From: Micromonospora olivasterospora
GTDB taxonomy: Bacteria > Actinomycetota > Actinomycetes > Mycobacteriales > Micromonosporaceae
DNA length: 64,000 nucleotides
Assembly: GCF_007830265.1 (NCBI RefSeq)
Contig: NZ_VLKE01000001.1
Span: 1,550,001-1,614,000 of the forward strand
Direction: 5' to 3'
The position numbers and the translations under genes were made by a program. Below are positions 1 through 64,000 of the stretch, piece by piece. Numbering within the stretch: position 1 is the first letter of the stretch; each line of letters begins with the position of its first letter. The notes beneath the pieces are model-generated. The model made no database searches, was not told where the DNA came from, and was given only the letters and a program-made list of their open reading frames with translations.

Positions 1-83
1 CACCGGTCTTCTCCTCCGCAAGACACGTCGCGATCACCCGCGACCGGTAAGAGCCTAGTATCTCGCCGGGGAGGGGGTCGATC

Positions 84-1040
84 GTGCTCCGACAGCAGGA
101 TGTGGGACACCGGATCGTGGTCCGGCGGATTGTGGGGATTCACGAAGGCCGGCCCCTGTTCTCCGACGCGCTCGGCGAACTCGTGGAGCTGAATGATACC
201 CACGTCACACTCGTGACCGAGCAGGGGCGGCTGCGGGTGCCGGTCGGCGAGGTGCACCGGGCCAAGCGGGTGCCCGCGGCCCGGCGGCCGACGGCGGCCG
301 CGGTGGTGGCGCTGGAACTCGCCGCCGACGAGGCGTGGCCGGCCCCGAACCGGGGTCGGCTGGGCGACTGGCGGCTGCGCAGCGCCGACGGCTGGACCGG
401 GCGGGCCAACTCGGCGCTGCCGGTCGGCGACCCGGACCGGCCGCTGCCGGCCGCGCTGGACGCCGTCGAGCGCTGGTACGCCGAGCGCGGGCAGCCCGCC
501 ATGGTGAACACGCCGCTGCCGCTCGCCGCGCCGGTCGGCGCCGAACTGGACGCGCGCGGCTGGTCGGGCCGGCCGCCGGTGCTGGTGCAGACCGTGGCGC
601 TGGCCGCGCTCCCGCCCGCCCCGCCGGCCCGCGCCGACCTGCCCCCGGTCGCGCTGGCCGCCGCGCCGTCGGACGACTGGCTCGCGGTCGCCGCCGGCCG
701 CAAGGGGGGCCTGCCCGACGCCGCCCGGCACGTGCTCACCGCCGTGGACCGGGTCCGCTTCGCCGAGGTGTACGCGGACGGCGAACTGCTCGCCGTCGGC
801 CGCGGCACCGTCACCGGTGCGGGGCGATGGCTCGGCCTGACCCTGATCGAGGTGCTGCCGCACGCGCGCCGGCAGGGCCTGGCCACCCGGGTCCTGCGTG
901 CCCTGACGGACTGGGGTGCCGGGCTCGGGGCGACCCACGCCTTCCTCCAGGTCGAGCAGCGCAACACCGCCGCCGTGGCGCTCTACCGGTCGCTGGGCTT
1001 CGCCACCCACCACACGTACGTGACGCGGGTGCGGCCCTGA
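84..1040 (+). CDS. GNAT-family N-acetyltransferase with N-terminal SH3-like domain
   Basis: This 318-aa protein probably transfers an acetyl group from acetyl-CoA to an unknown amine in the cytoplasm. The last third is a GNAT domain with the acetyl-CoA-binding motif RRQGLATRVL near residue 262 and the common C-terminal pattern NTAAVALYRSLGF. The first 60 residues look like the small SH3-type barrel known from the mycobacterial Rv0428c-type acetyltransferases. The GTG start follows a purine-rich stretch GGGGAGGGGG at a suitable distance. It stands alone and faces the convergent membrane-protein gene 13 bp downstream. The substrate cannot be read from the sequence. Confidence 0.85.
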   Translation: MLRQQDVGHRIVVRRIVGIHEGRPLFSDALGELVELNDTHVTLVTEQGRLRVPVGEVHRAKRVPAARRPTAAAVVALELAADEAWPAPNRGRLGDWRLRSADGWTGRANSALPVGDPDRPLPAALDAVERWYAERGQPAMVNTPLPLAAPVGAELDARGWSGRPPVLVQTVALAALPPAPPARADLPPVALAAAPSDDWLAVAAGRKGGLPDAARHVLTAVDRVRFAEVYADGELLAVGRGTVTGAGRWLGLTLIEVLPHARRQGLATRVLRALTDWGAGLGATHAFLQVEQRNTAAVALYRSLGFATHHTYVTRVRP

Positions 1041-1053
1041 GACGGGCGGGGCG

Positions 1054-1518
1054 TCAGCGGCGGACCGGGCGGCGGGGCTTGGCCGCCTTGATCTCCGCGT
1101 ACCGCTGGAGCTGCACGGAGCGGTGGTCGCGGCCCAGCGCGGTGAGGGTGAGAAAGCCGACCAGGACGCCGGCCCCGGTGGCCGCCAGGTAGAGCCAGAC
1201 CTGGAGGAAGAAGGTGCCCGCGCCGTTGCCGAACGGGTTGGCCCCGACCAGCAGCGGCCCGACGAGGACGGTGAGCAGCAGCGCGATCGCCACGGCGGCC
1301 GCCACGTCACCGGCCCAGCGGGACACGGGGCGGTCCTGCCCCCAGCGGAACGCGGTCACGGCGAGGACCACCCCGATCGCGAGGAACATCGCCCACGTGA
1401 CCCGGTCGGCGGCGCTGTCGTCGCCCTCGAAACCGAGCTTGATGACCACCCGGGCGACCACGTTGACCGCGAACAGCGAACCCGCGAGCACGCCGACCGC
1501 CCGCCACCGACCCTTCAT
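1054..1518 (-). CDS. Small membrane protein, unknown function
   Basis: This is a 154-aa protein with four hydrophobic segments, near residues 8-25, 42-58, 68-90 and 104-126, and a basic C-terminus ending in KPRRPVRR. No catalytic motif is visible. It lies downstream of mshB and another small membrane protein on the same strand, with a gap of about 80 bp, so it may be co-transcribed. It resembles generic actinobacterial four-helix membrane proteins. Only its membrane location can be stated. Confidence 0.7.
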   Translation of the reverse strand: MKGRWRAVGVLAGSLFAVNVVARVVIKLGFEGDDSAADRVTWAMFLAIGVVLAVTAFRWGQDRPVSRWAGDVAAAVAIALLLTVLVGPLLVGANPFGNGAGTFFLQVWLYLAATGAGVLVGFLTLTALGRDHRSVQLQRYAEIKAAKPRRPVRR

Positions 1519-1597
1519 CGCACGCCTCCCGCCGCACCGCCCGCCCCGCCGACGGGCTCCTGGCAGGAATGTCTACCACCGCGAGCCGAGCGCGTCA

Positions 1598-2056
1598 TCA
1601 CCCGTCGCGACGAACCGGCGGCGGGGCGAGGACCTGTCGGAAACCCATGACCGCGAACGTCATCGCCCCCGCGACGATCATCACCAGGCCGACCCAGTTG
1701 TCCCCGGAGAGCAGCAGATCCCCCTCGCGGGTCCGCACGGCCGCCGCGCCCATGAGCACGAACCACGGCGTCGCGGGCAGCGCCAACGCCCACCGGCGGC
1801 CGACCGCCGCGTGGGCGAACCACGCCAGCGCGACGTTGGCGAGCACGGCCACCGCCACCGACACGCCGATCAGGTGCCCGGCCACCCGGACGGTGGACAG
1901 GATCAGCTCCAGCACGCCGGTGACCGTTGCGGCGGCCACGGCCACCACCCCGCCGGCCACCCGCAGGGCCACGTCCAGCAGCCGCCGGTGCCCGCCCGGC
2001 GCGGGCGGGGCGGCTTCCGGCGGGACGACCGACATCGGCGCGGCGGGGAGCGTCAC
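1598..2056 (-). CDS. Conserved membrane protein coupled to mshB
   Basis: This 152-aa protein has three or four hydrophobic segments, including long ones near residues 25-50 and 60-75. The chosen GTG start at 2056 overlaps the TGA stop of mshB in a GTGA arrangement, which suggests translational coupling; an ATG 21 nt further in (2035) is the alternative. From memory, a small membrane protein of similar length also follows mshB in mycobacteria (Rv1170-Rv1171), so the pairing may be old. No enzyme motif is visible. A link to mycothiol metabolism is suggested only by position. Confidence 0.7.
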
Positions 2057-2979
2057 CGGACGCCGGCCGCCACGACCGGGGCCCGACCGGCCTCGCCGTC
2101 GAGGCCGAGCCCGGCGAAGAGGTCCTCCTCCCAGCCGTACGGGCCGACGCCCGGTCCCTTCTCGCCCACGGCCAGGGTGAAGTACTCCACCCCCATGAAC
2201 TCGGCGCCGAAGTTCCCCGCGATGGCGTAGAGCCACGAGGTGGCCGGGATCTGGGTGGCGTGCGCCCGCATCGCCGCCTCCTTCGCGGCGTGCCGGTCGG
2301 TGGCGTCGACCCGGGCGGCGATCTCCGGGTCCGGGGTGCCGAACGGCAGGTCGTCGATGTGCTCGATGCCGGCGAACGGATTGTCCGACGACTCGGCGAA
2401 GTGCGTCATGCCGGCCTCCAGGACGCTGCGCGGCATCGCCGTCCAGTAGACCTTGGCCGGGGCGATCCCCTCGGCGGCGGCCAGCTCGACCGCCCGCATC
2501 GCCACCCGGTGCGCCTGGATGTGGTCGGGGTGGCCGTAGAAGCCGTTCGGGTCGTACGTGACCAGCACCTGCGGGCGCACCTCCCGCATGATCTCCAGCA
2601 GGTGTCCGGCGGCCTCGTCGAGGTCCGCCCGCCAGAAGGCCCGGGGGTGCTCGTTGGTGGCGAGCCCCATCATCCCGGAGTCGCGGTAGCGGCCCGCCCC
2701 GCCGAGGAAGCGGTGGTCGGTCACGCCGAGCGCGGCGCAGGCCTCGGCCAGCTCGCCGATCCGGTACCCGCCGAGCTGGTCGGCCTCGGCGGCAACCAGC
2801 TGGGCCAGCTCCGGCACGTGGACTTCGCCCTCCTCGCCGAGCGTGCAGGTCACCAGCGTGACGTGGGCGCCGAGCGCGGCGTAGTGCGCCATCGTCGCGC
2901 CGGTGCCGATGGACTCGTCGTCGGGGTGCGCGTGGACCAGCAGGAGGCGGCGGTCGGGCAGCGTCGTCACGACCGTCAC
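2053..2979 (-). CDS. mshB: N-acetyl-1-D-myo-inositol-2-amino-2-deoxy-alpha-D-glucopyranoside deacetylase (MshB)
   Basis: MshB is the zinc-dependent deacetylase that converts GlcNAc-inositol to GlcN-inositol, the second committed step of mycothiol synthesis in actinobacteria. The 308-aa product has the LmbE/PIG-L signature AHPDDES at residues 17-23, with His18 and Asp21 as expected zinc ligands and Asp20 as likely catalytic base. The second metal motif GHPDHIQAH lies near residues 149-157. Length fits the family. Two in-frame GTG codons (2979 and 2970) could start the gene; the upstream one gives the longer product, and neither has a strong ribosome binding site. It is divergent from the DPP4-type peptidase, with an 87-bp gap that must hold both promoters. 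Confidence 0.93.
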
Positions 2980-3053
2980 TCTAACCGGCGGTTCACCCCC
3001 CGCCGTCCCCGACGCGTCCCCGCAGGTCGCCCACATCACCCCCGGGCCCGCTC

Positions 3054-3059
3054 TACGAT
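3054..3059 (+). promoter_or_regulatory. -10 element of a probable leaderless promoter for the DPP4-type peptidase
   Basis: The hexamer TACGAT ends 7 nt before the GTG at 3067, which places transcription start at or next to the start codon. No Shine-Dalgarno sequence precedes the GTG, which fits a leaderless mRNA. A clear -35 hexamer is not visible. Confidence 0.5.
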
Positions 3060-3066
3060 CCGACGT

Positions 3067-5211
3067 GTGGACTTTCCGGAGCTGGCCGCCCGCACCCGCC
3101 GGTTCAGCCACGGGGCGCCGCGCGCCGTCTCCGTGGCCGACGACGGCTCCCGGGTGACGTTCCTGCGCTCGGCCGGCCCGGAGGAGCCCGCCGACGCGCT
3201 CTGGCTCCTGGACACGGCCACCGGCGAGGAGCGGCTGGTCGCCGAGCCCCGCGCCCTGCTCGGCGCCGACGCCGACCCGGCCGCGCTCTCCCCCGGCGAG
3301 CGGGCGCTGCGCGAACGGCTCCGGCTCAGCGCCGCCGGCATCGGCTCGTACGCCCTCGACGCGGCCGGCCGGGTGGCCGTCTTCGCGCTGGCCGGGCGGC
3401 TGTTCCGGGCCGACCTCGTGCACGGCGACGTGATCGAGGTGGCGGCCGTCGGGCCGGTGCTCGACCCGCGCCCCGACCCGACCGGCGAGCGGCTGGCGTA
3501 CGTCACCGACGCGGCCGACGGGGTGCGGCGGGGTGAGCTGCGGGTGGTGGCGCCGGACGGCACCGACACCATGCTGGCCGGCGAGGACGGCGGGGTGACG
3601 TGGGGCCTGCCCGAGCACATCGCGGCCGAGGAGTTCGACCGGTACCGGGGCTACTGGTGGGCCCCGGACGGGCGTTCCGTGCTCGCCGCCCGGGTCGACG
3701 AGTCGCGGCTGCCGCGCTGGCACCTGCACGACCCGGCGGATCCGGCGAGCCCGCCGACCGTCGTCGCGTACCCCGTGGCCGGCGGGCCGAACGCCGAGGT
3801 CAGCCTGCACCTGCTCGACCTCGACGGCGGCTGGGTCGACGTGCACTGGGACCGGGAGACCTACCCGTACCTGACCTCGGTCGACTGGGCCGACGGCAAC
3901 CCGCTGATCACGGTGCTGCGCCGGTCCCAGCAGCACGGCCTGGTGCTCGCGGTGGACCCGCGCACCGGCGAGACGCAGGTGCACGCCGAGCTGGCCGACC
4001 CGCGCTGGGTGGAGCCGATTCCCGGCACGCCGGCGCACCTGCCGGACGGCCGGGTGCTGGTGGGCGGCGAGCTGGCCCACGACGGGTACGACGCCCGCTG
4101 CCTGTTCGCCGACGGCACCCTGCTCACCCCGCCCTCGCTGTACGTGCGCCGGGTGGTGGGCCGGCTGCCCACCGGCGGCGGCCCGGCCGACCTGCTGGTC
4201 GAGGCGAGCGAGGGCGAACCGAGCCAGCGGCACCTGTACCGGGTCCGGACGCTGATCGGCGGCGGCGTGGACGCCCGGCGGATGAGCGGCGCCCCGGGCT
4301 GGCACACCGCCGCGGTGGGGGGCGACACGCTCGTGGTCGGCACGGCCTCGCTGGACCAGTCGGGCACGACCTGGTCGGTGTGGCGGGGCGACCGGGAGGT
4401 GGCCAAGCTCCGCTCGTTCGCGGCGACCCCGCCGTACGCGCCCCGGCCGCTGATGGTGCGGGTCACCGACCGGCGGCTGCCCAGCGCGGTGCTGTACCCG
4501 ACCCAGCACGTCAAGGGCACCCGGCTGCCGGTGCTGCTGGACGTCTACGGCGGCCCGGGGCACCAGGAGGTGACGGCCACCCGGTCGGCCTGGCTGGAGC
4601 GGCAGTGGTGGGCCGAGAACGGCTTCGCGGTGGTGACGGTCGACAACCGGGGCACCCCCGGGGTGGCCCCGTCGTTCGAGAAGGCGGTGCACCGGCGGGT
4701 CGCCGACGTGGTGCTGCTCGACCAGATCGACGCGCTGACGGCGCTGGCCGGCAAGCACCCCGACCTGGACCTCGGGCGGGTCGGCGTCCGGGGCTGGTCG
4801 TTCGGCGGCTGGCTGGCCGGGCTGGCGGTGCTGCGCCACCCGGAGCTGTTCCGGTGCGGGATCGTGGGCGCCCCGGTGACCGACTGGGCGCTGTACGACA
4901 CCGCGTACAGCGAGCGCTACCTGGGCATGCCGGAGGACGGGGCGGACGTCTACGCCCACCACTCGCTGGTGGAGTTGGCCGCCGAGCCGCCGGTCGAGGG
5001 GGAGCGGGCCCGGCCGCTGCTGCTCGTACACGGCCTGGTCGACGACAACGTGGTGGCCGCGCACACGCTGCGGCTGTCGGCGGCGCTGGTGGCGGCCGGG
5101 CGCCCGCACTCGGTGCTCCCGCTCACCGGCGCCACCCACATGGCGGCGGGCGGCCTCGCCGAGCGCCTGCTGAAGCTGGAGCTGGACTTCCTCCGCACGC
5201 ACCTCGGCTGA
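3067..5211 (+). CDS. S9 family dipeptidyl peptidase (DPP4-type)
   Basis: This 714-aa serine peptidase probably releases Xaa-Pro or Xaa-Ala dipeptides from the N-terminus of peptides. An N-terminal beta-propeller (about residues 50-450) is followed by an alpha/beta-hydrolase domain. The catalytic triad is readable as Ser578 in GWSFGG, Asp659 or Asp660 in LVDDN, and His691 in GATHMA. The paired glutamates of DPP4 enzymes that bind the free N-terminus are present as Glu188-Glu189 in [16 protein letters not shown]. This supports a true DPP4-like enzyme over an oligopeptidase. There is no signal peptide, so it is probably cytoplasmic. The neighbouring peptide ABC transporter suggests, but does not prove, a role in using imported peptides. 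Confidence 0.9.
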
Positions 5212-5219
5212 CACGGTGC

Positions 5220-5251
5220 GGCCCCCTCGCACCGCGTTGGGCGAGGGGGCC
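5220..5251. terminator. Bidirectional terminator hairpin
   Basis: An 11-bp perfect stem (GGCCCCCTCGC at 5220-5230 with its complement at 5241-5251) and a 10-nt loop lie between the convergent peptidase and ABC binding-protein genes. There is no long T tract, as is common in high-GC actinobacteria. Confidence 0.75.
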
Positions 5252-5289
5252 GGGTCCGCGCCCGAGGGCGCGGCGTCATCGCGGAACGG

Positions 5290-7032
5290 TCACTGCTTGA
5301 CGTACGCGTTCACGAAGGACGGGTAGCCGAAGACGCTGGAGATGAAGATCCCGCCGACCCTGGACCCGTGCACGTTGTAGGCCACGTCCACGAAGAGCGG
5401 CACCACCGGGGCGTGCTCCTTCATGATCCGCTGGTCGAGCTTGGCCCACTCCGGCCCCTGCTTGGCCGGCTCCAGGGCGAGGATCCGGTCGAACTCGGCG
5501 TTGATCGCCGGGTCGTTGAAGTACGACTGGTTGCTGTTGCCCTCGGCCTTGATGGTCCGGCCGTCGTAGAGCACCGGCAGGATCGACGCGCCGCTCGGCC
5601 AGTCCGCCGCCCAGTTGCCGATGTACAGGTCCCAGGGGTTGTCCTTCTTCTTGACCTCGTCGAGCTTCGAGTCGTCCGGGATGTTCCGGACCGTGATCTT
5701 GAAGCCGGCCCGCTCCAGGTTGGCCTTGAGCTGGGTGCCCATCTGCTGCTCGGTCGTGTTGTCCGCGACGCCGAGGACCAGCTCCGGGGTCTGGCCGCCG
5801 AGCAGCTCCTTGGCCTTGTCGAGGTTGCCGGTCGGCCCGGCCGGGTACGCGTCGTACGCCTGGTAGCCGATGGTGGCCGGCGGCATCAGGGTGGTCAGCG
5901 GCTGGGCCACGGTCTGGCCGCCCAGCGCCTTGACCATGCCCTCCCGGTCGATGGCGTAGTTCAGCGCCTGCCGGATCTTCAGGTCGGTGATCCGCTGGTT
6001 GTTGATGACGAGCTGGTTGGCGCTCGGCGTCGGGGAGAGGATCGTCCGCGACTTCAGCGCCGCGTCCTGCGCCACGCGGGCGACCAGCGAGGCCGGCACG
6101 ACGTTGAAGGCGATCGCGCTCTGGTCCGCGCCGTTGTCGGCGATCACCCGGTTGTTCGCCGCGTCGGCGGTCGGGCCGAAGCTCCACACGATCTGGTCCG
6201 GGTACTGGTGGCGCACCGCGTCGGTCTTCGGGTCCCAGTGGGGGTTGCGGTCCAGGGTGAGCTGGACGCCGACCTGGTTCTTCGCGACCTTGTACGGGCC
6301 GGAGGAGAACGGCCGCTGGTCCAGGTTGACCCCGGTGTCCTGGTCGGGCTTCAGCGGCGCGGAGGTGGGCAGCGACACCGCGAACGGCAGGTCACAGCGG
6401 GGCTTGGCGAACTCGAAGCGCAGGGTCTTCGCGTCCGGGGCGGTCAGGCCGGGCGGCAGGGAGCCCTTGTTCTTCTTGAAGTCCCACTTGGTGTCGAACT
6501 GCGGGCTGTCGGCCAGCCACTCCTGCACGTAGGTGGGGCCGCCGGTGAGGTCCGGGTCGAAGGACCGGGCGATGCCGTACGCGATCTCCTTGGCGGTGAT
6601 CGGGCTGCCGTCCTCGAACTTCACCCCGTCCTTGATCTTGAATTCCCAGACCTTGCAGTCGTTGTTGACGTTCGTGCCCGGCGTCTCGGCCAGGTCGCCG
6701 ACGAGGACCAGGCCGCCCTTGCCGTCGTCCTTCCACGTGGTCAGGTAGCGGGCGAAGAGCGGGTTGGTCATCAGGCCCGCGAACGAGTACGTCCGCTGCG
6801 GGTCCAGGTGGGAGATGGGGGTCTCCCGGATGATGGTGAGGGTGCCGCCCTTCTGCGCGCCGGCCACCTCGGCCGCCGGACCCTGCGAGTCCTTCGGGTC
6901 GCTGGCGATCACCCCGGTCTGCTGCCGGTTCGTGTCCACCGTGGTGCCCTCGCCCGTGTTCTCCGAGCACGCACCCAACGCCACAACCAGAGCGATCGCG
7001 CCGCCTGCGGCGGCCGCCACGCGTGGTCGCAT
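5290..7032 (-). CDS. ABC transporter substrate-binding lipoprotein, peptide/nickel family (SBP_bac_5)
   Basis: This 580-aa lipoprotein should capture oligopeptides (or a similar solute) outside the membrane for the permease and ATPases encoded upstream. The signal peptide ends in the lipobox LGAC with the lipidated cysteine at residue 22, followed by a Ser/Thr/Gly-rich linker. The body has the family-5 solute-binding fold, with signatures such as GGTLTIIRE near residue 62 and INNQRITDLKIRQALNYAID. It is the last gene of a minus-strand operon in which the two ATPase genes come first, the reverse of the usual binding-protein-first order. A 121-bp gap with a hairpin and a possible promoter separates it from the permease gene. 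The substrate is unknown. Confidence 0.92.
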   Translation of the reverse strand: MRPRVAAAAGGAIALVVALGACSENTGEGTTVDTNRQQTGVIASDPKDSQGPAAEVAGAQKGGTLTIIRETPISHLDPQRTYSFAGLMTNPLFARYLTTWKDDGKGGLVLVGDLAETPGTNVNNDCKVWEFKIKDGVKFEDGSPITAKEIAYGIARSFDPDLTGGPTYVQEWLADSPQFDTKWDFKKNKGSLPPGLTAPDAKTLRFEFAKPRCDLPFAVSLPTSAPLKPDQDTGVNLDQRPFSSGPYKVAKNQVGVQLTLDRNPHWDPKTDAVRHQYPDQIVWSFGPTADAANNRVIADNGADQSAIAFNVVPASLVARVAQDAALKSRTILSPTPSANQLVINNQRITDLKIRQALNYAIDREGMVKALGGQTVAQPLTTLMPPATIGYQAYDAYPAGPTGNLDKAKELLGGQTPELVLGVADNTTEQQMGTQLKANLERAGFKITVRNIPDDSKLDEVKKKDNPWDLYIGNWAADWPSGASILPVLYDGRTIKAEGNSNQSYFNDPAINAEFDRILALEPAKQGPEWAKLDQRIMKEHAPVVPLFVDVAYNVHGSRVGGIFISSVFGYPSFVNAYVKQ

Positions 7033-7085
7033 ATCCTACCTCCTCCACCCAAATGCCGCCGGGCGGAAACGCCGACGTCCCGAGG

Positions 7086-7141
7086 ATCGTAAAGAAGAAA
7101 ACCTGCAAGTTGTGTAACAGTTGGCGATAACTTTCATCGCC
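7086..7141 (-). promoter_or_regulatory. Hairpin and possible promoter between permease and binding-protein genes
   Basis: This A/T-rich stretch is unusual for the window. On the minus strand a small hairpin (GGCGAT at 7123-7128 with ATCGCC at 7136-7141) is followed by a -10-like TACGAT (7091-7086) about 54 nt before the binding-protein start. It could end most transcripts after the permease gene and give the binding protein its own promoter, which would allow higher expression of the binding protein. No convincing -35 hexamer is seen. Confidence 0.4.
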
Positions 7142-7153
7142 GGCGCGTGCTGG

Positions 7154-8140
7154 TCAGCGCAGCCGCACCCGGGGGTCGATGGCGGCGTACAGCAGGTCCA
7201 CCACGATGTTGGCCACCACCACGAACACCGCGGCGATGAGCACGGTGGCCATGATGGTGGGCAGGTCACCGGCGCGCACCGCGTCCACGGCGGTACGCCC
7301 CAGCCCCTGGATGCCGAAGGTCGTCTCGGTGATGACCGTGCCGCCGAGCGCGCCGCCCACGTCCAGCCCGGCGATGGTCACCACCGGGGTGATCGCCGCG
7401 CGCAGCGCGTGCCGGCCGTACACCTTGGGTTTGTTCAAGCCCTTGGCCCGCGCCGTGCGGACGAAGTCCTCCGACAGCGTCTCCAGCATCTGGGCCCGCG
7501 ACAGCCGGGCGTAGATCGCGGAGAAGAGGAAGGCCAGCGCGAGCCAGGCGAGCACCAGCCCGCTCGCCCACTTCACCGGGTTGTCGAACAGCGAGGTGTA
7601 GCTCGGCACCGGCAGCAGCCGCAGGTTGTAGACGAACACCAGCAGCAGCACCGCGCCGACGAAGTAGAGCTGCAACGACGCCCCGGTCAGCGAGAAGCCG
7701 ATGGCCAGCCGGTCCAGCCAGGTGCCCCGGCGCAGCGCCGAGACCATGCCGAGGCCGACGCCGAGCAGCAGCCACAGGATCGCCGCCGGGATCACGATGC
7801 TCAGCGTCACCGGCAGCACCCGGGCGATCGTGTCGCTGACCGCCTCGTTGCTCACGTACGACCAGCCCAGGCAGGGCGCGTCGCACCGGCCGCCCTGGGC
7901 GCTGCCCAGGTCCCGCCCCGTGACGATGCCCTTCATGTAGCCGGCGTACTGGGTGACCAGCGGATCGCGCAGGCCCAACTCCTGGCGGACCCGCTCCAGC
8001 CGCTCCGGGTTGCAGTTCTTCGGGCACATGCCGCTGACCGGGTCCCGGGGCAGGGCGAAGAACATCAGGAAGCTCAGGACGCTGACCGCGAACAGGGTGA
8101 GCGTGGCGGACAGCAGCCGCTTGACCAGGAACCGCGCCAT
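7154..8140 (-). CDS. Peptide ABC transporter permease, DppB/OppB type
   Basis: This 328-aa inner-membrane permease has six predicted transmembrane segments and the cytoplasmic EAA loop (RTARAKGLNKPKVYGRHALR, near residues 227-246) that contacts the ATPases. The first helix and following periplasmic region follow the DppB pattern. A Cys-containing periplasmic loop (MCPKNCNPERLERVRQ) is also found in the second dpp operon's permease, in a different form. The ATG start is overlapped by the stop of the upstream repeat-encoded peptide (TGATG), and its ribosome binding site GAAGGAAGG lies inside that repeat. It works with permease C and the two ATPases encoded upstream. Confidence 0.9.
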   Translation of the reverse strand: MARFLVKRLLSATLTLFAVSVLSFLMFFALPRDPVSGMCPKNCNPERLERVRQELGLRDPLVTQYAGYMKGIVTGRDLGSAQGGRCDAPCLGWSYVSNEAVSDTIARVLPVTLSIVIPAAILWLLLGVGLGMVSALRRGTWLDRLAIGFSLTGASLQLYFVGAVLLLVFVYNLRLLPVPSYTSLFDNPVKWASGLVLAWLALAFLFSAIYARLSRAQMLETLSEDFVRTARAKGLNKPKVYGRHALRAAITPVVTIAGLDVGGALGGTVITETTFGIQGLGRTAVDAVRAGDLPTIMATVLIAAVFVVVANIVVDLLYAAIDPRVRLR

Positions 8141-8259
8141 CAGAGCCTTCCTTCATTCGCGACTGCGGGGCTCCGCTTCGCTGCACTCCTCGCGCTCATC
8201 GGCAGCCTTCCTTCATTCGCGACTGCGGGGCTCCGCTTCGCTGCACTCCTCGCGCTCAT
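8140..8259 (-). CDS. Repeat-encoded 39-aa peptide coupled to the downstream permease gene
   Basis: Two tandem 60-bp repeat units form an open frame that starts at the ATG inside the first unit and encodes [20 protein letters not shown] followed by a second, nearly complete copy. Its TGA stop overlaps the ATG of the permease gene (TGATG). The repeat also supplies the GAAGGAAGG ribosome binding site for the permease. A GGGGGTG purine run precedes the peptide's own ATG. The peptide is small and basic, with no recognised domain. It may be a real product, or translation of it may simply keep ribosomes moving into the next gene. A related 60-aa frame lies two genes upstream. Confidence 0.5.
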   Translation of the reverse strand: MSARSAAKRSPAVANEGRLPMSARSAAKRSPAVANEGRL

Positions 8260-8262
8260 CGG
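8144..8262. repeat. Two tandem 59-bp repeats, period 60 bp, between permease genes
   Basis: The copies at 8144-8202 and 8204-8262 are identical. A shared 44-bp core (8156-8199 and 8216-8259) is the same sequence family as the three-copy array at 10301-10464, differing at three positions. The period of 60 bp keeps the reading frame. Confidence 0.95.
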
Positions 8263-8270
8263 GACACCCC

Positions 8271-9284
8271 CTACCGGGACGACTTCGGATCGAGCGCGTC
8301 GCGCAGCGCGTCGCCGAAGAGGTTGAAGGCGAACACGAGCGCGAAGATCGTGATGCCGGGGAAGAAGACGTACGCCGGGTCCGTCTGGAGGTAGTCCAGG
8401 CTGCGGTAGATCATCCGGCCGAAGCTCGGCGTCGCGTCGGTCAGGCCGACCCCGATGAACGACAGCGCCGCCTCGCTGGTGATGAACTGCGGCACCGCGA
8501 GCGAGAACGACACCAGGATCGGCGCCCAGATGTTCGGCAGGAGCTGACGGAACAGCATGTGCCCCAGCCCGGCGCCGCTGGCCCGCGCGGCCTCCACGAA
8601 CTCCCGCTCGCGCAGCGCGATGACCTGCCCGCGCACGAGCCGGGCGGTGCTGGTCCAGTTGAACAGCGCGAAGATGCCGATGAGCACGCCGATCTGGAAC
8701 GCGGGCGGCACCGCCTCGCGCTCGCCGTAGAAGCGCAGCGCGACCGTCGGGGTGATCGCCAGCGCGATGATCAGGAACGGCATCGCGAGGGTCAGGTCCG
8801 TGATCCAGTTGAGCACCGCGTCGAGCCAGCCGCCCAGGTAGCCGGCGAGGGTGCCGAGCACGATGCCGATGGCCGCGGTGATCACCGCGGCGGTGAACGC
8901 GATGAACAGCGACGTACGCAGGCCGTGGACCATCCGGATGAAGATGTCCCGGCCCAGGCCCGGCTCCAGCCCGAACCAGTGCTCGCCCGTGACGCCCCCG
9001 GCGTAGCCGAGCGGCATGCCGAAGCCGTCGAGCCGGTGCTGGAACTGTTCCCGCGGGCCGACCCCGTACAGCGCCTCGATCAGCGGGACGGCGAGCGCCA
9101 CCAGCACGAAGAACGCCAGCATGCCGGCGCTGATCATCGCCGTCCGGTCCCGGCGCAGCCGGGCCCAGGCGAGCTGGCCGGGCGACCGCCCGACGAAGCC
9201 CTTCGGATTCGCCTTCGGGTCGGCGCCGTCGCCGGAGGACTCGATCTCCGCCAACGCCACGCCCTCGACCGGGGACAGGCTCAC
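8271..9284 (-). CDS. Peptide ABC transporter permease, DppC/OppC type
   Basis: This 337-aa membrane protein forms the permease pair with the DppB-type protein. The long N-terminal cytoplasmic segment before the first helix (near residue 60) is typical of the DppC/OppC branch. The EAA loop ([21 protein letters not shown]) precedes the last helices, and the C-terminus [13 protein letters not shown] is a family hallmark. The GTG start at 9284 overlaps the TGA of the ATPase F gene (GTGA), so the frame probably does not begin further upstream although it stays open there. The stop is followed by 11 bp and then the repeat array. Confidence 0.9.
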
Positions 9285-10285
9285 CTCGTCACCTCCTCGG
9301 CGCCGACGCCGACCGCATCCAGTTCGGGAAAGTGGCAGGCGGTGTGCTGGCCGCCCGCCGCGGGCGGCTCCAGGGCCGGCTCCCGCGTGGCGCAGACCTC
9401 CTGCGCCTTCCAGCACCGGGTGCGGAACCGGCAGCCCGACGGCGGGTCCAGGGGCGTCGGCACGTCGCCGGCCAGCCGGATCCGACCGCCCGGGCCGAGC
9501 GCGGTCACGTCCGGGATCGCCGACAGCAGCGCCCGGGTGTACGGGTGCTGCGGCCGCTCGTAGATGTCCGCCCGGTCGCCGATCTCCACGATCTTGCCGA
9601 GGTACATCACCGCGACCCGCTGGCAGAAGTGCCGCACCACGGCCAGGTCGTGGGCGATGAAGACGAACGCCAGCCCCAGGTCGCGCTGCAGGTCGCGGAG
9701 CAGGTTGATCACCTGCGCCTGGATCGAGACGTCCAGGGCGGAGACGGGCTCGTCGGCCACGATCAGCTTCGGCCGCAGCGCCAGCGCCCGGGCGATGCCG
9801 ATGCGCTGCCGCTGCCCACCGGAGAACTCGTGCGGGTAGCGGTTGTAGTGCTCCGGGTTGAGGCCGACCAGCTCCAGCAGCTCCTGCACCCGCTTCTTCA
9901 CCCCGCCGGGCGGGTCGATGCCGTTGACCTGCAACGGCATCGCCACGATCCGGCCCACCGTGTGGCGGGGGTTCAGCGAGGCGTACGGGTCCTGGAAGAT
10001 GATCTGGAGGTCCTGTCGCAGCGGACGCAGCTCGCGCCGCCCGGCGTGCGTGATGTCCCGGCCGGCGAACTCGATCCGCCCGGCGGTCGGCTCCAGCAGC
10101 CGCACCAGCATGCGGCCGGTCGTGGTCTTGCCACAGCCGGACTCCCCGACCAGGCCGAGCGTCTCGCCGGGGCGTACCTCGAAGTCCAGGCCGTCGACGG
10201 CGCGCACCACGCCCTTGGTGCGGAATCCGTCGCGCACCGGGAAGTGCTTGGTCAGCCCGCTGACCTTCAGCAGGGACTCGGTCAT
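9281..10285 (-). CDS. Peptide ABC transporter ATPase, DppF/OppF type
   Basis: This 334-aa cytoplasmic ATPase drives import together with the D-type ATPase. Walker A is GESGCGKTT, the signature is [15 protein letters not shown], Walker B is [12 protein letters not shown], and the switch His lies in AHDLAVV. The C-terminal oligopeptide-transporter extension carries the conserved cysteines in [15 protein letters not shown] and HTACHFPE. The ATG start overlaps the TGA of the repeat-encoded 60-aa peptide (ATGA), and its own stop overlaps the GTG of permease C, so the block is tightly coupled. Confidence 0.92.
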
Positions 10286-10464
10286 CTGGGCCTACCTATG
10301 TTCGCGACTGCGGGACTCCGCTTCGCTGCATTCCTCGCGCTCACTACTGGACCCGCCTTGTTCGCGACTGCGGGACTCCGCTTCGCTGCATTCCTCGCGC
10401 TCACTACTGGACCCGCCTTGTTCGCGACTGCGGGACTCCGCTTCGCTGCATTCCTCGCGCTCAC
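10282..10464 (-). CDS. Repeat-encoded 60-aa peptide bridging the two ATPase genes
   Basis: Three tandem 60-bp units form one open frame of 61 codons encoding [20 protein letters not shown] twice and a third copy ending VANIGRPR. The GTG start overlaps the TGA of the D-type ATPase gene (GTGA), and its own TGA overlaps the ATG of the F-type ATPase gene (ATGA). Both junctions have the form used for translational coupling, and no other gene fits the space. The peptide is basic, rich in Ala, Ser and Lys, with no recognised domain. It may be functional as a protein, or act only as a translated spacer. Confidence 0.5.
10301..10464. repeat. Three tandem 60-bp repeats between the ATPase genes
   Basis: Identical 44-bp cores lie at 10301-10344, 10361-10404 and 10421-10464, separated by an identical 16-bp spacer. 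Relative to the copies at 8156-8259 the core has three changes. Read on the minus strand, these are a GTG-for-ATG start codon, a silent Ser codon change and a Ser-to-Asn change. Confidence 0.95.
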
Positions 10465-11567
10465 CGAGCCACCCCCACGTGTGCGACGTCCTCCCGATAC
10501 AGCCGGGTGCGCTCCTCGGCGGGCAGGTGGCAGGCGACCAGGTGGCCCGCCTCGCCGGCCGGGCGCAGCCCCGGCACCTCCGTCCGCGAGCGCTCGCCGT
10601 TGCGGTCCGCGTAGCGGCAGCGGGGGTGGAAGGCGCACCCCGGCGGGAGGTTGATCAGGCTTGGCGGATTGCCGGTGATGGGCACCAGGTCCGCGTCCGC
10701 GTCGCCGTGCAGGGACGGCACGCTGGAGAGCAGACCCCAGGTGTACGGGTGCTGCGGCCGCCGGAGCACCTGTTCCACGCTGCCGTGCTCGACGGCCCGG
10801 CCGCCGTACATCACCAGCACCTCGTCGGCGACCTGGCTGACCACGCCGAGGTCGTGGGTGATCAGGATGATCGCGGAGTGGAACTCGCTCTGCAGGTCGG
10901 CGAGCAGGTCCAGGATCTGCGCCTGCACGGTGACGTCCAGCGCGGTGGTCGGCTCGTCGGCGATCAGCAGGTCCGGGTCGTTGACCAGGGCCATCGCGAT
11001 CATCGCCCGCTGCCGCATGCCGCCGGAGAACTCGTGCGGGTACTGGTCGTACCGCTTCGCCGGCTGCGGGATGCCGACCCGGCCGAGCATGTCCACGGCC
11101 CGCTGCCGGGCCTCCCGCCGGCCGGCGCGCGGGTGGTGCACCCGGTACGCCTCGGCGATCTGCCGGCCCACCGTGTAGTACGGGTGCAGCGCCGACAGCG
11201 GATCCTGGAAGATCATCGCCATGTCCCGGCCGCGCAGCCGGCGTACCTCCTCCTCGGGCAGGCCGACGAGCTGCCGGCCGCCGACGGAGATCTCGCCGGT
11301 GATGGTCGTGCGCTTGGCGTCGTGCAGGCCGAGGATCGCCAGCGAGGTGACGCTCTTGCCCGAGCCGGACTCGCCGACGATGCCGAGCGTGCGCCCCCGC
11401 TCCACGGCGAAGGAGACCCCGTCGACCGCGCGGACCGTGCCGTCCTCGGTGCCGAAGCGCACCCGCAGGTCGCTCACCCGCAGGTACGGCCCCTCACCGC
11501 CCCGCTGCTCCGGCACGCTCGGGCCGTCGTCCGGTTGGCCGGACGGCGCCGGTGCGGGCTTGTCCAC
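10461..11567 (-). CDS. Peptide ABC transporter ATPase, DppD/OppD type (first gene of operon)
   Basis: This 368-aa ATPase is the partner of the F-type ATPase. Walker A is [10 protein letters not shown], the signature [15 protein letters not shown], Walker [13 protein letters not shown], and the switch His lies in THDLGVVSQ. Cysteines in [10 protein letters not shown] and ACHLPAE match the C-terminal domain of this branch. A Pro/Gly-rich 28-residue N-terminal tail precedes the nucleotide-binding domain. The GTG start has a GGGAGG ribosome binding site whose first bases form part of a 10-bp inverted repeat, so initiation may be regulated. Its TGA overlaps the start of the repeat peptide. Confidence 0.92.
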
Positions 11568-11575
11568 GACCGCCT

Positions 11576-11620
11576 CCCTCAGTGACGACGTGAAGAGAAC
11601 CTACAACACATCACTGAGGG
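11576..11620 (-). promoter_or_regulatory. 10-bp inverted repeat overlapping the ribosome binding site of the first ABC operon
   Basis: CCCTCAGTGA at 11576-11585 is the exact inverse of TCACTGAGGG at 11611-11620, 25 nt apart. On the minus strand the second arm runs into the Shine-Dalgarno sequence (TCACTGAGGGAGG), so an RNA hairpin would hide part of it. Alternatively the two arms form the operator of a DNA-binding regulator. The surroundings are A/T-rich, as expected for a promoter region. Confidence 0.55.
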
Positions 11621-11783
11621 CGAAAATAAGCTACAAGCGGCGAGCTGTCAGCGGGGCCCAGCGTAACGACTCCACAACGCCGTCACTACCCCTGAACTGG
11701 GCCTTCCCTCGCCACGACCTGTCGGCCTCCGCCGCACGTCGCACTGCGGGTGCGACGATGATGGTTGCTGACACAGGAGGATT

Positions 11784-11960
11784 TACGCCGCCGCCGGCAT
11801 CGAGTGGTACCTGCTGGTCGAGCAGGACACCGGCTCGCTGCACCTCTACCGACGCCGGGGCGCCCACTACGCGGAACACTCGGCGGCGAAACGGGGCGAG
11901 GTGCTGGAGCTGACCGGGCCGGTGCGGGCCAGCATCCGCCCGGAGGATCTCGTCCCCTGA
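11784..11960 (+). pseudogene. C-terminal fragment of a Uma2-family protein
   Basis: The frame reads YAAAGIEWYLLVEQDT and continues to a stop at 11958-11960. It matches the C-terminal third of Uma2-family (DUF820) restriction-endonuclease-like proteins, which usually have about 190 residues and are common in Micromonospora. The N-terminal part with the catalytic Asp/Glu residues is absent, and no start codon or ribosome binding site is in the right place. It is therefore a relic. Confidence 0.6.
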
Positions 11961-12069
11961 CCGGCGGCGGTGAGGCGGTCGGGCTGGTCGCGTGACCCGC
12001 CCGTTCAGCAGGGGTCAAGATGATTCACCTACATCAAACCTCACTCCGCGCTCGTAATGCACTTGAACA

Positions 12070-13389
12070 TCAAGCCTGGGCGCAGGATGTCGCGGTGCCG
12101 GAGTATCGCAGGGTAACTGATACAGAGTGGGTGTACAACGACTTCTGAATGAGGCTGCGGGCATGGCTGATCTCGTCCGATGGCAGCGCGGCCAAGACGT
12201 TCTCCAGCGGATTCACGCGGCGCGCGTGGTCGAACCCCTGGACGTCATTTTCCGACATCCCCGTGATGCCTTGAGAGTTGTCGACCGCGAGCGTGGTCGT
12301 GGGCATGCCAGCACGGTCCGATGATTGCTCACGCTGCGGGCGGTACAGCATTTTGCGAGCCATCCCGTAGTGAGCTGCGGACAGCTTCCGCCGTTCTTCG
12401 TAAATGTCGTGCGCCGCGACCAGGACGGACACGGTCAGGTCGTCGAATGGTTGGGGTTTGGCCATGCTGCGCTGAATGACCTCGGCGAGCGTCGGCGCGT
12501 CGGCCGCCTGGTCCAAGCGCTTTCCTTCAGCGGACATCATCGACCCGGACCGAGCGCGCACCCATTGCTTGTGTCTGGTCTGCGGCATACCGAATATGGC
12601 GTCCCGTGCCAGCGACTCCACTTCATGTGGGCCGCTTGGAGCCTCCGCCTTAGATTCCCACGGCACACCGAACTGTCGTATCTGGTTCATAAAAACGTCA
12701 ACGGAGAATTCTCCCCGTGGATCCTGCCCGCGGCTAAACGTCGCCATCCGCTGACGAAAGCTCCGCAGGAACGAGTGACTAGCGAGTAGACGCGACAGTG
12801 ACTCTTCCGACAGCGCTGACACCGTGCCAGAAACGATCGGGTCCAGCGACCCGTTGGCCGCGGAGCCGAGTGCCGCGCCGACTTTGAATAGTTCCCACAG
12901 CATCACTTCGCTGGCAGTGCCGGTCCACGTACGTACCCGTGGGCCGTCGAATATGCCCTCGGACCGGCTGTGCAGGTCACCATCGAGGCGGACCTCGACC
13001 GTAGGAACGTTCCAACTGATGATCGACGTGAACGACTGCCACGGTGGGTGCCCAGAAGCAGATTGGACGGCGAGGCCGGCGTAATAGTGGCGGAAAGAAA
13101 GGTCGCCAGCCGTCGTACTGTCGAGCACAGCGTCGGTGCGGCCGTGGACTAGTGCGAGTCGTACCAGGGCACTGCCCCAGAAGCCGAGATCGACGAGTAG
13201 TCGCCGACAGGTCGGCGGGGGCACGTGGTCCGGGCGCGCCGGCAGCGCAGCGAGACGATGGCTCATGTCGGCGGCGAGCTGCCCGAACGCGGCAAGGCTG
13301 TCGAGTGCTTCGGTGATGCGCGCCGGTAGATGATCGAGAGTCCAGCGGGAGATCGGTTCGGAGTAGGTATCCATGCCGGGGCCGTCCAT
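12070..13389 (-). CDS. Hypothetical protein of 439 aa, unknown family
   Basis: I do not recognise this protein. It is soluble, with no signal peptide or membrane segment. The N-terminal half has helix-forming stretches (SRWTLDHLPARITEALDSL); the centre contains WQSFTSIISWNVPTVEVRLDGD and TASEVMLWELFKVGAALG; the C-terminal 90 residues are polar. Base composition and codon use are clearly less GC-biased than the neighbours, and the gene sits between gene relics (Uma2 fragment, transposase remnant, truncated tldD). It was probably acquired by transfer. Start is ATG at 13389 or, five codons later, ATG at 13374. A GACTGA/TCAGTC dyad lies about 70 bp upstream. Confidence 0.6.
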   Translation of the reverse strand: MDGPGMDTYSEPISRWTLDHLPARITEALDSLAAFGQLAADMSHRLAALPARPDHVPPPTCRRLLVDLGFWGSALVRLALVHGRTDAVLDSTTAGDLSFRHYYAGLAVQSASGHPPWQSFTSIISWNVPTVEVRLDGDLHSRSEGIFDGPRVRTWTGTASEVMLWELFKVGAALGSAANGSLDPIVSGTVSALSEESLSRLLASHSFLRSFRQRMATFSRGQDPRGEFSVDVFMNQIRQFGVPWESKAEAPSGPHEVESLARDAIFGMPQTRHKQWVRARSGSMMSAEGKRLDQAADAPTLAEVIQRSMAKPQPFDDLTVSVLVAAHDIYEERRKLSAAHYGMARKMLYRPQREQSSDRAGMPTTTLAVDNSQGITGMSENDVQGFDHARRVNPLENVLAALPSDEISHARSLIQKSLYTHSVSVTLRYSGTATSCAQA

Positions 13390-13457
13390 CGATAGAAGCG
13401 AGTGGGACGCGAAGGTCGGCGCATCAGGTGAGCACCGGTCATGCGATCGTCATCACC

Positions 13458-13473
13458 GACTGAGTGATCAGTC
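13458..13473. promoter_or_regulatory. Short palindrome, candidate operator
   Basis: GACTGAGTGATCAGTC has perfect 6-bp arms around a 4-nt centre. It lies about 70 bp before the start of the 439-aa gene, in the likely promoter region. Confidence 0.3.
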
Positions 13474-13596
13474 AATCATTCGATTGGCCCGTCTGTCTCG
13501 CCAGCTACCACCGCTCGCCTCACGGCCAACGCCGCCGCTCGGGCGCGACGAGGACACGTCGTCACGCGCGCGGAGCGCGCCGACCGCGGCGCTCTG

Positions 13597-13689
13597 CACA
13601 GTCTTTGGTTCCACGCCCGACAGCGGTCCTTCCACGAACTGCCCGGCGGTCGCACGTGGCTCCGCCCGCACGAAGACGTCGAGGATGCC
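13597..13689 (-). pseudogene. Remnant of an IS701-type transposase N-terminus
   Basis: The minus-strand frame reads ILDVFVRAEPRATAGQF and then VEGPLSGVEPKT. It follows the spacing of the conserved N-terminal pattern of IS701-family transposases (FxRxEPR, then V-G-x3-G-x-E-x-K). Only about 30 codons remain. It is a scar of an earlier insertion and fits the eroded character of the 11.6-14.3 kb patch. Confidence 0.4.
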
Positions 13690-13714
13690 GGTCCGGTCGC
13701 CTAGGGTCGGGGCC

Positions 13715-14254
13715 ATGACCGGATTCGACGCGGCGTCCGCCGCCGTGCAGGCCGCCCTGGACGCGGGCGCCCGGTACGCCGACGCCCGGGTGATGCACCG
13801 CCGGTACGAGTCGATGTCCGCCCGCAACGGCGAGATCGAGGAGCTGACCCAGGACGAGAGCCTGGGGCTGGGCGTCCGGGCGCTGGTCGGGTCGAGCTGG
13901 GGATTCCACGCCGTACCCGAACTGTCGGGCCCGGCGGCCCGCGACGCCGGCCGGCGCGCCGCGCGGATCGCCACCGCGAGCGCGCGGGTCCCCGGCCCGC
14001 CGATCGACCTGGTGCCGAGCGCGCCGGCCACGGCGAGCTGGTCGTCCCCGTGCGAGGTCGACCCGCTCGGGGTGGCCCTGTCGGACAAGGGCGACCTGCT
14101 GGTCGGCGCCACCGCGACGATGGCCGCGCACGGCGCGGACGTGGCCGAGGGGCTCTACCAGATCTGGGACACGGCGAAGTGGTTCGTCTCCAGCGAGGGG
14201 CACCGCATCGACCAGCGCACGGCCTGGAACTTCACCGGCGGCGCGTCCGGCTGA
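13715..14254 (+). pseudogene. Truncated TldD/PmbA-family metalloprotease, N-terminal fragment
   Basis: The first 170 of 179 residues match the N-terminal domain of TldD-type peptidases (for example GARYADARVMHRRYESM, the segment EIEELTQDESLGLGVRALV and FVSSEGHRIDQR). Full-length members have about 480-510 residues and carry the zinc motif HExxxH in the missing part. After IDQR the sequence changes to an unrelated tail (TAWNFTGGASG) and stops. The ATG is preceded by GGTCGGGG. It is probably inactive. Confidence 0.75.
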
Positions 14255-14473
14255 CCTGTCGGATCGGCGGTTTTCCGGCCCCCGGAGACACGGGGCAACA
14301 CCCTGCGCGAACAGCCTGCGGAGATCGGCGTAACGTGTGTCAATTAGCTGCGCCGGTACGCCTGGTGCGGTCGGTGGGGCCGCGTGACGTGCAGCGGGAT
14401 GCGGGTTCGCCGGTCCGCGTGCCGACCGGAACATGATGCCGCCCGTTGAGGGCCCGTCAGGGAGACGACTCGA

Positions 14474-15280
14474 ATGACATCAACGGCAACGAGGCCGCGG
14501 GGAGCGCGAGCGCGCGCCGCCATAGCGGCGAAGACGTTGCGGACGGACCGCTGGTGGTTTGCCCCACTGATCACCGTCGTCGGTCTCACCGCCTGGGTCG
14601 CGTACGCGACGGTCCGGGTCTTCATGCACGACCACTACTGGGTCGACGCGTACCACTACCTGACCCCGTTCTACTCCCCCTGCGTCACCGAACGGTGCGT
14701 CGAGGGCTCCTCGCACTTCGGCAGCTTCCTGCCCGGCTGGTGGATCGTCCCGGACGCGGCGCTGACCCTGCCGTTCCTGCTGCTGTTCCGGCTGACCTGC
14801 TACTACTACCGCAAGGCGTACTACCGGTCGTTCTGGCTGTCGCCGCCGGCCTGCGCCGTGCCGGACGGGCACCAGTCCTACGGGGGCGAGACCCGGTTCC
14901 CGCTGCTCGGGCAGAACCTGCACCGCTACTTCTTCTACGCCGCCGCGATCATCTCGCTGATCAACACATGGGACGCGATCCTGGCCTTCCACTCGCCGAA
15001 GGGCTTCGGCTTCGGCCTGGGCAACATCATCCTGCTCGGCAACGTGGTGATGCTGTGGGCGTACACGATCTCCTGCCACTCCTGCCGGCACATCATCGGC
15101 GGCCGGCTCAAGCACTTCTCCAAGCACCCCGTGCGCTACAAGGCCTGGACGGGGGTCTCCTGGCTGAACGTCCGGCACATGCAGCTCGCCTGGATCACCC
15201 TCGGCACCCTGGCGCTGACCGACTTCTACGTCATGGCGGTCGCGGCCAACTGGTTCCCCGACCTGCGGTTCATCAACTAG
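14474..15280 (+). CDS. sdhC: Succinate dehydrogenase membrane anchor subunit (Sdh1 type)
   Basis: This 268-aa membrane protein anchors the dehydrogenase and passes electrons to menaquinone. It has five hydrophobic segments (near residues 28-47, 88-106, 147-165, 179-198 and 236-255). Conserved His residues near the helices (HFGSFLPGWWIVPD, QNLHRYFFY, SCHSCRHIIGG) fit haem or quinone binding. Length and pattern match the membrane subunit of actinobacterial Sdh1 (mycobacterial Rv0249c type). It begins the operon and lies 10 bp before the flavoprotein gene. The ATG has a GGGAG ribosome binding site. The 220-bp upstream region should hold the promoter, but no clear operator is seen. Confidence 0.85.
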   Translation: MTSTATRPRGARARAAIAAKTLRTDRWWFAPLITVVGLTAWVAYATVRVFMHDHYWVDAYHYLTPFYSPCVTERCVEGSSHFGSFLPGWWIVPDAALTLPFLLLFRLTCYYYRKAYYRSFWLSPPACAVPDGHQSYGGETRFPLLGQNLHRYFFYAAAIISLINTWDAILAFHSPKGFGFGLGNIILLGNVVMLWAYTISCHSCRHIIGGRLKHFSKHPVRYKAWTGVSWLNVRHMQLAWITLGTLALTDFYVMAVAANWFPDLRFIN

Positions 15281-15290
15281 AGGGCCTGAC

Positions 15291-17207
15291 ATGACCACCA
15301 CGAATCGCATCGAACGACACCACTACGACGTGGTCGTGATCGGGGCCGGCGGCGCCGGCCTGCGCGCGGCCATCGAGGCCCGGCTCGCCGGCAAGAAGAC
15401 CGCCATCATCTCCAAGTCGCTGTTCGGCAAGGCGCACACGGTGATGGCCGAGGGCGGCGCGGCGGCCGCCATGGGCAACGTGAACGCGCGCGACAACTGG
15501 CAGGTCCACTTCCGGGACACCATGCGCGGCGGCAAGTTCCTCAACAACTTCCGGATGGCCGAGCTGCACGCGAAGGAGTCGCCGCAGCGGATCTGGGAGC
15601 TGGAGACGTACGGGGCGTTGTTCGACCGTACGAAGGACGGGAAGATCTCCCAGCGCAACTTCGGCGGGCACGAGTACCCGCGGTTGGCGCACGTCGGCGA
15701 CCGGACGGGCCTGGAGCTGATCCGCACCCTCCAGCAGAAGATCGTCTCCCTCCAGCAGGAGGACAAGGCCGAGTTCGGCAGCTACGACGCGCGGATCAAG
15801 GTCTTCGCCGAGACCACGATCACCGAGCTGCTGCTCGACGGCGACCGGGTCGCCGGGGCGTTCGGCTACTACCGGGAGTCCGGCGAGTTCGTCCTGTTCG
15901 AGGCGCCGGCCGTGGTGCTGGCCACCGGCGGCGTCGGCCGGTCGTACAAGGTCACCTCGAACTCCTGGGAGTACACGGGGGACGGTCACGCGCTGGCACT
16001 GCGCGCCGGGGCGACGCTGATCAACATGGAGTTCCTGCAGTTCCACCCGACCGGCATGGTCTGGCCGCCCTCGGTGAAGGGCATCCTGGTCACCGAGTCG
16101 GTGCGCGGCGACGGCGGCATCCTGAAGAACTCCGACGGCAAGCGGTTCATGTTCGACTACGTCCCCGACGTCTTCCGCAAGCAGTACGCGGAGACGGTCG
16201 AGGAGGCGGACCGCTGGTACACCGACCCGGACAACAACCGGCGCCCGCCGGAGCTGCTGCCCCGCGACGAGGTCGCCCGCGCGATCAACAGCGAGGTCAA
16301 GGCCGGTCGGGGTACGCCGGCCGGCGGCGTCTACCTGGACATCGCCTCCCGGCTGCCGGCCGACGAGATCAGACGCCGCCTTCCGTCGATGTACCACCAG
16401 TTCAAGGAACTGGCCGACGTCGACATCACGAAGGAGCCGATGGAGGTCGGCCCGACCTGCCACTACGTGATGGGCGGCGTGGAGGTGGACCCGGACTCGG
16501 GCGCCGCGTACGGCACCGTGCGCGGGCTGTTCGCGGCCGGCGAGGTCTCCGGCGGCATGCACGGCTCCAACCGGCTCGGCGGCAACTCCCTGTCCGACCT
16601 GCTGGTCTTCGGCAAGCGGGCGGGCGGCCACGCGGCCGCGTACACCGACCAGCTCACCGCACGCCCGAAGGTGTCGGTGGCGGCGGTGGAGACCGCGGTG
16701 GAGACGGCGCTCGCGCCGCTGCAGCGGGACACCGGGGAGAGCCCGTACAAGCTCCAGCAGGACCTCCAGGCGGTGATGGGGGATCTGGTCGGGATCATCC
16801 GGCGGGAGGGCGAGCTGGCCGACGCGCTGGAGCGGCTCGCCGAGCTGCGCGAGCGGGTGGCGAAGGTCAGCGCGGCTGGCGGCCGGCGCTACAACCCGGG
16901 CTGGCACCTCGCACTGGACCTGCGCAACATGCTGGTCGTCTCCGAGTGCACGGCGAAGGCGGCCCTGGAGCGTCAGGAGTCGCGCGGCGGGCACACCCGG
17001 GAGGACTTCCCGAAGATGGACCCGAAGTGGCGCCGGGTGAACCTGGTCTGCTCGCTGGACGGCGACGCCGTGCGGCTGACCCAAAAGCCGCTGCCGAAGC
17101 TGCGGCCGGAGCTGATGAGCCTGTTCGACCGCGCGGAACTGGCCAAGTACCTGACCGACGAGGAGCTGGCCGAATTCGACGCCCTCGCTGAGGAGGCGGG
17201 CAAGTAA
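15291..17207 (+). CDS. sdhA: Succinate dehydrogenase/fumarate reductase flavoprotein subunit
   Basis: This 638-aa FAD subunit oxidises succinate to fumarate. The dinucleotide-binding motif VVVIGAGGAGLRAA lies near residues 12-25, and the covalent-FAD histidine is expected in KAHTVMAEGG near residue 50. The substrate-binding region includes FHPTGMVWP and the sequence GGMHGSNRLGGNSLSDLLVFG. Length fits the Sdh1 flavoprotein. The stop and the start of sdhB overlap in TAATG, so the subunits are translationally coupled. It works in the membrane-bound complex and links the TCA cycle to the menaquinone pool. Confidence 0.95.
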   Translation: MTTTNRIERHHYDVVVIGAGGAGLRAAIEARLAGKKTAIISKSLFGKAHTVMAEGGAAAAMGNVNARDNWQVHFRDTMRGGKFLNNFRMAELHAKESPQRIWELETYGALFDRTKDGKISQRNFGGHEYPRLAHVGDRTGLELIRTLQQKIVSLQQEDKAEFGSYDARIKVFAETTITELLLDGDRVAGAFGYYRESGEFVLFEAPAVVLATGGVGRSYKVTSNSWEYTGDGHALALRAGATLINMEFLQFHPTGMVWPPSVKGILVTESVRGDGGILKNSDGKRFMFDYVPDVFRKQYAETVEEADRWYTDPDNNRRPPELLPRDEVARAINSEVKAGRGTPAGGVYLDIASRLPADEIRRRLPSMYHQFKELADVDITKEPMEVGPTCHYVMGGVEVDPDSGAAYGTVRGLFAAGEVSGGMHGSNRLGGNSLSDLLVFGKRAGGHAAAYTDQLTARPKVSVAAVETAVETALAPLQRDTGESPYKLQQDLQAVMGDLVGIIRREGELADALERLAELRERVAKVSAAGGRRYNPGWHLALDLRNMLVVSECTAKAALERQESRGGHTREDFPKMDPKWRRVNLVCSLDGDAVRLTQKPLPKLRPELMSLFDRAELAKYLTDEELAEFDALAEEAGK

Positions 17208-18313
17208 TGGGAACCAAGCGTCACTTCCGGGTCTGGCGGGGCGACGAGAGCGGCGGCGACCTGCAGGACTACCAGGTCGAGGTCAACGAGGGCGAGGTCG
17301 TCCTCGACGTCATCCACCGGCTCCAGGCCACCGACGCGCCGGACCTGGCCTGCCGGTGGAACTGCAAGGCCGGCAAGTGCGGCTCGTGTTCGATGGAGAT
17401 CAACGGGATGCCCAAGCTGGGCTGCATGACCCGGATGTCGACCTTCGAGGAGAACGAGACGGTCACGGTCACCCCGCTGCGCACCTTCCCGGTGATCCGG
17501 GACCTGGTCACCGACGTCTCGTTCAACTACGAGAAGGCGCGGGAGACCCCGGCGTTCGCGCCGCCGCAGGGGGTGGCCCCGGGCGACTACCGGATGCAGC
17601 AGGTGGACGTCGAGCGCTCGCAGGAGTTCCGCAAGTGCATCGAGTGCTTCCTGTGCCAGAACACCTGCCACGTGATCCGGGACCACGAGGAGAACAAGCA
17701 CGCCTTCTCCGGTCCGCGCTACTTCATCCGGGCCGCGGAGCTGGACATGCACCCGCTCGACGCCCGGACGGACCGCAAGGAGTACGCGCAGGCGGAACAG
17801 GGCCTCGGATTCTGCAACATCACTAAGTGCTGCACCGAGGTCTGCCCCGAGCACATCAAGATCACCGACAACGGGATCATCCCCATGAAGGAACGGGTCG
17901 TCGACCGCAGGTACGATCCCCTTGTGTGGCTCGGTAGCAAGATCTTCCGGAGGGGTCAGGTGCCTCAGACCAACGTGACCAGCGCCCAGCACGGCGGCGC
18001 GGGGCTCTCCGCAGGGCACTCTGGCGTCCAGCGTGGCGCGTCGGCGCACTTCAGCCCGGCGCCCGGCGGCGTGCACTCGCACGCGGGCGGTTCGCACGAC
18101 CCGCACGCGGAGGAGCAGGCCCAGACGGGCGTCAACTGGCACCGCGAGGTGCCGCACCCGACCGCTCCGGCGGTGGGGGAGAACGGCCGGCTGCCGCTGA
18201 CGGAGCTGACGTTCGACCGGGCCGCCGCGCCGTCGCCGTTCGGCGACGACGTGAAGTTCCCGCTCCCGCCGGGGCACCTGAACTTCGCCCACCCGGAGCA
18301 GGACAAGCACTGA
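17207..18313 (+). CDS. sdhB: Succinate dehydrogenase iron-sulfur subunit with long His-rich C-terminal extension
   Basis: The 368-aa product carries electrons from FAD to the membrane subunit. The [2Fe-2S] ligands are Cys53, Cys58, Cys61 and Cys73 in the N-terminal ferredoxin domain. The other clusters use the motifs CIECFLCQNTCH and CCTEVCPEH. Homologues end near residue 248, where this protein has WLGSKIFRR. Here about 120 extra residues follow, rich in His, Gly, Ser and Pro (HSHAGGSHDPH), ending in a more ordered segment with FPLPPGHLNFAHPEQDKH. The extension is in the same frame, without a stop or frameshift. Its role is unknown; metal handling or assembly is possible. Confidence 0.92.
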   Translation: MGTKRHFRVWRGDESGGDLQDYQVEVNEGEVVLDVIHRLQATDAPDLACRWNCKAGKCGSCSMEINGMPKLGCMTRMSTFEENETVTVTPLRTFPVIRDLVTDVSFNYEKARETPAFAPPQGVAPGDYRMQQVDVERSQEFRKCIECFLCQNTCHVIRDHEENKHAFSGPRYFIRAAELDMHPLDARTDRKEYAQAEQGLGFCNITKCCTEVCPEHIKITDNGIIPMKERVVDRRYDPLVWLGSKIFRRGQVPQTNVTSAQHGGAGLSAGHSGVQRGASAHFSPAPGGVHSHAGGSHDPHAEEQAQTGVNWHREVPHPTAPAVGENGRLPLTELTFDRAAAPSPFGDDVKFPLPPGHLNFAHPEQDKH

Positions 18314-18329
18314 GCGAAATGACGACGAC

Positions 18330-18357
18330 GGGGGCCACGGCAGATGCCGCGGCCCCC
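18330..18357. terminator. Terminator hairpin after the sdh operon
   Basis: GGGGGCC (18330-18336) pairs with GGCCCCC (18351-18357), continued inside by CGGCA with TGCCG around a 2-nt loop, with one internal mismatch. It starts 16 bp after the sdhB stop. Confidence 0.7.
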
Positions 18358-18395
18358 GCCCCGTTCCCGGCCCCTCGTCCCGTTCCACCCCGCGC

Positions 18396-18464
18396 CGATC
18401 TTGCACTTACCGCCCCGACAAAAGCCGCATCGCGCCCATTTCGGGGGCCAAAAGTGCAAGATCG
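18396..18464. repeat. REP-like inverted repeat (element A)
   Basis: CGATCTTGCACTT (18396-18408) and its exact complement (18452-18464) enclose 43 nt that contain a second short pairing (CCCCGA with TCGGGG). It lies between the convergent sdhB and Nudix genes. It may act as a second terminator, but it shares with elements B and C a GATC near the outer end of at least one arm, which suggests a dispersed repeat class. Confidence 0.7.
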
Positions 18465-18482
18465 CGGGGAAGGGAGGCGCGG

Positions 18483-18923
18483 TCAGGGGTTGGTGAGCAG
18501 GGGGCGGAGGGCGGCGACGATCGGGGCGTCAGCGGGGAGCCAGGTGACGGTGTCGAGTTCGGCCGCGGAGAGCCAGCGCAGCGCGGAGTGCTCCAGGGCC
18601 TTGGGCTGGTCGCCGTGGAGCAGGCGGGCACTGTACACCTTCAGCACCGAGCGGCCGTGGGCCATCCGCACGTTGCGGCCGACCCGCTCGCCGACCTCGA
18701 CGCGTACGGCCAACTCCTCGGCGCACTCGCGGACCAGCGCGGCGGTCTCGCTCTCCCCCGGCTCAACCTTGCCGCCGGGGAACTCCCACATCCCGGCGAC
18801 CTCGGGCGGTGCGGACCGGGCGCATGCGAGCACGCGCCCGTCCGCGATGATCGCCGCCCCGACGATGACCTTGATGTCCCGCCGTTCGGCGTGTCCGTTG
18901 TCGCTAGCCCGTTCGGTCCGCAC
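18483..18923 (-). CDS. Nudix hydrolase, MutT-like (8-oxo-dGTP diphosphatase candidate)
   Basis: This 146-aa enzyme probably hydrolyses oxidised nucleotides such as 8-oxo-dGTP to prevent mutation. The Nudix box is complete (GGKVEPGESETAALVRECAEEL, near residues 50-71), with the metal-binding REcaEE glutamates. The preceding MWEFPGG and the small single-domain length fit MutT. The GTG start is uncertain, because the first 15 residues are not part of the fold and a later start is possible. It stands alone. Confidence 0.88.
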   Translation of the reverse strand: MRTERASDNGHAERRDIKVIVGAAIIADGRVLACARSAPPEVAGMWEFPGGKVEPGESETAALVRECAEELAVRVEVGERVGRNVRMAHGRSVLKVYSARLLHGDQPKALEHSALRWLSAAELDTVTWLPADAPIVAALRPLLTNP

Positions 18924-19106
18924 GGGCGTTCAGGGTGCCAGATCAATCGGCGGTTTGGGTAGCTTGACCGGCCGCTAGGGCAGTAGAAGTGGGAAGTGTG
19001 GGCGTGGACACACCCTCGGGTCGGACGGAAGACTGGAAGCACCGACAAGACACGGGACGGCGACGATTTGGCCACAAGCCGGCAACGACGCCTGGGAGGT
19101 GCGGTG

Positions 19107-19415
19107 ATGCGGGTGCTGTTCAGGGGACGCGCGAAGCACGACTACCTGAGCGACGCCCTGAATCTGCTGACCGGGTGGACCAGGGAGGGCGAGCAGATCC
19201 GGCGCACGCTGGTGATCGACGACACGCAGCACGCCGCCCTCACCGAGCGGGTGAAGGTGGTCGCCGACGCCCTGCACCTGCGCCCCGAGATCAGCCGCCG
19301 GGACGACCAGACCCAGATCCGGGTCGGGCACGGCGACGGGGAGCCGCTGACCGAGGGCGAGGTCCTGCTGGCCGCCCGCATCGAGGACGCGTACCGGGCC
19401 GTGGCCGGCTCCTGA
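19107..19415 (+). CDS. Pterin-4a-carbinolamine dehydratase-like protein
   Basis: This 102-aa protein follows the fold pattern of pterin carbinolamine dehydratases (about 100 aa), including a C-terminal segment resembling the family's GLTxxDxxLAxxID (EPLTEGEVLLAARIEDAY). The catalytic His-His-Pro region of true enzymes is replaced by ADALHLRPEIS, which keeps one His and the Pro, so activity is doubtful. The ATG is chosen because GGGAGG lies 7 nt upstream; the frame is open further 5'. It precedes a methyltransferase gene by 22 bp and may be co-transcribed. Confidence 0.6.
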   Translation: MRVLFRGRAKHDYLSDALNLLTGWTREGEQIRRTLVIDDTQHAALTERVKVVADALHLRPEISRRDDQTQIRVGHGDGEPLTEGEVLLAARIEDAYRAVAGS

Positions 19416-19437
19416 CCGCCCCGCGACACCGAGCCTG

Positions 19438-20136
19438 ATGCGCGACGGGGAGTTCCTCGATCCACTGCTGGTGCCCGGCTACGACGCCGAGTGCCGCTGG
19501 GGACCCGACGACGACTTCTTCCTGGCGGTGGTGAACGAGACGCCCGCTGCCCGCGTACTGGACCTGGGCTGCGGCACCGGCCGCCTCACGCTCGCCCTGG
19601 CCGCCGCCGGGCACACGGTCACCGGCGTCGACCCCGCCGGCCCGTCCCTGGCCACCGCGCGGCGCAAGCCCGGCGCCGACCGGGTCACCTGGGTCCAGGG
19701 GACGTCCCGGGCGCTGCCCGACCGGGCGTACGACGTCGCCCTGTTGACCAGCCACGTCGCGCAGGTCTTCGGGTCCGACGACGAGTGGAACCGTACGCTC
19801 GCCGACCTGGCGCGGGCGCTGGTGCCCGGCGGCCGGCTGGCGTTCGACTCGCGCGACCCGGCCCACCGGGCATGGGAGCGCTGGAACCCGGTTGACTCGC
19901 GGCGCCTGATCCGGCTGCCGGACGGCCGCCCGGTGCGGGCCTGGACGGAGGTCACCGGGGTACGCGACGGGGGGGCGGTCGTGTCCGCCGTCGTCCTCTG
20001 TGGCGCGCTGGTGGTCGGTTGCGGGGGCCTGTTCGCCCTCTTCGGCCCTGCGAACTACTTCGGCTGCGGCACCGAGCGTCCCGGCGGGATCACCGCCGCC
20101 GACCTGGTCGAGCTCTACCGGTTCGACCGCGTCTGA
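19438..20136 (+). CDS. Class I SAM-dependent methyltransferase with abnormal C-terminus
   Basis: The 232-aa product carries the Rossmann-type SAM-binding motif VLDLGCGTGRLTLALA near residues 40-55, the acidic strand-2 residue in VTGVDPAG, and post-motif segments (VPGGRLAFDSRDP). The substrate is unknown. After about residue 170 the expected continuation of the catalytic fold is replaced by a hydrophobic run (VVSAVVLCGALVVGCGGLFALFG) that looks like a transmembrane helix, and then a short tail. The switch follows a run of seven G at 19971-19977. This suggests a deletion or fusion that joined a truncated methyltransferase to the end of a membrane protein. It may be non-functional. Confidence 0.65.
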   Translation: MRDGEFLDPLLVPGYDAECRWGPDDDFFLAVVNETPAARVLDLGCGTGRLTLALAAAGHTVTGVDPAGPSLATARRKPGADRVTWVQGTSRALPDRAYDVALLTSHVAQVFGSDDEWNRTLADLARALVPGGRLAFDSRDPAHRAWERWNPVDSRRLIRLPDGRPVRAWTEVTGVRDGGAVVSAVVLCGALVVGCGGLFALFGPANYFGCGTERPGGITAADLVELYRFDRV

Positions 20137-20175
20137 CCGGCGGGCGGTTGGCGCAGGCCGCCTACCGTGGGGTGC

Positions 20176-20538
20176 ATGGCCAACGCGACGTACGACCGCA
20201 AGGAGCAGTTCCAGCAGATCCAGAGCGGGCTCCTCGACGGTGAGCAGATCATCGCCGTCTACGACGCCATCGGCACCGGGACGGGCTTCATCGGCCTCAC
20301 CGACCGGCGGGTGATCATCCAGGACCGGTCCTTCGTCGGCAAGCGGTACGCGATCACCAGCATTCCGTACTCGAAGATCACCAGCGTGAGCGTGGTGAGC
20401 AACAAGTCGTGGGGCGGGTCGTTCTTCTCCACCGGCGCCATCGCCATCCACGTCGGGACGCACACGTACGAGGTCGAGTTCCGGGGCGCCCAGAAGAGCC
20501 ACCACGTGCACAACGTGATCCTGCACTACATCTCCTGA
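20176..20538 (+). CDS. Small bacterial PH-domain protein
   Basis: This 120-aa cytoplasmic protein matches the short bacterial pleckstrin-homology fold (bPH): a series of beta-strands with TGFIGLTDRRVIIQDRSF and a C-terminal helix (KSHHVHNVILHY). The function of such proteins is generally unknown. ATG at 20176 is preferred over GTG at 20167. A -10-like TACCGT (20163-20168) ends 7 nt before the ATG, which suggests a leaderless mRNA. Confidence 0.7.
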   Translation: MANATYDRKEQFQQIQSGLLDGEQIIAVYDAIGTGTGFIGLTDRRVIIQDRSFVGKRYAITSIPYSKITSVSVVSNKSWGGSFFSTGAIAIHVGTHTYEVEFRGAQKSHHVHNVILHYIS

Positions 20539-20584
20539 CCGCGGGCAAGATCGGTTGGGTCCTGATGCAGGGATACTGGTCCGC

Positions 20585-21295
20585 ATGCGCTGGCGAATCT
20601 CCACGCCGACCTGGATCCGGCAGGCCGCGGGCGCGCGGCGGCTGCGCCTCCTCGCCCTCGCGGCGCTCGCCGGGGCGGTGCTCGCGACGACCGGTACGGC
20701 GGCCAGCGTGGCGTGGGTACGCGGGGACGCCGAGGGGCACCTCTTCGCCGAGCGCGACGTCCCCGAGGCGCCGGTCGCCCTCGTGCTGGGCACCAGGGTC
20801 GACCCGGACGGGACCCCGTCGCCGTTTCTCACCGCGCGCCTGGAGATCGCCCGCCGCCTGCTCGCCGCCGGGAAGGTGCAGGCGATCCTGCTCTCCGGTG
20901 ACAACATGCACCATGACTACAACGAGCCGGACGCGATGCGCCGCTGGCTGCTCGACCGGGGCGTCCCGGCGCGCCGGCTGGTGCCGGACTGTGCGGGCTT
21001 CGACACGTACGACTCGTGCGCCCGCGCGAAGCGGATCTTCGGGGTGGACCGGGCGACGGTGGTGACCCAATCCTTCCACCTGCCCCGGGCCGTGGCGGTG
21101 TGCCGGCGGCTCGGCGTCGAGGCCAACGGGGTGGGCGACGACACGGCCAGGGCGTACGCCAGGACGTGGCGGGTGAGCGCCACCCGCGAGTACGGCGCGT
21201 GCGTGAAGGCGGCGCTGGACGTCCTGTCCCGGCGCGACCCCGTGCACCTCGGCCGCCGGGAGACCGGCGTCGACGACGCACTGGCCGGCGGGTAG
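20585..21295 (+). CDS. YdcF/SanA-family (DUF218) membrane-anchored protein
   Basis: This 236-aa protein has one N-terminal transmembrane helix (near residues 20-45) and a DUF218 domain outside the membrane. Family motifs are present: VALVLGTRVDPDGTPS, LLSGDN, FDTYDSCARAKRIFG and VTQSFHLPRA. The E. coli relative SanA affects envelope barrier function at high temperature; the biochemical activity is unclear. ATG at 20585 is chosen because the earlier start would prepend residues that do not fit. No ribosome binding site is evident, so it may be leaderless. Confidence 0.8.
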   Translation: MRWRISTPTWIRQAAGARRLRLLALAALAGAVLATTGTAASVAWVRGDAEGHLFAERDVPEAPVALVLGTRVDPDGTPSPFLTARLEIARRLLAAGKVQAILLSGDNMHHDYNEPDAMRRWLLDRGVPARRLVPDCAGFDTYDSCARAKRIFGVDRATVVTQSFHLPRAVAVCRRLGVEANGVGDDTARAYARTWRVSATREYGACVKAALDVLSRRDPVHLGRRETGVDDALAGG

Positions 21296-21310
21296 CCGAC
21301 GGGGTGGGGC

Positions 21311-21844
21311 CTAGCGCGTCGGATCGGTCACGAGGGTGGGAGAGCGCTCGGCAAGCTCGCTGAGCACCTCGGCCGCCGTGGTCGCCTTCATGCGCTCCAA
21401 CTCCTCGGTGGTGATCCCGACGACGGTCAGGAACCGCGCCGAGCCGTACGGGGAGTCGATGGGCGGCAGTTCGGGATCGGCGGCGAAGGCCACTGCGCGG
21501 AGTCGGGTTGTGTCCTCACCGGTGATCGGGCCGCCCGGGTCCATGCGATGCCCCTCGGCAAAGGACTTACCGCTGGTGAACACGTAGCCGACCAGTCGCT
21601 CGGGCAGACGCAGGGACCACGCGGGCGGCTGGTCGGCGTCCATGGGGACGCGCATCGTCAGCTCGTATCCCCAGCCGCTGACATCCGGGTTGTCGCTGCT
21701 CTTGGCGAACAGCTCGGTCATCCCGAGGGTCACCAGCAACCAGTGGCCGGCGGAGCGGTACGCGCCCAGGCCGTAGAGGCCGTGCCCTGGAAGGTTGTTG
21801 GTCCCCCAGTCCAGCGGGTCCTCATCGGCCACCCTGGTCGCCAC
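21311..21844 (-). CDS. Suppressor-of-fused (SUFU) domain protein, N-terminus probably disrupted
   Basis: This 177-aa product matches bacterial SUFU-domain proteins (GLGAYRSAGHWLLVTLGMTELF, WGYELTMRV and the C-terminal FLTVVGITTEELE). Their role is unknown, though some are toxin immunity proteins. The family N-terminus PGWAAIEAA is encoded in frame just upstream of the GTG used here, but no start codon precedes it. An ATG with a GAGGG ribosome binding site at 21896 is in a different frame, and deleting one base in the GGGGAAA run (21885-21879) would join the two. The gene is therefore either frameshifted or begins late at 21844. Confidence 0.65.
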   Translation of the reverse strand: MATRVADEDPLDWGTNNLPGHGLYGLGAYRSAGHWLLVTLGMTELFAKSSDNPDVSGWGYELTMRVPMDADQPPAWSLRLPERLVGYVFTSGKSFAEGHRMDPGGPITGEDTTRLRAVAFAADPELPPIDSPYGSARFLTVVGITTEELERMKATTAAEVLSELAERSPTLVTDPTR

Positions 21845-21991
21845 GGCCGCCTCGATCGCGGCCCAGCCAGGAACCTCGTTTCCCCACCTCGGACATCAGC
21901 TGCCCTCGCTAGGCTTCGCGGCGCCGATCGCCTGGGCGCAGCCAGGCGAGATCATCTGTCGAGTGCACTGTGCACTCAGCCGCCATGCCGG

Positions 21992-22342
21992 TCAACCCGA
22001 GAAGGTGACGCAGTAGATCTGCCCTCGGCTGTTCAACCACGCGCCTTCGGCACGACAGTCCGACGGATGGCGCGCGGTCCGGGTGATCTCGGCACTGTGG
22101 GCGGTTCCGCAGCCGACCACCTTCGCCCGGCCACTCACCTCGCGCAGCCCGCCGGCCTCGGCAATGCCCGTGTCGTCGCCCGCCAGGAAGCACGTGCCGA
22201 CGCGGAAGGGACCGGGGTCCTGGTACGAGTGACGGACGCCGAGGAACGCGACCACCCCGAGCGCCACCACCACCGCGGGCGGCGTGATCCACCATGCGAT
22301 CCGCCGCCGGCGTGCCTTGTCGTGTTCGATGTGGTTACCCAC
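21992..22342 (-). CDS. Small membrane-anchored secreted protein, LppU-like
   Basis: The 116-aa protein has a basic N-terminus (KARRRR), one transmembrane helix (near residues 17-37) and an external domain with four cysteines (GTCFLAG, VVGCGTAHSAEI, SDCRAEG, IYCVTFSG). The pattern resembles small actinobacterial proteins of the LppU or septum-formation type, but I cannot assign a function. GTG at 22342 or 22348 may be used. It lies downstream of ychF on the same strand, with a 74-bp gap. Confidence 0.6.
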   Translation of the reverse strand: MGNHIEHDKARRRRIAWWITPPAVVVALGVVAFLGVRHSYQDPGPFRVGTCFLAGDDTGIAEAGGLREVSGRAKVVGCGTAHSAEITRTARHPSDCRAEGAWLNSRGQIYCVTFSG

Positions 22343-22416
22343 TTCCACCGTCGGGTTGCGCCCCGGCGTGCCTCCGAGCGCAGAGGCAGCCTGCTGACCT
22401 GCGAGAACCGCCGGAT

Positions 22417-23502
22417 TCAGACGTTGAAGCGGAACTCCACCACGTCGCCGTCCTGCATGACGTACTCCTTGCCCTCGATGCGGACCTTGCCGGCCGCCTT
22501 CGCCGCCGCCATCGAGCCGGCCGCGACCAGGTCGGCGTAGGAGACCACCTCGGCCTTGATGAAGCCGCGCTGGAAGTCGGAGTGGATCACACCCGCGGCC
22601 TCGGGGGCGGTGGCGCCGACCGGGACGGTCCAGGCCCGCGCCTCCTTCGGCCCCGCCGTCAGGTACGTCTGGAGCCCGAGCGTGCGGAACCCGACCCGGA
22701 CGAGCTGGTCGAGGCCCCGCTCGGACTGCCCGATCGACTCCAGCAGCTCGCGGGCCTCCTCCTCGGGCAGGTCGACCAGCTCCGACTCGATCTTGGCGTC
22801 CATGAAGACCGCCTCGGCCGGGGCGACGAGGGCGCGCAGCTCGTCGAGGAACTCGGCGTTGGCCAGCTCGGCCTCGTCGACGTTGAAGACGTACAGGAAC
22901 GGCTTGGTGGTGAGCAGGTGCAGCTCGCGCAGGTGCTCCAGCTCGATGCCGGCCGCCGCCGCGCCCGCGTACAGCGTGGTGCCGCCGTCGAGGACCTCGA
23001 CGGCCTTCTGGGCAGCGGCCACCGCGGCGGCGCGGTCCTTGCGGAGCTTGGCCTCCTTCTCCAGGCGGGGCAGCGCCTTCTCCAGCGTCTGGAGGTCGGC
23101 CAGGATCAGCTCCGTGTTGATCGTCTCGATGTCGTCGGCCGGCGAGACCTTGCCGTCGACGTGCACCACGTTCGGGTCGGAGAAGGCCCGCACCACCTGG
23201 CAGATCGCCGACGCGTCCCGGATGTTCGCGAGGAACGCGTTGCCCCGCCCCTGCCCCTTCGAGGCGCCCCGGACCAGGCCGGCGATGTCGACGAACGACA
23301 CCGGCGCCGGGAGCACCTTCTGGGAGGAGAAGATCTCGGCCAGCTTGCCCAGCCGCTCGTCCGGCAGCCCGACGACGCCGACGTTCGGCTCGATGGTGGC
23401 GAACGGGTAGTTCGCCGCGAGCACGTCGTTCTTGGTCAGCGCGTTGAACAGGGTGCTCTTGCCGACGTTGGGCAGGCCGACGATCCCGATGGTGAGGCTC
23501 AC
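22417..23502 (-). CDS. ychF: Ribosome-associated ATPase/GTPase YchF (EngD)
   Basis: This 361-aa OBG-family P-loop protein binds ATP in preference to GTP and associates with ribosomes, influencing the stress response. The G1 motif GLPNVGKST is at residues 9-17. The switch II region is FVDIAGLVRGASKGQGRGNAFL, and the C-terminal TGS-like domain contains FRTLGLQTYLTAG and the ending VMQDGDVVEFRFNV. Length equals the family standard from the GTG at 23502. However, no stop lies between this GTG and an ATG 187 codons upstream at 24063, so a longer product of 548 aa is formally possible. Confidence 0.93.
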   Translation of the reverse strand: MSLTIGIVGLPNVGKSTLFNALTKNDVLAANYPFATIEPNVGVVGLPDERLGKLAEIFSSQKVLPAPVSFVDIAGLVRGASKGQGRGNAFLANIRDASAICQVVRAFSDPNVVHVDGKVSPADDIETINTELILADLQTLEKALPRLEKEAKLRKDRAAAVAAAQKAVEVLDGGTTLYAGAAAAGIELEHLRELHLLTTKPFLYVFNVDEAELANAEFLDELRALVAPAEAVFMDAKIESELVDLPEEEARELLESIGQSERGLDQLVRVGFRTLGLQTYLTAGPKEARAWTVPVGATAPEAAGVIHSDFQRGFIKAEVVSYADLVAAGSMAAAKAAGKVRIEGKEYVMQDGDVVEFRFNV

Positions 23503-24063
23503 GGGCCGCCAGTCTACGCGGCCGTCCGGACCGGCCTCCGGCCGCCGCGCGCTCGGCGGGCGGCCGGGCCTCAGGGCAGGTGGCGGCCCCGCCCCCTCCG
23601 GCGCGGCGCTCGACAACTCCCGACCGGCCGACGCCGGCTCGGGGGCGCCGATCTGCCGGCGGACGGCCGGGGACAGCTCCCGCGCCGCGGCGGCCGGCAG
23701 GGTGAACCGGTGCGCGGCGGCCGGCCCGGCCGCCTCGGACTCGCCGAGCATCCAGCGCACCTCGTCCGCCGTCCAGCCGAGCCGGGGGCGGCCGGCGATC
23801 TCCCGGACCAGGCGCAGCCCCACCCGCGTGTCGTCGTCGTAGAAGCGCATACACCAGTGGTGTGCCCACATGCCGAGGGCTCGCCGGCCGGCGGCGTCGA
23901 GCGACGCGACGAGCCGCCCGCAGGCCGTGTCCCGGAACGGCCGCCCGGGCTCGGCCGCCCGGTCCCGCTCCAGTGCGCCGTACGCCGCCGGCGCGACCGC
24001 CCGCATCCGGTCGTAGAAGCCCTGGACGACCGTACGGTCGAACCGCGCCCGCCCCGACCGCAT
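23503..24063 (-). pseudogene. In-frame upstream segment, fragment of an unknown protein read into YchF
   Basis: From an ATG with an AGGTG ribosome binding site the frame reads about 110 protein-like residues (for example FDRTVVQGFYDRMRAVAP and LGMWAHHWCMRFYDDDTRVG). It then runs through about 75 residues of low-complexity Pro/Ala/Gly/Arg sequence directly into ychF without a stop. The first part looks like the N-terminus of a larger actinobacterial protein whose remainder has been lost. The translated fusion would place 187 residues before the YchF P-loop. Whether it is expressed is unknown. Confidence 0.45.
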
Positions 24064-24282
24064 CAACGGACACCTCGCCCGGCCACGCTCGCCATCGCCG
24101 CACCCCTTCTTGAGTTGGTGGCGGGACCGTACCGGCCCCGACCGACACTTTCGGGGACACCGGGCGCGAACGATCCTCTTCCCCACCGGAAGCACCGAGA
24201 AGGCGCCCTCCCTGACGAGCCAGCACGGCGAGGTCCGATTTCCGCGAGCCGGGCGGGTCGGCGGCGGGGCAGTATCGGTGCC

Positions 24283-25788
24283 GTGGAGTTGGACTTCGAG
24301 CGTTGCTACCGGGCCGTCGACAGCCGCGACCAGCGGTTCGACGGCTGGTTCTACACCGGCGTGACGTCGACCGGGATCTACTGCCGGCCGTCCTGCCCGG
24401 CGAATACTCCGAAGCGGCAGAACGTCCGGTTCTTCCCCTCCGCCGCCGCGGCGCAGGGGGCCGGGCTGCGCGCCTGCCGCCGCTGCCGCCCCGACGCCGC
24501 CCCCGGCTCGCCGGAGTGGAACGTCCGGGCGGACACCGTGGGCCGGGCCATGCGGCTGATCGCCGACGGGGTGGTCGACCGGCAGGGCGTGCCGGGGCTG
24601 GCCGCTCGGCTCGGCTACACCGAGCGGCACCTGCACCGGATGCTGCGGGCCGAGCTGGGCGCCGGGCCGCTGGCGCTGGCCCGCGCGCAGCGCGCGCAGA
24701 CCGCCCGAATCCTGATCGAGACGACCGGGCTGGGGATGGCCGAGATCGCGTTCGCGGCCGGGTTCGGCAGCGTGCGGCAGTTCAACGACACGATCCGGGA
24801 GGTCTACGCCGCCGCCCCGTCGGAGCTGCGGGCCGCCCGGGGACGGCGGCCGGCGGCCGGCGGGGCGGGCACGATCACGCTGCGGCTGGCGTACCGGCCG
24901 CCACTGCACGCGGCGGCGCTGCTGGACTTCCTCGCGCTGCGGGCGCTGCCCGGCGTGGAGGAGGTGCGCGACGGGACGTACCGCCGGGGGTTGCGGCTGC
25001 CGCACGGCGCGGCCGAGGCGGCGCTGACCCCGGCGGACGGGTACGTGGCGGCGACGCTGCGGCTGGCCGACATGCGCGACCTGGCGCCGGCGGTGGCCCG
25101 GTGCCGCCGGCTGCTCGACCTCGACGCCGACCCGGGCGCCGTGGACGACGCCCTGGCCGCCGATTCCGCCCTCGCCCCGCTGGTGGCCGCCGAGCCCGGG
25201 GTGCGTCTCCCGCGCGCCGTCGACGGCTTCGAGATGGCCGTCCGCGCCGTCGTCGGCCAGCAGGTCTCGGTACGCGCCGCCCGCACCACCCTCGCCCGCC
25301 TCCTGACGACCGCCGCCACCACCCCCTCGGGTGTTGATCATGGAGTCGACGGCCGTTCTGAGGATCCCGCCGACCGCCAACTCCGTGATCAACCCGGGAG
25401 GAAAGGTGGGCTGCGGGGGTTTCCCAGTGCCGGGGAGGTGTTGCGGGTCGGGGATGGCGGGTTCGGGATGCCCGTCGGGCGGCGGGAAACCATCCGGGCG
25501 GTGGCCCGGGGCGTCGCCGACGGGTCGCTGGACCTCGACCCGGGCGGGGACCGGGAGGAGAGCGTGCGGCGGCTGCTGGCGGTGCCGGGAATCGGGGCGT
25601 GGACGGCCGGGTACGTGGCCATGCGCGCCCTCGGCGACCCGGACGTCTTCCTCCCCACCGACCTGGCCGTACGGCGGGGCGCCGCCGCCCTCGGCCTGCC
25701 CGACGCCCCGAAGGCCCTCGACGCGTACGCGCAACGATGGCGCCCCTGGCGCTCGTACGCGGTCATCCGACTGTGGAGAGCAGCATGA
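24283..25788 (+). CDS. Bifunctional Ada-type transcription activator/AlkA DNA-3-methyladenine glycosylase
   Basis: The 501-aa fusion senses and repairs alkylated DNA. The N-terminal Ada zinc domain has the four cysteines in GIYCRPSCPA and ACRRCRPD, one of which accepts a methyl group from phosphotriesters. An AraC-type HTH follows (about residues 85-180). The AlkA part has an N-terminal beta domain, then the helix-hairpin-helix and GPD region with GIGAWTAGYVAMRALGDPD and the catalytic Asp460 in PTDLAVRRG. Within the glycosylase domain, residues 351-370 are encoded by a REP-like inverted repeat (25333-25393) that keeps the frame open, so this region may be an insertion. The stop overlaps the ogt start (ATGA). 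The GTG start has no ribosome binding site and may be leaderless. Confidence 0.9.
   Translation: MELDFERCYRAVDSRDQRFDGWFYTGVTSTGIYCRPSCPANTPKRQNVRFFPSAAAAQGAGLRACRRCRPDAAPGSPEWNVRADTVGRAMRLIADGVVDRQGVPGLAARLGYTERHLHRMLRAELGAGPLALARAQRAQTARILIETTGLGMAEIAFAAGFGSVRQFNDTIREVYAAAPSELRAARGRRPAAGGAGTITLRLAYRPPLHAAALLDFLALRALPGVEEVRDGTYRRGLRLPHGAAEAALTPADGYVAATLRLADMRDLAPAVARCRRLLDLDADPGAVDDALAADSALAPLVAAEPGVRLPRAVDGFEMAVRAVVGQQVSVRAARTTLARLLTTAATTPSGVDHGVDGRSEDPADRQLRDQPGRKGGLRGFPSAGEVLRVGDGGFGMPVGRRETIRAVARGVADGSLDLDPGGDREESVRRLLAVPGIGAWTAGYVAMRALGDPDVFLPTDLAVRRGAAALGLPDAPKALDAYAQRWRPWRSYAVIRLWRAA
25333..25393. repeat. REP-like inverted repeat (element B) inside the Ada-AlkA coding sequence
   Basis: GTTGATCATGGAGTCG (25333-25348) and CAACTCCGTGATCAAC (25378-25393) are inverted copies, matching at 14 of 16 positions. 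They lie within the glycosylase reading frame. The arm sequence is of the type seen between genes in Micromonospora, and it adds codons not expected in the AlkA fold. Confidence 0.7.
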
Positions 25789-25808
25789 CGACTGTGGAGA
25801 ACAGCATG
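25769..25808. repeat. Duplicated 21-bp segment carrying ribosome binding site and start codon of ogt
   Basis: GACTGTGGAGAGCAGCATG (25769-25787) is followed by a near-identical copy (25790-25808) with one G-to-A change. Each copy has GTGGAG and an in-frame ATG (25785 and 25806), so ogt has two equivalent starts. Only the first overlaps the Ada stop. Confidence 0.8.
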
Positions 25809-26318
25809 GACAGCACGCTCGACGGCACCGTCGTCGACACGCCCGCCGGCCCGCTGAGCATCCTGACCGGCCCCGGCGGCGCGGTCCGGGCGGCCGGCTT
25901 CACCGCCGAGCCGGAGTCGCTCGTACCGCTGGTGCACCCGGCCCTGCGCGGCCCGGTGCGGCACCGGGCCGACCTCGGCCCCGTGACCCGTGCCGTCGCC
26001 GCGTACCTCGGCGGCGACCTGACCGCGATCGACGCGGTGCCCGTCGAGCAGCACACCGGGGGCGCGTTCATGGCGCACGCCTGGCGGGTGCTGCGCGAGG
26101 TCAAGCCCGGCCAGCCGGTGACGTACACCGGCTACGCCGAACTGGCCGGCCGGCCGGCGGCGGTACGCGCGGCGGCGGCCGCCTGCGCCCGCAACGCCGC
26201 GGCCCTCTTCGTGCCCTGCCACCGCGTGCTACGCACCGACGGCGGCCTCGGCGGCTACCGGTGGGGGCTGGACGTCAAGCGGTGGCTCCTCGCCCACGAG
26301 GCGACCCCCGGACGGTAG
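25785..26318 (+). CDS. ogt: Methylated-DNA--protein-cysteine S-methyltransferase
   Basis: The 177-aa suicide enzyme removes methyl groups from O6-methylguanine. The acceptor cysteine is in the perfect motif FVPCHRVL. The helix-turn-helix includes the segment VTYTGYAELAGRPAAVRAAA, and the C-terminal GLGGYRWGLDVKRWLL is typical. It overlaps the Ada-AlkA gene by 4 bp and so forms an adaptive-response pair with it. Two duplicated start sites exist, ATG at 25785 and at 25806. The last codons and the stop lie inside the first unit of a 26-bp tandem repeat. Confidence 0.92.
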   Translation: MTTVENSMDSTLDGTVVDTPAGPLSILTGPGGAVRAAGFTAEPESLVPLVHPALRGPVRHRADLGPVTRAVAAYLGGDLTAIDAVPVEQHTGGAFMAHAWRVLREVKPGQPVTYTGYAELAGRPAAVRAAAAACARNAAALFVPCHRVLRTDGGLGGYRWGLDVKRWLLAHEATPGR

Positions 26319-26395
26319 CCCACGGGACGACCCGCGGACAGTGGCCCGCGAGGCGACCCCCGGACGGTAGCCCGCGAGGCGACCCCCGGACGGCG
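26292..26395. repeat. Four tandem 26-bp units overlapping the ogt stop
   Basis: Units at 26292-26317, 26318-26343, 26344-26369 and 26370-26395 share GCCC(A/G)CG(A/G)GGCGACCC, with a few changes in unit 2. The first unit encodes the end of Ogt and its TAG, so the array probably grew from the gene's 3' end. Confidence 0.85.
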
Positions 26396-26461
26396 GCGAG
26401 GCGCGCGCCCGTGCCGAAAGTTGACAGCTGCGACGCTCACATTTGACGCTACCGTCGGGTA

Positions 26462-28333
26462 GTGCCTGCGGACAGCGACGGCGACCGGCCACGGGTCGTG
26501 CTGCCGGCCGTCGCTGCGGGCCGGCGGGGCGGCGCCCGCCCGCTGCGCAACCTGTGGCGGCTGCGTCCCTACCTGCGCCCCTACGCCACCGAGTTCGGCT
26601 GGCTGCTGGCGGCGGCGCTGGCCGCGACCGCCGCCAGCCTGGCCGTGCCGCTGGTCGTGCAGCGGGTGGTCGACGGCCCCATCGCCCGGCACGACCAGGC
26701 CGGCCTGGTCCGGCTCGGCGGCCTGGCGTTGCTCCTCGGCCTGGCGGAGGCGGTGCTGATCTTCATCCGCCGGTGGACCCAGTCCTCCTCGTCGGTCGGC
26801 ATGGAGGCGGCGATCCGGGCCGACGTCTACGCCCACCTGCAACGGCTGCCGGCCAGCTTCCACGACCGGTGGCAGTCCGGGCAGTTGCTCTCCCGGATCA
26901 CCAGCGACCTGTCGGTGATCCGCCGGTTCCTCTCCTTCGGCCTGCTGTTCCTCGTGCTCAACCTGGTCACCTACGTCGCCGTGGTGGTGCTGCTGGTGCG
27001 GCTGCACCCGGCGCTGGGGCTGCTGGTGGCGGCCAGCGCCGTCCCGCTGTTCCTGATCAGCCGCAGGTTCGCCCGGTACTACCATGCCGCGTCCCGCCGG
27101 ATGCAGGACCAGCAGGGCGACGTGGCGACCCTGGTCGAGGAGACCGCGCAGGGCCTGCGCACCATGAAGGCGTACGGCCGGGGCCCGGAACTGGCGGCCC
27201 GCTTCGCCGCCGCCGCCCGGGCGCTGCACGACACCGGCGTCCGCAAGGGGCGGCTGCTGGCCCGCACCTCGGCGCTGTTCGACCTGGTGCCGAACCTGAC
27301 CCTCGGCGTGGTGCTGGTCGCCGGGGCGGTGGCCGCGGCCCGGGGCGTGCTGACCATCGGCGAGCTGGTCGCGTTCGTCAGCCTGCAACTGATGCTGATC
27401 TGGCCGGTGCAGTCGCTCGGCTGGATCATCGCCAACGGCCAGGAGGCGGCCACCGCCGCCGACCGCGTCCAGGAGGTGCTGGACACCCCACCCACCATCG
27501 TGGACGCGCCGTACGCGGTGGCCCTGTCCCGAGCGGCGGTCCGCGGCCGGCTGGCCTTCGAGGGGGTGTCGTTCCGCTACCCCGGCACGGCGGAGCCGGT
27601 GCTGCGCGAGGTGGACCTGACCGTGGAGCCGGGCGAGACGCTGGCCCTGGTCGGGGCGACCGGCTGCGGCAAGAGCACGCTGCTCTCCCTGGTCCCCCGA
27701 CTGCACGAGGTCACCGGGGGGCGGATCACCCTCGACGGCCACGACCTGCGCGACCTGCGGCTGGCGTCGCTGCGCCGGCTGGTCGGGGTGGCCTTCGAGG
27801 AGCCCACGCTGTTCTCCATCTCGGTCTGGGAGAACCTCACCCTGGGCCGGCCGGACGCCGACGCCGACGAGGTACGGGCCGCGCTCGCGCTGGCCCAGGC
27901 CGACTTCGCGTACGACCTGCCGTGGGGGCTGGCCACCCGGGTCGGCGAGCAGGGGCTCTCCCTCTCCGGCGGGCAGCGGCAGCGGCTCGCGCTGGCCCGG
28001 GCGGTGCTCGGCCGGCCGGCGTTGCTGGTGCTGGACGACCCGCTCTCCGCACTCGACGTGCACACCGAGGCGCTCGTGGAGTCGGCGCTGCGGCGGGTGC
28101 TGCGGGAGACGACCGCGCTACTGGTGGTGCACCGCCCGTCGACCGTCGCGCTCGCCGACCGGGTGGCCCTGCTGGAGCGGGGCCGGATCACCGCCGTCGG
28201 CACCCACTCGCGGCTGCTGGCCACGGTGCCGGCGTACCGGGCGGTGCTCTCGGCCGAGCCGCCCACCCCGGTCGCGGGAGAGAAGGCGCACACGCCGGCC
28301 GCCGGGCCCGGCCGCGGGCTGGTGCGCTCGTGA
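26462..28333 (+). CDS. ABC exporter half-transporter, subunit 1
   Basis: This 623-aa protein has six transmembrane helices (about residues 40-320) fused to a nucleotide-binding domain. Walker A is GATGCGKST, the signature LSGGQRQRLALARAV, Walker B LLVLDDPLSALD. The residue after Walker B is Asp rather than Glu, and the switch His lies in VVHRPSTVALAD. The Asp points to a degenerate ATP site, as is usual in one half of heterodimeric exporters of the multidrug type. The GTG start lies 6 nt after a TACCGT -10-like element, so the mRNA may be leaderless. The stop overlaps the start of subunit 2 (GTGA). Confidence 0.88.
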   Translation: MPADSDGDRPRVVLPAVAAGRRGGARPLRNLWRLRPYLRPYATEFGWLLAAALAATAASLAVPLVVQRVVDGPIARHDQAGLVRLGGLALLLGLAEAVLIFIRRWTQSSSSVGMEAAIRADVYAHLQRLPASFHDRWQSGQLLSRITSDLSVIRRFLSFGLLFLVLNLVTYVAVVVLLVRLHPALGLLVAASAVPLFLISRRFARYYHAASRRMQDQQGDVATLVEETAQGLRTMKAYGRGPELAARFAAAARALHDTGVRKGRLLARTSALFDLVPNLTLGVVLVAGAVAAARGVLTIGELVAFVSLQLMLIWPVQSLGWIIANGQEAATAADRVQEVLDTPPTIVDAPYAVALSRAAVRGRLAFEGVSFRYPGTAEPVLREVDLTVEPGETLALVGATGCGKSTLLSLVPRLHEVTGGRITLDGHDLRDLRLASLRRLVGVAFEEPTLFSISVWENLTLGRPDADADEVRAALALAQADFAYDLPWGLATRVGEQGLSLSGGQRQRLALARAVLGRPALLVLDDPLSALDVHTEALVESALRRVLRETTALLVVHRPSTVALADRVALLERGRITAVGTHSRLLATVPAYRAVLSAEPPTPVAGEKAHTPAAGPGRGLVRS

Positions 28334-30363
28334 CCACGGCCGGACCGCGCCGCCCGGGCGCCGAGCCGGCCGGCGAAAGGGACGGCGAGAGGGCTGGCGG
28401 GACGGACTCCGAGCCGGTCGGCGGGACGGACGGCGAGAGGGCTGGCGGGACGGGCGGCGGGGACGGCCGTGCGGACGGCGGGTCGGCGGGCGCGCCCGTG
28501 GACGACCCGGACGGCAGGGCCGACTGGGACGTGGAGCGGTGGCGGGGGCGGGCCGTCGACCCGGAGGCGGACCGGAGCCGGGCGGAGGAGGGCACGCCGG
28601 AGGCGGTGGCGCGACTGCGCGCCCGCAGCCGCGTGCTGCTGCGGGACCTGCTGCGGCCGCACCGGCGCCGGATCGCGGCGGCCGTGGGCCTGCTGCTGGC
28701 GCAGAACGCCGCCGCGATGTCCGGGCCGTACCTGGTGATGCTCGGCATCGACCGGGCGATCGGCCCGCTACGGTCCGGGGACGCCCGCCCCCTGGCCGCG
28801 GTCGCCGCGGCCTTCGCCGGCGCGGCGCTGACCGAGTACGCGGCCCGGCGCGGCCTGCTCACCCTCTCCGCCCGGATCGGCCAGGCCGTCCTGCTGGAGC
28901 TGCGCGAGCGGGTGTACGCGCACTTCCTGCGGCTGTCCGTCGGCTTCCACGAGCGCTACACGTCGGGACGGATGGTCTCCCGGCTGACCAGCGACCTGGA
29001 CTCGATCGCCGAGCTGGTCGACGGGGGCGTCGACAGCCTGGTCCTCGCCGTGCTGTCCATCCTCTCCGTGGCCGCCGTCCTGCTCTGGCTGGACCCGCCG
29101 CTGGCCGCGGTCACCCTGCTGGCGTTCCCGTTCCTGCTCTGGCTGTCCCGGTGGTTCGCCCGGGCGTCGGCCGGGGCGTACCGGCGGACCCGGGAGGCGG
29201 TGGCGCTCGTCATCGTCCACTTCGTGGAGTCGCTGCGGGGCATCCGGGCGGTGCAGGCGTACCGGCGGGAGGCCCGCAACCAGCGGATCTTCGAGGCCGT
29301 CAACGACGACTACCGGCGGGCCAGCCTGACCGCGTTCCGGCTGATCGCCACGTACTCGCCGGGGATCAAGGTGATCGGCAACGTGACCGTGGCGGCGGTG
29401 CTCGGCTACGGCGGCGCCCGGGTGCTCGCGGGCGGGGCCGAGGTGGGGGTGCTCGCCGCGTTCCTGCTCTACCTGCGCCGGTTCTTCGAGCCGATGCAGG
29501 AGCTGAGCCAGTTCTACAACTCCCTGCAGTCGGCGACCGCGGCCCTGGAGAAGCTGGCCGGGGTGCTCGACGAGCGGCCGGCGGTGGCCGAGCCGGCGAG
29601 CCCGCTGCCGCTGCCCGCCGGGTCGGGGCGCGGGGCGGTGGAGTTCCGCTCGGTCTCCTTCGGCTACCGGGCCGGCGCGCCGATCCTGTCCGCGCTGGAC
29701 CTGACCGTGCCGGCCGGGCAGACCGTCGCGCTGGTCGGGCCGACGGGGGCGGGCAAGTCGACCATCGCCAAGCTGCTGGCCCGGTTCCACGACCCGGACG
29801 CCGGCACGGTCACGCTGGACGGGGTCGACCTGCGGGACCTGGCCGACGCCGACCTGCGCCGCGCGGTGGTGCTGGTCACCCAGGAGAACCACCTGTTCAG
29901 CGGCACGGTGGCGGAGAACATCCGGTTCGGCCGTCCGGGGGCCGACGACGCGGCCGTGGAGGCCGCCGCGCGGGCGATCGGCGCGCACGACTTCATCGCG
30001 GCGCTGCCCGACGGGTACGACACCGAGGTGCACCGGCGCGGCGGCCGCCTCTCCGCCGGGCAGCGGCAACTGGTGGCGTTCGCCCGGGCGTTCCTCGCCG
30101 ACCCCCGGGTACTCGTCCTCGACGAGGCGACGTCGTCGCTGGACGTGCCCACCGAGCGGCTCGTGCAGCGGGCGCTGGGCACCGTGCTGCGGGACCGGAC
30201 GGCCCTGGTGATCGCGCACCGGCTGTCCACCGTGGAGACGGCCGACCGGGTGCTCGTCCTCGACGGGGGACGGATCGTGGAGGACGGCCCACCCGCCCGG
30301 CTCGTCGCCGGCGGCGGCCGGTACGCGGCCCTGCACCGCCAGTGGCGCGACTCGCTGGTCTGA
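28330..30363 (+). CDS. ABC exporter half-transporter, subunit 2
   Basis: This 677-aa partner of subunit 1 has a long hydrophilic N-terminus (about 95 residues) with repeated units such as GERAGGT and EPVGGT, then six membrane helices. The nucleotide-binding domain has Walker A GPTGAGKST, Walker B VLVLDEATSSLD with the catalytic Glu, and the switch His in IAHRLSTVETAD. The signature is LSAGQRQL, with Ala in place of the first Gly. The pair should export a hydrophobic compound or peptide; the substrate is unknown. The acidic, Gly-rich N-terminal tail is unusual and probably disordered. Confidence 0.88.
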   Translation: MTTAGPRRPGAEPAGERDGERAGGTDSEPVGGTDGERAGGTGGGDGRADGGSAGAPVDDPDGRADWDVERWRGRAVDPEADRSRAEEGTPEAVARLRARSRVLLRDLLRPHRRRIAAAVGLLLAQNAAAMSGPYLVMLGIDRAIGPLRSGDARPLAAVAAAFAGAALTEYAARRGLLTLSARIGQAVLLELRERVYAHFLRLSVGFHERYTSGRMVSRLTSDLDSIAELVDGGVDSLVLAVLSILSVAAVLLWLDPPLAAVTLLAFPFLLWLSRWFARASAGAYRRTREAVALVIVHFVESLRGIRAVQAYRREARNQRIFEAVNDDYRRASLTAFRLIATYSPGIKVIGNVTVAAVLGYGGARVLAGGAEVGVLAAFLLYLRRFFEPMQELSQFYNSLQSATAALEKLAGVLDERPAVAEPASPLPLPAGSGRGAVEFRSVSFGYRAGAPILSALDLTVPAGQTVALVGPTGAGKSTIAKLLARFHDPDAGTVTLDGVDLRDLADADLRRAVVLVTQENHLFSGTVAENIRFGRPGADDAAVEAAARAIGAHDFIAALPDGYDTEVHRRGGRLSAGQRQLVAFARAFLADPRVLVLDEATSSLDVPTERLVQRALGTVLRDRTALVIAHRLSTVETADRVLVLDGGRIVEDGPPARLVAGGGRYAALHRQWRDSLV

Positions 30364-30409
30364 CCCGCGGCCGGAGGGCCGGCGCAGGGCAGGCCGCCGG
30401 GCCCGGGCC

Positions 30410-32266
30410 GTGTCGCAGCGGGCGTTCCTGCGCAACCTGGCGCGGGGCGAGGCGTACCAGGCGGAGGCGCCGACGCTGTGGGACGTCGGGTTCGCCACCG
30501 CCGTCGCCCAGGCGGAGCTGGAGGACCGGGAGCGGCCGGGGGCGTACCACCGGCTGCGGTTCGCCGGCCCGGACGGCCGGGAGGTGCTGATCGACACCAC
30601 CCGCCCCGAGCTGCTGCCGGCCTGCGTGGCGCTGGTCTGCCACCCCGACGACGAGCGGTACGCGGACCTGGTCGGCGCGGCTGTGCGTACCCCGGTGTTC
30701 GGGGTCGAGGTGCCGGTGCGCGCGCACCCGCTGGCGGACCCGGCCAAGGGCACGGGCATCGCGATGGTGTGCACGTTCGGCGACCTGACCGACGTGACCT
30801 GGTGGCGGGAGTTGGCCCTGGAGACCCGGGCGGTGATCGGCCGGGACGGGCGGCTGCTGCCGGTGCCGCCGGCCGGCGTGCCGGCCGAGCCGTACGCGGC
30901 GCTGGCGGGGCAGACCGTGGCCGGCGCCCGGCGGACGCTGGTCGACATGCTCGCCGACGCCGGCGACCTGGTCGGCGAGCCGCGCCCGATCACCCATCCG
31001 GTGAAGTTCTACGAGCGGGGCGACCGGCCGCTGGAGATCGTCACCACCCGGCAGTGGTACCTGCGCAACGGCGGCCGGGACGCCGCCCTGCGCGGCGAGC
31101 TGCTGGCCCGGGGCGCCGAGCTGCGCTGGGTGCCGGAGCACATGCGGCACCGCTACGAGCACTGGGTGGCCGGCCTGACGGGTGACTGGCTGGTCAGCCG
31201 GCAGCGCTTCTTCGGGGTGCCGGTGCCGGTGTGGTACCGGCTCGACAACGCTGGCGAGCCGGACCTCGCCCACCCTCTCACACCGCAGGAGGCGGCGCTG
31301 CCAATCGACCCGTCGAGCGAGCCGCCGCCCGGGTACGAGGAGTCCCAGCGGGGCCGGCCGGGCGGCTTCGTCGGCGACCCGGACGTGCTGGACACCTGGG
31401 CCACGTCGTCGCTGACGCCGCAGCTCGTCGGCGGCTGGGCGGACGACCCCGACCTGTTCCGTCGGGTCTTCCCGATGGACCTGCGCCCGCAGGGGCACGA
31501 CATCAACCGCACCTGGCTGTTCGCCACCGTGGTCCGGTCGCACCTGGAGCACGGGGTGCTGCCCTGGCGGGACGCCGTGCTCTCCGGCTGGATCCTCGAC
31601 CCCGACCGCAAGAAGATGTCCAAGTCCAAGGGGAACGTCACCACCCCGCTGGGCCTGCTGGAGCAGCACGGCTCGGACGCGGTGCGGTACTGGGCGGCCA
31701 ACGGGCGGCCCGGGATGGACCTGGCGTTCGACCCGGCGCAGATCCGGGTCGGCCGGCGGCTCGCCACGAAACTACTCAACGCGTCGAAGTTCGCCCTCGG
31801 GCTGGGCGCCGCCGACGCGCTGCGGGCCCCGTGCGACAACTCCAGCTCGGCGCGTCTGACGCCGCGCCGCGACCTGGAGCTGTCGGCCACCGAGCCGCTG
31901 GACACCGCGATGCTCGCCGAACTGTCCGGCGTGGTCGCCGCCGCGACCGCCGCCTTCGACGCGTACGGCTCGGTGCACCGCTCCCCCTGGCCCACCACGT
32001 ACGAGGTGGGGCGGGCGGTGCGGGGCGAGGGCGACCCGGAGCTGCTGCGGCTGGCCGGCGACCCGCTGAGCCAGGTGCGGCGGGCCAAGTCGGAGCGGAA
32101 GCTGTCGATGAAGGCGGAGGTGCCCCTCGCGGAGGCGCTCGGCCCGGCCGCCCTGCTCGACCGGCTCGGCCTCGTCGCCGGCGACCTGCGGGCCGCCGGC
32201 CGGATCGGCAAGCTCGACCTGCTGCCGGACCGCACGACGGAACTGGTCGTCGCCTGCGCCTTCTGA
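30410..32266 (+). pseudogene. valS: Truncated valyl-tRNA synthetase
   Basis: The 618-codon frame matches actinobacterial ValRS from the start of the editing-domain region (AYQAEAPTLWDV) to the KMSKS loop (residues 402-406) and part of the C-terminal domain. The N-terminal 150-200 residues with the HIGH motif are absent. A second gap is visible in the anticodon-binding region, where AFDAYGSVHRSPWP joins segments that are about 60 residues apart in homologues. Without HIGH it cannot activate valine. It begins 46 bp after the ABC exporter with a GTG. Because the long frame is intact, it may be a recent deletion product or a domesticated editing or tRNA-binding protein. A full valS is expected elsewhere. 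Confidence 0.75.
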
Positions 32267-32297
32267 GGTGTCGGGCCCGCCGCCGCGCCGGGAGCGC

Positions 32298-32945
32298 TCA
32301 CCAGCCGCGCAGCATGCGGACGCCGAGCAGCGCGGCGACGACGGCGGGCCCGACGAGCAGGGTGACGGCCTGGAGCCGGTACGGCATCCGGTGCCGGGCC
32401 AACTCCGCCGCGTTGCCGGCCACCACCACGCCGGCGAGCAGCACAAACGCGCCCCACCAGTGGAACGGGCCCGGCTCGTACAGCCCGGCCCGGATCAGCT
32501 GTAGGGTCGCCCCCACCAGGGCGCCGGCGACGGCGAGCAGGGCGACCGTCCGGTGCAGCCCCCGGGCCAGCGGGTCGTCCGGCCGCCACAGGTAGGTGCC
32601 GGCGACCGCCAGGCAGGGCAGCATCACCAGCGCGGGCCAGCCCCGCCCCATGACGCCGGCCATCAGCAGCGCCCCGTCGGCGAAGACCAGCGCCCCGAGG
32701 CAGGCGACGACGTACCCCGTGAAGGCCCGGCCGCCGCCGCGGGCCAGCAGCGGCCCGCCGCACGCGGCGATCAGCGCGCCGGGGGTCAGCACGAAGCCGG
32801 CCCACCAGTGGAACTGGCCGGTCGCCTGCGCGAGCGCCGTGGTCGCCGCCGCGGCCGCCCCGGCGACCGCCAGGCTGGTCGCCCAGTGCCGGGCGCCTGC
32901 CGGGTACGACCGCCGGGGCGCCGCCCGGCCCGTGTCCGCCACCAT
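32298..32945 (-). CDS. Polytopic membrane protein, unknown function
   Basis: The 215-aa protein has about seven hydrophobic segments. A motif with paired Trp (FHWWAGFVL and FHWWGAFVL) occurs twice, near residues 44 and 159, which suggests an internal duplication of a three-helix unit. No catalytic residues are recognised. It is convergent to the truncated valS, with a 31-bp gap. Confidence 0.65.
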   Translation of the reverse strand: MVADTGRAAPRRSYPAGARHWATSLAVAGAAAAATTALAQATGQFHWWAGFVLTPGALIAACGGPLLARGGGRAFTGYVVACLGALVFADGALLMAGVMGRGWPALVMLPCLAVAGTYLWRPDDPLARGLHRTVALLAVAGALVGATLQLIRAGLYEPGPFHWWGAFVLLAGVVVAGNAAELARHRMPYRLQAVTLLVGPAVVAALLGVRMLRGW

Positions 32946-33092
32946 GGCCCCAGCCTGCCCGGTACGCCCGGCCGGGTCCATCCGGCCAGCCCTACCTTTC
33001 CCGCCGGGGCGCCCACCGCCGCCCCGGCATTTGGTGACGGTGAGGATTCCGTCGGCGTGCGGACCGTGACGACGGACGCCGCCGACGGAAGA

Positions 33093-33647
33093 ATGGCGTC
33101 CATGTCTCTCGCCCTGTCGCGCCGCCGCGCGGTCGCCGCCGTCGCCGCCGTCCTCGCCCTCGGCGTCGCCGCCGGCCTGATGTGGTTCAAGCCGTGGACG
33201 TATGTCATCGACACCGAGGTCGACGAGCCGCTGTCGGCGGTCGTCACGGCGCCGCCGTCCTCCCCCACGGCACCCGGCGCCCCGACCGGACCGGCCCTGC
33301 TCAGCCAGGGCGAATTCGTCGCCCAGGTGTACGACACGTCGGGCACCGCGCGGATCGTCCGGGGAGTCGACGGCCGGCACCGGCTGGAACTGGTCGGGCT
33401 GGCCACCACCAACGGGCCGGACCTGCGGGTCTGGCTCACCGACCAGCCGGTCAGCCCGGGCGATCCGGGGTCGCGGGTCTTCGACGACGGCCGCTATGTC
33501 GAGCTGGGCCGGCTCAAGGGCAACCGGGGCAACCAGGCGTACGACATCCCGGCCGGCACGGACCTCACCGGGCTGACCAGCGTCTCGCTCTGGTGCAAGC
33601 GGTTCTCCATCTCCTTCGGCGCGGCCCCGCTGCGAGCCGCCGTGTAG
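33093..33647 (+). CDS. DM13-domain protein, membrane-anchored
   Basis: This 184-aa protein has an N-terminal transmembrane anchor (RRRAVAAVAAVLALGVAAGL), a Pro/Thr-rich linker and a C-terminal DM13 domain (about residues 70-180) with the typical LRVWLTDQPV, YVELGRLKGNRGNQAYDIP and SVSLWCKRFSISFG. DM13 domains are thought to take part in electron transfer or in modifying surface proteins, using the conserved cysteine seen here in WCKRF. ATG at 33093 follows GGAAGA; ATG at 33102 is an alternative. It lies upstream of the APS kinase gene, but no functional link is evident. Confidence 0.75.
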   Translation: MASMSLALSRRRAVAAVAAVLALGVAAGLMWFKPWTYVIDTEVDEPLSAVVTAPPSSPTAPGAPTGPALLSQGEFVAQVYDTSGTARIVRGVDGRHRLELVGLATTNGPDLRVWLTDQPVSPGDPGSRVFDDGRYVELGRLKGNRGNQAYDIPAGTDLTGLTSVSLWCKRFSISFGAAPLRAAV

Positions 33648-33693
33648 CCGGTTCCACGCCACACGGGCCCCGCTGGCCGTCCACCGACGTGGG

Positions 33694-33747
33694 GTGGCAC
33701 TCTCGACCGATCGCCGCACTGCTGCGAAACTGTGTGGCGGCCAGTGA
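33694..33747 (+). CDS. Possible 17-aa upstream leader frame before the APS kinase gene
   Basis: A short frame GTG...TGA encodes VALSTDRRTAAKLCGGQ and ends 12 nt before the ATG of the sulfate-activation gene. Short leader peptides with Arg-Arg and Cys near the end precede sulfur-assimilation genes in many actinobacteria, where cysteine supply is thought to be sensed. Here only one Cys is present and no clear -10 element or ribosome binding site is seen, so support is weak. Confidence 0.25.
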   Translation: MALSTDRRTAAKLCGGQ

Positions 33748-33759
33748 GTGGGGGGTTCG

Positions 33760-35289
33760 ATGAGCAACGGGTGGGCGCTGCCCGACGAGGTGCTTCGGGA
33801 CGCGCCGGCGTACACGCCGCGTCCCGGCGAGCTGGCCGATCTCGAACTGCTGCTCACCGGGGCGTACGCGCCGCTCACCGGGTTCATGACCCGGGCGGAC
33901 CTGGCCTCGCTGAACCGCCGTGGCCGGCTCGCCGACGGGACGCCGTGGCCCGTGCCGGTGGCCCTCCAGGTGCCTACGGCGCTGGCGGACGGCCTGGATC
34001 CGGCCGACCCGCAGCGCCGGGCGCTGGTGCTCACCGACGGCGAGGGCGCGCCGGTCGCGGCGCTGGAGGTCACCGACATCTGGACGGCCCGCGAGGGCGT
34101 CGCCGGGATCGGCGGCGCGGTGCGCCGGCTGGGCGACGGCGGCCACGGCCCGTTCCAGCGGCTGCGCCGCAGCCCGGAGGAGATCCGGGCGCTGCTGCCC
34201 CCCGGGCGGGTGCTCGGTGTCGTCGCCGACCGGCCGCTGCACCGGCCGCAGCTCGCGCAGATCGCCCACGCCGCCCGTACCCTGGCCGCGCACCTGCTGG
34301 TCATGATCCCGGTCGGCGAGGGCGTGACCAACGGGCTGCCCTCCGAGGCGCTGGTCCGGGCGGTCTTCGCCGCCCGGGACCGGATGCCCCCGGCGACGCT
34401 GGTCGCGGTGCCGCTGTCCCGGCGCCGCGACGAGATCAGCGACGCCCTGATCCAGGCCCGGGTGGCTGCCGCGTACGGGGTGACCCACCTGCTCTCCACC
34501 CGCGAGATGCTCTCCGGGGCCGGGCTGCGGGTGCTGGTTCCCCGCGAACTGGCCTACGACAACCGGGACGGGCAGTGGCGCTGGCGGGAGGACATCCCCC
34601 CGCGCAACCGGCGGCTGGCGCTGAGCCAGGCGGAGATCGACGACCTGCTCGACCGGGGCTTCCCGTTGCCGGAGTGGCACACCCCGCCGGCCGTGGCCAA
34701 GGAGCTGAGCCGGGCGCGTCCGCCGCGCCGGCACCGGGGCCTGGTGGTGTTCCTCACCGGGCTCTCCGGCTCCGGCAAGTCCACCGTCGCCCGGGGCCTG
34801 GCGGACGTGCTGCGCGAGAGCGGCGACCGGACGGTGACCCTGCTCGACGGCGACGTGGTGCGCCGGGAGCTCTCCGCCGGGCTTGGCTTCAGCAAGGCCG
34901 ACCGGGACCTGAACGTCCGCCGGATCGGCTGGGTCGCCGCCGAGATCGCCCGGCACCGGGGAGTCGGCATCTGCTGCCCGATCGCCCCGTACGCCCAGGC
35001 GCGGGCGACCGCCCGGGAGATGGCGCACGCGGCCGGCGCCGGGTTCGTGCTGGTGCACGTGGCGACGCCGATCGAGGTCTGCGAGCGGCGCGACCGCAAG
35101 GGCCTGTACGCCCGGGCGCGCGCCGGCCTGCTCACCGGGATGACCGGCGTCGACGACCCGTACGAGGAGCCGACCGACGCCGACCTGGTGCTCGACACGA
35201 CCGAGCTGACGATCGAGGAGGCCGTGCGGGCGGTCATGCACCACCTGACCGAGACCGGCTGGGTGGAGCCCCGCCTCCAGTCCACCTGA
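33760..35289 (+). CDS. ATP sulfurylase-like/adenylylsulfate (APS) kinase fusion protein
   Basis: The 509-aa protein has an N-terminal PUA-like and ATP-sulfurylase-like part (about residues 1-315) and a C-terminal APS kinase (about 325-500). The kinase is intact: P-loop GLSGSGKST at residues 334-342, then LLDGDVVRRELSAGLGFS and the segment NVRRIGWVAAEIARHRG. It should phosphorylate APS to PAPS. In the sulfurylase part the catalytic QxRNPxHxxH pattern appears as DRPLHRPQL and the GRDxAG pattern is not recognisable, so sulfate adenylation is doubtful. Such proteins occur in sulfated metabolite or PAPS pathways. ATG follows a GGGGGG ribosome binding site. Confidence 0.82.
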   Translation: MSNGWALPDEVLRDAPAYTPRPGELADLELLLTGAYAPLTGFMTRADLASLNRRGRLADGTPWPVPVALQVPTALADGLDPADPQRRALVLTDGEGAPVAALEVTDIWTAREGVAGIGGAVRRLGDGGHGPFQRLRRSPEEIRALLPPGRVLGVVADRPLHRPQLAQIAHAARTLAAHLLVMIPVGEGVTNGLPSEALVRAVFAARDRMPPATLVAVPLSRRRDEISDALIQARVAAAYGVTHLLSTREMLSGAGLRVLVPRELAYDNRDGQWRWREDIPPRNRRLALSQAEIDDLLDRGFPLPEWHTPPAVAKELSRARPPRRHRGLVVFLTGLSGSGKSTVARGLADVLRESGDRTVTLLDGDVVRRELSAGLGFSKADRDLNVRRIGWVAAEIARHRGVGICCPIAPYAQARATAREMAHAAGAGFVLVHVATPIEVCERRDRKGLYARARAGLLTGMTGVDDPYEEPTDADLVLDTTELTIEEAVRAVMHHLTETGWVEPRLQST

Positions 35290-35379
35290 TCCCCGCGCCG
35301 GTCCCGGTCCGGGTCCCCGGTTCCTGGTCCGGCGCGGCGGGAGACGACGCCGCTTCCGCGCCGGCCACCGTACGCGCTA

Positions 35380-35401
35380 GTGTTCGCATTTGTTGGAACA
35401 C
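35380..35401 (+). promoter_or_regulatory. Inverted repeat, candidate DeoR-type operator
   Basis: GTGTTC (35380-35385) and GAACAC (35396-35401) are exact inverted arms 10 nt apart. They lie 45 bp upstream of the regulator's start, in an A/T-richer stretch. Autoregulation by the DeoR protein encoded just downstream is a natural reading. Confidence 0.45.
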
Positions 35402-35445
35402 GTTCGACCGCGTGCGAGGCGGCGCGGAGAAAGCCGGAGGTGCGG

Positions 35446-36249
35446 GTGCTCGCGCGGCAGCGGCAGGCGGCCATCCTGGAGCGGGTCCGGGCGACCGGCG
35501 GCGTACGGGTGACCGAGCTGGCCGCCGAGTTCGGCGTCTCCGACATGACCGTCCGGCGTGACCTGGAGGCGCTGCACGAGCGTGGCCTGCTCGCCAAGGT
35601 GCACGGCGGCGCCACGGTGCCCGGCGCCGGCTCGACCGACGAGCCCGGCTTCCGCGCGAAGTCGGTGCGCCAACTGCCGGAGAAGGCCGCGATCGCCGCC
35701 CGCGCCGCCGCGCTGGTCCCGCCGGGCTCGGCGGTCGCCCTCTCCGCCGGCACCACCACGGCCGAGCTGGCCCGCCGGCTGGTCGACGTGCCGGGGCTGA
35801 CCGTGGTGACCAACTCCCTGCCGGTCGCCGAGATCCTGCACGCCGGCGGCCGGCCGGACCAGACGGTCGTGCTGACCGGCGGCGTGCGGACGCCGTCCGA
35901 CGCGCTCGTCGGGCCGCTGGCGGTCACGGCGATCCGCTCGCTGCACCTCGACCTGCTCTTCCTCGGCGTGCACGGGATCGGCGAACGGGCGGGCTTCACC
36001 ACGCCCAACCTGATGGAGGCCGAGACCGACCGGGCCCTGGTGGCCGCCGCCGACCGGCTGGTCGTGCTCGCCGACCACACCAAGTGGGGCACCGTCGGCC
36101 TCTGCTCGATCGTCGAGCTGTCCGCGGCCGACGTGCTGGTCACCGACGACCGGTTGGCGCCGGAGGGCCGCCGGGTACTGGGCGAACGGGTCGGCGAGCT
36201 GGTGCTCGTGCGGCCGGGCCGGCCGGCGAGGGAGGGGACGACGGAGTGA
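35446..36249 (+). CDS. DeoR/GlpR-family transcriptional regulator
   Basis: This 267-aa repressor-type regulator has an N-terminal winged HTH (RQAAILERVRATGGVRVTELAAEFGVSDMTVRRDLEAL, about residues 5-42) and a C-terminal sugar-phosphate-binding domain with SAGTTTAELA and the typical LGVHGI and DHTKWGTVG segments. GTG at 35446 is chosen because GGAGG lies 5 nt upstream; a GTG 6 nt earlier is also possible. It overlaps galT by 4 bp, so it probably controls galactose use and senses a galactose-pathway phosphosugar. Confidence 0.9.
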   Translation: MLARQRQAAILERVRATGGVRVTELAAEFGVSDMTVRRDLEALHERGLLAKVHGGATVPGAGSTDEPGFRAKSVRQLPEKAAIAARAAALVPPGSAVALSAGTTTAELARRLVDVPGLTVVTNSLPVAEILHAGGRPDQTVVLTGGVRTPSDALVGPLAVTAIRSLHLDLLFLGVHGIGERAGFTTPNLMEAETDRALVAAADRLVVLADHTKWGTVGLCSIVELSAADVLVTDDRLAPEGRRVLGERVGELVLVRPGRPAREGTTE

Positions 36250-37322
36250 AGCGCACGTCGATCGAGCTGGCCGACGGCCGGGAGCTGATCTACTTCGACG
36301 AGCGGGACGACGCGGTCCGCGACCAGCCGGACCGGCGGGAACTCCCGCCGCCGCCACGCGCGTCGCAGCTGCGGTACGACCCGCTCACCGACGAGTGGGT
36401 GGCGCTCGCCGTGCACCGGCAGACCCGCACCTTCCTGCCCCCGGCCGACCAGTGCCCACTGTGCCCGTCCCGGGGCGACCGGCTCAGCGAGATTCCGTCG
36501 CCCGACTACGACGTCGCCGTCTTCGAGAACCGGTTCCCGGCCTTCAGCGGACGCGTCGGCGAGGAGCCGGCGGAGATCACCCCGTTCACGCCGGTCCGGT
36601 CCGGCCAGGGCCGGTGCGAGGTGGTGTGCTTCACCGACGACCACGACGCCTCGTTCGCGCGCCTGCCGCCGAGCCGGGTACGCACGGTACTCGACGCCCT
36701 CGCCGACCGGACGGCGGCGCTCGCCGAACTGCCCGGGGTGGAGCAGGTGTTCTGCTTCGAGAACCGGGGCGTGGAGATCGGCGTGACCCTGCACCACCCG
36801 CACGGGCAGATCTACGCGTACCCGTTCGTCCCGCCGCGCACCCGGGCGATGCTGGGCGCGGCGCGCCGGCACGCCGAGCGCACCGGGGGCGGCAACCTGT
36901 ACGCGGACGTGCTCGCCGCCGAGCGCGCAGCCGGGACGCGCGTGGTGGCCGCCAACGAGCACTGGACGGCGTACGTGCCGGCGGCCGCCCGCTGGCCGTT
37001 CGAGGTGCACGTCGCCCCGCACCGGCCGGTGCCCGACATCCCCGCGTTGACCGACGAGGAGCGGGACGCCTTCGCCCCGCTCTACCTGGACCTGCTGCGC
37101 CGCTTCGACGGGCTGTTCGACCTGCCGATGCCGTACATCGCGGCCTGGCACCAGGCCCCCGTGCGCGTCGAGCGCGAGCTCGCGCATCTGCACCTGCAGC
37201 TGTTCAGCATCCGGCGCGCCCGGGACAAGCTGAAGTACCTGGCGGGCGCGGAGTCGGGGATGGGCTCGTTCATCAGCGACGTCGCCCCCGAGCGGGCCGC
37301 CGAGCTCCTGCGCGCCGCCTGA
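36246..37322 (+). CDS. galT: Galactose-1-phosphate uridylyltransferase
   Basis: This 358-aa Leloir-pathway enzyme transfers UMP between UDP-glucose and galactose-1-phosphate. The active-site motif HHPHGQIYAYP holds the nucleophilic His. The zinc site begins with CPLCPSR near residue 71, and the C-terminal segment with ELAHLHLQLFS completes the second half of the fold. The GTG start overlaps the stop of the DeoR regulator (GTGA). No galK or galE lies in this window; galK often follows galT in actinobacteria, but here the operon ends after galT. Confidence 0.93.
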   Translation: MKRTSIELADGRELIYFDERDDAVRDQPDRRELPPPPRASQLRYDPLTDEWVALAVHRQTRTFLPPADQCPLCPSRGDRLSEIPSPDYDVAVFENRFPAFSGRVGEEPAEITPFTPVRSGQGRCEVVCFTDDHDASFARLPPSRVRTVLDALADRTAALAELPGVEQVFCFENRGVEIGVTLHHPHGQIYAYPFVPPRTRAMLGAARRHAERTGGGNLYADVLAAERAAGTRVVAANEHWTAYVPAAARWPFEVHVAPHRPVPDIPALTDEERDAFAPLYLDLLRRFDGLFDLPMPYIAAWHQAPVRVERELAHLHLQLFSIRRARDKLKYLAGAESGMGSFISDVAPERAAELLRAA

Positions 37323-37419
37323 GACCGCCGGCGTTCGCGGGAGAGAGCGGGGCCGGGACAGTGCGGGGGCCCGGGACAAGGGCGGGGACCTGGGCCAGGG
37401 CGGGGACTCCGGACAGGGC

Positions 37420-37447
37420 GCGGGGGGCCCGGGACAGGGCCCCCCGC
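37420..37447. terminator. Terminator hairpin downstream of galT
   Basis: GCGGGGGGCCC (37420-37430) pairs perfectly with GGGCCCCCCGC (37437-37447) around a 6-nt loop. It lies within G-rich imperfect repeats. Confidence 0.65.
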
Positions 37448-37630
37448 AGGGAAGGGACGGCTTGGCTGTGCGCGACAGCCGGGAAAGCTGGCTGATCCGC
37501 ACCCGCTCCGCGGGGCGTTCCCGGTCAGCCTCCCTGGACGCGACTGGCACCACGTCCAACCAGCTCAACGAGCCACGTCACCCACGGTGACGCCGCCGGC
37601 ACGAGGCGGCGGTTCGGATCCGGCGCGGAA

Positions 37631-37670
37631 CGACGGAGCCCGCCGGCACGGGCGCCGGCGGGCTCCGTCG
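37631..37670. terminator. Terminator hairpin downstream of icd
   Basis: A 17-bp perfect stem (CGACGGAGCCCGCCGGC at 37631-37647 with its complement at 37654-37670) has a 6-nt loop. It lies 13 bp after the icd stop on the minus strand. Confidence 0.8.
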
Positions 37671-37683
37671 CGGTCGCGGTGGA

Positions 37684-38901
37684 TCAGGCGGCGAGCTTGC
37701 GCGCCAGGTTCTCGTCCAGCGCGTTCATGAACTCGTCGGTGGTCAGCCACGGGGCGTCCCGCGAGATGAGCAGCGCGAGGTCCTTGGTCATCTGGCCGCC
37801 CTCGACCGTGTCGATGATGACCTGCTCCAGGGTGTTGGCGAACTCGGTGACCGCCGGGGTGCCGTCCAGCTTGCCGCGGTGGGCCAGGCCCCGCGTCCAG
37901 GCGTAGATCGAGGCGATCGGGTTGGTCGAGGTCTTCTCGCCCTTCTGCCACTGCCGGTAGTGCCGGGTGACGGTGCCGTGCGCCGCCTCCGCCTCGACCG
38001 TCCGGCCGTCGGGGGTCATCAGGACCGAGGTCATCAGTCCGAGCGAGCCGAAGCCCTGCGCGACGGTGTCGGACTGCACGTCACCGTCGTAGTTCTTGCA
38101 GGCCCAGACGAAGCCGCCCTCCCACTTGAGCGCGGCGGCGACCATGTCGTCGATCAGCCGGTGCTCGTAGCTGATGCCGGCCGCCTCGAACTCCGCCTTG
38201 AACTCGTCTTCGTAGACCTCGGCGAAGATGTCCTTGAACCGGCCGTCGTACGCCTTGAGGATGGTGTTCTTCGTCGACAGGTACACCGGGTAGCCGCGGT
38301 TGAGGCCGTAGCGCATGGAGGCGCGGGCGAAGTCGCGGATGGAGTCGTCGAAGTTGTACATGCCCATGGCGACGCCGCCGCCGGGGAACTTGGCGACCTC
38401 CATCTCGACCGGCGCGGAGCCGTCGGCCGGGGTGTAGGTGATGGTCACCGTGCCCGGGCCGGGGACGACGAAGTCGGTGGCCTTGTACTGGTCGCCGTGG
38501 GCGTGACGGCCGATGACGATCGGCTTGGTCCAGCCCGGCACCAGCCGCGGCACGTTGGACATGATGATCGGCTCGCGGAAGACGACGCCGCCGAGGATGT
38601 TGCGGATGGTGCCGTTCGGCGACCGCCACATCTTCTTCAGGCCGAACTCCTCCACCCGGGCCTCGTCCGGGGTGATGGTGGCGCACTTGACGCCGACGCC
38701 GTGCTCCTTGATGGCGTTGGCGGCGTCGATGGTGACCTGGTCGTCGGTCTCGTCGCGGTACTGGATCGACAGGTCGTAGTAGTGCAGGTCGACGTCGAGG
38801 TAGGGCAGGATCAGCTGCTCCCGGATCTGCTTCCAGATGATCCGGGTCATCTCGTCGCCGTCGAGCTCCACGACCGGGTTGTTTACCTTGATCTTCGCCA
38901 T
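37684..38901 (-). CDS. icd: NADP-dependent isocitrate dehydrogenase
   Basis: This 405-aa TCA-cycle enzyme converts isocitrate to 2-oxoglutarate with NADPH. It belongs to the homodimeric, eukaryote-like class: [23 protein letters not shown] at the N-terminus, substrate-binding [12 protein letters not shown] and RHAHGDQY, and metal and catalytic residues in [13 protein letters not shown] and NYDGDVQSD. The coenzyme-binding segment [15 protein letters not shown] is also present. Length is standard. It is a single gene close to mdh and folD, an arrangement common in related actinobacteria. Confidence 0.96.
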
Positions 38902-39039
38902 CGGCCGGCGCTCCTCTCGGGGGACACGTGCTCAAGCAGTACGAGCGTACTGGAAACCGGACGGCGCCCCCCAGCCGGCCTGGTGTCGGCGGCCGGAACC
39001 GGGGTGCGCGGCGCGGTGGACCCCTGGCACCATCGGCCG

Positions 39040-39516
39040 ATGCCACTGAGCCGCACCCTCGGGTCTATCACGGTCACCGCGCTCGTCGACGGGGAGGGGC
39101 CGTTCTTCCAGCCCCGCGAGCAGGCGTTCCCGGGCGCCACGGCGGAGCACTGGCGGGCGGCCGACGCGCGGGACCCGGGCGCGGTCACCCCGGACGGGCG
39201 GCGGTGGCTGCCGTTCCGCTGGGTGGTCGACGGCGAGGCCCGGCTGGCCCCGGCGGTACGCCTGCTGCCCACCCCCGGGCACACCCCTGGCCACCAGTCG
39301 GTGCCGGTGGCGGCCGGGGACGAGCGGCTGCTGGTCACCGGCGACCTGCTGGTGCACGCCGTGCAGCTCGTCGATCCGGAGCTGGCGTACGCCCACGAGA
39401 TGGACCCGGCGACCGCCCGCACCTCCCGGACGACCCTCCTGCGCGCCCTGCCGGGCACAACCACCCTGTCCACCCCTCACCTGAGCGCGGCCTTCGCCCC
39501 CCTCCGCGCGGGTTGA
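39040..39516 (+). pseudogene. Metallo-beta-lactamase-fold hydrolase with internal in-frame deletion
   Basis: The 158-codon frame has a recognisable N-terminus (ITVTALVDGEGPFFQPREQAFPG) and C-terminus (LLPTPGHTPGHQSV, then LVTGDLLVHAVQL). The expected central 90-100 residues, including the zinc motif HxHxDH, are missing. The two parts join at PFRWVVDGEARLAP. The frame is intact, so the deletion was in frame, but metal binding should be lost. The ATG has no obvious ribosome binding site. Confidence 0.7.
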
Positions 39517-39517
39517 C

Positions 39518-39566
39518 CAAGAGGTTTGCGTCGGAATTCGGGTGCCCGGACGACGCAAACCTCTTG
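39518..39566. repeat. REP-like inverted repeat (element C)
   Basis: CAAGAGGTTTGCGTCG (39518-39533) and its exact complement (39551-39566) enclose 17 nt, with partial pairing beyond the arms (TTGAC against ATCGA). It begins 1 nt after the stop of the MBL-fold remnant and could also act as a terminator. Confidence 0.75.
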
Positions 39567-39610
39567 ATCGACGGTGCGAAGCCCGGGCGGGACGGGGCGG
39601 GCGGGAACAG

Positions 39611-39647
39611 CGGGAGGGGCGCGCCGCGTGGCGGCACGCCCCTCCCG
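39611..39647. terminator. Terminator hairpin downstream of mdh
   Basis: CGGGAGGGGCG (39611-39621) pairs with CGCCCCTCCCG (39637-39647), with further inner pairing CGCC/GGCG. It lies 15 bp after the mdh stop on the minus strand. Confidence 0.75.
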
Positions 39648-39662
39648 TCGGCGGTGCTCAGG

Positions 39663-40613
39663 TCACATGGTGGCGATGTCGCCCTGCTTGGCGCGGACGG
39701 CCTCGGCGGCCTCCTTCAGGGCGGCCAGCTCGTCGGCGTCCAGGTCGGTCTCGACGACCCGCTTCACACCCTCAGCGCCGATCGCGGCCTCGACACCCAG
39801 GTACACGCCGGAGATGCCGTACTCGCCGTCGACCCAGGCGCAGACCGGCATGACCTCGCCCGAGTCCTCCGCGACGGCCTTGGCCATCCGGGCGGCTGCG
39901 GCCGACGGGGCGTAGTACGCCGAGCCGGTCTTGAGCAGCGCCACCACCTCGGCGCCGCCGTTGCGGGTCTTGACGACCAACTCCTCGATCTGCTCGGCCG
40001 GCATCACCTCGCGCAGCGGCTTGCCGTCGACCGTGCTGCGCGACGGCACCGGCACCATGGTGTCGCCGTGCGAGCCGAGGGTCAGCGTCTTCACGGACTT
40101 CACCGGCACGCTCAGCGCCTCGGCGACGAAGTTGGTGAACCGGGCGGTGTCCAGCATGCCGGCCTGGCCGAGCACCCGGTTCTTCGGGAACTGCGTGGCG
40201 AGCTGGGTGAGCGCGGTCATCTCGTCGAGCGGGTTGGACACGACGATGACGACGGCGTTCGGGGCGTACTTGGCGACGTTCTCGGAAACCTGGCGGACGA
40301 TCTTGGCGTTCGTCTCCAGCAGGTCCATCCGGCTCATGCCCGGCTTGCGCGGCAGGCCGGCCGTGATCACCACGACGTCCGAGCCCTCGATGGCCTCGTA
40401 GCCCTCGCCGTTCGGGCCGGTGGTGACGCCGACGAGCTTGGTCTCGAAGCCCTCGATCGCGCGCGACTGGTTGAGGTCCAGCGCGAGACCGGCCGGCTTG
40501 CCCTCCACGATGTCGGTGATCACGACGGTGTCGAAGACGTCGTACTCGGCCAGGCGCTGCGCGGTCGTGGAGCCGTAGAAGCCGGCCCCGACGACAGTGA
40601 CCTTCTTACCCAT
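39663..40613 (-). CDS. mdh: Malate dehydrogenase (LDH-like type)
   Basis: This 316-aa NAD-dependent TCA-cycle enzyme has the nucleotide-binding motif VTVVGAGFYGSTTAQ at the N-terminus, followed by an acidic residue in VITDIVEG (NAD preference). Substrate-binding arginines lie in GLPRKPGMSRMDLL, the proton-relay Asp-His pair in LDTARFTNFVAE and LTLGSHGDTMVP. Length and motifs match the LDH-like MDH class and not the larger actinobacterial MDH. A TACGGT -10-like element lies upstream on the minus strand. Confidence 0.95.
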   Translation of the reverse strand: MGKKVTVVGAGFYGSTTAQRLAEYDVFDTVVITDIVEGKPAGLALDLNQSRAIEGFETKLVGVTTGPNGEGYEAIEGSDVVVITAGLPRKPGMSRMDLLETNAKIVRQVSENVAKYAPNAVVIVVSNPLDEMTALTQLATQFPKNRVLGQAGMLDTARFTNFVAEALSVPVKSVKTLTLGSHGDTMVPVPSRSTVDGKPLREVMPAEQIEELVVKTRNGGAEVVALLKTGSAYYAPSAAAARMAKAVAEDSGEVMPVCAWVDGEYGISGVYLGVEAAIGAEGVKRVVETDLDADELAALKEAAEAVRAKQGDIATM

Positions 40614-40783
40614 GGTCGTCCCACTCCCTGCTACCAGTCGGTTTTCCGGACCGTATCAGTCATCCTGACACCGGACAGGCCAGGGGCAACGGCCAACGGC
40701 CGGATGGGGTGAACGTCACCGCCCGTCCGGTTCGCCGGTCGTACGCCCGGCCGCATGGCCGCCGCGCCGGCCCCGGGCGGGCC

Positions 40784-41644
40784 TCAGCCGCGCTCGGCCC
40801 GCTCGACCACGTTGGTCAGCAGCATGGCCCGGGTCATCGGGCCGACGCCGCCGGGCATCGGTACGAGCTTGCCGGCCACCTCGGCGACCTCCGGGTCGAC
40901 GTCGCCCGTGTAGCGGCCCTTGCCGTCCGCGCCGATCACCCGGGTGATGCCCACGTCGACCACCACCGCGCCCGGGTTGATCATTTCGGCGGTGAGCAGG
41001 CCCGGCACCCCGGCGGCGACGATGACGATGTCGGCGGCCCGGGTGTGCGCGGCGAGGTCGAGCGTGCCGGTGTGGCACAGGGTCACGGTGGCGTTCTCGC
41101 TGCGCCGGGTGAGCAGCAGGCCGAGCGGGCGGCCCACGGTGTTGCCCCGGCCGACCACGGCCACCCTGGCGCCGCGCAGCGCCACGTCGTGCCGGCGGAG
41201 CAGCTCGACGATGCCGCGCGGCGTGCACGGCAGCGGCGCGTCGTAGCCGAGGACGAGCCGGCCGAGGTTGACCGGGTGCAGGCCGTCGGCGTCCTTGTCC
41301 GGGTCGATCGCCTCCAGCGTCCGCTGGGTGTCCAGGTGGCCGGGCAGCGGAAGCTGGACGATGTACCCGTGGCAGGCCGGGTCGGCGTTCAGCTCGGCCA
41401 GCACCTCGTCGAGCTGCTGCTGGGTGGCGTCGGCCGGCAGCTCGCGGCGGATCGAGGCGATGCCCACCTCGGCGCAGTCGCGGTGCTTGCCGTTGACGTA
41501 CGCCTGCGAGCCGGGGTCGGCCCCGACCAGGACAGTGCCCAGCCCGGGGATCGTGCCGCGCTCCGCCAGCGCCTTGACGCGTACCCGCAGCTCGTCCTTG
41601 ATCTCCGCCGCGGTCGCCTTGCCGTCCAGGATCGTCGCCGTCAC
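40784..41644 (-). CDS. folD: Methylenetetrahydrofolate dehydrogenase/cyclohydrolase
   Basis: This 286-aa bifunctional enzyme interconverts methylene-, methenyl- and formyl-tetrahydrofolate in the cytoplasm, supplying formyl groups to PurN and PurH. The catalytic Lys is in [11 protein letters not shown]. Signatures include [13 protein letters not shown] and the NADP-binding segment [16 protein letters not shown], and the C-terminal [17 protein letters not shown]. The GTG start is supported by the alignment of the N-terminus ([15 protein letters not shown]). In related genomes folD commonly neighbours purH; here about 3 kb of accessory DNA separates them. Confidence 0.95.
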
Positions 41645-41766
41645 GCCCAGATCGTCTCACGGCCGGGGCTCGCCGTTCCGCCGACCCGTGTCCGGCGCCC
41701 GACCCGAACGGGCCGGGCCGACCGGACGGGCGGCACCGGACGGGCGGCACCGGACCATAACGATCC

Positions 41767-41812
41767 GTCACGTGACACTGGTCACGCAGGGTAATTCCCG
41801 CCATATGTCGGG
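41767..41812 (+). promoter_or_regulatory. Two palindromes upstream of the dppF fragment
   Basis: The perfect 10-bp palindrome GTCACGTGAC (41767-41776) is followed by GTCACG again and by the near-palindrome CCCGCCATATGTCGGG (41797-41812). They may be the remaining promoter or operator of a lost transporter operon, or of folD, which starts 123 bp to the left. Confidence 0.3.
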
Positions 41813-41834
41813 ATCGGGCGCCGAGTCCGGGAGT

Positions 41835-42234
41835 GCTCTGGACCCGACGGGCGGGCCAGCCTGGAGGGGCGGAACCGGTTCAAGGCGTCCGGGGCCGAGC
41901 TGCGCCGGAACATGCAGATGGTGATGCAGGACCCGTACCCGTCGCTGAACCCGCGGATGACGGTCGGCGACATCATCGGCGAGCCGTTCGAGATCCACCC
42001 GGACGCCGCGCCGAAGGGCAGCCGGCGCCAGCGGGTGCAGGAACTGCTCGACGTGGTTGGCCTCAACCCGGAGCACGTCAACCGGTACCCGCACCAGTTC
42101 TCCGGCGGCCAGCGGCAGCGCATCGGCATCGCCCGCGCGCTGGCCCTGCGTCCGGAGATCATCGTCTGCGACGAGTCGGTGTCGGCCCTGGACGTGTCGA
42201 TCCAGGCCCAGGTGATCAACCTGCTGGAGAAGCC
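41835..42234 (+). pseudogene. Internal fragment of a dppF-type ABC ATPase gene
   Basis: The frame [20 protein letters not shown] continues with [18 protein letters not shown], then the signature [17 protein letters not shown] and Walker B (DESVSALD, with Ser replacing the usual Pro), and ends abruptly after [13 protein letters not shown]. Walker A and the whole C-terminal region are missing. The segment is very similar to the intact dppF at 59011-60024, which has [16 protein letters not shown]. It is therefore a broken paralogue, perhaps a relic of a lost dpp operon. Confidence 0.8.
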
Positions 42235-42284
42235 CGCCCGCGCCGCACCTGCCGGCGGCGGGGCGGCCCTGGCACCATGGGGGG

Positions 42285-42761
42285 ATGCGACGGCATCGGG
42301 GCATCTCAATGATCGCGGTGGCGGCGGCCCTGACGGCGGCGAGCTGCACGGACGCCGGGGAGCGGCCCGACGGCGACAGCACCGAAGGCCGTACGACGGC
42401 GGTCGCCGCCCCGCCTTGCCCGGCCGACCACCGCTACGGCACCGGTCTCGCCGAGGTCGCGGGCACGCCTGGCGTCTTCTGGGCGCTGCTCTTCATCGAC
42501 GGCGCGGAGCTGCGCGCGGGCCGGTTGACGAAGATCGCCTTCCGGATCACCGGCCACGGCGACCTGACGCTGGCCGCCGAAGGGCCGGACGGCGCCCGCG
42601 TGGAACCGGCGGACGTCACCGGGCACACGGGCGGCAGCACCTGGCAGCGCCCGGGCGACGAGTGGGGCAGCCAGTGGACGTTCCCCACGGCCGGCTGCTG
42701 GACCGTCCGGGCGGAGCGCACCGACGGCACCCGGGCCGCGCTCAGCCTCCGCGCCGGCTGA
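42285..42761 (+). CDS. Small putative lipoprotein
   Basis: The 158-aa product starts with a basic signal peptide and a possible lipobox AASC with Cys21. It then has a polar linker and a beta-rich domain with two further cysteines ([10 protein letters not shown] and [10 protein letters not shown]). I do not recognise the family; the Trp/Cys ending resembles small secreted beta-sandwich proteins. The start follows GGGG directly and lies 50 bp after the dppF fragment, inside the insertion between folD and purH. Confidence 0.6.
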
Positions 42762-43255
42762 CCAGCCGCCCGGAAGGCGACGCGACGGTGCCGCCGCCGG
42801 GCGGGCACACCTCGTGGGCGGCCTGTGGAGCTGAGTCGTCTACGACATCGCCTCCCGACGTGCCGTCGCAGGTCGGACGAGTCGCGCGCGACATCAGCTC
42901 CACAGCGCCGACGGCACAACCCCGCTGCGCTCCCGGTCGGGGTCATGTAAGGAACTCCGGTGCTTGATCAGCCCGGTGGTCCTGGGATTGGATGAGCATC
43001 CCGGTTGGTCCGGTGGGTGGCGACGAGTTGGGGTCTGAGGGAGAGCCTCGTACCGCTGATTGCTACCGCTGGTCTGGCCACGGATGTCCCGGATGAGGGA
43101 AGTGGGCCGGCCCTGCGAGGCCGGGTCCGGTTGCAGCACATGAGTGGGAGCCGTCGTCGGACTGCTCTGCCTCCTTGGGACCGTGGCTGGCGTGCGGTGT
43201 TGACCTGCGCGGATCGCCGGAGCAGGTAGATGTTTATGTGCCGGGGAGGCGGTAG
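42762..43255. other. 494-bp non-coding region containing the left side of the IS110 element
   Basis: No gene is supported. From about 42950 on, the sequence is rich in short hairpins, for example CCGGCC (43107-43112) with GGCCGG (43119-43124), and TGGGAT/ATCCCG near 42983-43003. It is the 5' flank of the transposase and would hold the left end and non-coding RNA region of an IS110-group element. Confidence 0.5.
43005..43250 (+). ncRNA. Candidate bridge RNA region of the IS110-family element
   Basis: In IS110-group elements a bridge RNA is transcribed from the non-coding region upstream of the transposase and has loops that pair with donor and target DNA. Here the corresponding region has several hairpins and no open frame. 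The exact ends, the loops and the guide sequences cannot be set from one copy. Confidence 0.35.
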
Positions 43256-44713
43256 ATGCAGCGCAGGTTGGTCGGTATCGATTTGGGGATCGCGTCGGCG
43301 CACACGGTACGGGTGCGTGACGAGGCCGGACGGGAGGTGTGCCGGCGGCGGTGCGAGCCGACGGTGGACAGCTTGTCGATGATCGAGTCCGCGGCGTTGG
43401 CCGGGGCGGCGCCGGGCACGCGGTTGGAGGTGGTGATCGAGCCGACCGGGCCGGCGTGGCTGCCGATCGCGGTGTTCTTCACCGCTCGGGGGCACCTGGT
43501 GTTCCGGGTGTCGAGTGCGAAGGCGGCGGATCTGCGCCGGTTCCTGTCGCGGCATGCGAAGTCCAACGGCATTGACGCGGACACCCTGGCCCGCTTGCCG
43601 TTGATCGACCCGGACGGGCTACGGCCCCTCGAACTGCCGGATGCGGCAGCGGCGGCGTTGGACCGGCGGGTGCGCGCGTGTGACCGGCTGACCATGGCCG
43701 CGTCCGAGCACAAGGTGCGGATCAAGGACCTGGTCCGGCAGGTGATGCCGTGCACCCCGCTGACCGGTGATCTGGGCAAGGCCGACCTGGCGGTGCTGGA
43801 ACGCTACGCCGACCCGCGTGCCCTGCTGCGGCTGGGCCGGGCCCGGCTGACCGCGCTGATCGTCAAGGCGTCCCACAACCACCAGGGCGCGGCGCGCGCC
43901 GAGCAGTGGCTGGTCGCCGCCCAAGCGGCGGTCGACCTCTACGGTGATCACCCGGCGGTCGCGTTCACCGACCTGGCCGCCGAGATCGCCACCGAGGTGC
44001 GGCTACTACGCGCCATCACCACCGAGCTGGCCGCGCACGCGGCCGAACGGGAGACCTGTTACCGGTGGGTCGACCCGATGCAGCTGGCCCGTAGCCTGCC
44101 CGGCCTGGCCGAGGTCGGCGGACCGGCGATGACCGCGGTCATCGGTGACGCCACCCGGTTCCCCACCGCGGCGCACTTCAAGTCATACCTCGGGCTGGCG
44201 CCGCGCGCGTCAGAGACCGGTGACACCGACCGCAAGGGCCAGCCGATGTCCAAGGCCGGCTCCCGGCTGGCCCGGGCCACTCTGATCCGGGCCGCGGACT
44301 GGGCTCGCAAGCAGGACCCGCAGCTCGCGCGCATCTACCACCAGCAGATGGTCGAACGCGGTGCCGAACACCTCAAAGCCAGCTGTGTGGTCGCGGCCCG
44401 GCTCGCCGAGCGGCTCTGGACCGTGATGCGCCGCCGCATGCCGTATGTCATCTGCGACGTCGACGGCACGCCGGTCACCCCACAGCAGGCGAAACAGATC
44501 ATCGCCCAGCAGTGGACCGTGACCGAGGAGATCCGCCGCAGGCGGCGCAGCACCAAGCGCAGGGCGGGGAAGGCCCCTCACCAAGCCCTCACGGGACATG
44601 ATCAAAAAGACGCTCGAAGCGTACGAACGAGGCGACCTTCCCCACCCGAATCCTCCGCGACACCGTCACGGACCGTCAAGCAACCCGCCCTCTTGACAAC
44701 CGATCCTCGATAG
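43256..44713 (+). CDS. IS110-family transposase (DEDD/RuvC-like recombinase)
   Basis: This 485-aa recombinase should catalyse RNA-guided insertion and excision. The N-terminal RuvC-like domain has Asp9 in GIDLGIASAH, Glu62 in VIEPTG, and the motif KSNGIDADTLARL, where other members have KxDxxDA; here one of the acidic positions reads Asn104. The C-terminal Tnp20 domain (LPGLAEVGGPAMTAVIGD, FKSYLGLAPR) carries the conserved Ser in MSKAGSRLARA. The stop is only 5 bp from the purH stop, so the transposase runs to the right end of the element. Cys/Pro/Arg-rich residues at the C-terminus are variable in the family. Confidence 0.92.
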   Translation: MQRRLVGIDLGIASAHTVRVRDEAGREVCRRRCEPTVDSLSMIESAALAGAAPGTRLEVVIEPTGPAWLPIAVFFTARGHLVFRVSSAKAADLRRFLSRHAKSNGIDADTLARLPLIDPDGLRPLELPDAAAAALDRRVRACDRLTMAASEHKVRIKDLVRQVMPCTPLTGDLGKADLAVLERYADPRALLRLGRARLTALIVKASHNHQGAARAEQWLVAAQAAVDLYGDHPAVAFTDLAAEIATEVRLLRAITTELAAHAAERETCYRWVDPMQLARSLPGLAEVGGPAMTAVIGDATRFPTAAHFKSYLGLAPRASETGDTDRKGQPMSKAGSRLARATLIRAADWARKQDPQLARIYHQQMVERGAEHLKASCVVAARLAERLWTVMRRRMPYVICDVDGTPVTPQQAKQIIAQQWTVTEEIRRRRRSTKRRAGKAPHQALTGHDQKDARSVRTRRPSPPESSATPSRTVKQPALLTTDPR

Positions 44714-44717
44714 GGAA

Positions 44718-46289
44718 TCAGTGGAAGAAGTGGCGGGTGCCGGTGAGGTACATGGTCACACCGGCCTCCTTGCACGCGGCGACGACCTCCTCGTCCCGGA
44801 TGGAGCCGCCGGGTTGGACGATGGCGCGTACGCCGGCCTCGATGAGGATCCGCGGGCCGTCGGCGAACGGGAAGAACGCGTCCGAGGCGGCGACCGCTCC
44901 CCGGGCCCGGTCGGCGCCGGCGCGGGTGACCGCGAGCCGTGCGGAGTCGACGCGGTTGACCTGGCCCATGCCGACCCCGACGGTCGCGGCGTCCCGGGCC
45001 AGCAGGATCGCGTTGCTCTTCACCGCGCGCACCGCCCGCCAGGCGAACGCCAGGTCGCGCAGCGTCTCCTCGTCGGCCGCCTCGCCGGTGGCCAGCCGCC
45101 AGGCGGCCGGGTCGTCGCCCTCGGCGTCGATCCGGTCGCGCATCTGGACCAGGATGCCGCCGGTGACCTGCCGCCACTCGGCCGGCAGCGGGTCGAACGC
45201 GGGGGCGTGCAGGAGCCGGATGTTCTTCTTCCCCCGCAGGATCTCGACCGCGCCCTCCTCGTAGCCGGGGGCGACCAGCACCTCCGTGAAGATGTCGGCG
45301 ACCTGCCGGGCCAGCTCGACGCTCACCGGTCGGTTCACGGCGATCACCCCGCCGTACGCCGACACCGGGTCGCAGGCGTGCGCCTTGCGGTGCGCCTCGG
45401 CCACGTCGGCGCCGACCGCGATCCCGCACGGGTTGGCGTGCTTGATGATCGCCACCGCCGGCTGGTCGGCGAAGTCGTTCGCCGCCCGCCACGCGGCGTC
45501 CGCGTCGACGTAGTTGTTGTAGGACATCTCCTTGCCGTGCAACTGCTCGGCCTGGGCCAGCCCCGGCGGGCTGGCCGGGTCGGCGTACAGGGCGGCGGCC
45601 TGGTGCGGGTTCTCGCCGTAGCGCAGCACCGCGCCACGGCGCAGCGTCAGCCCGGCGAACCTCGGCCAGCCCTCGGCGTCCGGGGCCAGGGTGACGGCGC
45701 ACCACTCGGCCACGGCCAGGTCGTACTCGGCGATCGCGGCGAACGCGCGGGCCGCCAGCACCCGGCGCTCGGCCAGCGTGTAGCCGCCCTCCCGCAGGGC
45801 CGCCAGCAGGGCCGGGTACGCCGCCGGATCGGTGACCACGGCGACGGAGGCGTGGTTCTTGGCCGCGGCCCGGACCATCGCCGGGCCGCCGATGTCGATC
45901 TGCTCCACGCACTCGTCGACGTCGGCGCCGGAGGCGACCGTCGCCTGGAACGGGTAGAGGTTGGACACGAGCAGGTCGATCCCCGCGATGCCGTGCTCGG
46001 CGAGCTGGGCGGCGTGCGACTCCTTGCGCAGGTCGGCCAGGAGGCCCCCGTGGATCTTCGGGTGCAGCGTCTTGACCCGGCCGTCGAGGATCTCGGGGAA
46101 GCCGGTCACCGACTCGACCGGGGTCACCGGCACGCCGGCGCCGTCGATGGTGGACGCCGTGCTGCCGGTCGAGACGATCTCCACCCCGGCCTCGTGCAGG
46201 GCCCGGGCAAGCTCGACGAGGCCGCTCTTGTCGTACACGCTGACCAGCGCCCGCCGGATCGGGCGGCGCTCGTCCTGAGTGGAACTCAC
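44718..46289 (-). CDS. purH: Bifunctional AICAR transformylase/IMP cyclohydrolase
   Basis: This 523-aa enzyme performs the last two steps of IMP synthesis. The N-terminal IMP cyclohydrolase (MGS-like) domain has [20 protein letters not shown] and the [20 protein letters not shown] stretch. The C-terminal transformylase has [14 protein letters not shown], the segment [12 protein letters not shown] and [10 protein letters not shown], and the ending [11 protein letters not shown]. The GTG at 46289 overlaps the TGA of purN (GTGA), so the two are coupled. The stop lies 5 bp from the IS110 transposase stop, so the insertion just missed the gene. Confidence 0.95.
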
Positions 46290-46906
46290 GGGACCGTGAC
46301 CTTTCTTCCGGTGATCGTCCAACCTTCGCGGACCAGACGGCCGACCTGCTCGACGAGCTGGCGCCGCTCGGCCTCCTTGATGCGCTCGGTGAGCGTCTCC
46401 TCGTCGTCGTCGTCCAGCACGGGCACGGCGACCTGCGCAACGATCGGGCCGGTGTCCATCCCGGCGTCGACGAAGAAGAGCGTCGCCCCGGTGACCTTCA
46501 CGCCGTAGGCGAGGGCGTCACGGGGGCCGTGGATGCCGGGGAACGCCGGCAGCAGCGTGTTGTGGGTGTTGAGGTAGCGGTCGCCGAACGCGGCGAGGAA
46601 GTGCGGGCCGACCAGCTTGAGGAAGCCGGCGGAGATCACCAGATCGGGCCGGTGCTCGGCGACCCGCGCGGTCAGCGCCGCGTCCCAGTCCGCGCGGGTC
46701 GGATGGTCCCTGACCCGCTCCACGAAGGTCGGCACTCCGGCGGCGGCGGCCCGATCCAGGCCGGCGATCCCGTCCCGGTCGGCGCCGACCGCCACCACCC
46801 GCGCCCCGTACGCGGGGTCGGTGGCGGCGTCGAGCAGCGCCTGGAGGTTGCTGCCGGAGCCGGAGACGAGGACGACGAGGCGGGCGGCGGACGCGGGCTC
46901 GGTCAC
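46286..46906 (-). CDS. purN: Phosphoribosylglycinamide formyltransferase
   Basis: This 206-aa enzyme formylates GAR using 10-formyl-THF in purine synthesis. It shows the phosphate-binding [13 protein letters not shown] at residues 12-24, the catalytic region with [15 protein letters not shown], and D in [12 protein letters not shown]. The GTG start has no strong ribosome binding site. It is the first gene of the purN-purH pair. A dyad 90-108 bp upstream may be an operator. Confidence 0.95.
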
Positions 46907-46994
46907 CCGGCAACCCTATCGGGCAGGTCGAAGGGGTCGACGGGCGGGCGCACGGACGGCGCGGAGGCGGCCAGGATGCGGACAGCGGAAAATC

Positions 46995-47013
46995 GGTGAC
47001 AACCATTGTCGCC
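46995..47013. promoter_or_regulatory. Dyad in the purN/CD225 divergent promoter region
   Basis: GGTGACAACCATTGTCGCC has GACAA/TTGTC arms around a 3-nt centre, extended by GG/CC. It lies between the divergent purN and CD225-protein genes, so it may be an operator of either one. Confidence 0.35.
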
Positions 47014-47130
47014 GACACCCTGTACGCTCCCGTCGCTCGGGGCCCGCCGCACGCCCGGCGCGCGTCCGGCCCCGCACCCGTCAGTGATCCGACACGTGCA
47101 CTGTGTCGACGAAACAAGGAGTAGGCAGGA

Positions 47131-47433
47131 ATGCAGCCCGGTTACCAGGCGCCCCAACCGCAACAGATCAATAACAACATGACCATGTCCATCGTGGCCA
47201 TCTTCTTCTTCTGGCCGCTGGCCATCCCGGCCATCATCAACGCCTCGAAGGTCAACGGGCTGCTCCAGCAGGGCGACTACGCGGGGGCGCAGGCGGCGGC
47301 CGCCGAGTCGAAGAAGTGGTCCAAGTGGGCCCTCATCGTCGGCATCGTGTGGTTCGTGATCGTCATCGTGTGCTGTGCGCTGGGCGGTCTGGCCGGAATC
47401 ATGGGTGCGGACACGAGCACCAGCAGCTACTGA
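47131..47433 (+). CDS. CD225/dispanin-family small membrane protein
   Basis: The 100-aa protein has a short Gln/Pro-rich N-terminus and two hydrophobic segments: a re-entrant segment near residues 20-37 (FFFWPLAIPAIINASKV) and a C-terminal helix near residues 68-90. It is typical of the bacterial CD225 family related to interferon-induced transmembrane proteins. The function in bacteria is unknown. The ATG follows AAGGAG at a good distance. It precedes another Gln-rich membrane protein by 29 bp and is probably co-transcribed with it. Confidence 0.8.
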   Translation: MQPGYQAPQPQQINNNMTMSIVAIFFFWPLAIPAIINASKVNGLLQQGDYAGAQAAAAESKKWSKWALIVGIVWFVIVIVCCALGGLAGIMGADTSTSSY

Positions 47434-47462
47434 CAGCACCCTCAGGCAAGGAGCACCAGCGA

Positions 47463-48053
47463 ATGCAGCCCGGTCAGGACCCGTACGGCCAGCAGCCCAA
47501 CGACCCGAACCAGCCGCAGTACCACGACCCGTACGGCCAGCAGCCGCAGGCTCCGTACGGTCAGCAGCCCACGTCGGGGCAGCCGTACGGGCAGCCCACC
47601 TCCGGGCAGCCGTACGGGCACGACCCGTACGGCCAGCCGCCCCAGGCGCCGTACGGCCAGCAGCCCACCTCGGGGCAGCCGTACGGGCAGCCGACGTCGG
47701 GGCAGCCGTACGGGCAGGACCCGTACGCCCAGCAGCAGCCATACGGCGCGGCCCCGGCGTACCCGGGCGCCGGCTACCCGCAGCCGCAGGGGCAGCAGAA
47801 CACGCTGGGTCTGGTGTCGATGATCCTCGGCATCGCGTCGATCCCGCTGGCATGCTGCCTGTTCCTGGGCATCCCCGTCGGCATCGCCGGGATCGTCACC
47901 GGCTACCTCGGCCGGCAGAAGGCGGCCCAGGGCCTGGCCAACAACGACAGCCAGGCCAAGACGGGCCTGATCTGCGGCGCCGTGGGCGCGGCCCTCGGCA
48001 TCGTGGTGCTGATCCTGAACGTCGTGTTGAACGTCAGCCTGCCCACCAGCTGA
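47463..48053 (+). CDS. DUF4190-type membrane protein with QPYG-repeat N-terminus
   Basis: The 196-aa protein has about 105 residues of Gln/Pro/Tyr/Gly repeats (PYGQQPTSGQPYGQ) and then two transmembrane helices (NTLGLVSMILGIASIPLACC, and GLICGAVGAALGIVVLILN). The helices match DUF4190. A block of about 30 residues occurs twice, at the DNA level as well, so the repeat region is liable to expand or contract. Such low-complexity tails are common in actinobacterial membrane proteins and may bind partners at the cell pole or septum. The function is not known. Confidence 0.8.
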   Translation: MQPGQDPYGQQPNDPNQPQYHDPYGQQPQAPYGQQPTSGQPYGQPTSGQPYGHDPYGQPPQAPYGQQPTSGQPYGQPTSGQPYGQDPYAQQQPYGAAPAYPGAGYPQPQGQQNTLGLVSMILGIASIPLACCLFLGIPVGIAGIVTGYLGRQKAAQGLANNDSQAKTGLICGAVGAALGIVVLILNVVLNVSLPTS

Positions 48054-48073
48054 GGCGGGCCGACGCGGCCAGC

Positions 48074-48103
48074 AGGGGCGCTCCGGATCTCCGGGGCGCC
48101 CCT
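48074..48103. terminator. Terminator hairpin
   Basis: AGGGGCGC (48074-48081) and GCGCCCCT (48096-48103) form the stem between the convergent DUF4190 and DUF6350-like genes. Confidence 0.65.
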
Positions 48104-48141
48104 CTCCGCGTCCACGACCCGGCCGCGCCCGGGCGGAGGCG

Positions 48142-49431
48142 TCAGGAAGGGGCCCTTCCCTTCGCCAGGGCGCGGGTGGCGGCGGCGCCGAGCAGGGCGC
48201 CGACCGCGATCACGGCGGTCGCCACCCCGGCCACCTGCCACGGCACCGGGCCGATCTCGGCCAGCCGGCCGCCGCCCAGCGACCCGCCGGAGGCCGCCGC
48301 GAGCGCCCCGAGCAGCAGCCCCGCGACCGGTCCGGCGAGCGCGGCCGGGCCGAGCACCGCCGGCCACGACACCTGGGCCCGGTCGTCGGCGGCCAGCCGG
48401 AGCAGCCGCCGGGCGAGCAGCCAGCCGGCGGCCATGCCGGCCAGGACCGGCACCGCGAGCAGGCCGGCGCCGAGCCCCTCGACCGGCCCGCCGGGCAGGC
48501 CGGCCAGCAGCGGTACGGCCGGCAGCGCGCCGACGGAGACCTCGCTGGTTCGTACGGCCGTGTCGGTGCCGACGGCGAACCCCGGCCCGAGCAGGTAGCT
48601 GGCCGACCAGATCGTGGCGTTGGGCGCGTAGGCGAGGCTGACCAGCGTGATCCCGGCCTGGCCGGCCACCCCGGTGCGGTACGCCCCGATCAGGTCCGCG
48701 GCGTCCCCGCCCCCGGTGGCCACCGCCAGCCCGGCTGCTGCGGCCCCCGCGCCGAGCAGCAGCAGGCCGGCGACCAGACCGGTGCGTAGGCCGTCGCGTG
48801 CCACGGCGGGCGCCCGGGCGGCGAGGAACCCGGCCACTCCCGTGGTGCGGACCGCCCCGGCCAGGGCCGCGAGCGAGCCGACGAGCGCGAAGGTCACCCC
48901 GGCGCGGACCGGGGACACCCGGAGCCCGCCCGCGCTGACCAGCACGGCGGCGAGCGCGCCGAGCAGGGCGTACCCGACGCCGACGGCGCCCGCGGCGGCG
49001 AGCGCCTGGCGCGGGGATCGCCCGCCCCGTGCGCCGATCGCCCGGCTCGTGTGCACACCGGCCCGGGTCAGCCGCCAGACGGCCAGCCCGGCCAGCGCCA
49101 ACGGGGCCAGGCCGAGCGACCCGGCGTCGGTGGCCAGCGGCACGCCGTGGCCGAGCAGCCACCCGGCCAGCCCCGCGCGCAGCGCCCCGGAGACGGCGCC
49201 GGCGTCCTCGCTGAGCTGGGCGAGGCCGAGCACCAGCGCGACGGGCAGGTACGACGTGAGCGCGGCCCCCACGGCGGCGACCCCGGCGGCCACCGCGAGC
49301 GGCGCGCGGCCGCGGGACGCTTCGCCGGCCCGGGCGCGGGCACCCGGGCCCCGGGCACGGGCGTCGGGCCGGTCGTCGGCGCCGACCCCGGCGGCCGGAC
49401 GGCGGGGCTGGTCAGGGGTGACGGAGGACAT
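48142..49431 (-). CDS. DUF6350-like polytopic membrane protein
   Basis: The 429-aa protein has about ten hydrophobic segments rich in Ala, Gly and Leu, after a disordered N-terminal tail of 45 residues. Proteins of this kind lie next to purN/purH and sucCD in many actinobacteria (mycobacterial Rv0955 type, sometimes linked to cell division), and that neighbourhood is kept here. No catalytic motif is visible. The assignment rests on context and general pattern. Confidence 0.7.
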   Translation of the reverse strand: MSSVTPDQPRRPAAGVGADDRPDARARGPGARARAGEASRGRAPLAVAAGVAAVGAALTSYLPVALVLGLAQLSEDAGAVSGALRAGLAGWLLGHGVPLATDAGSLGLAPLALAGLAVWRLTRAGVHTSRAIGARGGRSPRQALAAAGAVGVGYALLGALAAVLVSAGGLRVSPVRAGVTFALVGSLAALAGAVRTTGVAGFLAARAPAVARDGLRTGLVAGLLLLGAGAAAAGLAVATGGGDAADLIGAYRTGVAGQAGITLVSLAYAPNATIWSASYLLGPGFAVGTDTAVRTSEVSVGALPAVPLLAGLPGGPVEGLGAGLLAVPVLAGMAAGWLLARRLLRLAADDRAQVSWPAVLGPAALAGPVAGLLLGALAAASGGSLGGGRLAEIGPVPWQVAGVATAVIAVGALLGAAATRALAKGRAPS

Positions 49432-49590
49432 CGGCTCTACTCTGGCATGCCGCGCGGGCGTCGGCAGTCCGATACCCGCGCGGGCCCGCCACGAGTTCGG
49501 TGATCCACCGCTCCGCGCCCCGGATCCGGGCTAGCCTCGGCCCAGTACGCGACCTTTTCCCGTCGCGGCAGTGACCGCTCGGAGGAAGCC

Positions 49591-49854
49591 GTGAACACTC
49601 CGTATCCGCCGCCCCCACCGCCACCGGCGGCCGCCGGGCGCGACCGCACCACGCTGTGGGGCGTGCTGGGCATCGTCCTCGGCCTGCTCTGCTGCGGCAT
49701 CCTGGGGATCATCTTCGGCTACCTGTCGATTCGGGACGCCAGGCGGTACGGCAAGTCGCCCGTGCTCGGCTATCTCGCCATCGCGTTCGGCGTGATCAAC
49801 ATCATCGCCGGCGCCATCCTGCGGTCCACCGGCAACCACCCGTTCTACCGCTGA
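49591..49854 (+). CDS. Small DUF4190-type membrane protein
   Basis: The 87-aa product has a Pro-rich N-terminus (PYPPPPPPPAAA) and two transmembrane helices (GVLGIVLGLLCCGILGIIFGYL, and VLGYLAIAFGVINIIAG) separated by a short basic loop (RDARRYGK). The GTG is preceded by CGGAGGAAG. It is a small cousin of the DUF4190 protein at 47463. The function is unknown. Confidence 0.75.
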   Translation: MNTPYPPPPPPPAAAGRDRTTLWGVLGIVLGLLCCGILGIIFGYLSIRDARRYGKSPVLGYLAIAFGVINIIAGAILRSTGNHPFYR

Positions 49855-49864
49855 CCGGACGACG

Positions 49865-49896
49865 CGAGGGGGCCGACCGTGCGGTCGACCCCCTCG
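49865..49896. terminator. Bidirectional terminator hairpin
   Basis: CGAGGGGG (49865-49872) and CCCCCTCG (49889-49896), with an inner CGACCG/CGGTCG pair, lie between the DUF4190 gene and sucD. Confidence 0.75.
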
Positions 49897-49914
49897 GCGC
49901 CTCGACTCGGCGGT

Positions 49915-50802
49915 TCAGCCGGCGGACATGATCTCCCGCATCAGCTTGGCGGTCTCGGTCGGGGTCTTGCCGACCTTCACGCCGACCGCCTCCAGCGCGT
50001 CCTTCTTCGCCTCGGCGGTGCCCGCCGAGCCGGAGATGATCGCGCCGGCGTGACCCATGGTCTTGCCGGGCGGGGCGGTGAAGCCGGCGATGTAGCCGAC
50101 CACCGGCTTGGTCACGTTCGCCTTGATGAACTCGGCGGCCCGCTCCTCGGCGTCGCCGCCGATCTCGCCGATCATCACGATGGCGTCGGTGTCCGGGTCG
50201 GCCTCGAACGCGGCGAGGGCGTCGATGTGGGTGGTCCCGATGATCGGGTCACCGCCGATGCCGACGCAGGTCGAGAAGCCGATGTCGCGCAGCTCGTACA
50301 TCATCTGGTACGTCAGGGTGCCGCTCTTGCTGACCAGGCCGATCCGGCCGGACCCCGTGATGTCGGCCGGGATGATGCCGGCGTTGGACGCGCCCGGCGA
50401 GGCGATGCCCGGGCAGTTCGGCCCGATGATGCGGGTCCGCTCGCCCTTGGCCACGTTGTACGCCCAGAAGGCGGCCGTGTCGTGCACCGGCACGCCCTCG
50501 GTGATCACCACGGCCAGCGGGATCCCGGCGTCGATCGCCTCGATCACGGCCGCCTTGGTGAACTGCGGCGGCACGAAGATGACGGTGACGTCGGCGCCGG
50601 TCTCGGCCATGGCGTCGGCGACGGTCGCGAAGACCGGCAGCGCCGTCCCGTCGAAGTCGACCGTCTGGCCCGCCTTGCGCGGGTTGGTGCCGCCGACGAC
50701 GTTGGTACCGGCGGCGAGCATCCGCCGGGTGTGCTTGGAACCCTCGGAACCGGTCATCCCCTGCACGATGACCTTCGAGTCCTTGGTCAGCCAGATAGCC
50801 AT
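49915..50802 (-). CDS. sucD: Succinyl-CoA ligase alpha subunit
   Basis: The 295-aa CoA-binding subunit has the catalytic phospho-histidine in [10 protein letters not shown], which is phosphorylated during the reaction. The N-terminal Rossmann domain binds CoA ([14 protein letters not shown]). It forms a complex with the beta subunit, encoded 2 bp upstream, and makes ATP or GTP from succinyl-CoA in the TCA cycle. Length is standard. Confidence 0.96.
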
Positions 50803-50804
50803 GA

Positions 50805-51983
50805 TCAGACCCCCGCAGCGGCCAGCTCGGCGGCCCGCTCGGCCGCGCCGTCCATCGTGTCGACCCGCTGCACCAGCGGGTTGTTGGCCTGGTCGAGGAT
50901 CGCCCGACCGGCCTCGGCGTTGTTGCCGTCGAGGCGGACCACGAGCGGCTTGGTGACCTTCTCACCCCGCTGCTCCAGCAGGGCCAGCGCCTGCACGATG
51001 CCGTTGGCGACCTCGTCGCAGGCGGTGATGCCGCCGAAGACGTTGACGAAGACGCTCTTCACCGCCGGGTCGGACAGGACGATCTCCAACCCGTTCGCCA
51101 TCACCGCGGCGCTCGCGCCGCCGCCGATGTCGAGGAAGTTGGCCGGCTTGACCCCGCCGTGCCGCTCGCCCGCGTACGCGACCACGTCGAGGGTCGACAT
51201 GACCAGGCCGGCACCGTTGCCGATGATGCCGACCTCGCCGTCGAGCTTGACGTAGTTGAGGTCCTTTTCCTTTGCGGCCTGCTCCAGCGGGTCCACCGCG
51301 GCCTGGTCGACCAGCGCCTCGTGGTCCGGGTGCCGGAACGCCGCGTTCTCGTCCAGGCTCACCTTGGCGTCCAGGAGCAGCAGCTTGCCGTCCCCGGCCT
51401 TGGCCAGCGGGTTCACCTCGACCAGCGTGGCGTCCTCGGCGACGAACGCCTTCCACAGCCCGACGGCGGCCTCGACGACCTGGTCGGCGACCTCGGCCGG
51501 GAAGCCGGCGGCGGTCACGATCTCCCGCGCCTTGGCCTCGTCCACGCCGGTGTTCGCGTCGATCGGCGCCTTGACGACCTTCCCCGGGGTCTCAGCGGCG
51601 ACCTGCTCGATGTCCATGCCGCCGGCGACGCTGGCGATGCAGAGGAAGGTACGGTTCGCCCGGTCGAGCAGGTAGGAGAAGTAGTACTCCTCGGCCACGT
51701 CCGCGGTCACCGTGATCATGACCTTGTGGACGGTGTGTCCCTTGATGTCCATGCCCAGGATGTCGGTGGCCCGGGCCACCGTCTCATCCGCGCCCTCGGC
51801 CAGCTTGACGCCGCCCGCCTTGCCTCGGCCGCCGACCTTCACCTGCGCCTTGACGACCACCCGGCCGCCGAGGCGGTCGGCGATCGCCCGCGCCTCCTCC
51901 GGGGTGTTGGCGACGCCGCCGGCCAGCACGGGCAAGCCGTGCCGCTCGAACAGGTCCCGCCCCTGGTACTCGTACAGGTCCAC
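50805..51983 (-). CDS. sucC: Succinyl-CoA ligase beta subunit
   Basis: The 392-aa ATP-grasp subunit starts [19 protein letters not shown], has the grasp-domain segment [21 protein letters not shown], and the C-terminal ligase domain with [21 protein letters not shown] and [13 protein letters not shown]. It is the first gene of sucCD. The 456-bp region upstream holds a 23-bp dyad 71-93 bp before the start that could regulate transcription. Confidence 0.96.
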
Positions 51984-52053
51984 GATTGCGCGTCCCGTCC
52001 CGTCTCCGCGGCGCGCCGTCGCGCCGCCACCAGCGTTGTGAAAACAGTTTGAC

Positions 52054-52076
52054 GCCTGTCATCAGTTGACACAGGC
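52054..52076 (-). promoter_or_regulatory. Dyad upstream of sucC, candidate operator
   Basis: GCCTGT and ACAGGC form exact arms of a 23-bp element whose centre reads CATCAGTTGAC. It lies 71-93 bp before the sucC start in a locally A/T-rich stretch, where a regulator of TCA-cycle genes might bind. Confidence 0.35.
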
Positions 52077-52242
52077 CATTGCCGCAGCCTAGCGAGGCCG
52101 GCACGGCGGGCAACCGAGCGGGTGCGCGGTGTGCCGTACTCCACACGCGCGGGAATCCCGGAGCGCCCCGGCTCGGGACGGCCCCCGCTGGTCCCGCCGG
52201 ACGGGCCCGGCGGAAATCTCCGGAGGATGTTCACCCGGGTGC

Positions 52243-52267
52243 GTAACCCCGGCGTGAGGGCGTCGTT
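52243..52267 (+). promoter_or_regulatory. ECF-sigma-like promoter motif without an evident gene
   Basis: GTAAC (52243-52247), 16 nt, then CGTT (52264-52267) fits the GGAAC/CGTT type used by actinobacterial ECF sigma factors, with one mismatch. Only a terminator and the convergent B12-binding gene follow. Confidence 0.25.
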
Positions 52268-52356
52268 GAGTCTGATGTCGGAGCGCTGGTCAGCGCGATG
52301 ACGGGAGACGGCCGATGCCCTGTCGGTCGAGGGGTGGCGGCGGGGCATCGTGCATA

Positions 52357-52393
52357 GAGGGGCCGGACGTGTGAGGGGTGCGTCCGGCCCCTC
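52357..52393. terminator. Terminator hairpin downstream of the B12-binding gene
   Basis: GAGGGGCCGGACG (52357-52369) pairs perfectly with CGTCCGGCCCCTC (52381-52393) around 11 nt. It lies 46 bp after the stop on the minus strand. Confidence 0.75.
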
Positions 52394-52439
52394 CCCCCGT
52401 GTCCGGGGAGAGATGACGGCGCCCGCTGGCGAGGGTGGG

Positions 52440-52844
52440 TCAGCCGACCGGCTGGGCCACGTTCGCCCGGACCCACTCCACGATCGACTGGGTGGTCGCG
52501 CCCGGGGTGAAGATCTTGGCGACGCCGAGCTGCTCCAGCTCGGGGATGTCGGCGTCCGGGATGATGCCGCCGCCGAAGACGACGATGTCCCGGGCGTCCC
52601 GCTCGCCGAGCAGCTCGATCACCCGCCGGAACAGCGTCATGTGCGCCCCGGAGAGCACCGAGAGCCCGACCGCGTCGGCGTCCTCCTGGATCGCAGTCTC
52701 CACGATCTGCTCCGGGGTCTGGTGCAGGCCGGTGTAGATGACCTCCATGCCGGCGTCGCGCAGGGCGCGGGCGACCACCTTGGCCCCGCGGTCGTGGCCG
52801 TCGAGGCCCGGCTTCGCGACGACGACCCGGATACGAGAGCTCAT
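52440..52844 (-). CDS. Stand-alone cobalamin-binding protein (methylmalonyl-CoA mutase C-terminal domain type)
   Basis: This 134-aa protein consists only of a B12-binding domain with the full base-off/His-on signature: [14 protein letters not shown] (axial His), then LSVLSGAH and [15 protein letters not shown]. It matches the small cobalamin subunit of acyl-CoA mutases such as isobutyryl-CoA or 2-hydroxyisobutyryl-CoA mutase. No mutase large subunit or chaperone gene is nearby. It presumably pairs with a catalytic subunit encoded elsewhere. The single gene has its own terminator. Confidence 0.85.
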
Positions 52845-53091
52845 CAGCGGACACCTTTCCCGGCGCTACGACTGTCACCTGAACGAACGGTAACCCGCCC
52901 GGCCGCGAGCGGGGAATCCGGGCGGCGGCAGTGGGCAGCGTAGGCGGCGCGGGTGCGGCCGGGTAGGCCCAGCACGCAGCGTCACGCTCCGCTACACAGA
53001 AGACATGAAACGGGGCACACAACCAACGCGACGAAAGCTGACGATACAGGATGGAAACGGACAGATCGACACGCCAATTCCGCCGTTTGGC

Positions 53092-53120
53092 TTGTGACCG
53101 GCCTGCCGGTTGGCTACCGT
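53092..53120 (+). promoter_or_regulatory. Promoter of the M23 peptidase leader
   Basis: TTGTGA (53092-53097), a 17-nt spacer and TACCGT (53115-53120) form a good housekeeping-type promoter. Transcription would begin near 53127, 107 nt before the GTG. Confidence 0.6.
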
Positions 53121-53126
53121 GTCCAC

Positions 53127-53233
53127 GGTTGTCATCAGGTCCACGGACGGGTGACGACGCGGCCAGCCGGGGTTCACCACCGCTTCACGGATGCCGGCCG
53201 GCCGTATCGGAACCCCGACAACGGAGGGTGTGC
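53127..53233 (+). promoter_or_regulatory. Structured 5' leader of the M23 peptidase, riboswitch candidate
   Basis: The leader can form a helix between GTTGTCATC (near 53128-53136) and GGTGACGAC further on, and another between CGGGGTTC and GAACCCCG that closes the 3' half. The gene type is one that c-di-AMP (ydaO) riboswitches control in actinobacteria, but the conserved ydaO core is not clearly matched here. Confidence 0.35.
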
Positions 53234-53950
53234 GTGCGCCAGCGCCTGTCGTCTGAGCCCGATAGATATCGCGGTCGCCGCCGCGTACCCACGCCTCCGC
53301 GGAGCCGCTACGCCGCCGTCGTCACCACCGCGTTCGTCGGTGCCGGCGTGGTGGCGCTCGGCGCGGGCGCCCTGCCGGACGCCAAGAGCGTCAGCCCAGC
53401 GGTCCTCGACGAGCTCAAGCAGGCCTCCGTCACCAGCCAGGACGCGGCCTCGCGCGCCGACTCCGCCGAGCGCGCCTCCCGGTCCGACCGGCCGGCGACC
53501 ACCGCCGCCGCCGCCGAGCAGGACGTCTGGCTGCTGCCCCTGCAGGGCTACGACTTCAACTCCCCGTACGGCATGCGCTGGGGCAAGCTGCACACCGGCG
53601 TCGACCTGGTCGCCCCGGAGGGCACCCCGTACGTCGCGATCCACGACGGCACCGTCACCAAGGCGGGCTGGTTCGGCGGCTACGGCTACACGGTCATCGT
53701 CAAGCACGCCGACGGCAGCGAGGCCATCTACGGCCACTCCTCGTCGCTCACCGTGCAGGAGGGCCAGCAGGTCAAGGCCGGCGACCAGCTCGGCCTGGTG
53801 GGCAACACCGGGCACTCGTACGGCTCCCACCTGCACCTGGAGATCCATGTCAAGGGGGAGCCGCTGGACCCGGTGCCGTGGCTGCAGAAGCGCGGAGTGG
53901 ACATCAAGCTGCAAGTCGAGGCGTTCTACACGGAGGCAGCGGCCTCCTGA
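53234..53950 (+). CDS. M23-family peptidoglycan endopeptidase
   Basis: The 238-aa secreted or membrane-anchored metallopeptidase should cut peptide cross-links in the cell wall. A basic N-terminus (RGRRR) precedes a transmembrane or signal segment (YAAVVTTAFVGAGVVALGAGAL), a coiled linker, and the M23 (LytM) domain from about residue 110. The zinc ligands are His and Asp in KLHTGVDLV, and His in SHLHLEIH. GTG at 53234 is chosen because GGAGGG lies 5 nt upstream. A second M23 gene follows 275 bp downstream. Confidence 0.9.
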   Translation: MRQRLSSEPDRYRGRRRVPTPPRSRYAAVVTTAFVGAGVVALGAGALPDAKSVSPAVLDELKQASVTSQDAASRADSAERASRSDRPATTAAAAEQDVWLLPLQGYDFNSPYGMRWGKLHTGVDLVAPEGTPYVAIHDGTVTKAGWFGGYGYTVIVKHADGSEAIYGHSSSLTVQEGQQVKAGDQLGLVGNTGHSYGSHLHLEIHVKGEPLDPVPWLQKRGVDIKLQVEAFYTEAAAS

Positions 53951-53971
53951 CGCTGCGCCTCGCCCGTTTGA

Positions 53972-54002
53972 CCGCCCGGATCGAGCGATCCGGGCGGTTT
54001 TT
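53972..54002 (+). terminator. Rho-independent terminator
   Basis: CCGCCCGGATCG (53972-53983) pairs with CGATCCGGGCGG (53986-53997), followed by TTTTT. It is the most classical terminator in the window and lies 21 bp after the M23 stop. Confidence 0.9.
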
Positions 54003-54225
54003 CGTTGCCGGCCGCGGCCGAATGTCTACTGCGCCACAGCCGCGACTGTGACCGGCGACACGCCGTACATGATCACTTATCGGGACAGGGCGCACCCGTG
54101 GGGCACACAACGGGCGGAGGCCCGGGGGTGCCGCCGCCCGCGCCCCCGCCCCTGGACAGCGGCCGGGCCGACGCGGACACCAGTATTTCGGGGTCCGTCC
54201 CACCCCGAGACGTGAAGGTCCGCCC

Positions 54226-55008
54226 GTGCAGGAAGAGAACATCCTCGCCGAGAGCACCACCGACACCCCGGGCCGCCACCGGCTGCGCCCCCGACGCGGC
54301 CGCCGAGCCCTCGTCGTCGGCGCGGTCGCGCTGGTCGGGCTCGGCCTGGCCGGTGTCTCCGCCGTCACCGCCGGCCGCGGAGGCGACGAGCCGGCCCCCG
54401 CCGCCGTGACGCTCGACGCCCAGAACCGCACCGAGGACGCCGCCCGCGCCGACCGCTCCACCCGGGGTACGGCGACCCCGGTCACCCCCTCGGCCGACGC
54501 GGCCGCCCCGACGCCGAGCCCGTCGACCGCCAGCCCCAACCCCACCACGTCGGCCGTTGCCAAGCCCACCGCCAAGCCGAAGCCGAAGACGACCAGCAAG
54601 CCCGCCCCCGCCTGGGTCATCCCGATGAGGGGCGCCCAGATCACGTCCTGCTACGGCCCGCGGTGGGGCACCCTGCACGCCGGCATCGACTTCGCGATGC
54701 CCACCGGCACCCCGATCCACGCCGCCGCCGCGGGCACGGTGGTCAAGGCCGGCGACGTCGGCGACGGGTACGGCATCTCGGTCTTCGTCGACCACGGCAA
54801 CGGCTACCTCACCCACTACGCCCACCAGAGCCGCACAGCCGTCAGCGTGGGGCAGAGGGTGAAGGCGGGTCAGGTCATCGGCTACGAGGGCGCCACCGGC
54901 GACGCCACGGGCCCGCACCTGCACTTCGAGGTGCACAAGGGCCAGATGTGGAACCAGATCGACCCGGCGCCGTTCCTGCGCGCCCGGGGCATCGACGTGG
55001 CCTGCTGA
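54226..55008 (+). CDS. M23-family peptidoglycan endopeptidase with Lys/Pro-rich linker
   Basis: This 260-aa metallopeptidase has a basic stretch (RLRPRRGRRAL) before a transmembrane segment (near residues 27-48), a Ser/Thr/Pro-rich and Lys-Pro linker (KPTAKPKPKTTSKPAP), and a C-terminal LytM domain. The zinc site is His/Asp in TLHAGIDFA and His in PHLHFEVH. A disulfide could link Cys in ITSCYGP to the C-terminal VAC. The GTG start follows GTGAAGG. It probably acts on the cell wall like its neighbour. Confidence 0.9.
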   Translation: MQEENILAESTTDTPGRHRLRPRRGRRALVVGAVALVGLGLAGVSAVTAGRGGDEPAPAAVTLDAQNRTEDAARADRSTRGTATPVTPSADAAAPTPSPSTASPNPTTSAVAKPTAKPKPKTTSKPAPAWVIPMRGAQITSCYGPRWGTLHAGIDFAMPTGTPIHAAAAGTVVKAGDVGDGYGISVFVDHGNGYLTHYAHQSRTAVSVGQRVKAGQVIGYEGATGDATGPHLHFEVHKGQMWNQIDPAPFLRARGIDVAC

Positions 55009-55033
55009 CGCACCACGCCGGCTGAGCGGGCTC

Positions 55034-55062
55034 GCCCGGCCCGGCGCTACGCCGGACCGGGC
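55034..55062. terminator. Terminator hairpin between M23 and pcrA
   Basis: GCCCGG-C-CCGGCG (55034-55046) and CGCCGG-A-CCGGGC (55050-55062) form a stem with one mismatch around a 3-nt loop. It serves the convergent M23 and pcrA genes. Confidence 0.7.
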
Positions 55063-55072
55063 CGGCGCCGGC

Positions 55073-57475
55073 TCAGAGCTTGTCGATCGGCGCGTGCCGC
55101 AGCACCAGCCACATTGTCTGGTCGCCGAAGTCGATCTGGGCGCGGGCGCCGGGGCCGTGCCCCTCGACGGCGAGCACCCGGCCCAGGCCGTACCGCTGGT
55201 GGTTGACCCGGTCCCCGGCCGCCACCTTCGGCGCCTGGGGCAGCTCGCTGGCGGTGGACAGCCGGCTGGCGTCCACGCCGAGCCGCTTGGCCAGCTGTGC
55301 CGCTCGGGGCGTACCGCCGGTGAAGCCGCCGCGCCCGCCGCCCGCGCCGCCCGCGCGGCCGCCGACCCCGCCGCCGCCCCCGGCCCACGACGTGTACGAC
55401 CCCTCGGTGCGCTCCCACCGGACCAGCTCCGGTGGCAGCTCCTCCAGGAACCGCGACGGCGGGTTGTAGGCCGGCTGCCCCCACGCCGAGCGGGTCACCG
55501 CCCGGGACAGGTAGAGGCGCTGCCGGGCCCGGGTGATGCCCACGTACGCCAGCCGGCGCTCCTCCTCCAGCTCCCGGGTGTCGCCGAGGGAACGCAGGTG
55601 CGGGAACACGCCGTCCTCCAGCCCGGTCAGGAACACCACCGGGAACTCCAGCCCCTTGGCGGTGTGCAGCGTCATCAGGGTGACCACGCCCTGGTGGTCG
55701 GGATCGTCGCTGGGGACCTGGTCGGCGTCGGCGACCAGCGCCACCTGCTCCAGGAACCCGGCCAGCGTGGCCCGCTCCCCCTCGGCCCCCAGCGCCTCGA
55801 CCCGCTCGGTGTACTCCCGGGCGACGCTGACCAGCTCCTGCAGGTTGTCGACCCGGCCCGCGTCCTGCGGGTCCAGGCTCTCCTCCAGCTCGGTCAGGTA
55901 GCCCGAGCGGGTCAGCAGGGCCTCCAGCACCTCCTCCGGGGTGCCCGACTCGGCCAGCTCCCGCGCGCCGTCGAGCAGGGCGACGAACTCGGCGATGCCG
56001 TTCGCCGCCCGGGTGGAGATGCCCGGGGCGTCCTTGGCCCGGCGCAGCGCGGCGCCGAAGGAGATCCGGTCGCGGCTGGCCAGCGCCTCGACGCACGCCT
56101 CCGCCCGGTCGCCGATGCCGCGCCGGGGGGTGTTCAGGATGCGCCGCAGGCTCACCGTGTCGTCGTCGTTGACCACCGCCCGCAGGTACGCCAGCGCGTC
56201 GCGGACCTCCTTGCGCTCGTAGAAGCGCACCCCGCCGACCACCTTGTACGGCAGCCCGACCCGGATGAACACCTCCTCGAAGACGCGGGACTGGGCGTTG
56301 GTGCGGTAGAAGACCGCGACGTCGCCGGGTCGGGCGTCGCCGGCGTCGACCAGCCGGTCGACCTCCCGCCCCACCCAGTCCGCCTCGGCGTGCTCGGTGT
56401 CGGCGACGTACCCGACGATCTGCTCGCCGGCCCCGGCGTCGCTCCACAGCCGCTTGGGTTTGCGCGAGGTGTTCCGGTCGATCACCGCGTTGGCCGCGTT
56501 GAGGATGGTCTGGGTGGAGCGGTAGTTCTGCTCCAGCAGGATCGTGCGGGCGTCGGTGTAGTCCCGCTCGAACTCCAGGATGTTGCGGATCGTCGCGCCC
56601 CGGAACGCGTAGATCGACTGGTCGGCGTCGCCGACCACGCACAGCTCGGCCGGATCGACGCCCTCGGTGCCGGAGACCAGCCCCTTGATCAGCACGTACT
56701 GGGCGTGGTTGGTGTCCTGGTACTCGTCGACCAGGACGTGCCGGAAGCGGCGGCGGTAGCTCTCCGCGACGTGCGGGTGGGACTGGAGCAGGTGCACCGT
56801 CGTCATGATCAGGTCGTCGAAGTCGAGCGCGTGCGCCTCGCGCAGCCGCCGCTGGTAGAGCGTGTACGCCTCGGCGAGCGCCCGCTCGTTGGGGCCCTTG
56901 GCCCGGGCGGCGAACTCGTCGGGGTCGACCAGCTCGTTCTTGAGGTTGGAGACCTGGGCGGCGAGCCCGCGCGCCGGGTAGCGCTTCGGGTCGAGATCCA
57001 GCTCGCGGGCGACGAGCTGCATCAGCCGGCGGGAGTCGTCGGCGTCGTAGATCGAGAAGGTCGACTTCAGGCCGGCGTGCTCGTGCTCGGCCCGCAGGAT
57101 GCGCACGCAGGCGGAGTGGAACGTCGACACCCACATCAGCCGGGCGCGGGGGCCGACGAGCTGCGTCACCCGGTCCTTCATCTCGCCCGCGGCCTTGTTG
57201 GTGAAGGTGATCGCGATGATCTCGCCAGGGTGCACGTCCCGGGCGGCGAGCAGGTACGCGATCCGGTGGGTGAGCACCCTGGTCTTGCCGGAGCCGGCGC
57301 CGGCCACGATCAGCAGCGGCGAGCCGCCGTGGGTGACGGCGTCGCGCTGGGGGCCGTTCAGGCCCTCCAGCAGCTGCTGCGGGTCGCGGTGGACGACCGG
57401 GCCGGGCCGGCGCGGCGGGGCCGACGCCGGCTCGGGCGCGGGCGGGGACGCGGGGATGTCGAAGAGAGGCTGCAT
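55073..57475 (-). CDS. pcrA: ATP-dependent DNA helicase PcrA (UvrD family)
   Basis: This 800-aa SF1A helicase unwinds DNA 3' to 5' in repair and replication. Walker A is AGAGSGKT near residues 57-64, Walker B VLVDEYQDTN, motif III GDADQSIYAFRGA, motif IV QNYRSTQTIL, motif V TLHTAKGLEFPVVF, motif VI YVGITRARQRLY. The C-terminus has a Gly-rich linker and a Tudor-like domain (VAAGDRVNHQRYGLGRVLAVEG) that binds RNA polymerase in PcrA and Mfd-like proteins. It stands alone; the ATG is well placed. Confidence 0.95.
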   Translation of the reverse strand: MQPLFDIPASPPAPEPASAPPRRPGPVVHRDPQQLLEGLNGPQRDAVTHGGSPLLIVAGAGSGKTRVLTHRIAYLLAARDVHPGEIIAITFTNKAAGEMKDRVTQLVGPRARLMWVSTFHSACVRILRAEHEHAGLKSTFSIYDADDSRRLMQLVARELDLDPKRYPARGLAAQVSNLKNELVDPDEFAARAKGPNERALAEAYTLYQRRLREAHALDFDDLIMTTVHLLQSHPHVAESYRRRFRHVLVDEYQDTNHAQYVLIKGLVSGTEGVDPAELCVVGDADQSIYAFRGATIRNILEFERDYTDARTILLEQNYRSTQTILNAANAVIDRNTSRKPKRLWSDAGAGEQIVGYVADTEHAEADWVGREVDRLVDAGDARPGDVAVFYRTNAQSRVFEEVFIRVGLPYKVVGGVRFYERKEVRDALAYLRAVVNDDDTVSLRRILNTPRRGIGDRAEACVEALASRDRISFGAALRRAKDAPGISTRAANGIAEFVALLDGARELAESGTPEEVLEALLTRSGYLTELEESLDPQDAGRVDNLQELVSVAREYTERVEALGAEGERATLAGFLEQVALVADADQVPSDDPDHQGVVTLMTLHTAKGLEFPVVFLTGLEDGVFPHLRSLGDTRELEEERRLAYVGITRARQRLYLSRAVTRSAWGQPAYNPPSRFLEELPPELVRWERTEGSYTSWAGGGGGVGGRAGGAGGGRGGFTGGTPRAAQLAKRLGVDASRLSTASELPQAPKVAAGDRVNHQRYGLGRVLAVEGHGPGARAQIDFGDQTMWLVLRHAPIDKL

Positions 57476-57661
57476 CGCACGGCGAGTCTATGCCTCCGGC
57501 CGGACACTTCCCGCCCGCGCACGGATGAGTTTCTGCGAGGTCCCGTGAACCCAGCACCCCGGATGCACCCGTTCCTACTGCGGACGCGTTGCGCGCGCGT
57601 CAGGCGCAACTGATCCACAGCAAGGTCCCAGTACATCACCGAACGCGAAGGGTGGAACCAC

Positions 57662-58042
57662 ATGAAGCGGATGCGCACGTTCCTAGCTACCGCGCTTACC
57701 GTCGGTCTAGCGGGTCTGCTTGCCCCTCTCGTCAGCCCGTCTCCGGCAAGCGCTGCTTGGTCGAGCTGCCCGGCGTCCGAGTTCTGCATCTTTGACAACA
57801 TCAATTTCGGGGGAGCCTATCTCCGCCCCGCGCTCAACACCCCAAGCCAGTGGGGCAACTTCACTAACGCAAACTTCAACGACAGAGCCAGCTCTGCCGT
57901 GAACAAATCGGGTTACAGGTGGTGCCTTTACGAGCACGCGTATAAGGGTGGCAAACGCTTGGTGTTCCCGCCGAACACGCAGATCAGTGACTTTCGCCGG
58001 TACGGCTGGAACGACCGCGCCAGCAGCACCGCAATATGCTGA
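57662..58042 (+). CDS. Secreted peptidase inhibitor family I36-type protein
   Basis: The 126-aa product has a classic signal peptide with probable cleavage after SPASA (near residue 31), then a beta/gamma-crystallin-like domain with four cysteines. Motifs are CPASEFCIFDNINFGGAYL and WCLYEHAYKGGKRLVFP. They match the I36 family (SMI from Streptomyces nigrescens), which inhibits metalloproteases. The gene has lower GC and less biased third positions than its neighbours, which suggests recent acquisition or relaxed codon selection. GGTGG precedes the ATG. It lies opposite pcrA. Confidence 0.85.
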   Translation: MKRMRTFLATALTVGLAGLLAPLVSPSPASAAWSSCPASEFCIFDNINFGGAYLRPALNTPSQWGNFTNANFNDRASSAVNKSGYRWCLYEHAYKGGKRLVFPPNTQISDFRRYGWNDRASSTAIC

Positions 58043-58250
58043 CCCAGCGTGACGCGGACTAGCTAGTCAGCCGAGCACGAGACGGCGTCGCCGGCCGCCC
58101 CTTCGAGCCCAGTATGCCGCTCCCATCCAGCGACGCTGAGAGATCGTCGGGTAACCGGCTGGGTGTGATGGGTTACGACGAGACACCCCTTGGGCGCGGG
58201 GGCCCTTGTCACGGCCGCTGGACGGCCGGCGGACCGAATGGCGGGAATCC

Positions 58251-58280
58251 TTGCGAACCGGGAGCCGGGCTGGGCATACT
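58251..58280 (+). promoter_or_regulatory. Promoter of the chorismate mutase leader
   Basis: TTGCGA (58251-58256), an 18-nt spacer and CATACT (58275-58280) precede the leader GTG at 58288 by 7 nt. Transcription should start at or next to the GTG, giving a leaderless leader peptide. Confidence 0.65.
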
Positions 58281-58287
58281 CGACGGC

Positions 58288-58353
58288 GTGTTCGGTCAGC
58301 GCTACTACTTTTACTACGGCACCGGGAGTCCGGCAGCCGTGGGTCGCGCCTGA
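58288..58353 (+). CDS. Aromatic leader peptide upstream of chorismate mutase
   Basis: A 21-codon frame starting with GTG encodes VFGQRYYFYYGTGSPAAVGRA. Five aromatic codons in a row (Tyr-Tyr-Phe-Tyr-Tyr at 58303-58317) are followed by the antiterminator segment and the stop. The peptide is too short and too biased to be an ordinary protein. It lies directly after a promoter and before a terminator, and the gene behind encodes the branch-point enzyme of Phe and Tyr synthesis. A ribosome would stall here when charged tRNA-Tyr or tRNA-Phe is scarce. See the attenuator entry for the RNA pairing. Confidence 0.75.
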   Translation: MFGQRYYFYYGTGSPAAVGRA

Positions 58354-58400
58354 TCAGATCAGACCTACGAAAGCCCCGGGCTCCTGGAGCCCGGGGCTTT
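58322..58400 (+). promoter_or_regulatory. Transcription attenuator of chorismate mutase (antiterminator and terminator)
   Basis: The terminator is a 15-bp stem: AAAGCCCCGGGCTCC (58370-58384) with GGAGCCCGGGGCTTT (58386-58400). The upstream segment CCGGGAGTCCGG (58322-58333) can pair over all 12 positions (two G-U pairs) with CCGGGCTCCTGG (58376-58387), which destroys the terminator stem. A ribosome finishing the leader would cover the upstream segment and permit termination; one stalled at the early Tyr codons would leave it free for antitermination. Confidence 0.7.
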
Positions 58401-58447
58401 CCGTTCCGGGATCCGGGCACCGGGCCCGACACCCGAGGGGTACGGCG

Positions 58448-58801
58448 ATGATGACAGACGTGGTGGAGCAGAACAGCGGCGCGGAGCGGTCCCGTCCAGC
58501 CGGCGAGCGCACCGATGCGCCGGCCGCGGCGACCGGGACCGGCACGGACGACTCGGCCGCCGCGGCCCGGATCGTCGCCATCCGCGAGCGGATCGACGAG
58601 ATCGACCGCACACTGATCGAGCTGTGGCACGAACGGGCGAGCCTCTCCCGGGAGGTCGGGGCGACCCGGATGGCCTCGGGAGGCACCCGGCTGGTGCTCT
58701 CCCGGGAGCGCGAGATCCTGGAGCGGTTCCGCCAGGCGCTCGGCGCCGACGGCACCCAGCTCGCCCTGCTGCTGCTCCGCGCCGGCCGCGGCCCGCTGTA
58801 G
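58448..58801 (+). CDS. Chorismate mutase (AroQ type)
   Basis: This 117-aa enzyme converts chorismate to prephenate, the first step towards Phe and Tyr. After a disordered Ala/Thr-rich N-terminus of 36 residues, the AroQ helix 1 follows (RIVAIRERIDEIDRTLIELWHERASLSREVGATR), with Arg and Glu residues of the active site, then helices 2 and 3 (REREILERFRQALG and ALLLLRAGRGPL). Length and pattern match the small mycobacterial AroQ-delta-like type that acts with DAHP synthase. GAGGGG precedes the first of two adjacent ATG codons (58448 and 58451). Expression is probably set by the attenuator upstream. Confidence 0.85.
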   Translation: MMTDVVEQNSGAERSRPAGERTDAPAAATGTGTDDSAAAARIVAIRERIDEIDRTLIELWHERASLSREVGATRMASGGTRLVLSREREILERFRQALGADGTQLALLLLRAGRGPL

Positions 58802-58947
58802 GCCGGCCACCCGGCCCGCTGTGGCCGCCACGCACGGCCCCGTGCCGGCCCGGGCACCGACACTTCCCGGCGCTGGTGGTCCCGAATCTGCGCTGTCGGT
58901 CGCCCGCCACCGCCGGGACGTGCCCCGCCTGGCGGGTCCGGATACGC

Positions 58948-58990
58948 GGAAGCGCCTGCCGGCGTCCCAGGGACACCGGCAGGCGCTTCC
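58948..58990. terminator. Terminator hairpin at the end of the dpp operon
   Basis: GGAAGCGCCTGCCGG (58948-58962) pairs perfectly with CCGGCAGGCGCTTCC (58976-58990) around 13 nt. It lies 20 bp after the dppF stop on the minus strand. Confidence 0.75.
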
Positions 58991-59010
58991 GATCAATCAA
59001 CCCGCGAGGC

Positions 59011-60024
59011 TCACGCCTCGTGGGTGGCGACGATCTCGCGCTTCTCGGCGAAGTGGCAGGCGCTCGGGTGGTCCGAGCCGGAGCGGATCTCCAGCAGCGG
59101 GACCTGCTCGGCGCAGACGTCCTGCGCCTTCCAGCACCGGGTACGGAACCGGCAGCCCGAGGGCGGGCTGACCGGGGACGGGACGTCACCGGTGAGCCGG
59201 ATGATCGCCTTGTTGTCCCGCAGCGTCGGGTCCGGCACCGGCACCGCCGACAGCAGCGCCTGCGTGTACGGATGGGTCGGCCGCTCGTAGATCTCGTCCT
59301 CGGTGCCGATCTCGACGATCTTGCCGAGGTACATGACCGCGACCCGGTCCGACAGGTGGCGGACCACCGACAGGTCGTGCGCGATGAAGATGTACGACAG
59401 CCCGAACTCGTTCTGGAGCTTCTCCAGCAGGTTCATGACCTGGGCCTGGATCGAGACGTCCAGGGCGGACACCGGCTCGTCGCAGACGATGATCTCCGGA
59501 CGCAGGGCCAGCGCGCGGGCGATGCCGATGCGCTGCCGCTGGCCGCCGGAGAACTGGTGCGGGTACCGGTTGATGTGCTCCGGGTTCAACCCGACCAGGT
59601 CGAGCAGCTCCTTGACCTTGCCTCGCCGGCTGCCCTTCGGGGCCACCTCCGGGTGGATCTCGAACGGCTCGCCGATCAGGTCGCCGACCGTCATCCGCGG
59701 GTTCAGCGACGTGTACGGGTCCTGCATCACCAGCTGGATCTGGCGGCGCAGCCGGCGCAGCGCGCCGCCGGACAGCCGGGAGATGTCCTGCCCCTTGTAG
59801 TGCACGCTGCCGGCGGTCGGCCGCTCCAGGTTCATCAGGACCCGGGCCAGCGTCGACTTGCCGCAGCCGGACTCGCCCACCACGCCGAGCGTCTCGCCGG
59901 ACTTCAGCTCGAACGAGACCCCGTCGACGGCCTTGACGTGACCGATGGTCTTCTTGAACACGATCCCCTTAGTGACGGGGTAGTGCTTGACCAGGTCACG
60001 GACCTCGAGGATGTTCTCAGTCAC
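59011..60024 (-). CDS. dppF: Dipeptide ABC transporter ATPase DppF
   Basis: This 337-aa ATPase has Walker [10 protein letters not shown], signature [15 protein letters not shown], Walker [13 protein letters not shown] and switch His in AHDLSVVRH. The oligopeptide C-terminal domain with cysteines ([15 protein letters not shown] and SACHFAEK) is present. The GTG start lies 8 bp inside dppD, so translation is coupled. A broken copy of the middle of this gene lies at 41835-42234. It works with DppD to power DppBC. Confidence 0.93.
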
Positions 60025-61060
60025 GGTTCACCAGCTCCTCAGCGAAGTGGCAGGCGCTGGCCCGGCCGCTGCCGATCTTCAGCAGCGGCGGCAGCTTCTC
60101 CCGGCAGACCGGCTGCGCCATGGGGCAGCGCGGGTTGAACGGGCAGCCCGACGGGATGTTCATCAGGTTCGGCGGCAGGCCCTTGATGGTACGGAGCTGC
60201 TGCCCCTTCTCGTCCATCCGCGGGATCGAGTCGAGCAGGCCGAGGGTGTACGGGTGCGCCGGCTTGGCGTACAGGTCGTACACGTCGGCTTCCTCGACGA
60301 TCCGGCCGGCGTACATCACCGCGATCCGGTCGGCGACGTCGGCGACCACGCCGAGGTCGTGGGTGATCAGGATCAGGCCCATCTGCCGCTCGCGCTGGAG
60401 CTCGGCGAGCAGGTCCATGATCTGGGCCTGCACGGTCACGTCGAGCGCGGTGGTCGGCTCGTCCGCGATCAGCACCTCCGGGTCGAGCGCCAGCGACATC
60501 GCGATCATCGCGCGCTGCCGCATGCCGCCGGAGAACTGGTGCGGGTAGTTGCTGTAGCGGCCCCTGGCGTTCGGGATCTTGACCTGGTCGAGCATCTCGA
60601 TCGCGCGCTTCTTGGCGTCCGCACGGCTCATGCCGCGGCGGAACCGGAACTGCTCGGCGATCTGGAACCCGACGGTGAAGACGGGGTTCAGCGCGGAGAG
60701 CGCGTCCTGGAAGATCATGGCGATGCCCTCGCCGCGGATGCGGCGGCGCTCCTCGGCGGACATGGTGAGCATGTCCTTGCCGTGGAAGCGGACCTTGCCT
60801 CCGGTGACGAAGCCGGGCGGCGTGTCGAGGATGCCCATGATGGTCTGCGCCGTGACGCTCTTGCCGGAGCCGGACTCGCCGAGCACGGCGAGGGTCTCGC
60901 CCGCGTCGACGTGGTAGGTGACGCCGTTGATGACCTTGGCGACGCCGTCCCGGGTGCGGAACTCCACCCGCAGGTCCTCGACCTCGAGGAGGCGCCCCGC
61001 GGCGCGGCCGGATCCGTCGGCGCCCGTCGCGGACTGCTCGGACACGAGAATGTCGGACAT
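60017..61060 (-). CDS. dppD: Dipeptide ABC transporter ATPase DppD
   Basis: This 347-aa ATPase has Walker [11 protein letters not shown], signature [15 protein letters not shown], Walker [13 protein letters not shown], and THD switch. The C-terminal cysteines (GCPFNPRCPMAQPVC, SACHFAEE) are typical. It begins 12 bp after dppC and overlaps dppF by 8 bp. It is clearly related to, but distinct from, the D-type ATPase at 10461-11567. Confidence 0.93.
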   Translation of the reverse strand: MSDILVSEQSATGADGSGRAAGRLLEVEDLRVEFRTRDGVAKVINGVTYHVDAGETLAVLGESGSGKSVTAQTIMGILDTPPGFVTGGKVRFHGKDMLTMSAEERRRIRGEGIAMIFQDALSALNPVFTVGFQIAEQFRFRRGMSRADAKKRAIEMLDQVKIPNARGRYSNYPHQFSGGMRQRAMIAMSLALDPEVLIADEPTTALDVTVQAQIMDLLAELQRERQMGLILITHDLGVVADVADRIAVMYAGRIVEEADVYDLYAKPAHPYTLGLLDSIPRMDEKGQQLRTIKGLPPNLMNIPSGCPFNPRCPMAQPVCREKLPPLLKIGSGRASACHFAEELVNRD

Positions 61061-61072
61061 TGAAGAACTCCC

Positions 61073-62056
61073 CTAGCGCAGTTTCGGGTCGAGGGCCTCG
61101 CGGACCGTCTCACCGAGCATCACGAAGCTGAGGACGGCGGTGACCAGGAACGCGGCGGGGAAGAAGAGCAGGTAGGGCGAGACCCGGAGGTAGTTCTGCG
61201 CCTCACTGATCATGATGCCCCACGAGACCACCGGCGTCTTCAGGCCGATGCCCAGGAACGAGAGCGTGGCCTCCGCCCCGATGAACGACCCCACCAGGAT
61301 CGTGCCGTAGACGAGCAGCGGAGCAAGGCAGTTGGGCAGCAGGTGCTTCAGGATGATCCGGCCGGTGCCGGCCCCCAGCGCCCGCGCGGCGACGATGTAG
61401 TCGGCCTCCTTGGTGGCCAGCACCGAGGAGCGCATCAGCCGCATCACAACCGGCCAGCCCAGCACGCTCAGGGACATGATGACCAGGCCCATGATCTGCC
61501 ACTCGTTGTTGCTCGTCCCCGCACCGTTGAAGGTGGTGAGGATGACGATCGCGCCGAGCACGAAGGGCAGGCCGAAGAAGATGTCGGCGAACCGGGAGAG
61601 CAGGGCGTCCACCCAGCCGCCGCGGTAGCCGGCGATGATGCCCATCGTGCCGCCGATCAGCAGCGTCCCGATCACGGAGAGCAGGGCCACCAGGATCGAG
61701 GCGCGGGCGCCGTAGATGGTCCGGGCGAAGACGTCCCGGCCCTGCACGTCGTAGCCGAACCAGGCTTCGGAGGACGGCCCGACGCGGCTGTTCGCCAGCG
61801 TCCCGTTGACCGCGTCCCCGGAGGTGAACAGCGACGGGAAGGCCGCCATCAGCACGAAGACGACGATGAAGGCCGCGGAGATCCAGAACAGCGGCTTGCG
61901 GCGCAGGTCGCGCCAGGCGTCGCCGAGCAGGCCGCGGGGCTTCTCCTTGCGGGCGTTCTCCGGCAGGCCCGCGTTGACGGGGGCGCCGGCCCCCGCCTCG
62001 TTGGGGTTGGTCGACGGCGGGGTCGAGACGACCGATGCGGTGCTGGGGTCACTCAT
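61073..62056 (-). CDS. dppC: Dipeptide ABC transporter permease DppC
   Basis: This 327-aa membrane protein has a cytoplasmic N-terminal tail rich in Ser, Pro and Asn, six helices and the EAA loop (EADYIVAARALGAGTGRIILKHLLPN). The ending ETVREALDPKLR is a family hallmark. The ATG overlaps the dppB stop by 8 bp. It pairs with DppB to form the channel. Confidence 0.93.
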   Translation of the reverse strand: MSDPSTASVVSTPPSTNPNEAGAGAPVNAGLPENARKEKPRGLLGDAWRDLRRKPLFWISAAFIVVFVLMAAFPSLFTSGDAVNGTLANSRVGPSSEAWFGYDVQGRDVFARTIYGARASILVALLSVIGTLLIGGTMGIIAGYRGGWVDALLSRFADIFFGLPFVLGAIVILTTFNGAGTSNNEWQIMGLVIMSLSVLGWPVVMRLMRSSVLATKEADYIVAARALGAGTGRIILKHLLPNCLAPLLVYGTILVGSFIGAEATLSFLGIGLKTPVVSWGIMISEAQNYLRVSPYLLFFPAAFLVTAVLSFVMLGETVREALDPKLR

Positions 62057-62975
62057 AGCGAATCCTCGGGTCCAGGGCGGCGTAGAGCAGGTCCACCAGC
62101 AGGTTCATCAAGAGGTAGACCAGCACCAGAACCACCACGATGGAGACAACCGTAGAGCTCTGCTTGGTCACGATCGCCCGAAGCGCCTCGCGGCCGATGC
62201 CGTTGATGCCGAAGATGCCCTCGGTGATGATCGCGCCACCCATGAGCGCGCCGAGGTCGGTGCCGAGCAGGGTGACCACCGGGATGAGCGAGTTACGCAG
62301 CAGGTGGACGCCGACGACCCGCCGCATCGGCAGGCCCTTGGCGATGGCCGTGCGGACGTAGTCGGCGCGCCGGTTCTCCGCGATGCTCGTGCGCGCCACC
62401 CGGGCGACGTACGCCATGGACGCGCTGCCGAGGACGAAGCCCGGGACGATCAGTTCGGTGAACGGCATGTCGCTGGAGACCGTCGGCTTGACGATCTGCC
62501 ACTGCACGCCGAACAGCCACTGGAGTACGAAGCCGACGACGAAGACCGGCAGCGCGATCAGGAACAGCGTCGAGACGAGGACCAGGTTGTCGAGGAAACC
62601 GTTGCGCCGCAGGCCGGTCAGGACGCCGGCGCCCAGCCCGATGATGGCCTCGATCGCCAGGGCCACCACGGCGAGCTTCAGGGTGTTCGGGTACGCCGTC
62701 GCGATGATGTCGCCGACCGCACGGTTGTTGAACGTGGTGCCGAAGTCCCCCTGGAACAGGTTCTTCATGTAGGTGGCGTACTGCACCCAGATCGGCTTAT
62801 CGAGCTGGTACTTCTCGGTCATCATGTTGACGTACACGTCCGGGCACCGGCGGTCGCCGCACTTGCCGGCGAACGGGTCACCCGGCACCGACCAGACGAG
62901 CCAGTAGATCAGGAACGTCGTGCCGATGAAGACCGGGACGAGTTGCAGTAGCCGTCTCAAGAGATAACGGCCCAT
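62049..62975 (-). CDS. dppB: Dipeptide ABC transporter permease DppB
   Basis: This 308-aa membrane protein starts MGRYLLRRLLQLVPVF, with six helices and the EAA loop (RADYVRTAIAKGLPMRRVVGVHLLRN). The ATG at 62975 has AGGAGGA 8 nt upstream; the frame is open further upstream but that sequence is intergenic. A periplasmic loop has two cysteines (GKCGDRRCPDV), as seen also in a different form in the first operon's permease. Confidence 0.93.
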   Translation of the reverse strand: MGRYLLRRLLQLVPVFIGTTFLIYWLVWSVPGDPFAGKCGDRRCPDVYVNMMTEKYQLDKPIWVQYATYMKNLFQGDFGTTFNNRAVGDIIATAYPNTLKLAVVALAIEAIIGLGAGVLTGLRRNGFLDNLVLVSTLFLIALPVFVVGFVLQWLFGVQWQIVKPTVSSDMPFTELIVPGFVLGSASMAYVARVARTSIAENRRADYVRTAIAKGLPMRRVVGVHLLRNSLIPVVTLLGTDLGALMGGAIITEGIFGINGIGREALRAIVTKQSSTVVSIVVVLVLVYLLMNLLVDLLYAALDPRIRYE

Positions 62976-63065
62976 GGGGTGGTCCTCCTGACAGGGGGCG
63001 CGTCGGGCGACCGGCGCGGGGGGCGTCAACGTTGCGAGGGTTGTCGTGCACCCCTCGCGCAACGG

Positions 63066-63104
63066 CCCCGGGCCGGGCCACCGGTAGGTGAGCCCGGCCC
63101 GGGG
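63066..63104 (-). terminator. Strong hairpin between dppA and dppB
   Basis: CCCCGGGCCGGGC (63066-63078) pairs over 13 bp with GCCCGGCCCGGGG (63092-63104). It lies 14 bp after the binding-protein stop. Intra-operon hairpins of this type commonly stabilise or partly terminate the mRNA so that the binding protein is made in excess. Confidence 0.7.
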
Positions 63105-63118
63105 TCAGACCGTTCGGA

Positions 63119-64000
63119 TCAGAGCTCGATCGAGGTGATGTCGAGCTCACCGACGTTGGTCAGCTCCAGCTTCTTGATCTTGTCCGAGCGACCGGACTGC
63201 TGCAGCTGGAAGTAGATCGGCATCGACGGGACGTCCTGGTCGATCTGCTTGACGGCCTCAGCGAACTTGGCGTGCGACGCCTCGATGCTGGGGGCACCGC
63301 TGGCCTCCTTGGCCAGGGCGTCGACGGTCGGGTTGCTGTACAGACCGTCGTTCGACGAACCACCGGTCACGTAGAGCGGGTTGATCCAGTTCTCCACGTC
63401 GGGGTAGTCCTGCTGCCAGCCGGCGCGGTACGGGCCCTTCATCTTGTGGCCGTTGATGTTCTGGCGGAACACCGCGAAGGTCGGCACGCCCTCGGCGCGG
63501 GCGTTGATGCCGAGGTTGGTCTTGACCTGCTGCGCGACGGCCTCCATCCACTCCTTGTGGCTGGCGTCCGCGTTGTAGTAGAAGACCATCTCGCCCTGGA
63601 AGCCGCCGGCCTCGGCGAGCAGCTTCTTGGCCTCTTCCACGTTGAGCTGGCAAGCGGTGCAGTTACCCGGCTGCGCGCCCGGGGTCAGCGGGTTGGCCCA
63701 GCTGTCGGCCGGCTTCCGGTTGCCGAAGAAGATCTTGTCGGTGATCTCCTGCCGGTTGATCGCCAGGGAGACCGCGCGACGCAGCTTCGGGTTCTGGAAG
63801 CGCTTGTCGTAGATCGGCCAGGCGATGATGCCGGTGGACGGGATGGTCGCGGAGACCGCCCGCTCGCCCAGGTCGGTCTTCCACTTGTCGCCCGCGAGGG
63901 CGGAGGCCGGAACCTGCTGCTGGAAGTCCAGGTTGTTCGAGACCAGGTCGCTGTAGGCGGCCGTGTCCTCCTGGTAGATCTTGACGGTGACGTCCTTGAT
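63119..64000 (-). CDS. dppA: Dipeptide ABC transporter substrate-binding protein, C-terminal part (cut by window edge)
   Basis: The last 293 residues of an SBP_bac_5 family protein lie in the window; the signal peptide and N-terminal lobe lie outside. The visible part has FQNPKLRRAVSLAINRQEI, the central segment VEEAKKLLAEAGGFQGEMVFYY, and WQQDYPDVENWINPLY. Two cysteines in GNCTACQLNVEEA may form a disulfide. It is the first gene of the dppABCDF operon and is separated from dppB by a strong hairpin. It should bind peptides at the cell surface. Confidence 0.92.
   Translation of the reverse strand: MKDVTVKIYQEDTAAYSDLVSNNLDFQQQVPASALAGDKWKTDLGERAVSATIPSTGIIAWPIYDKRFQNPKLRRAVSLAINRQEITDKIFFGNRKPADSWANPLTPGAQPGNCTACQLNVEEAKKLLAEAGGFQGEMVFYYNADASHKEWMEAVAQQVKTNLGINARAEGVPTFAVFRQNINGHKMKGPYRAGWQQDYPDVENWINPLYVTGGSSNDGLYSNPTVDALAKEASGAPSIEASHAKFAEAVKQIDQDVPSMPIYFQLQQSGRSDKIKKLELTNVGELDITSIEL

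Follow-up and report, generated by a model that had tools for sequence, protein, structure and literature searches.

The window, the whole stretch of 64,000 nucleotides of Micromonospora olivasterospora DNA that was analyzed, carries a gene for a monofunctional chorismate mutase (CM) of the AroQ-delta type, and direct reading of positions 58251 to 58401 finds a promoter-like site, a GTG codon, a frame with a run of aromatic codons, and a terminator hairpin, all 5' of that gene (Table 1). Through this enzyme chorismate becomes committed to the Phe/Tyr branch, and the best-known control of the actinobacterial enzyme is allosteric, via a DAHP synthase partner. The solved chains nearest to the window protein are chorismate mutases, 5hub, which we take to be the C. 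glutamicum enzyme, and 2qbv (Rv0948c). The upstream neighbor is a divergent UvrD-type helicase gene, and between it and the putative attenuator lies a peptidase inhibitor I36 family gene (57662-58042, forward strand). This co-directional gene ends about 200 nt before the leader promoter.

Table 1. Features of the chorismate mutase gene and its leader in the window
Feature	Position	Strand	Basis or remark
-35-like hexamer TTGCGA	58251-58256	+	Sequence; CTTGCG there in nearly all genus loci displayed
-10-like hexamer CATACT	58275-58280	+	Sequence; precedes the start at 60/60 genus loci examined
Leader peptide gene, GTG start, VFGQRYYFYYGTGSPAAVGRA, 21 codons, TGA at 58351-58353	58288-58353	+	Sequence, relatives; predicted leaderless
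Putative regulatory codons TAC TAC TTT TAC TAC (YYFYY)	58303-58317	+	Sequence, alignment of relatives
Segment A, protector 5' strand, within the final regulatory codons and the Gly codon that follows	58314-58320	+	Fold, pair counts, swaps
Segment B, antiterminator strand opposite 58376-58387; inner stem of the protector as well	58322-58333	+	Fold, covariation
Segment C	58336-58345	+	58336-58342 pairs with A (protector) or 58338-58345 with D (antiterminator)
Segment D, GACCTACG, antiterminator partner of C	58362-58369	+	Alignments, fold; swap support weak
Segment E, terminator 5' arm (loop 58384-58386)	58369-58383	+	Fold, pair counts
Segment F, terminator 3' arm, weak T-run after	58387-58401	+	Fold, pair counts
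Shine-Dalgarno-like GAGGGG of the CM gene	58435-58440	+	Sequence; outside the terminator hairpin
CM gene, AroQ-delta type, monofunctional, 117 aa	58448-58801	+	PF01817 (CM_2); TIGR01808 and PRK07857 above cut-off

The two promoter-like hexamers are separated by 18 nt, and the GTG at 58288 follows the second after 7 nt. A strict sigma-70 scan gives no match at 58251-58280, because the hexamers agree at 8 of 12 positions and the scan demands 9. The initial annotation had described this spacing, the 21-residue frame, and its YYFYY run, all of which are present in the window sequence. Transcription from the leader promoter would start at or near the GTG, making the leader peptide leaderless. In 180 of the 185 distinct sequences that have both a -10-like hexamer and a nearby start, the two lie 6 to 7 nt apart, as sequence would lead one to expect of a leaderless start.

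The terminator hairpin, 15 bp with a 3-nt loop, is borne out by sequence and folding as the initial annotation had it; the T-run downstream is weak in M. olivasterospora (TTTCCGTT) and longer in many relatives. The same annotation had proposed a 12-nt segment, now segment B, complementary to the 5' side of the hairpin. Its length and its two G-U pairs stand, but its partner, 58376-58387, is not purely the 5' arm: 8 nt belong to that arm, 3 to the loop, and 1 to the 3' arm. Four helices compete in all: the A:C protector, with B self-folded inside it; C:D, nested in the B:E antiterminator; and the E:F terminator. The model as first drawn had the terminator and the B:E pairing; the A:C protector was absent from it, as was C:D, the other half of the antiterminator. 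The elements follow one another as in a trp attenuator, and the protector (1:2) stem overlaps the regulatory codons.

Folding energies set the terminator and antiterminator apart from shuffled sequence. For the hairpin region, at -32.2 kcal/mol, z is -5.7, and for the antiterminator region, 58318-58389, at -37.7 kcal/mol, it is -3.6; 0 of 200 shuffles fold as well in either case. For 58251-58448, z is -2.5. Folded alone, 58318-58389 gives essentially B:E plus C:D and 58312-58350 gives A:C. The energy of the protector segment is unremarkable against shuffles (z -1.4, 19 of 200 as good), as is that of 58288-58388 taken whole (z -1.5, 16 of 200 as good). Rfam has zero matches in the window at gathering scores, a permissive Rfam search of six loci returned merely six sub-threshold matches to unrelated families, and the leader peptide has zero matches in NCBIfam.

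Conservation was examined across the genus, the family, and beyond, with an automated rule that calls a leader when a start lies 4 to 9 nt past a -10-like hexamer and at least three Phe, Tyr, or Trp codons fall within six codons. A CM gene was found in 61 of 61 Micromonospora genomes, every one of which passes the rule (61/61), with a hairpin placed between leader and CM at all 61 loci, L027, L056, and L058 among them. Family-wide, CM matches occur in 149 of 150 genomes and 44 of 44 genera. The rule passes 69 of 73 CM loci from the other genera, where the 73 were picked to span genera and where family, order, and class loci alike were hand-chosen from longer match lists. Four loci fail: L110, whose leader has fewer aromatic codons; L125 and L126, where it is degenerate; and L132, a second CM copy. 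Second CM copies L131 and L132 both lack a leader; L131 stands outside the family count, its genome belonging to the genus, and L132 was scored as a failure. L125 and L126 are the two CM genes of one genome (G089), where the Phe and Tyr codons are spaced and the hairpins kept, a state in which decay of the switch is possible.

The aromatic run itself is kept among relatives, bearing out the expectation of the initial annotation, with Phe/Tyr swaps and gains or losses of whole codons. Genus runs read YYFYY, FYFYY, FFFYY, SYFYY, and similar, and their length varies codon by codon, as in FFYY (L013 and L015), YFFYY (L039), and YFYYY (L041). For a test of reading frame, loci with the core motif were taken with the nearest -10-like hexamer followed by a start 4 to 9 nt on; of 261 input loci, 34 dropped out for want of the core pattern and 27 for want of a suitable hexamer and start, and 185 distinct sequences were scored. 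The frame is open and in register to the aromatic run in 180 of the 185, and four of the five exceptions read GTGTG, so that the second GTG is in frame. The start is GTG in 171 and ATG in 14.

Codon counts were made on 202 leaders, with one false row removed. Phe and Tyr both occur in 202 of 202 and Trp in merely 2, and on this ground a CM leader sensing all three aromatic amino acids was rejected. The TTT codon, at 58309-58311 in the window, is present in 201 of 202 leaders, yet seven window genes use it for 0 of their 78 Phe codons; it may set the pace of decoding or prevent the RNA from pairing.

Pairs were counted in an alignment of 66 sequences (A2, 66 of 73 thinned sequences, with L029, L037, L093, L102, L118, L122, and L136 excluded) and compared with slid versions of the same stems; a genus alignment (A1) comprises 47 of 56 distinct genus sequences. 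In the 66 sequences, protector and terminator together have 96.0% of cells paired and both-side changes in 10 of 25 pairs, against 27 to 54% and 2 to 6 pairs when slid, and the antiterminator has 93.1% paired and both-side changes in 6 of 17 pairs, against 19 to 53% and 1 to 6 pairs. Paired fraction and covariation score separate clearly from the slid versions, the bare count of changed pairs less so. In the terminator, 7 of its 14 pairs have changes on both sides, and in A:C, columns 15:37 go from C-G to U-A in 4 of 66 sequences. Individual compensatory cases can also be traced: TAT with CATA replaces TAC with CGTA in L105, L112, and L140, and in family f15 loci such as L181, GGACTCCGG with CCGGAGTCC replaces GGAGTCCGG with CCGGGCTCC.

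An alignment-free swap test, in which the pairing of a sequence's own partners is compared with that of partners taken from other genomes, was run on sets thinned to 28 of 122 family sequences and 26 of 203 class-wide sequences. In the 28 family sequences the whole antiterminator scores z -6.8, with 0 of 20000 swaps as good, B:E -4.4, E:F -11.0, A:C -1.95, and C:D -1.4, and three controls score 0.2 to 0.6; kinship among sequences inflates shuffle-type tests such as this. In the 26 class-wide sequences the values are -7.4 for the whole antiterminator, -3.8 for B:E, -12.9 for E:F, -6.1 for A:C, and -1.9 for C:D, with five controls between -1.5 (A:E) and +3.0 (A:F), in a set where blurring is expected from one false leader row (L282) and from several others whose hairpin arms were divided incorrectly. 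Swap support for C:D by itself is weak, and that for A:C within the family is likewise modest. In the swaps, covariation is seen for the terminator, for the antiterminator taken whole, and, class-wide, for the protector, and the competing stems predicted by the initial annotation are kept in relatives by both pair counts and swaps.

The distribution of the leader reaches well beyond the family. A covariance model built from the 66 family sequences matches 187 of 249 genomes of the order (E 0.01, strict filters); in the M. olivasterospora genome its single strong match has an E of 4.5e-26, and the distinct site ranked after it has an E of 0.024. Among 38 usable model-match loci outside the family, CM is present in 35 by tblastn and in two more (L199 and L212) by profile. 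The automated rule passes 26 of the 38, and in the remaining 12 a leader is visible by eye, these loci failing on the -10 pattern, the aromatic count, or the CM test. At one family f10 locus (L207:331-456, forward strand), the model match precedes a DAHP synthase gene (PF00793), with leader MQAQRWYGFPDRDSRSGAV.

A profile search of 158 genomes of the class found the same CM type in 42 (E 1e-8). Of 20 class loci, 8 belong to family f8, where 4 pass the rule, and 12 lie outside the order, where 7 pass; all 12 of the latter have, by eye, at least one Phe-Tyr pair in a short frame. In family f8, L340, L341, L342, and L346 have the leader, and no such leader is present at L343, L344, L345, and L347, apparently through loss in some genera. 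A DNA pattern scan of named genomes, in which CM was not required, matched at least 120 loci, 80 of them listed with titles; CM lies within 1100 nt downstream in 116, and in the other 4 the contig ends 96 to 155 nt past the match. Among the matches listed are Micromonospora, Paractinoplanes, Dactylosporangium, Amycolatopsis, Saccharopolyspora, Pseudonocardia, Lentzea, Rhodococcus, and others. Confinement of the device to Micromonosporaceae is ruled out by the loci in other families of the order and class.

Together, the locus is very probably a ribosome-mediated transcription attenuator of the trp type, sensing charged tRNA-Tyr and tRNA-Phe and controlling CM, and the reading to this effect in the initial annotation is largely supported by part order, conservation, and covariation. 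Transcription beginning at or next to the GTG would give a ribosome access to the leaderless leader. When Tyr and Phe are abundant, the ribosome would pass YYFYY and reach the stop codon, covering C and D, so that no antiterminator forms, the E:F terminator folds, and transcription halts before CM. Were Tyr-tRNA or Phe-tRNA scarce, the ribosome would stall at the aromatic run and mask A, leaving C to pair with D, and B with E on its emergence, so that the terminator is pre-empted and CM is transcribed. Should the leader go untranslated, A:C would form and sequester C, and the terminator would prevail. The transcription start, leader translation, stalling, termination, and amino-acid response in this scheme are all deduced from sequence; the leader codons match the two end products of the CM branch, fitting the predicted sensing logic.

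An improbable reading of the same parts is that the nascent peptide arrests the ribosome, or that control is coupled to translation with the hairpin hiding the CM ribosome binding site, termination not being the controlled step. The near invariance of the peptide tail GTGSPAAVGRA within the genus would suit an arrest peptide, but the tail differs between families (FFYGTRTPAPV, FTYGNRPAGCHGRAA) where the RNA pairings persist, so that the RNA accounts for the conservation; as for a hidden site, the Shine-Dalgarno-like sequence of CM begins 34 nt past the hairpin. Scarcely credible is an ordinary unregulated terminator, or one serving an upstream transcript, next to a chance frame. GC-rich hairpins presumably form easily in such genomes, but chance placement sits badly with a hairpin found between leader and CM throughout the genus loci, the helicase gene upstream is divergent and the co-directional gene stops well short of the promoter, and antiterminator covariation and in-frame conservation are left unexplained.

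That the attenuator is as described and responds mainly to Phe, or mainly to Tyr, is a real if lesser possibility. The precedent is the C. glutamicum aroF operon, whose Phe-Tyr-Phe leader is described in the accessible text of PMC11802643 as answering Phe and not Tyr, and since both residues are present in every leader counted, sequence cannot tell Phe sensing from Tyr sensing. A mainly Phe response is disfavored by the window leader, where 4 of 5 clustered codons are Tyr, and by the last codon before Gly, which adjoins the segment to be masked and is Tyr in most leaders listed. Attenuator-like anatomy is no proof of attenuation, as changes to candidate regulatory codons of S. coelicolor ilvB had no effect (accessible text of PMC1262725). 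An attenuator reading both Tyr-tRNA and Phe-tRNA is the interpretation we favor for the CM leader.

The E. coli pheL leader has a Shine-Dalgarno-led start. Its Phe leader peptide, like the leader peptide here, attenuates an enzyme that has chorismate mutase activity, but the pheA enzyme is a bifunctional mutase-dehydratase, where the window CM is monofunctional, and the pheL leader is described as sensing Phe-tRNA (accessible text of PMC11802643). The aroR leader, in front of the C. glutamicum aroF operon, has in common with the CM leader an actinobacterial host, the aromatic pathway, a short Phe-Tyr-Phe leader, and ribosome-mediated attenuation (PMC11802643, PMC4046766); it differs in controlling DAHP synthase, with a Phe-only response reported, and the likeness, drawn from the available descriptions, is one of description rather than of sequence or RNA architecture. 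Streptomyces and Corynebacterium trp attenuators share the part order, and S. lividans trpL1 is described as leaderless with a Rho-independent terminator (PMC1262725, PMC8079986), but their codons are Trp and their gene is another. The ilvB1 attenuator of M. tuberculosis has a translated upstream frame and a terminator/antiterminator switch as well, with branched-chain codons and another target (PMC13236596); these trp and ilvB1 comparisons too follow the portions of the sources within reach.

The elements that a 2005 comparative survey (PMC1262725) predicts for actinobacteria are for Trp, Cys, and Leu; its accessible text reports no conserved RNA structures ahead of Phe/Tyr operons in its genomes, among which there are no Micromonosporaceae. 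In the accessible portions of other sources, PMC8079986 describes eight S. lividans leader peptides, none for Phe or Tyr; PMC4633059 treats cysteine-rich upstream frames, with the word chorismate absent; and PMC12125101 mentions only trpL. Our literature search, which had few subscription papers within reach, found no attenuator at chorismate mutase in actinobacteria. The CM leader has, on comparative sequence evidence, a real, strongly conserved, covarying attenuator architecture of a known kind and wide distribution, apparently unreported at this gene. A Tyr/Phe attenuator at CM would add a transcriptional layer of control where the survey text available found none for Phe/Tyr operons (PMC1262725). 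Removing the leader's terminator should free the CM gene, offering an engineering target for aromatic-derived products, and the covarying parts would serve well as natural material for the study of leaderless attenuators in high-GC bacteria.

The first step of the pathway may be read in a similar manner. No comparable leader frame was found in the 700 nt before the conserved domain of class-II DAHP synthase or of prephenate dehydratase in M. olivasterospora. The gene for class-I DAHP synthase in this genome (G000:C1:1269793-1270659, forward strand, locus L360) is preceded by a leader, VTRSYRWFRQPAGGAGDLTMI, which begins a few nucleotides after a -10-like TAGGCT, 332 nt 5' of the conserved domain, and is followed by a hairpin and TTTT. 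This leader has codons for Tyr, Trp, and Phe (VTRSYRWF...) and resembles an attenuator that answers to three amino acids. DAHP synthase leaders have Trp and CM leaders are nearly without it, so codon content appears to match pathway position. We give even chances to a two-tier, branch-matched attenuation in actinomycetes, in which a DAHP synthase leader (Tyr/Trp/Phe) and a CM leader (Tyr/Phe, almost never Trp), both leaderless, would let tRNA charging set flux, with UUU tuning the CM sensor. If this is true, DAHP synthase, the first step toward all three amino acids, and CM, at the Phe/Tyr branch, would each read tRNA charging. Of the 30 class-I DAHP synthase loci found in 46 family genomes, 19 have a leader (L360 and 18 loci of L363-L392), and all 19 of these leaders have Trp.
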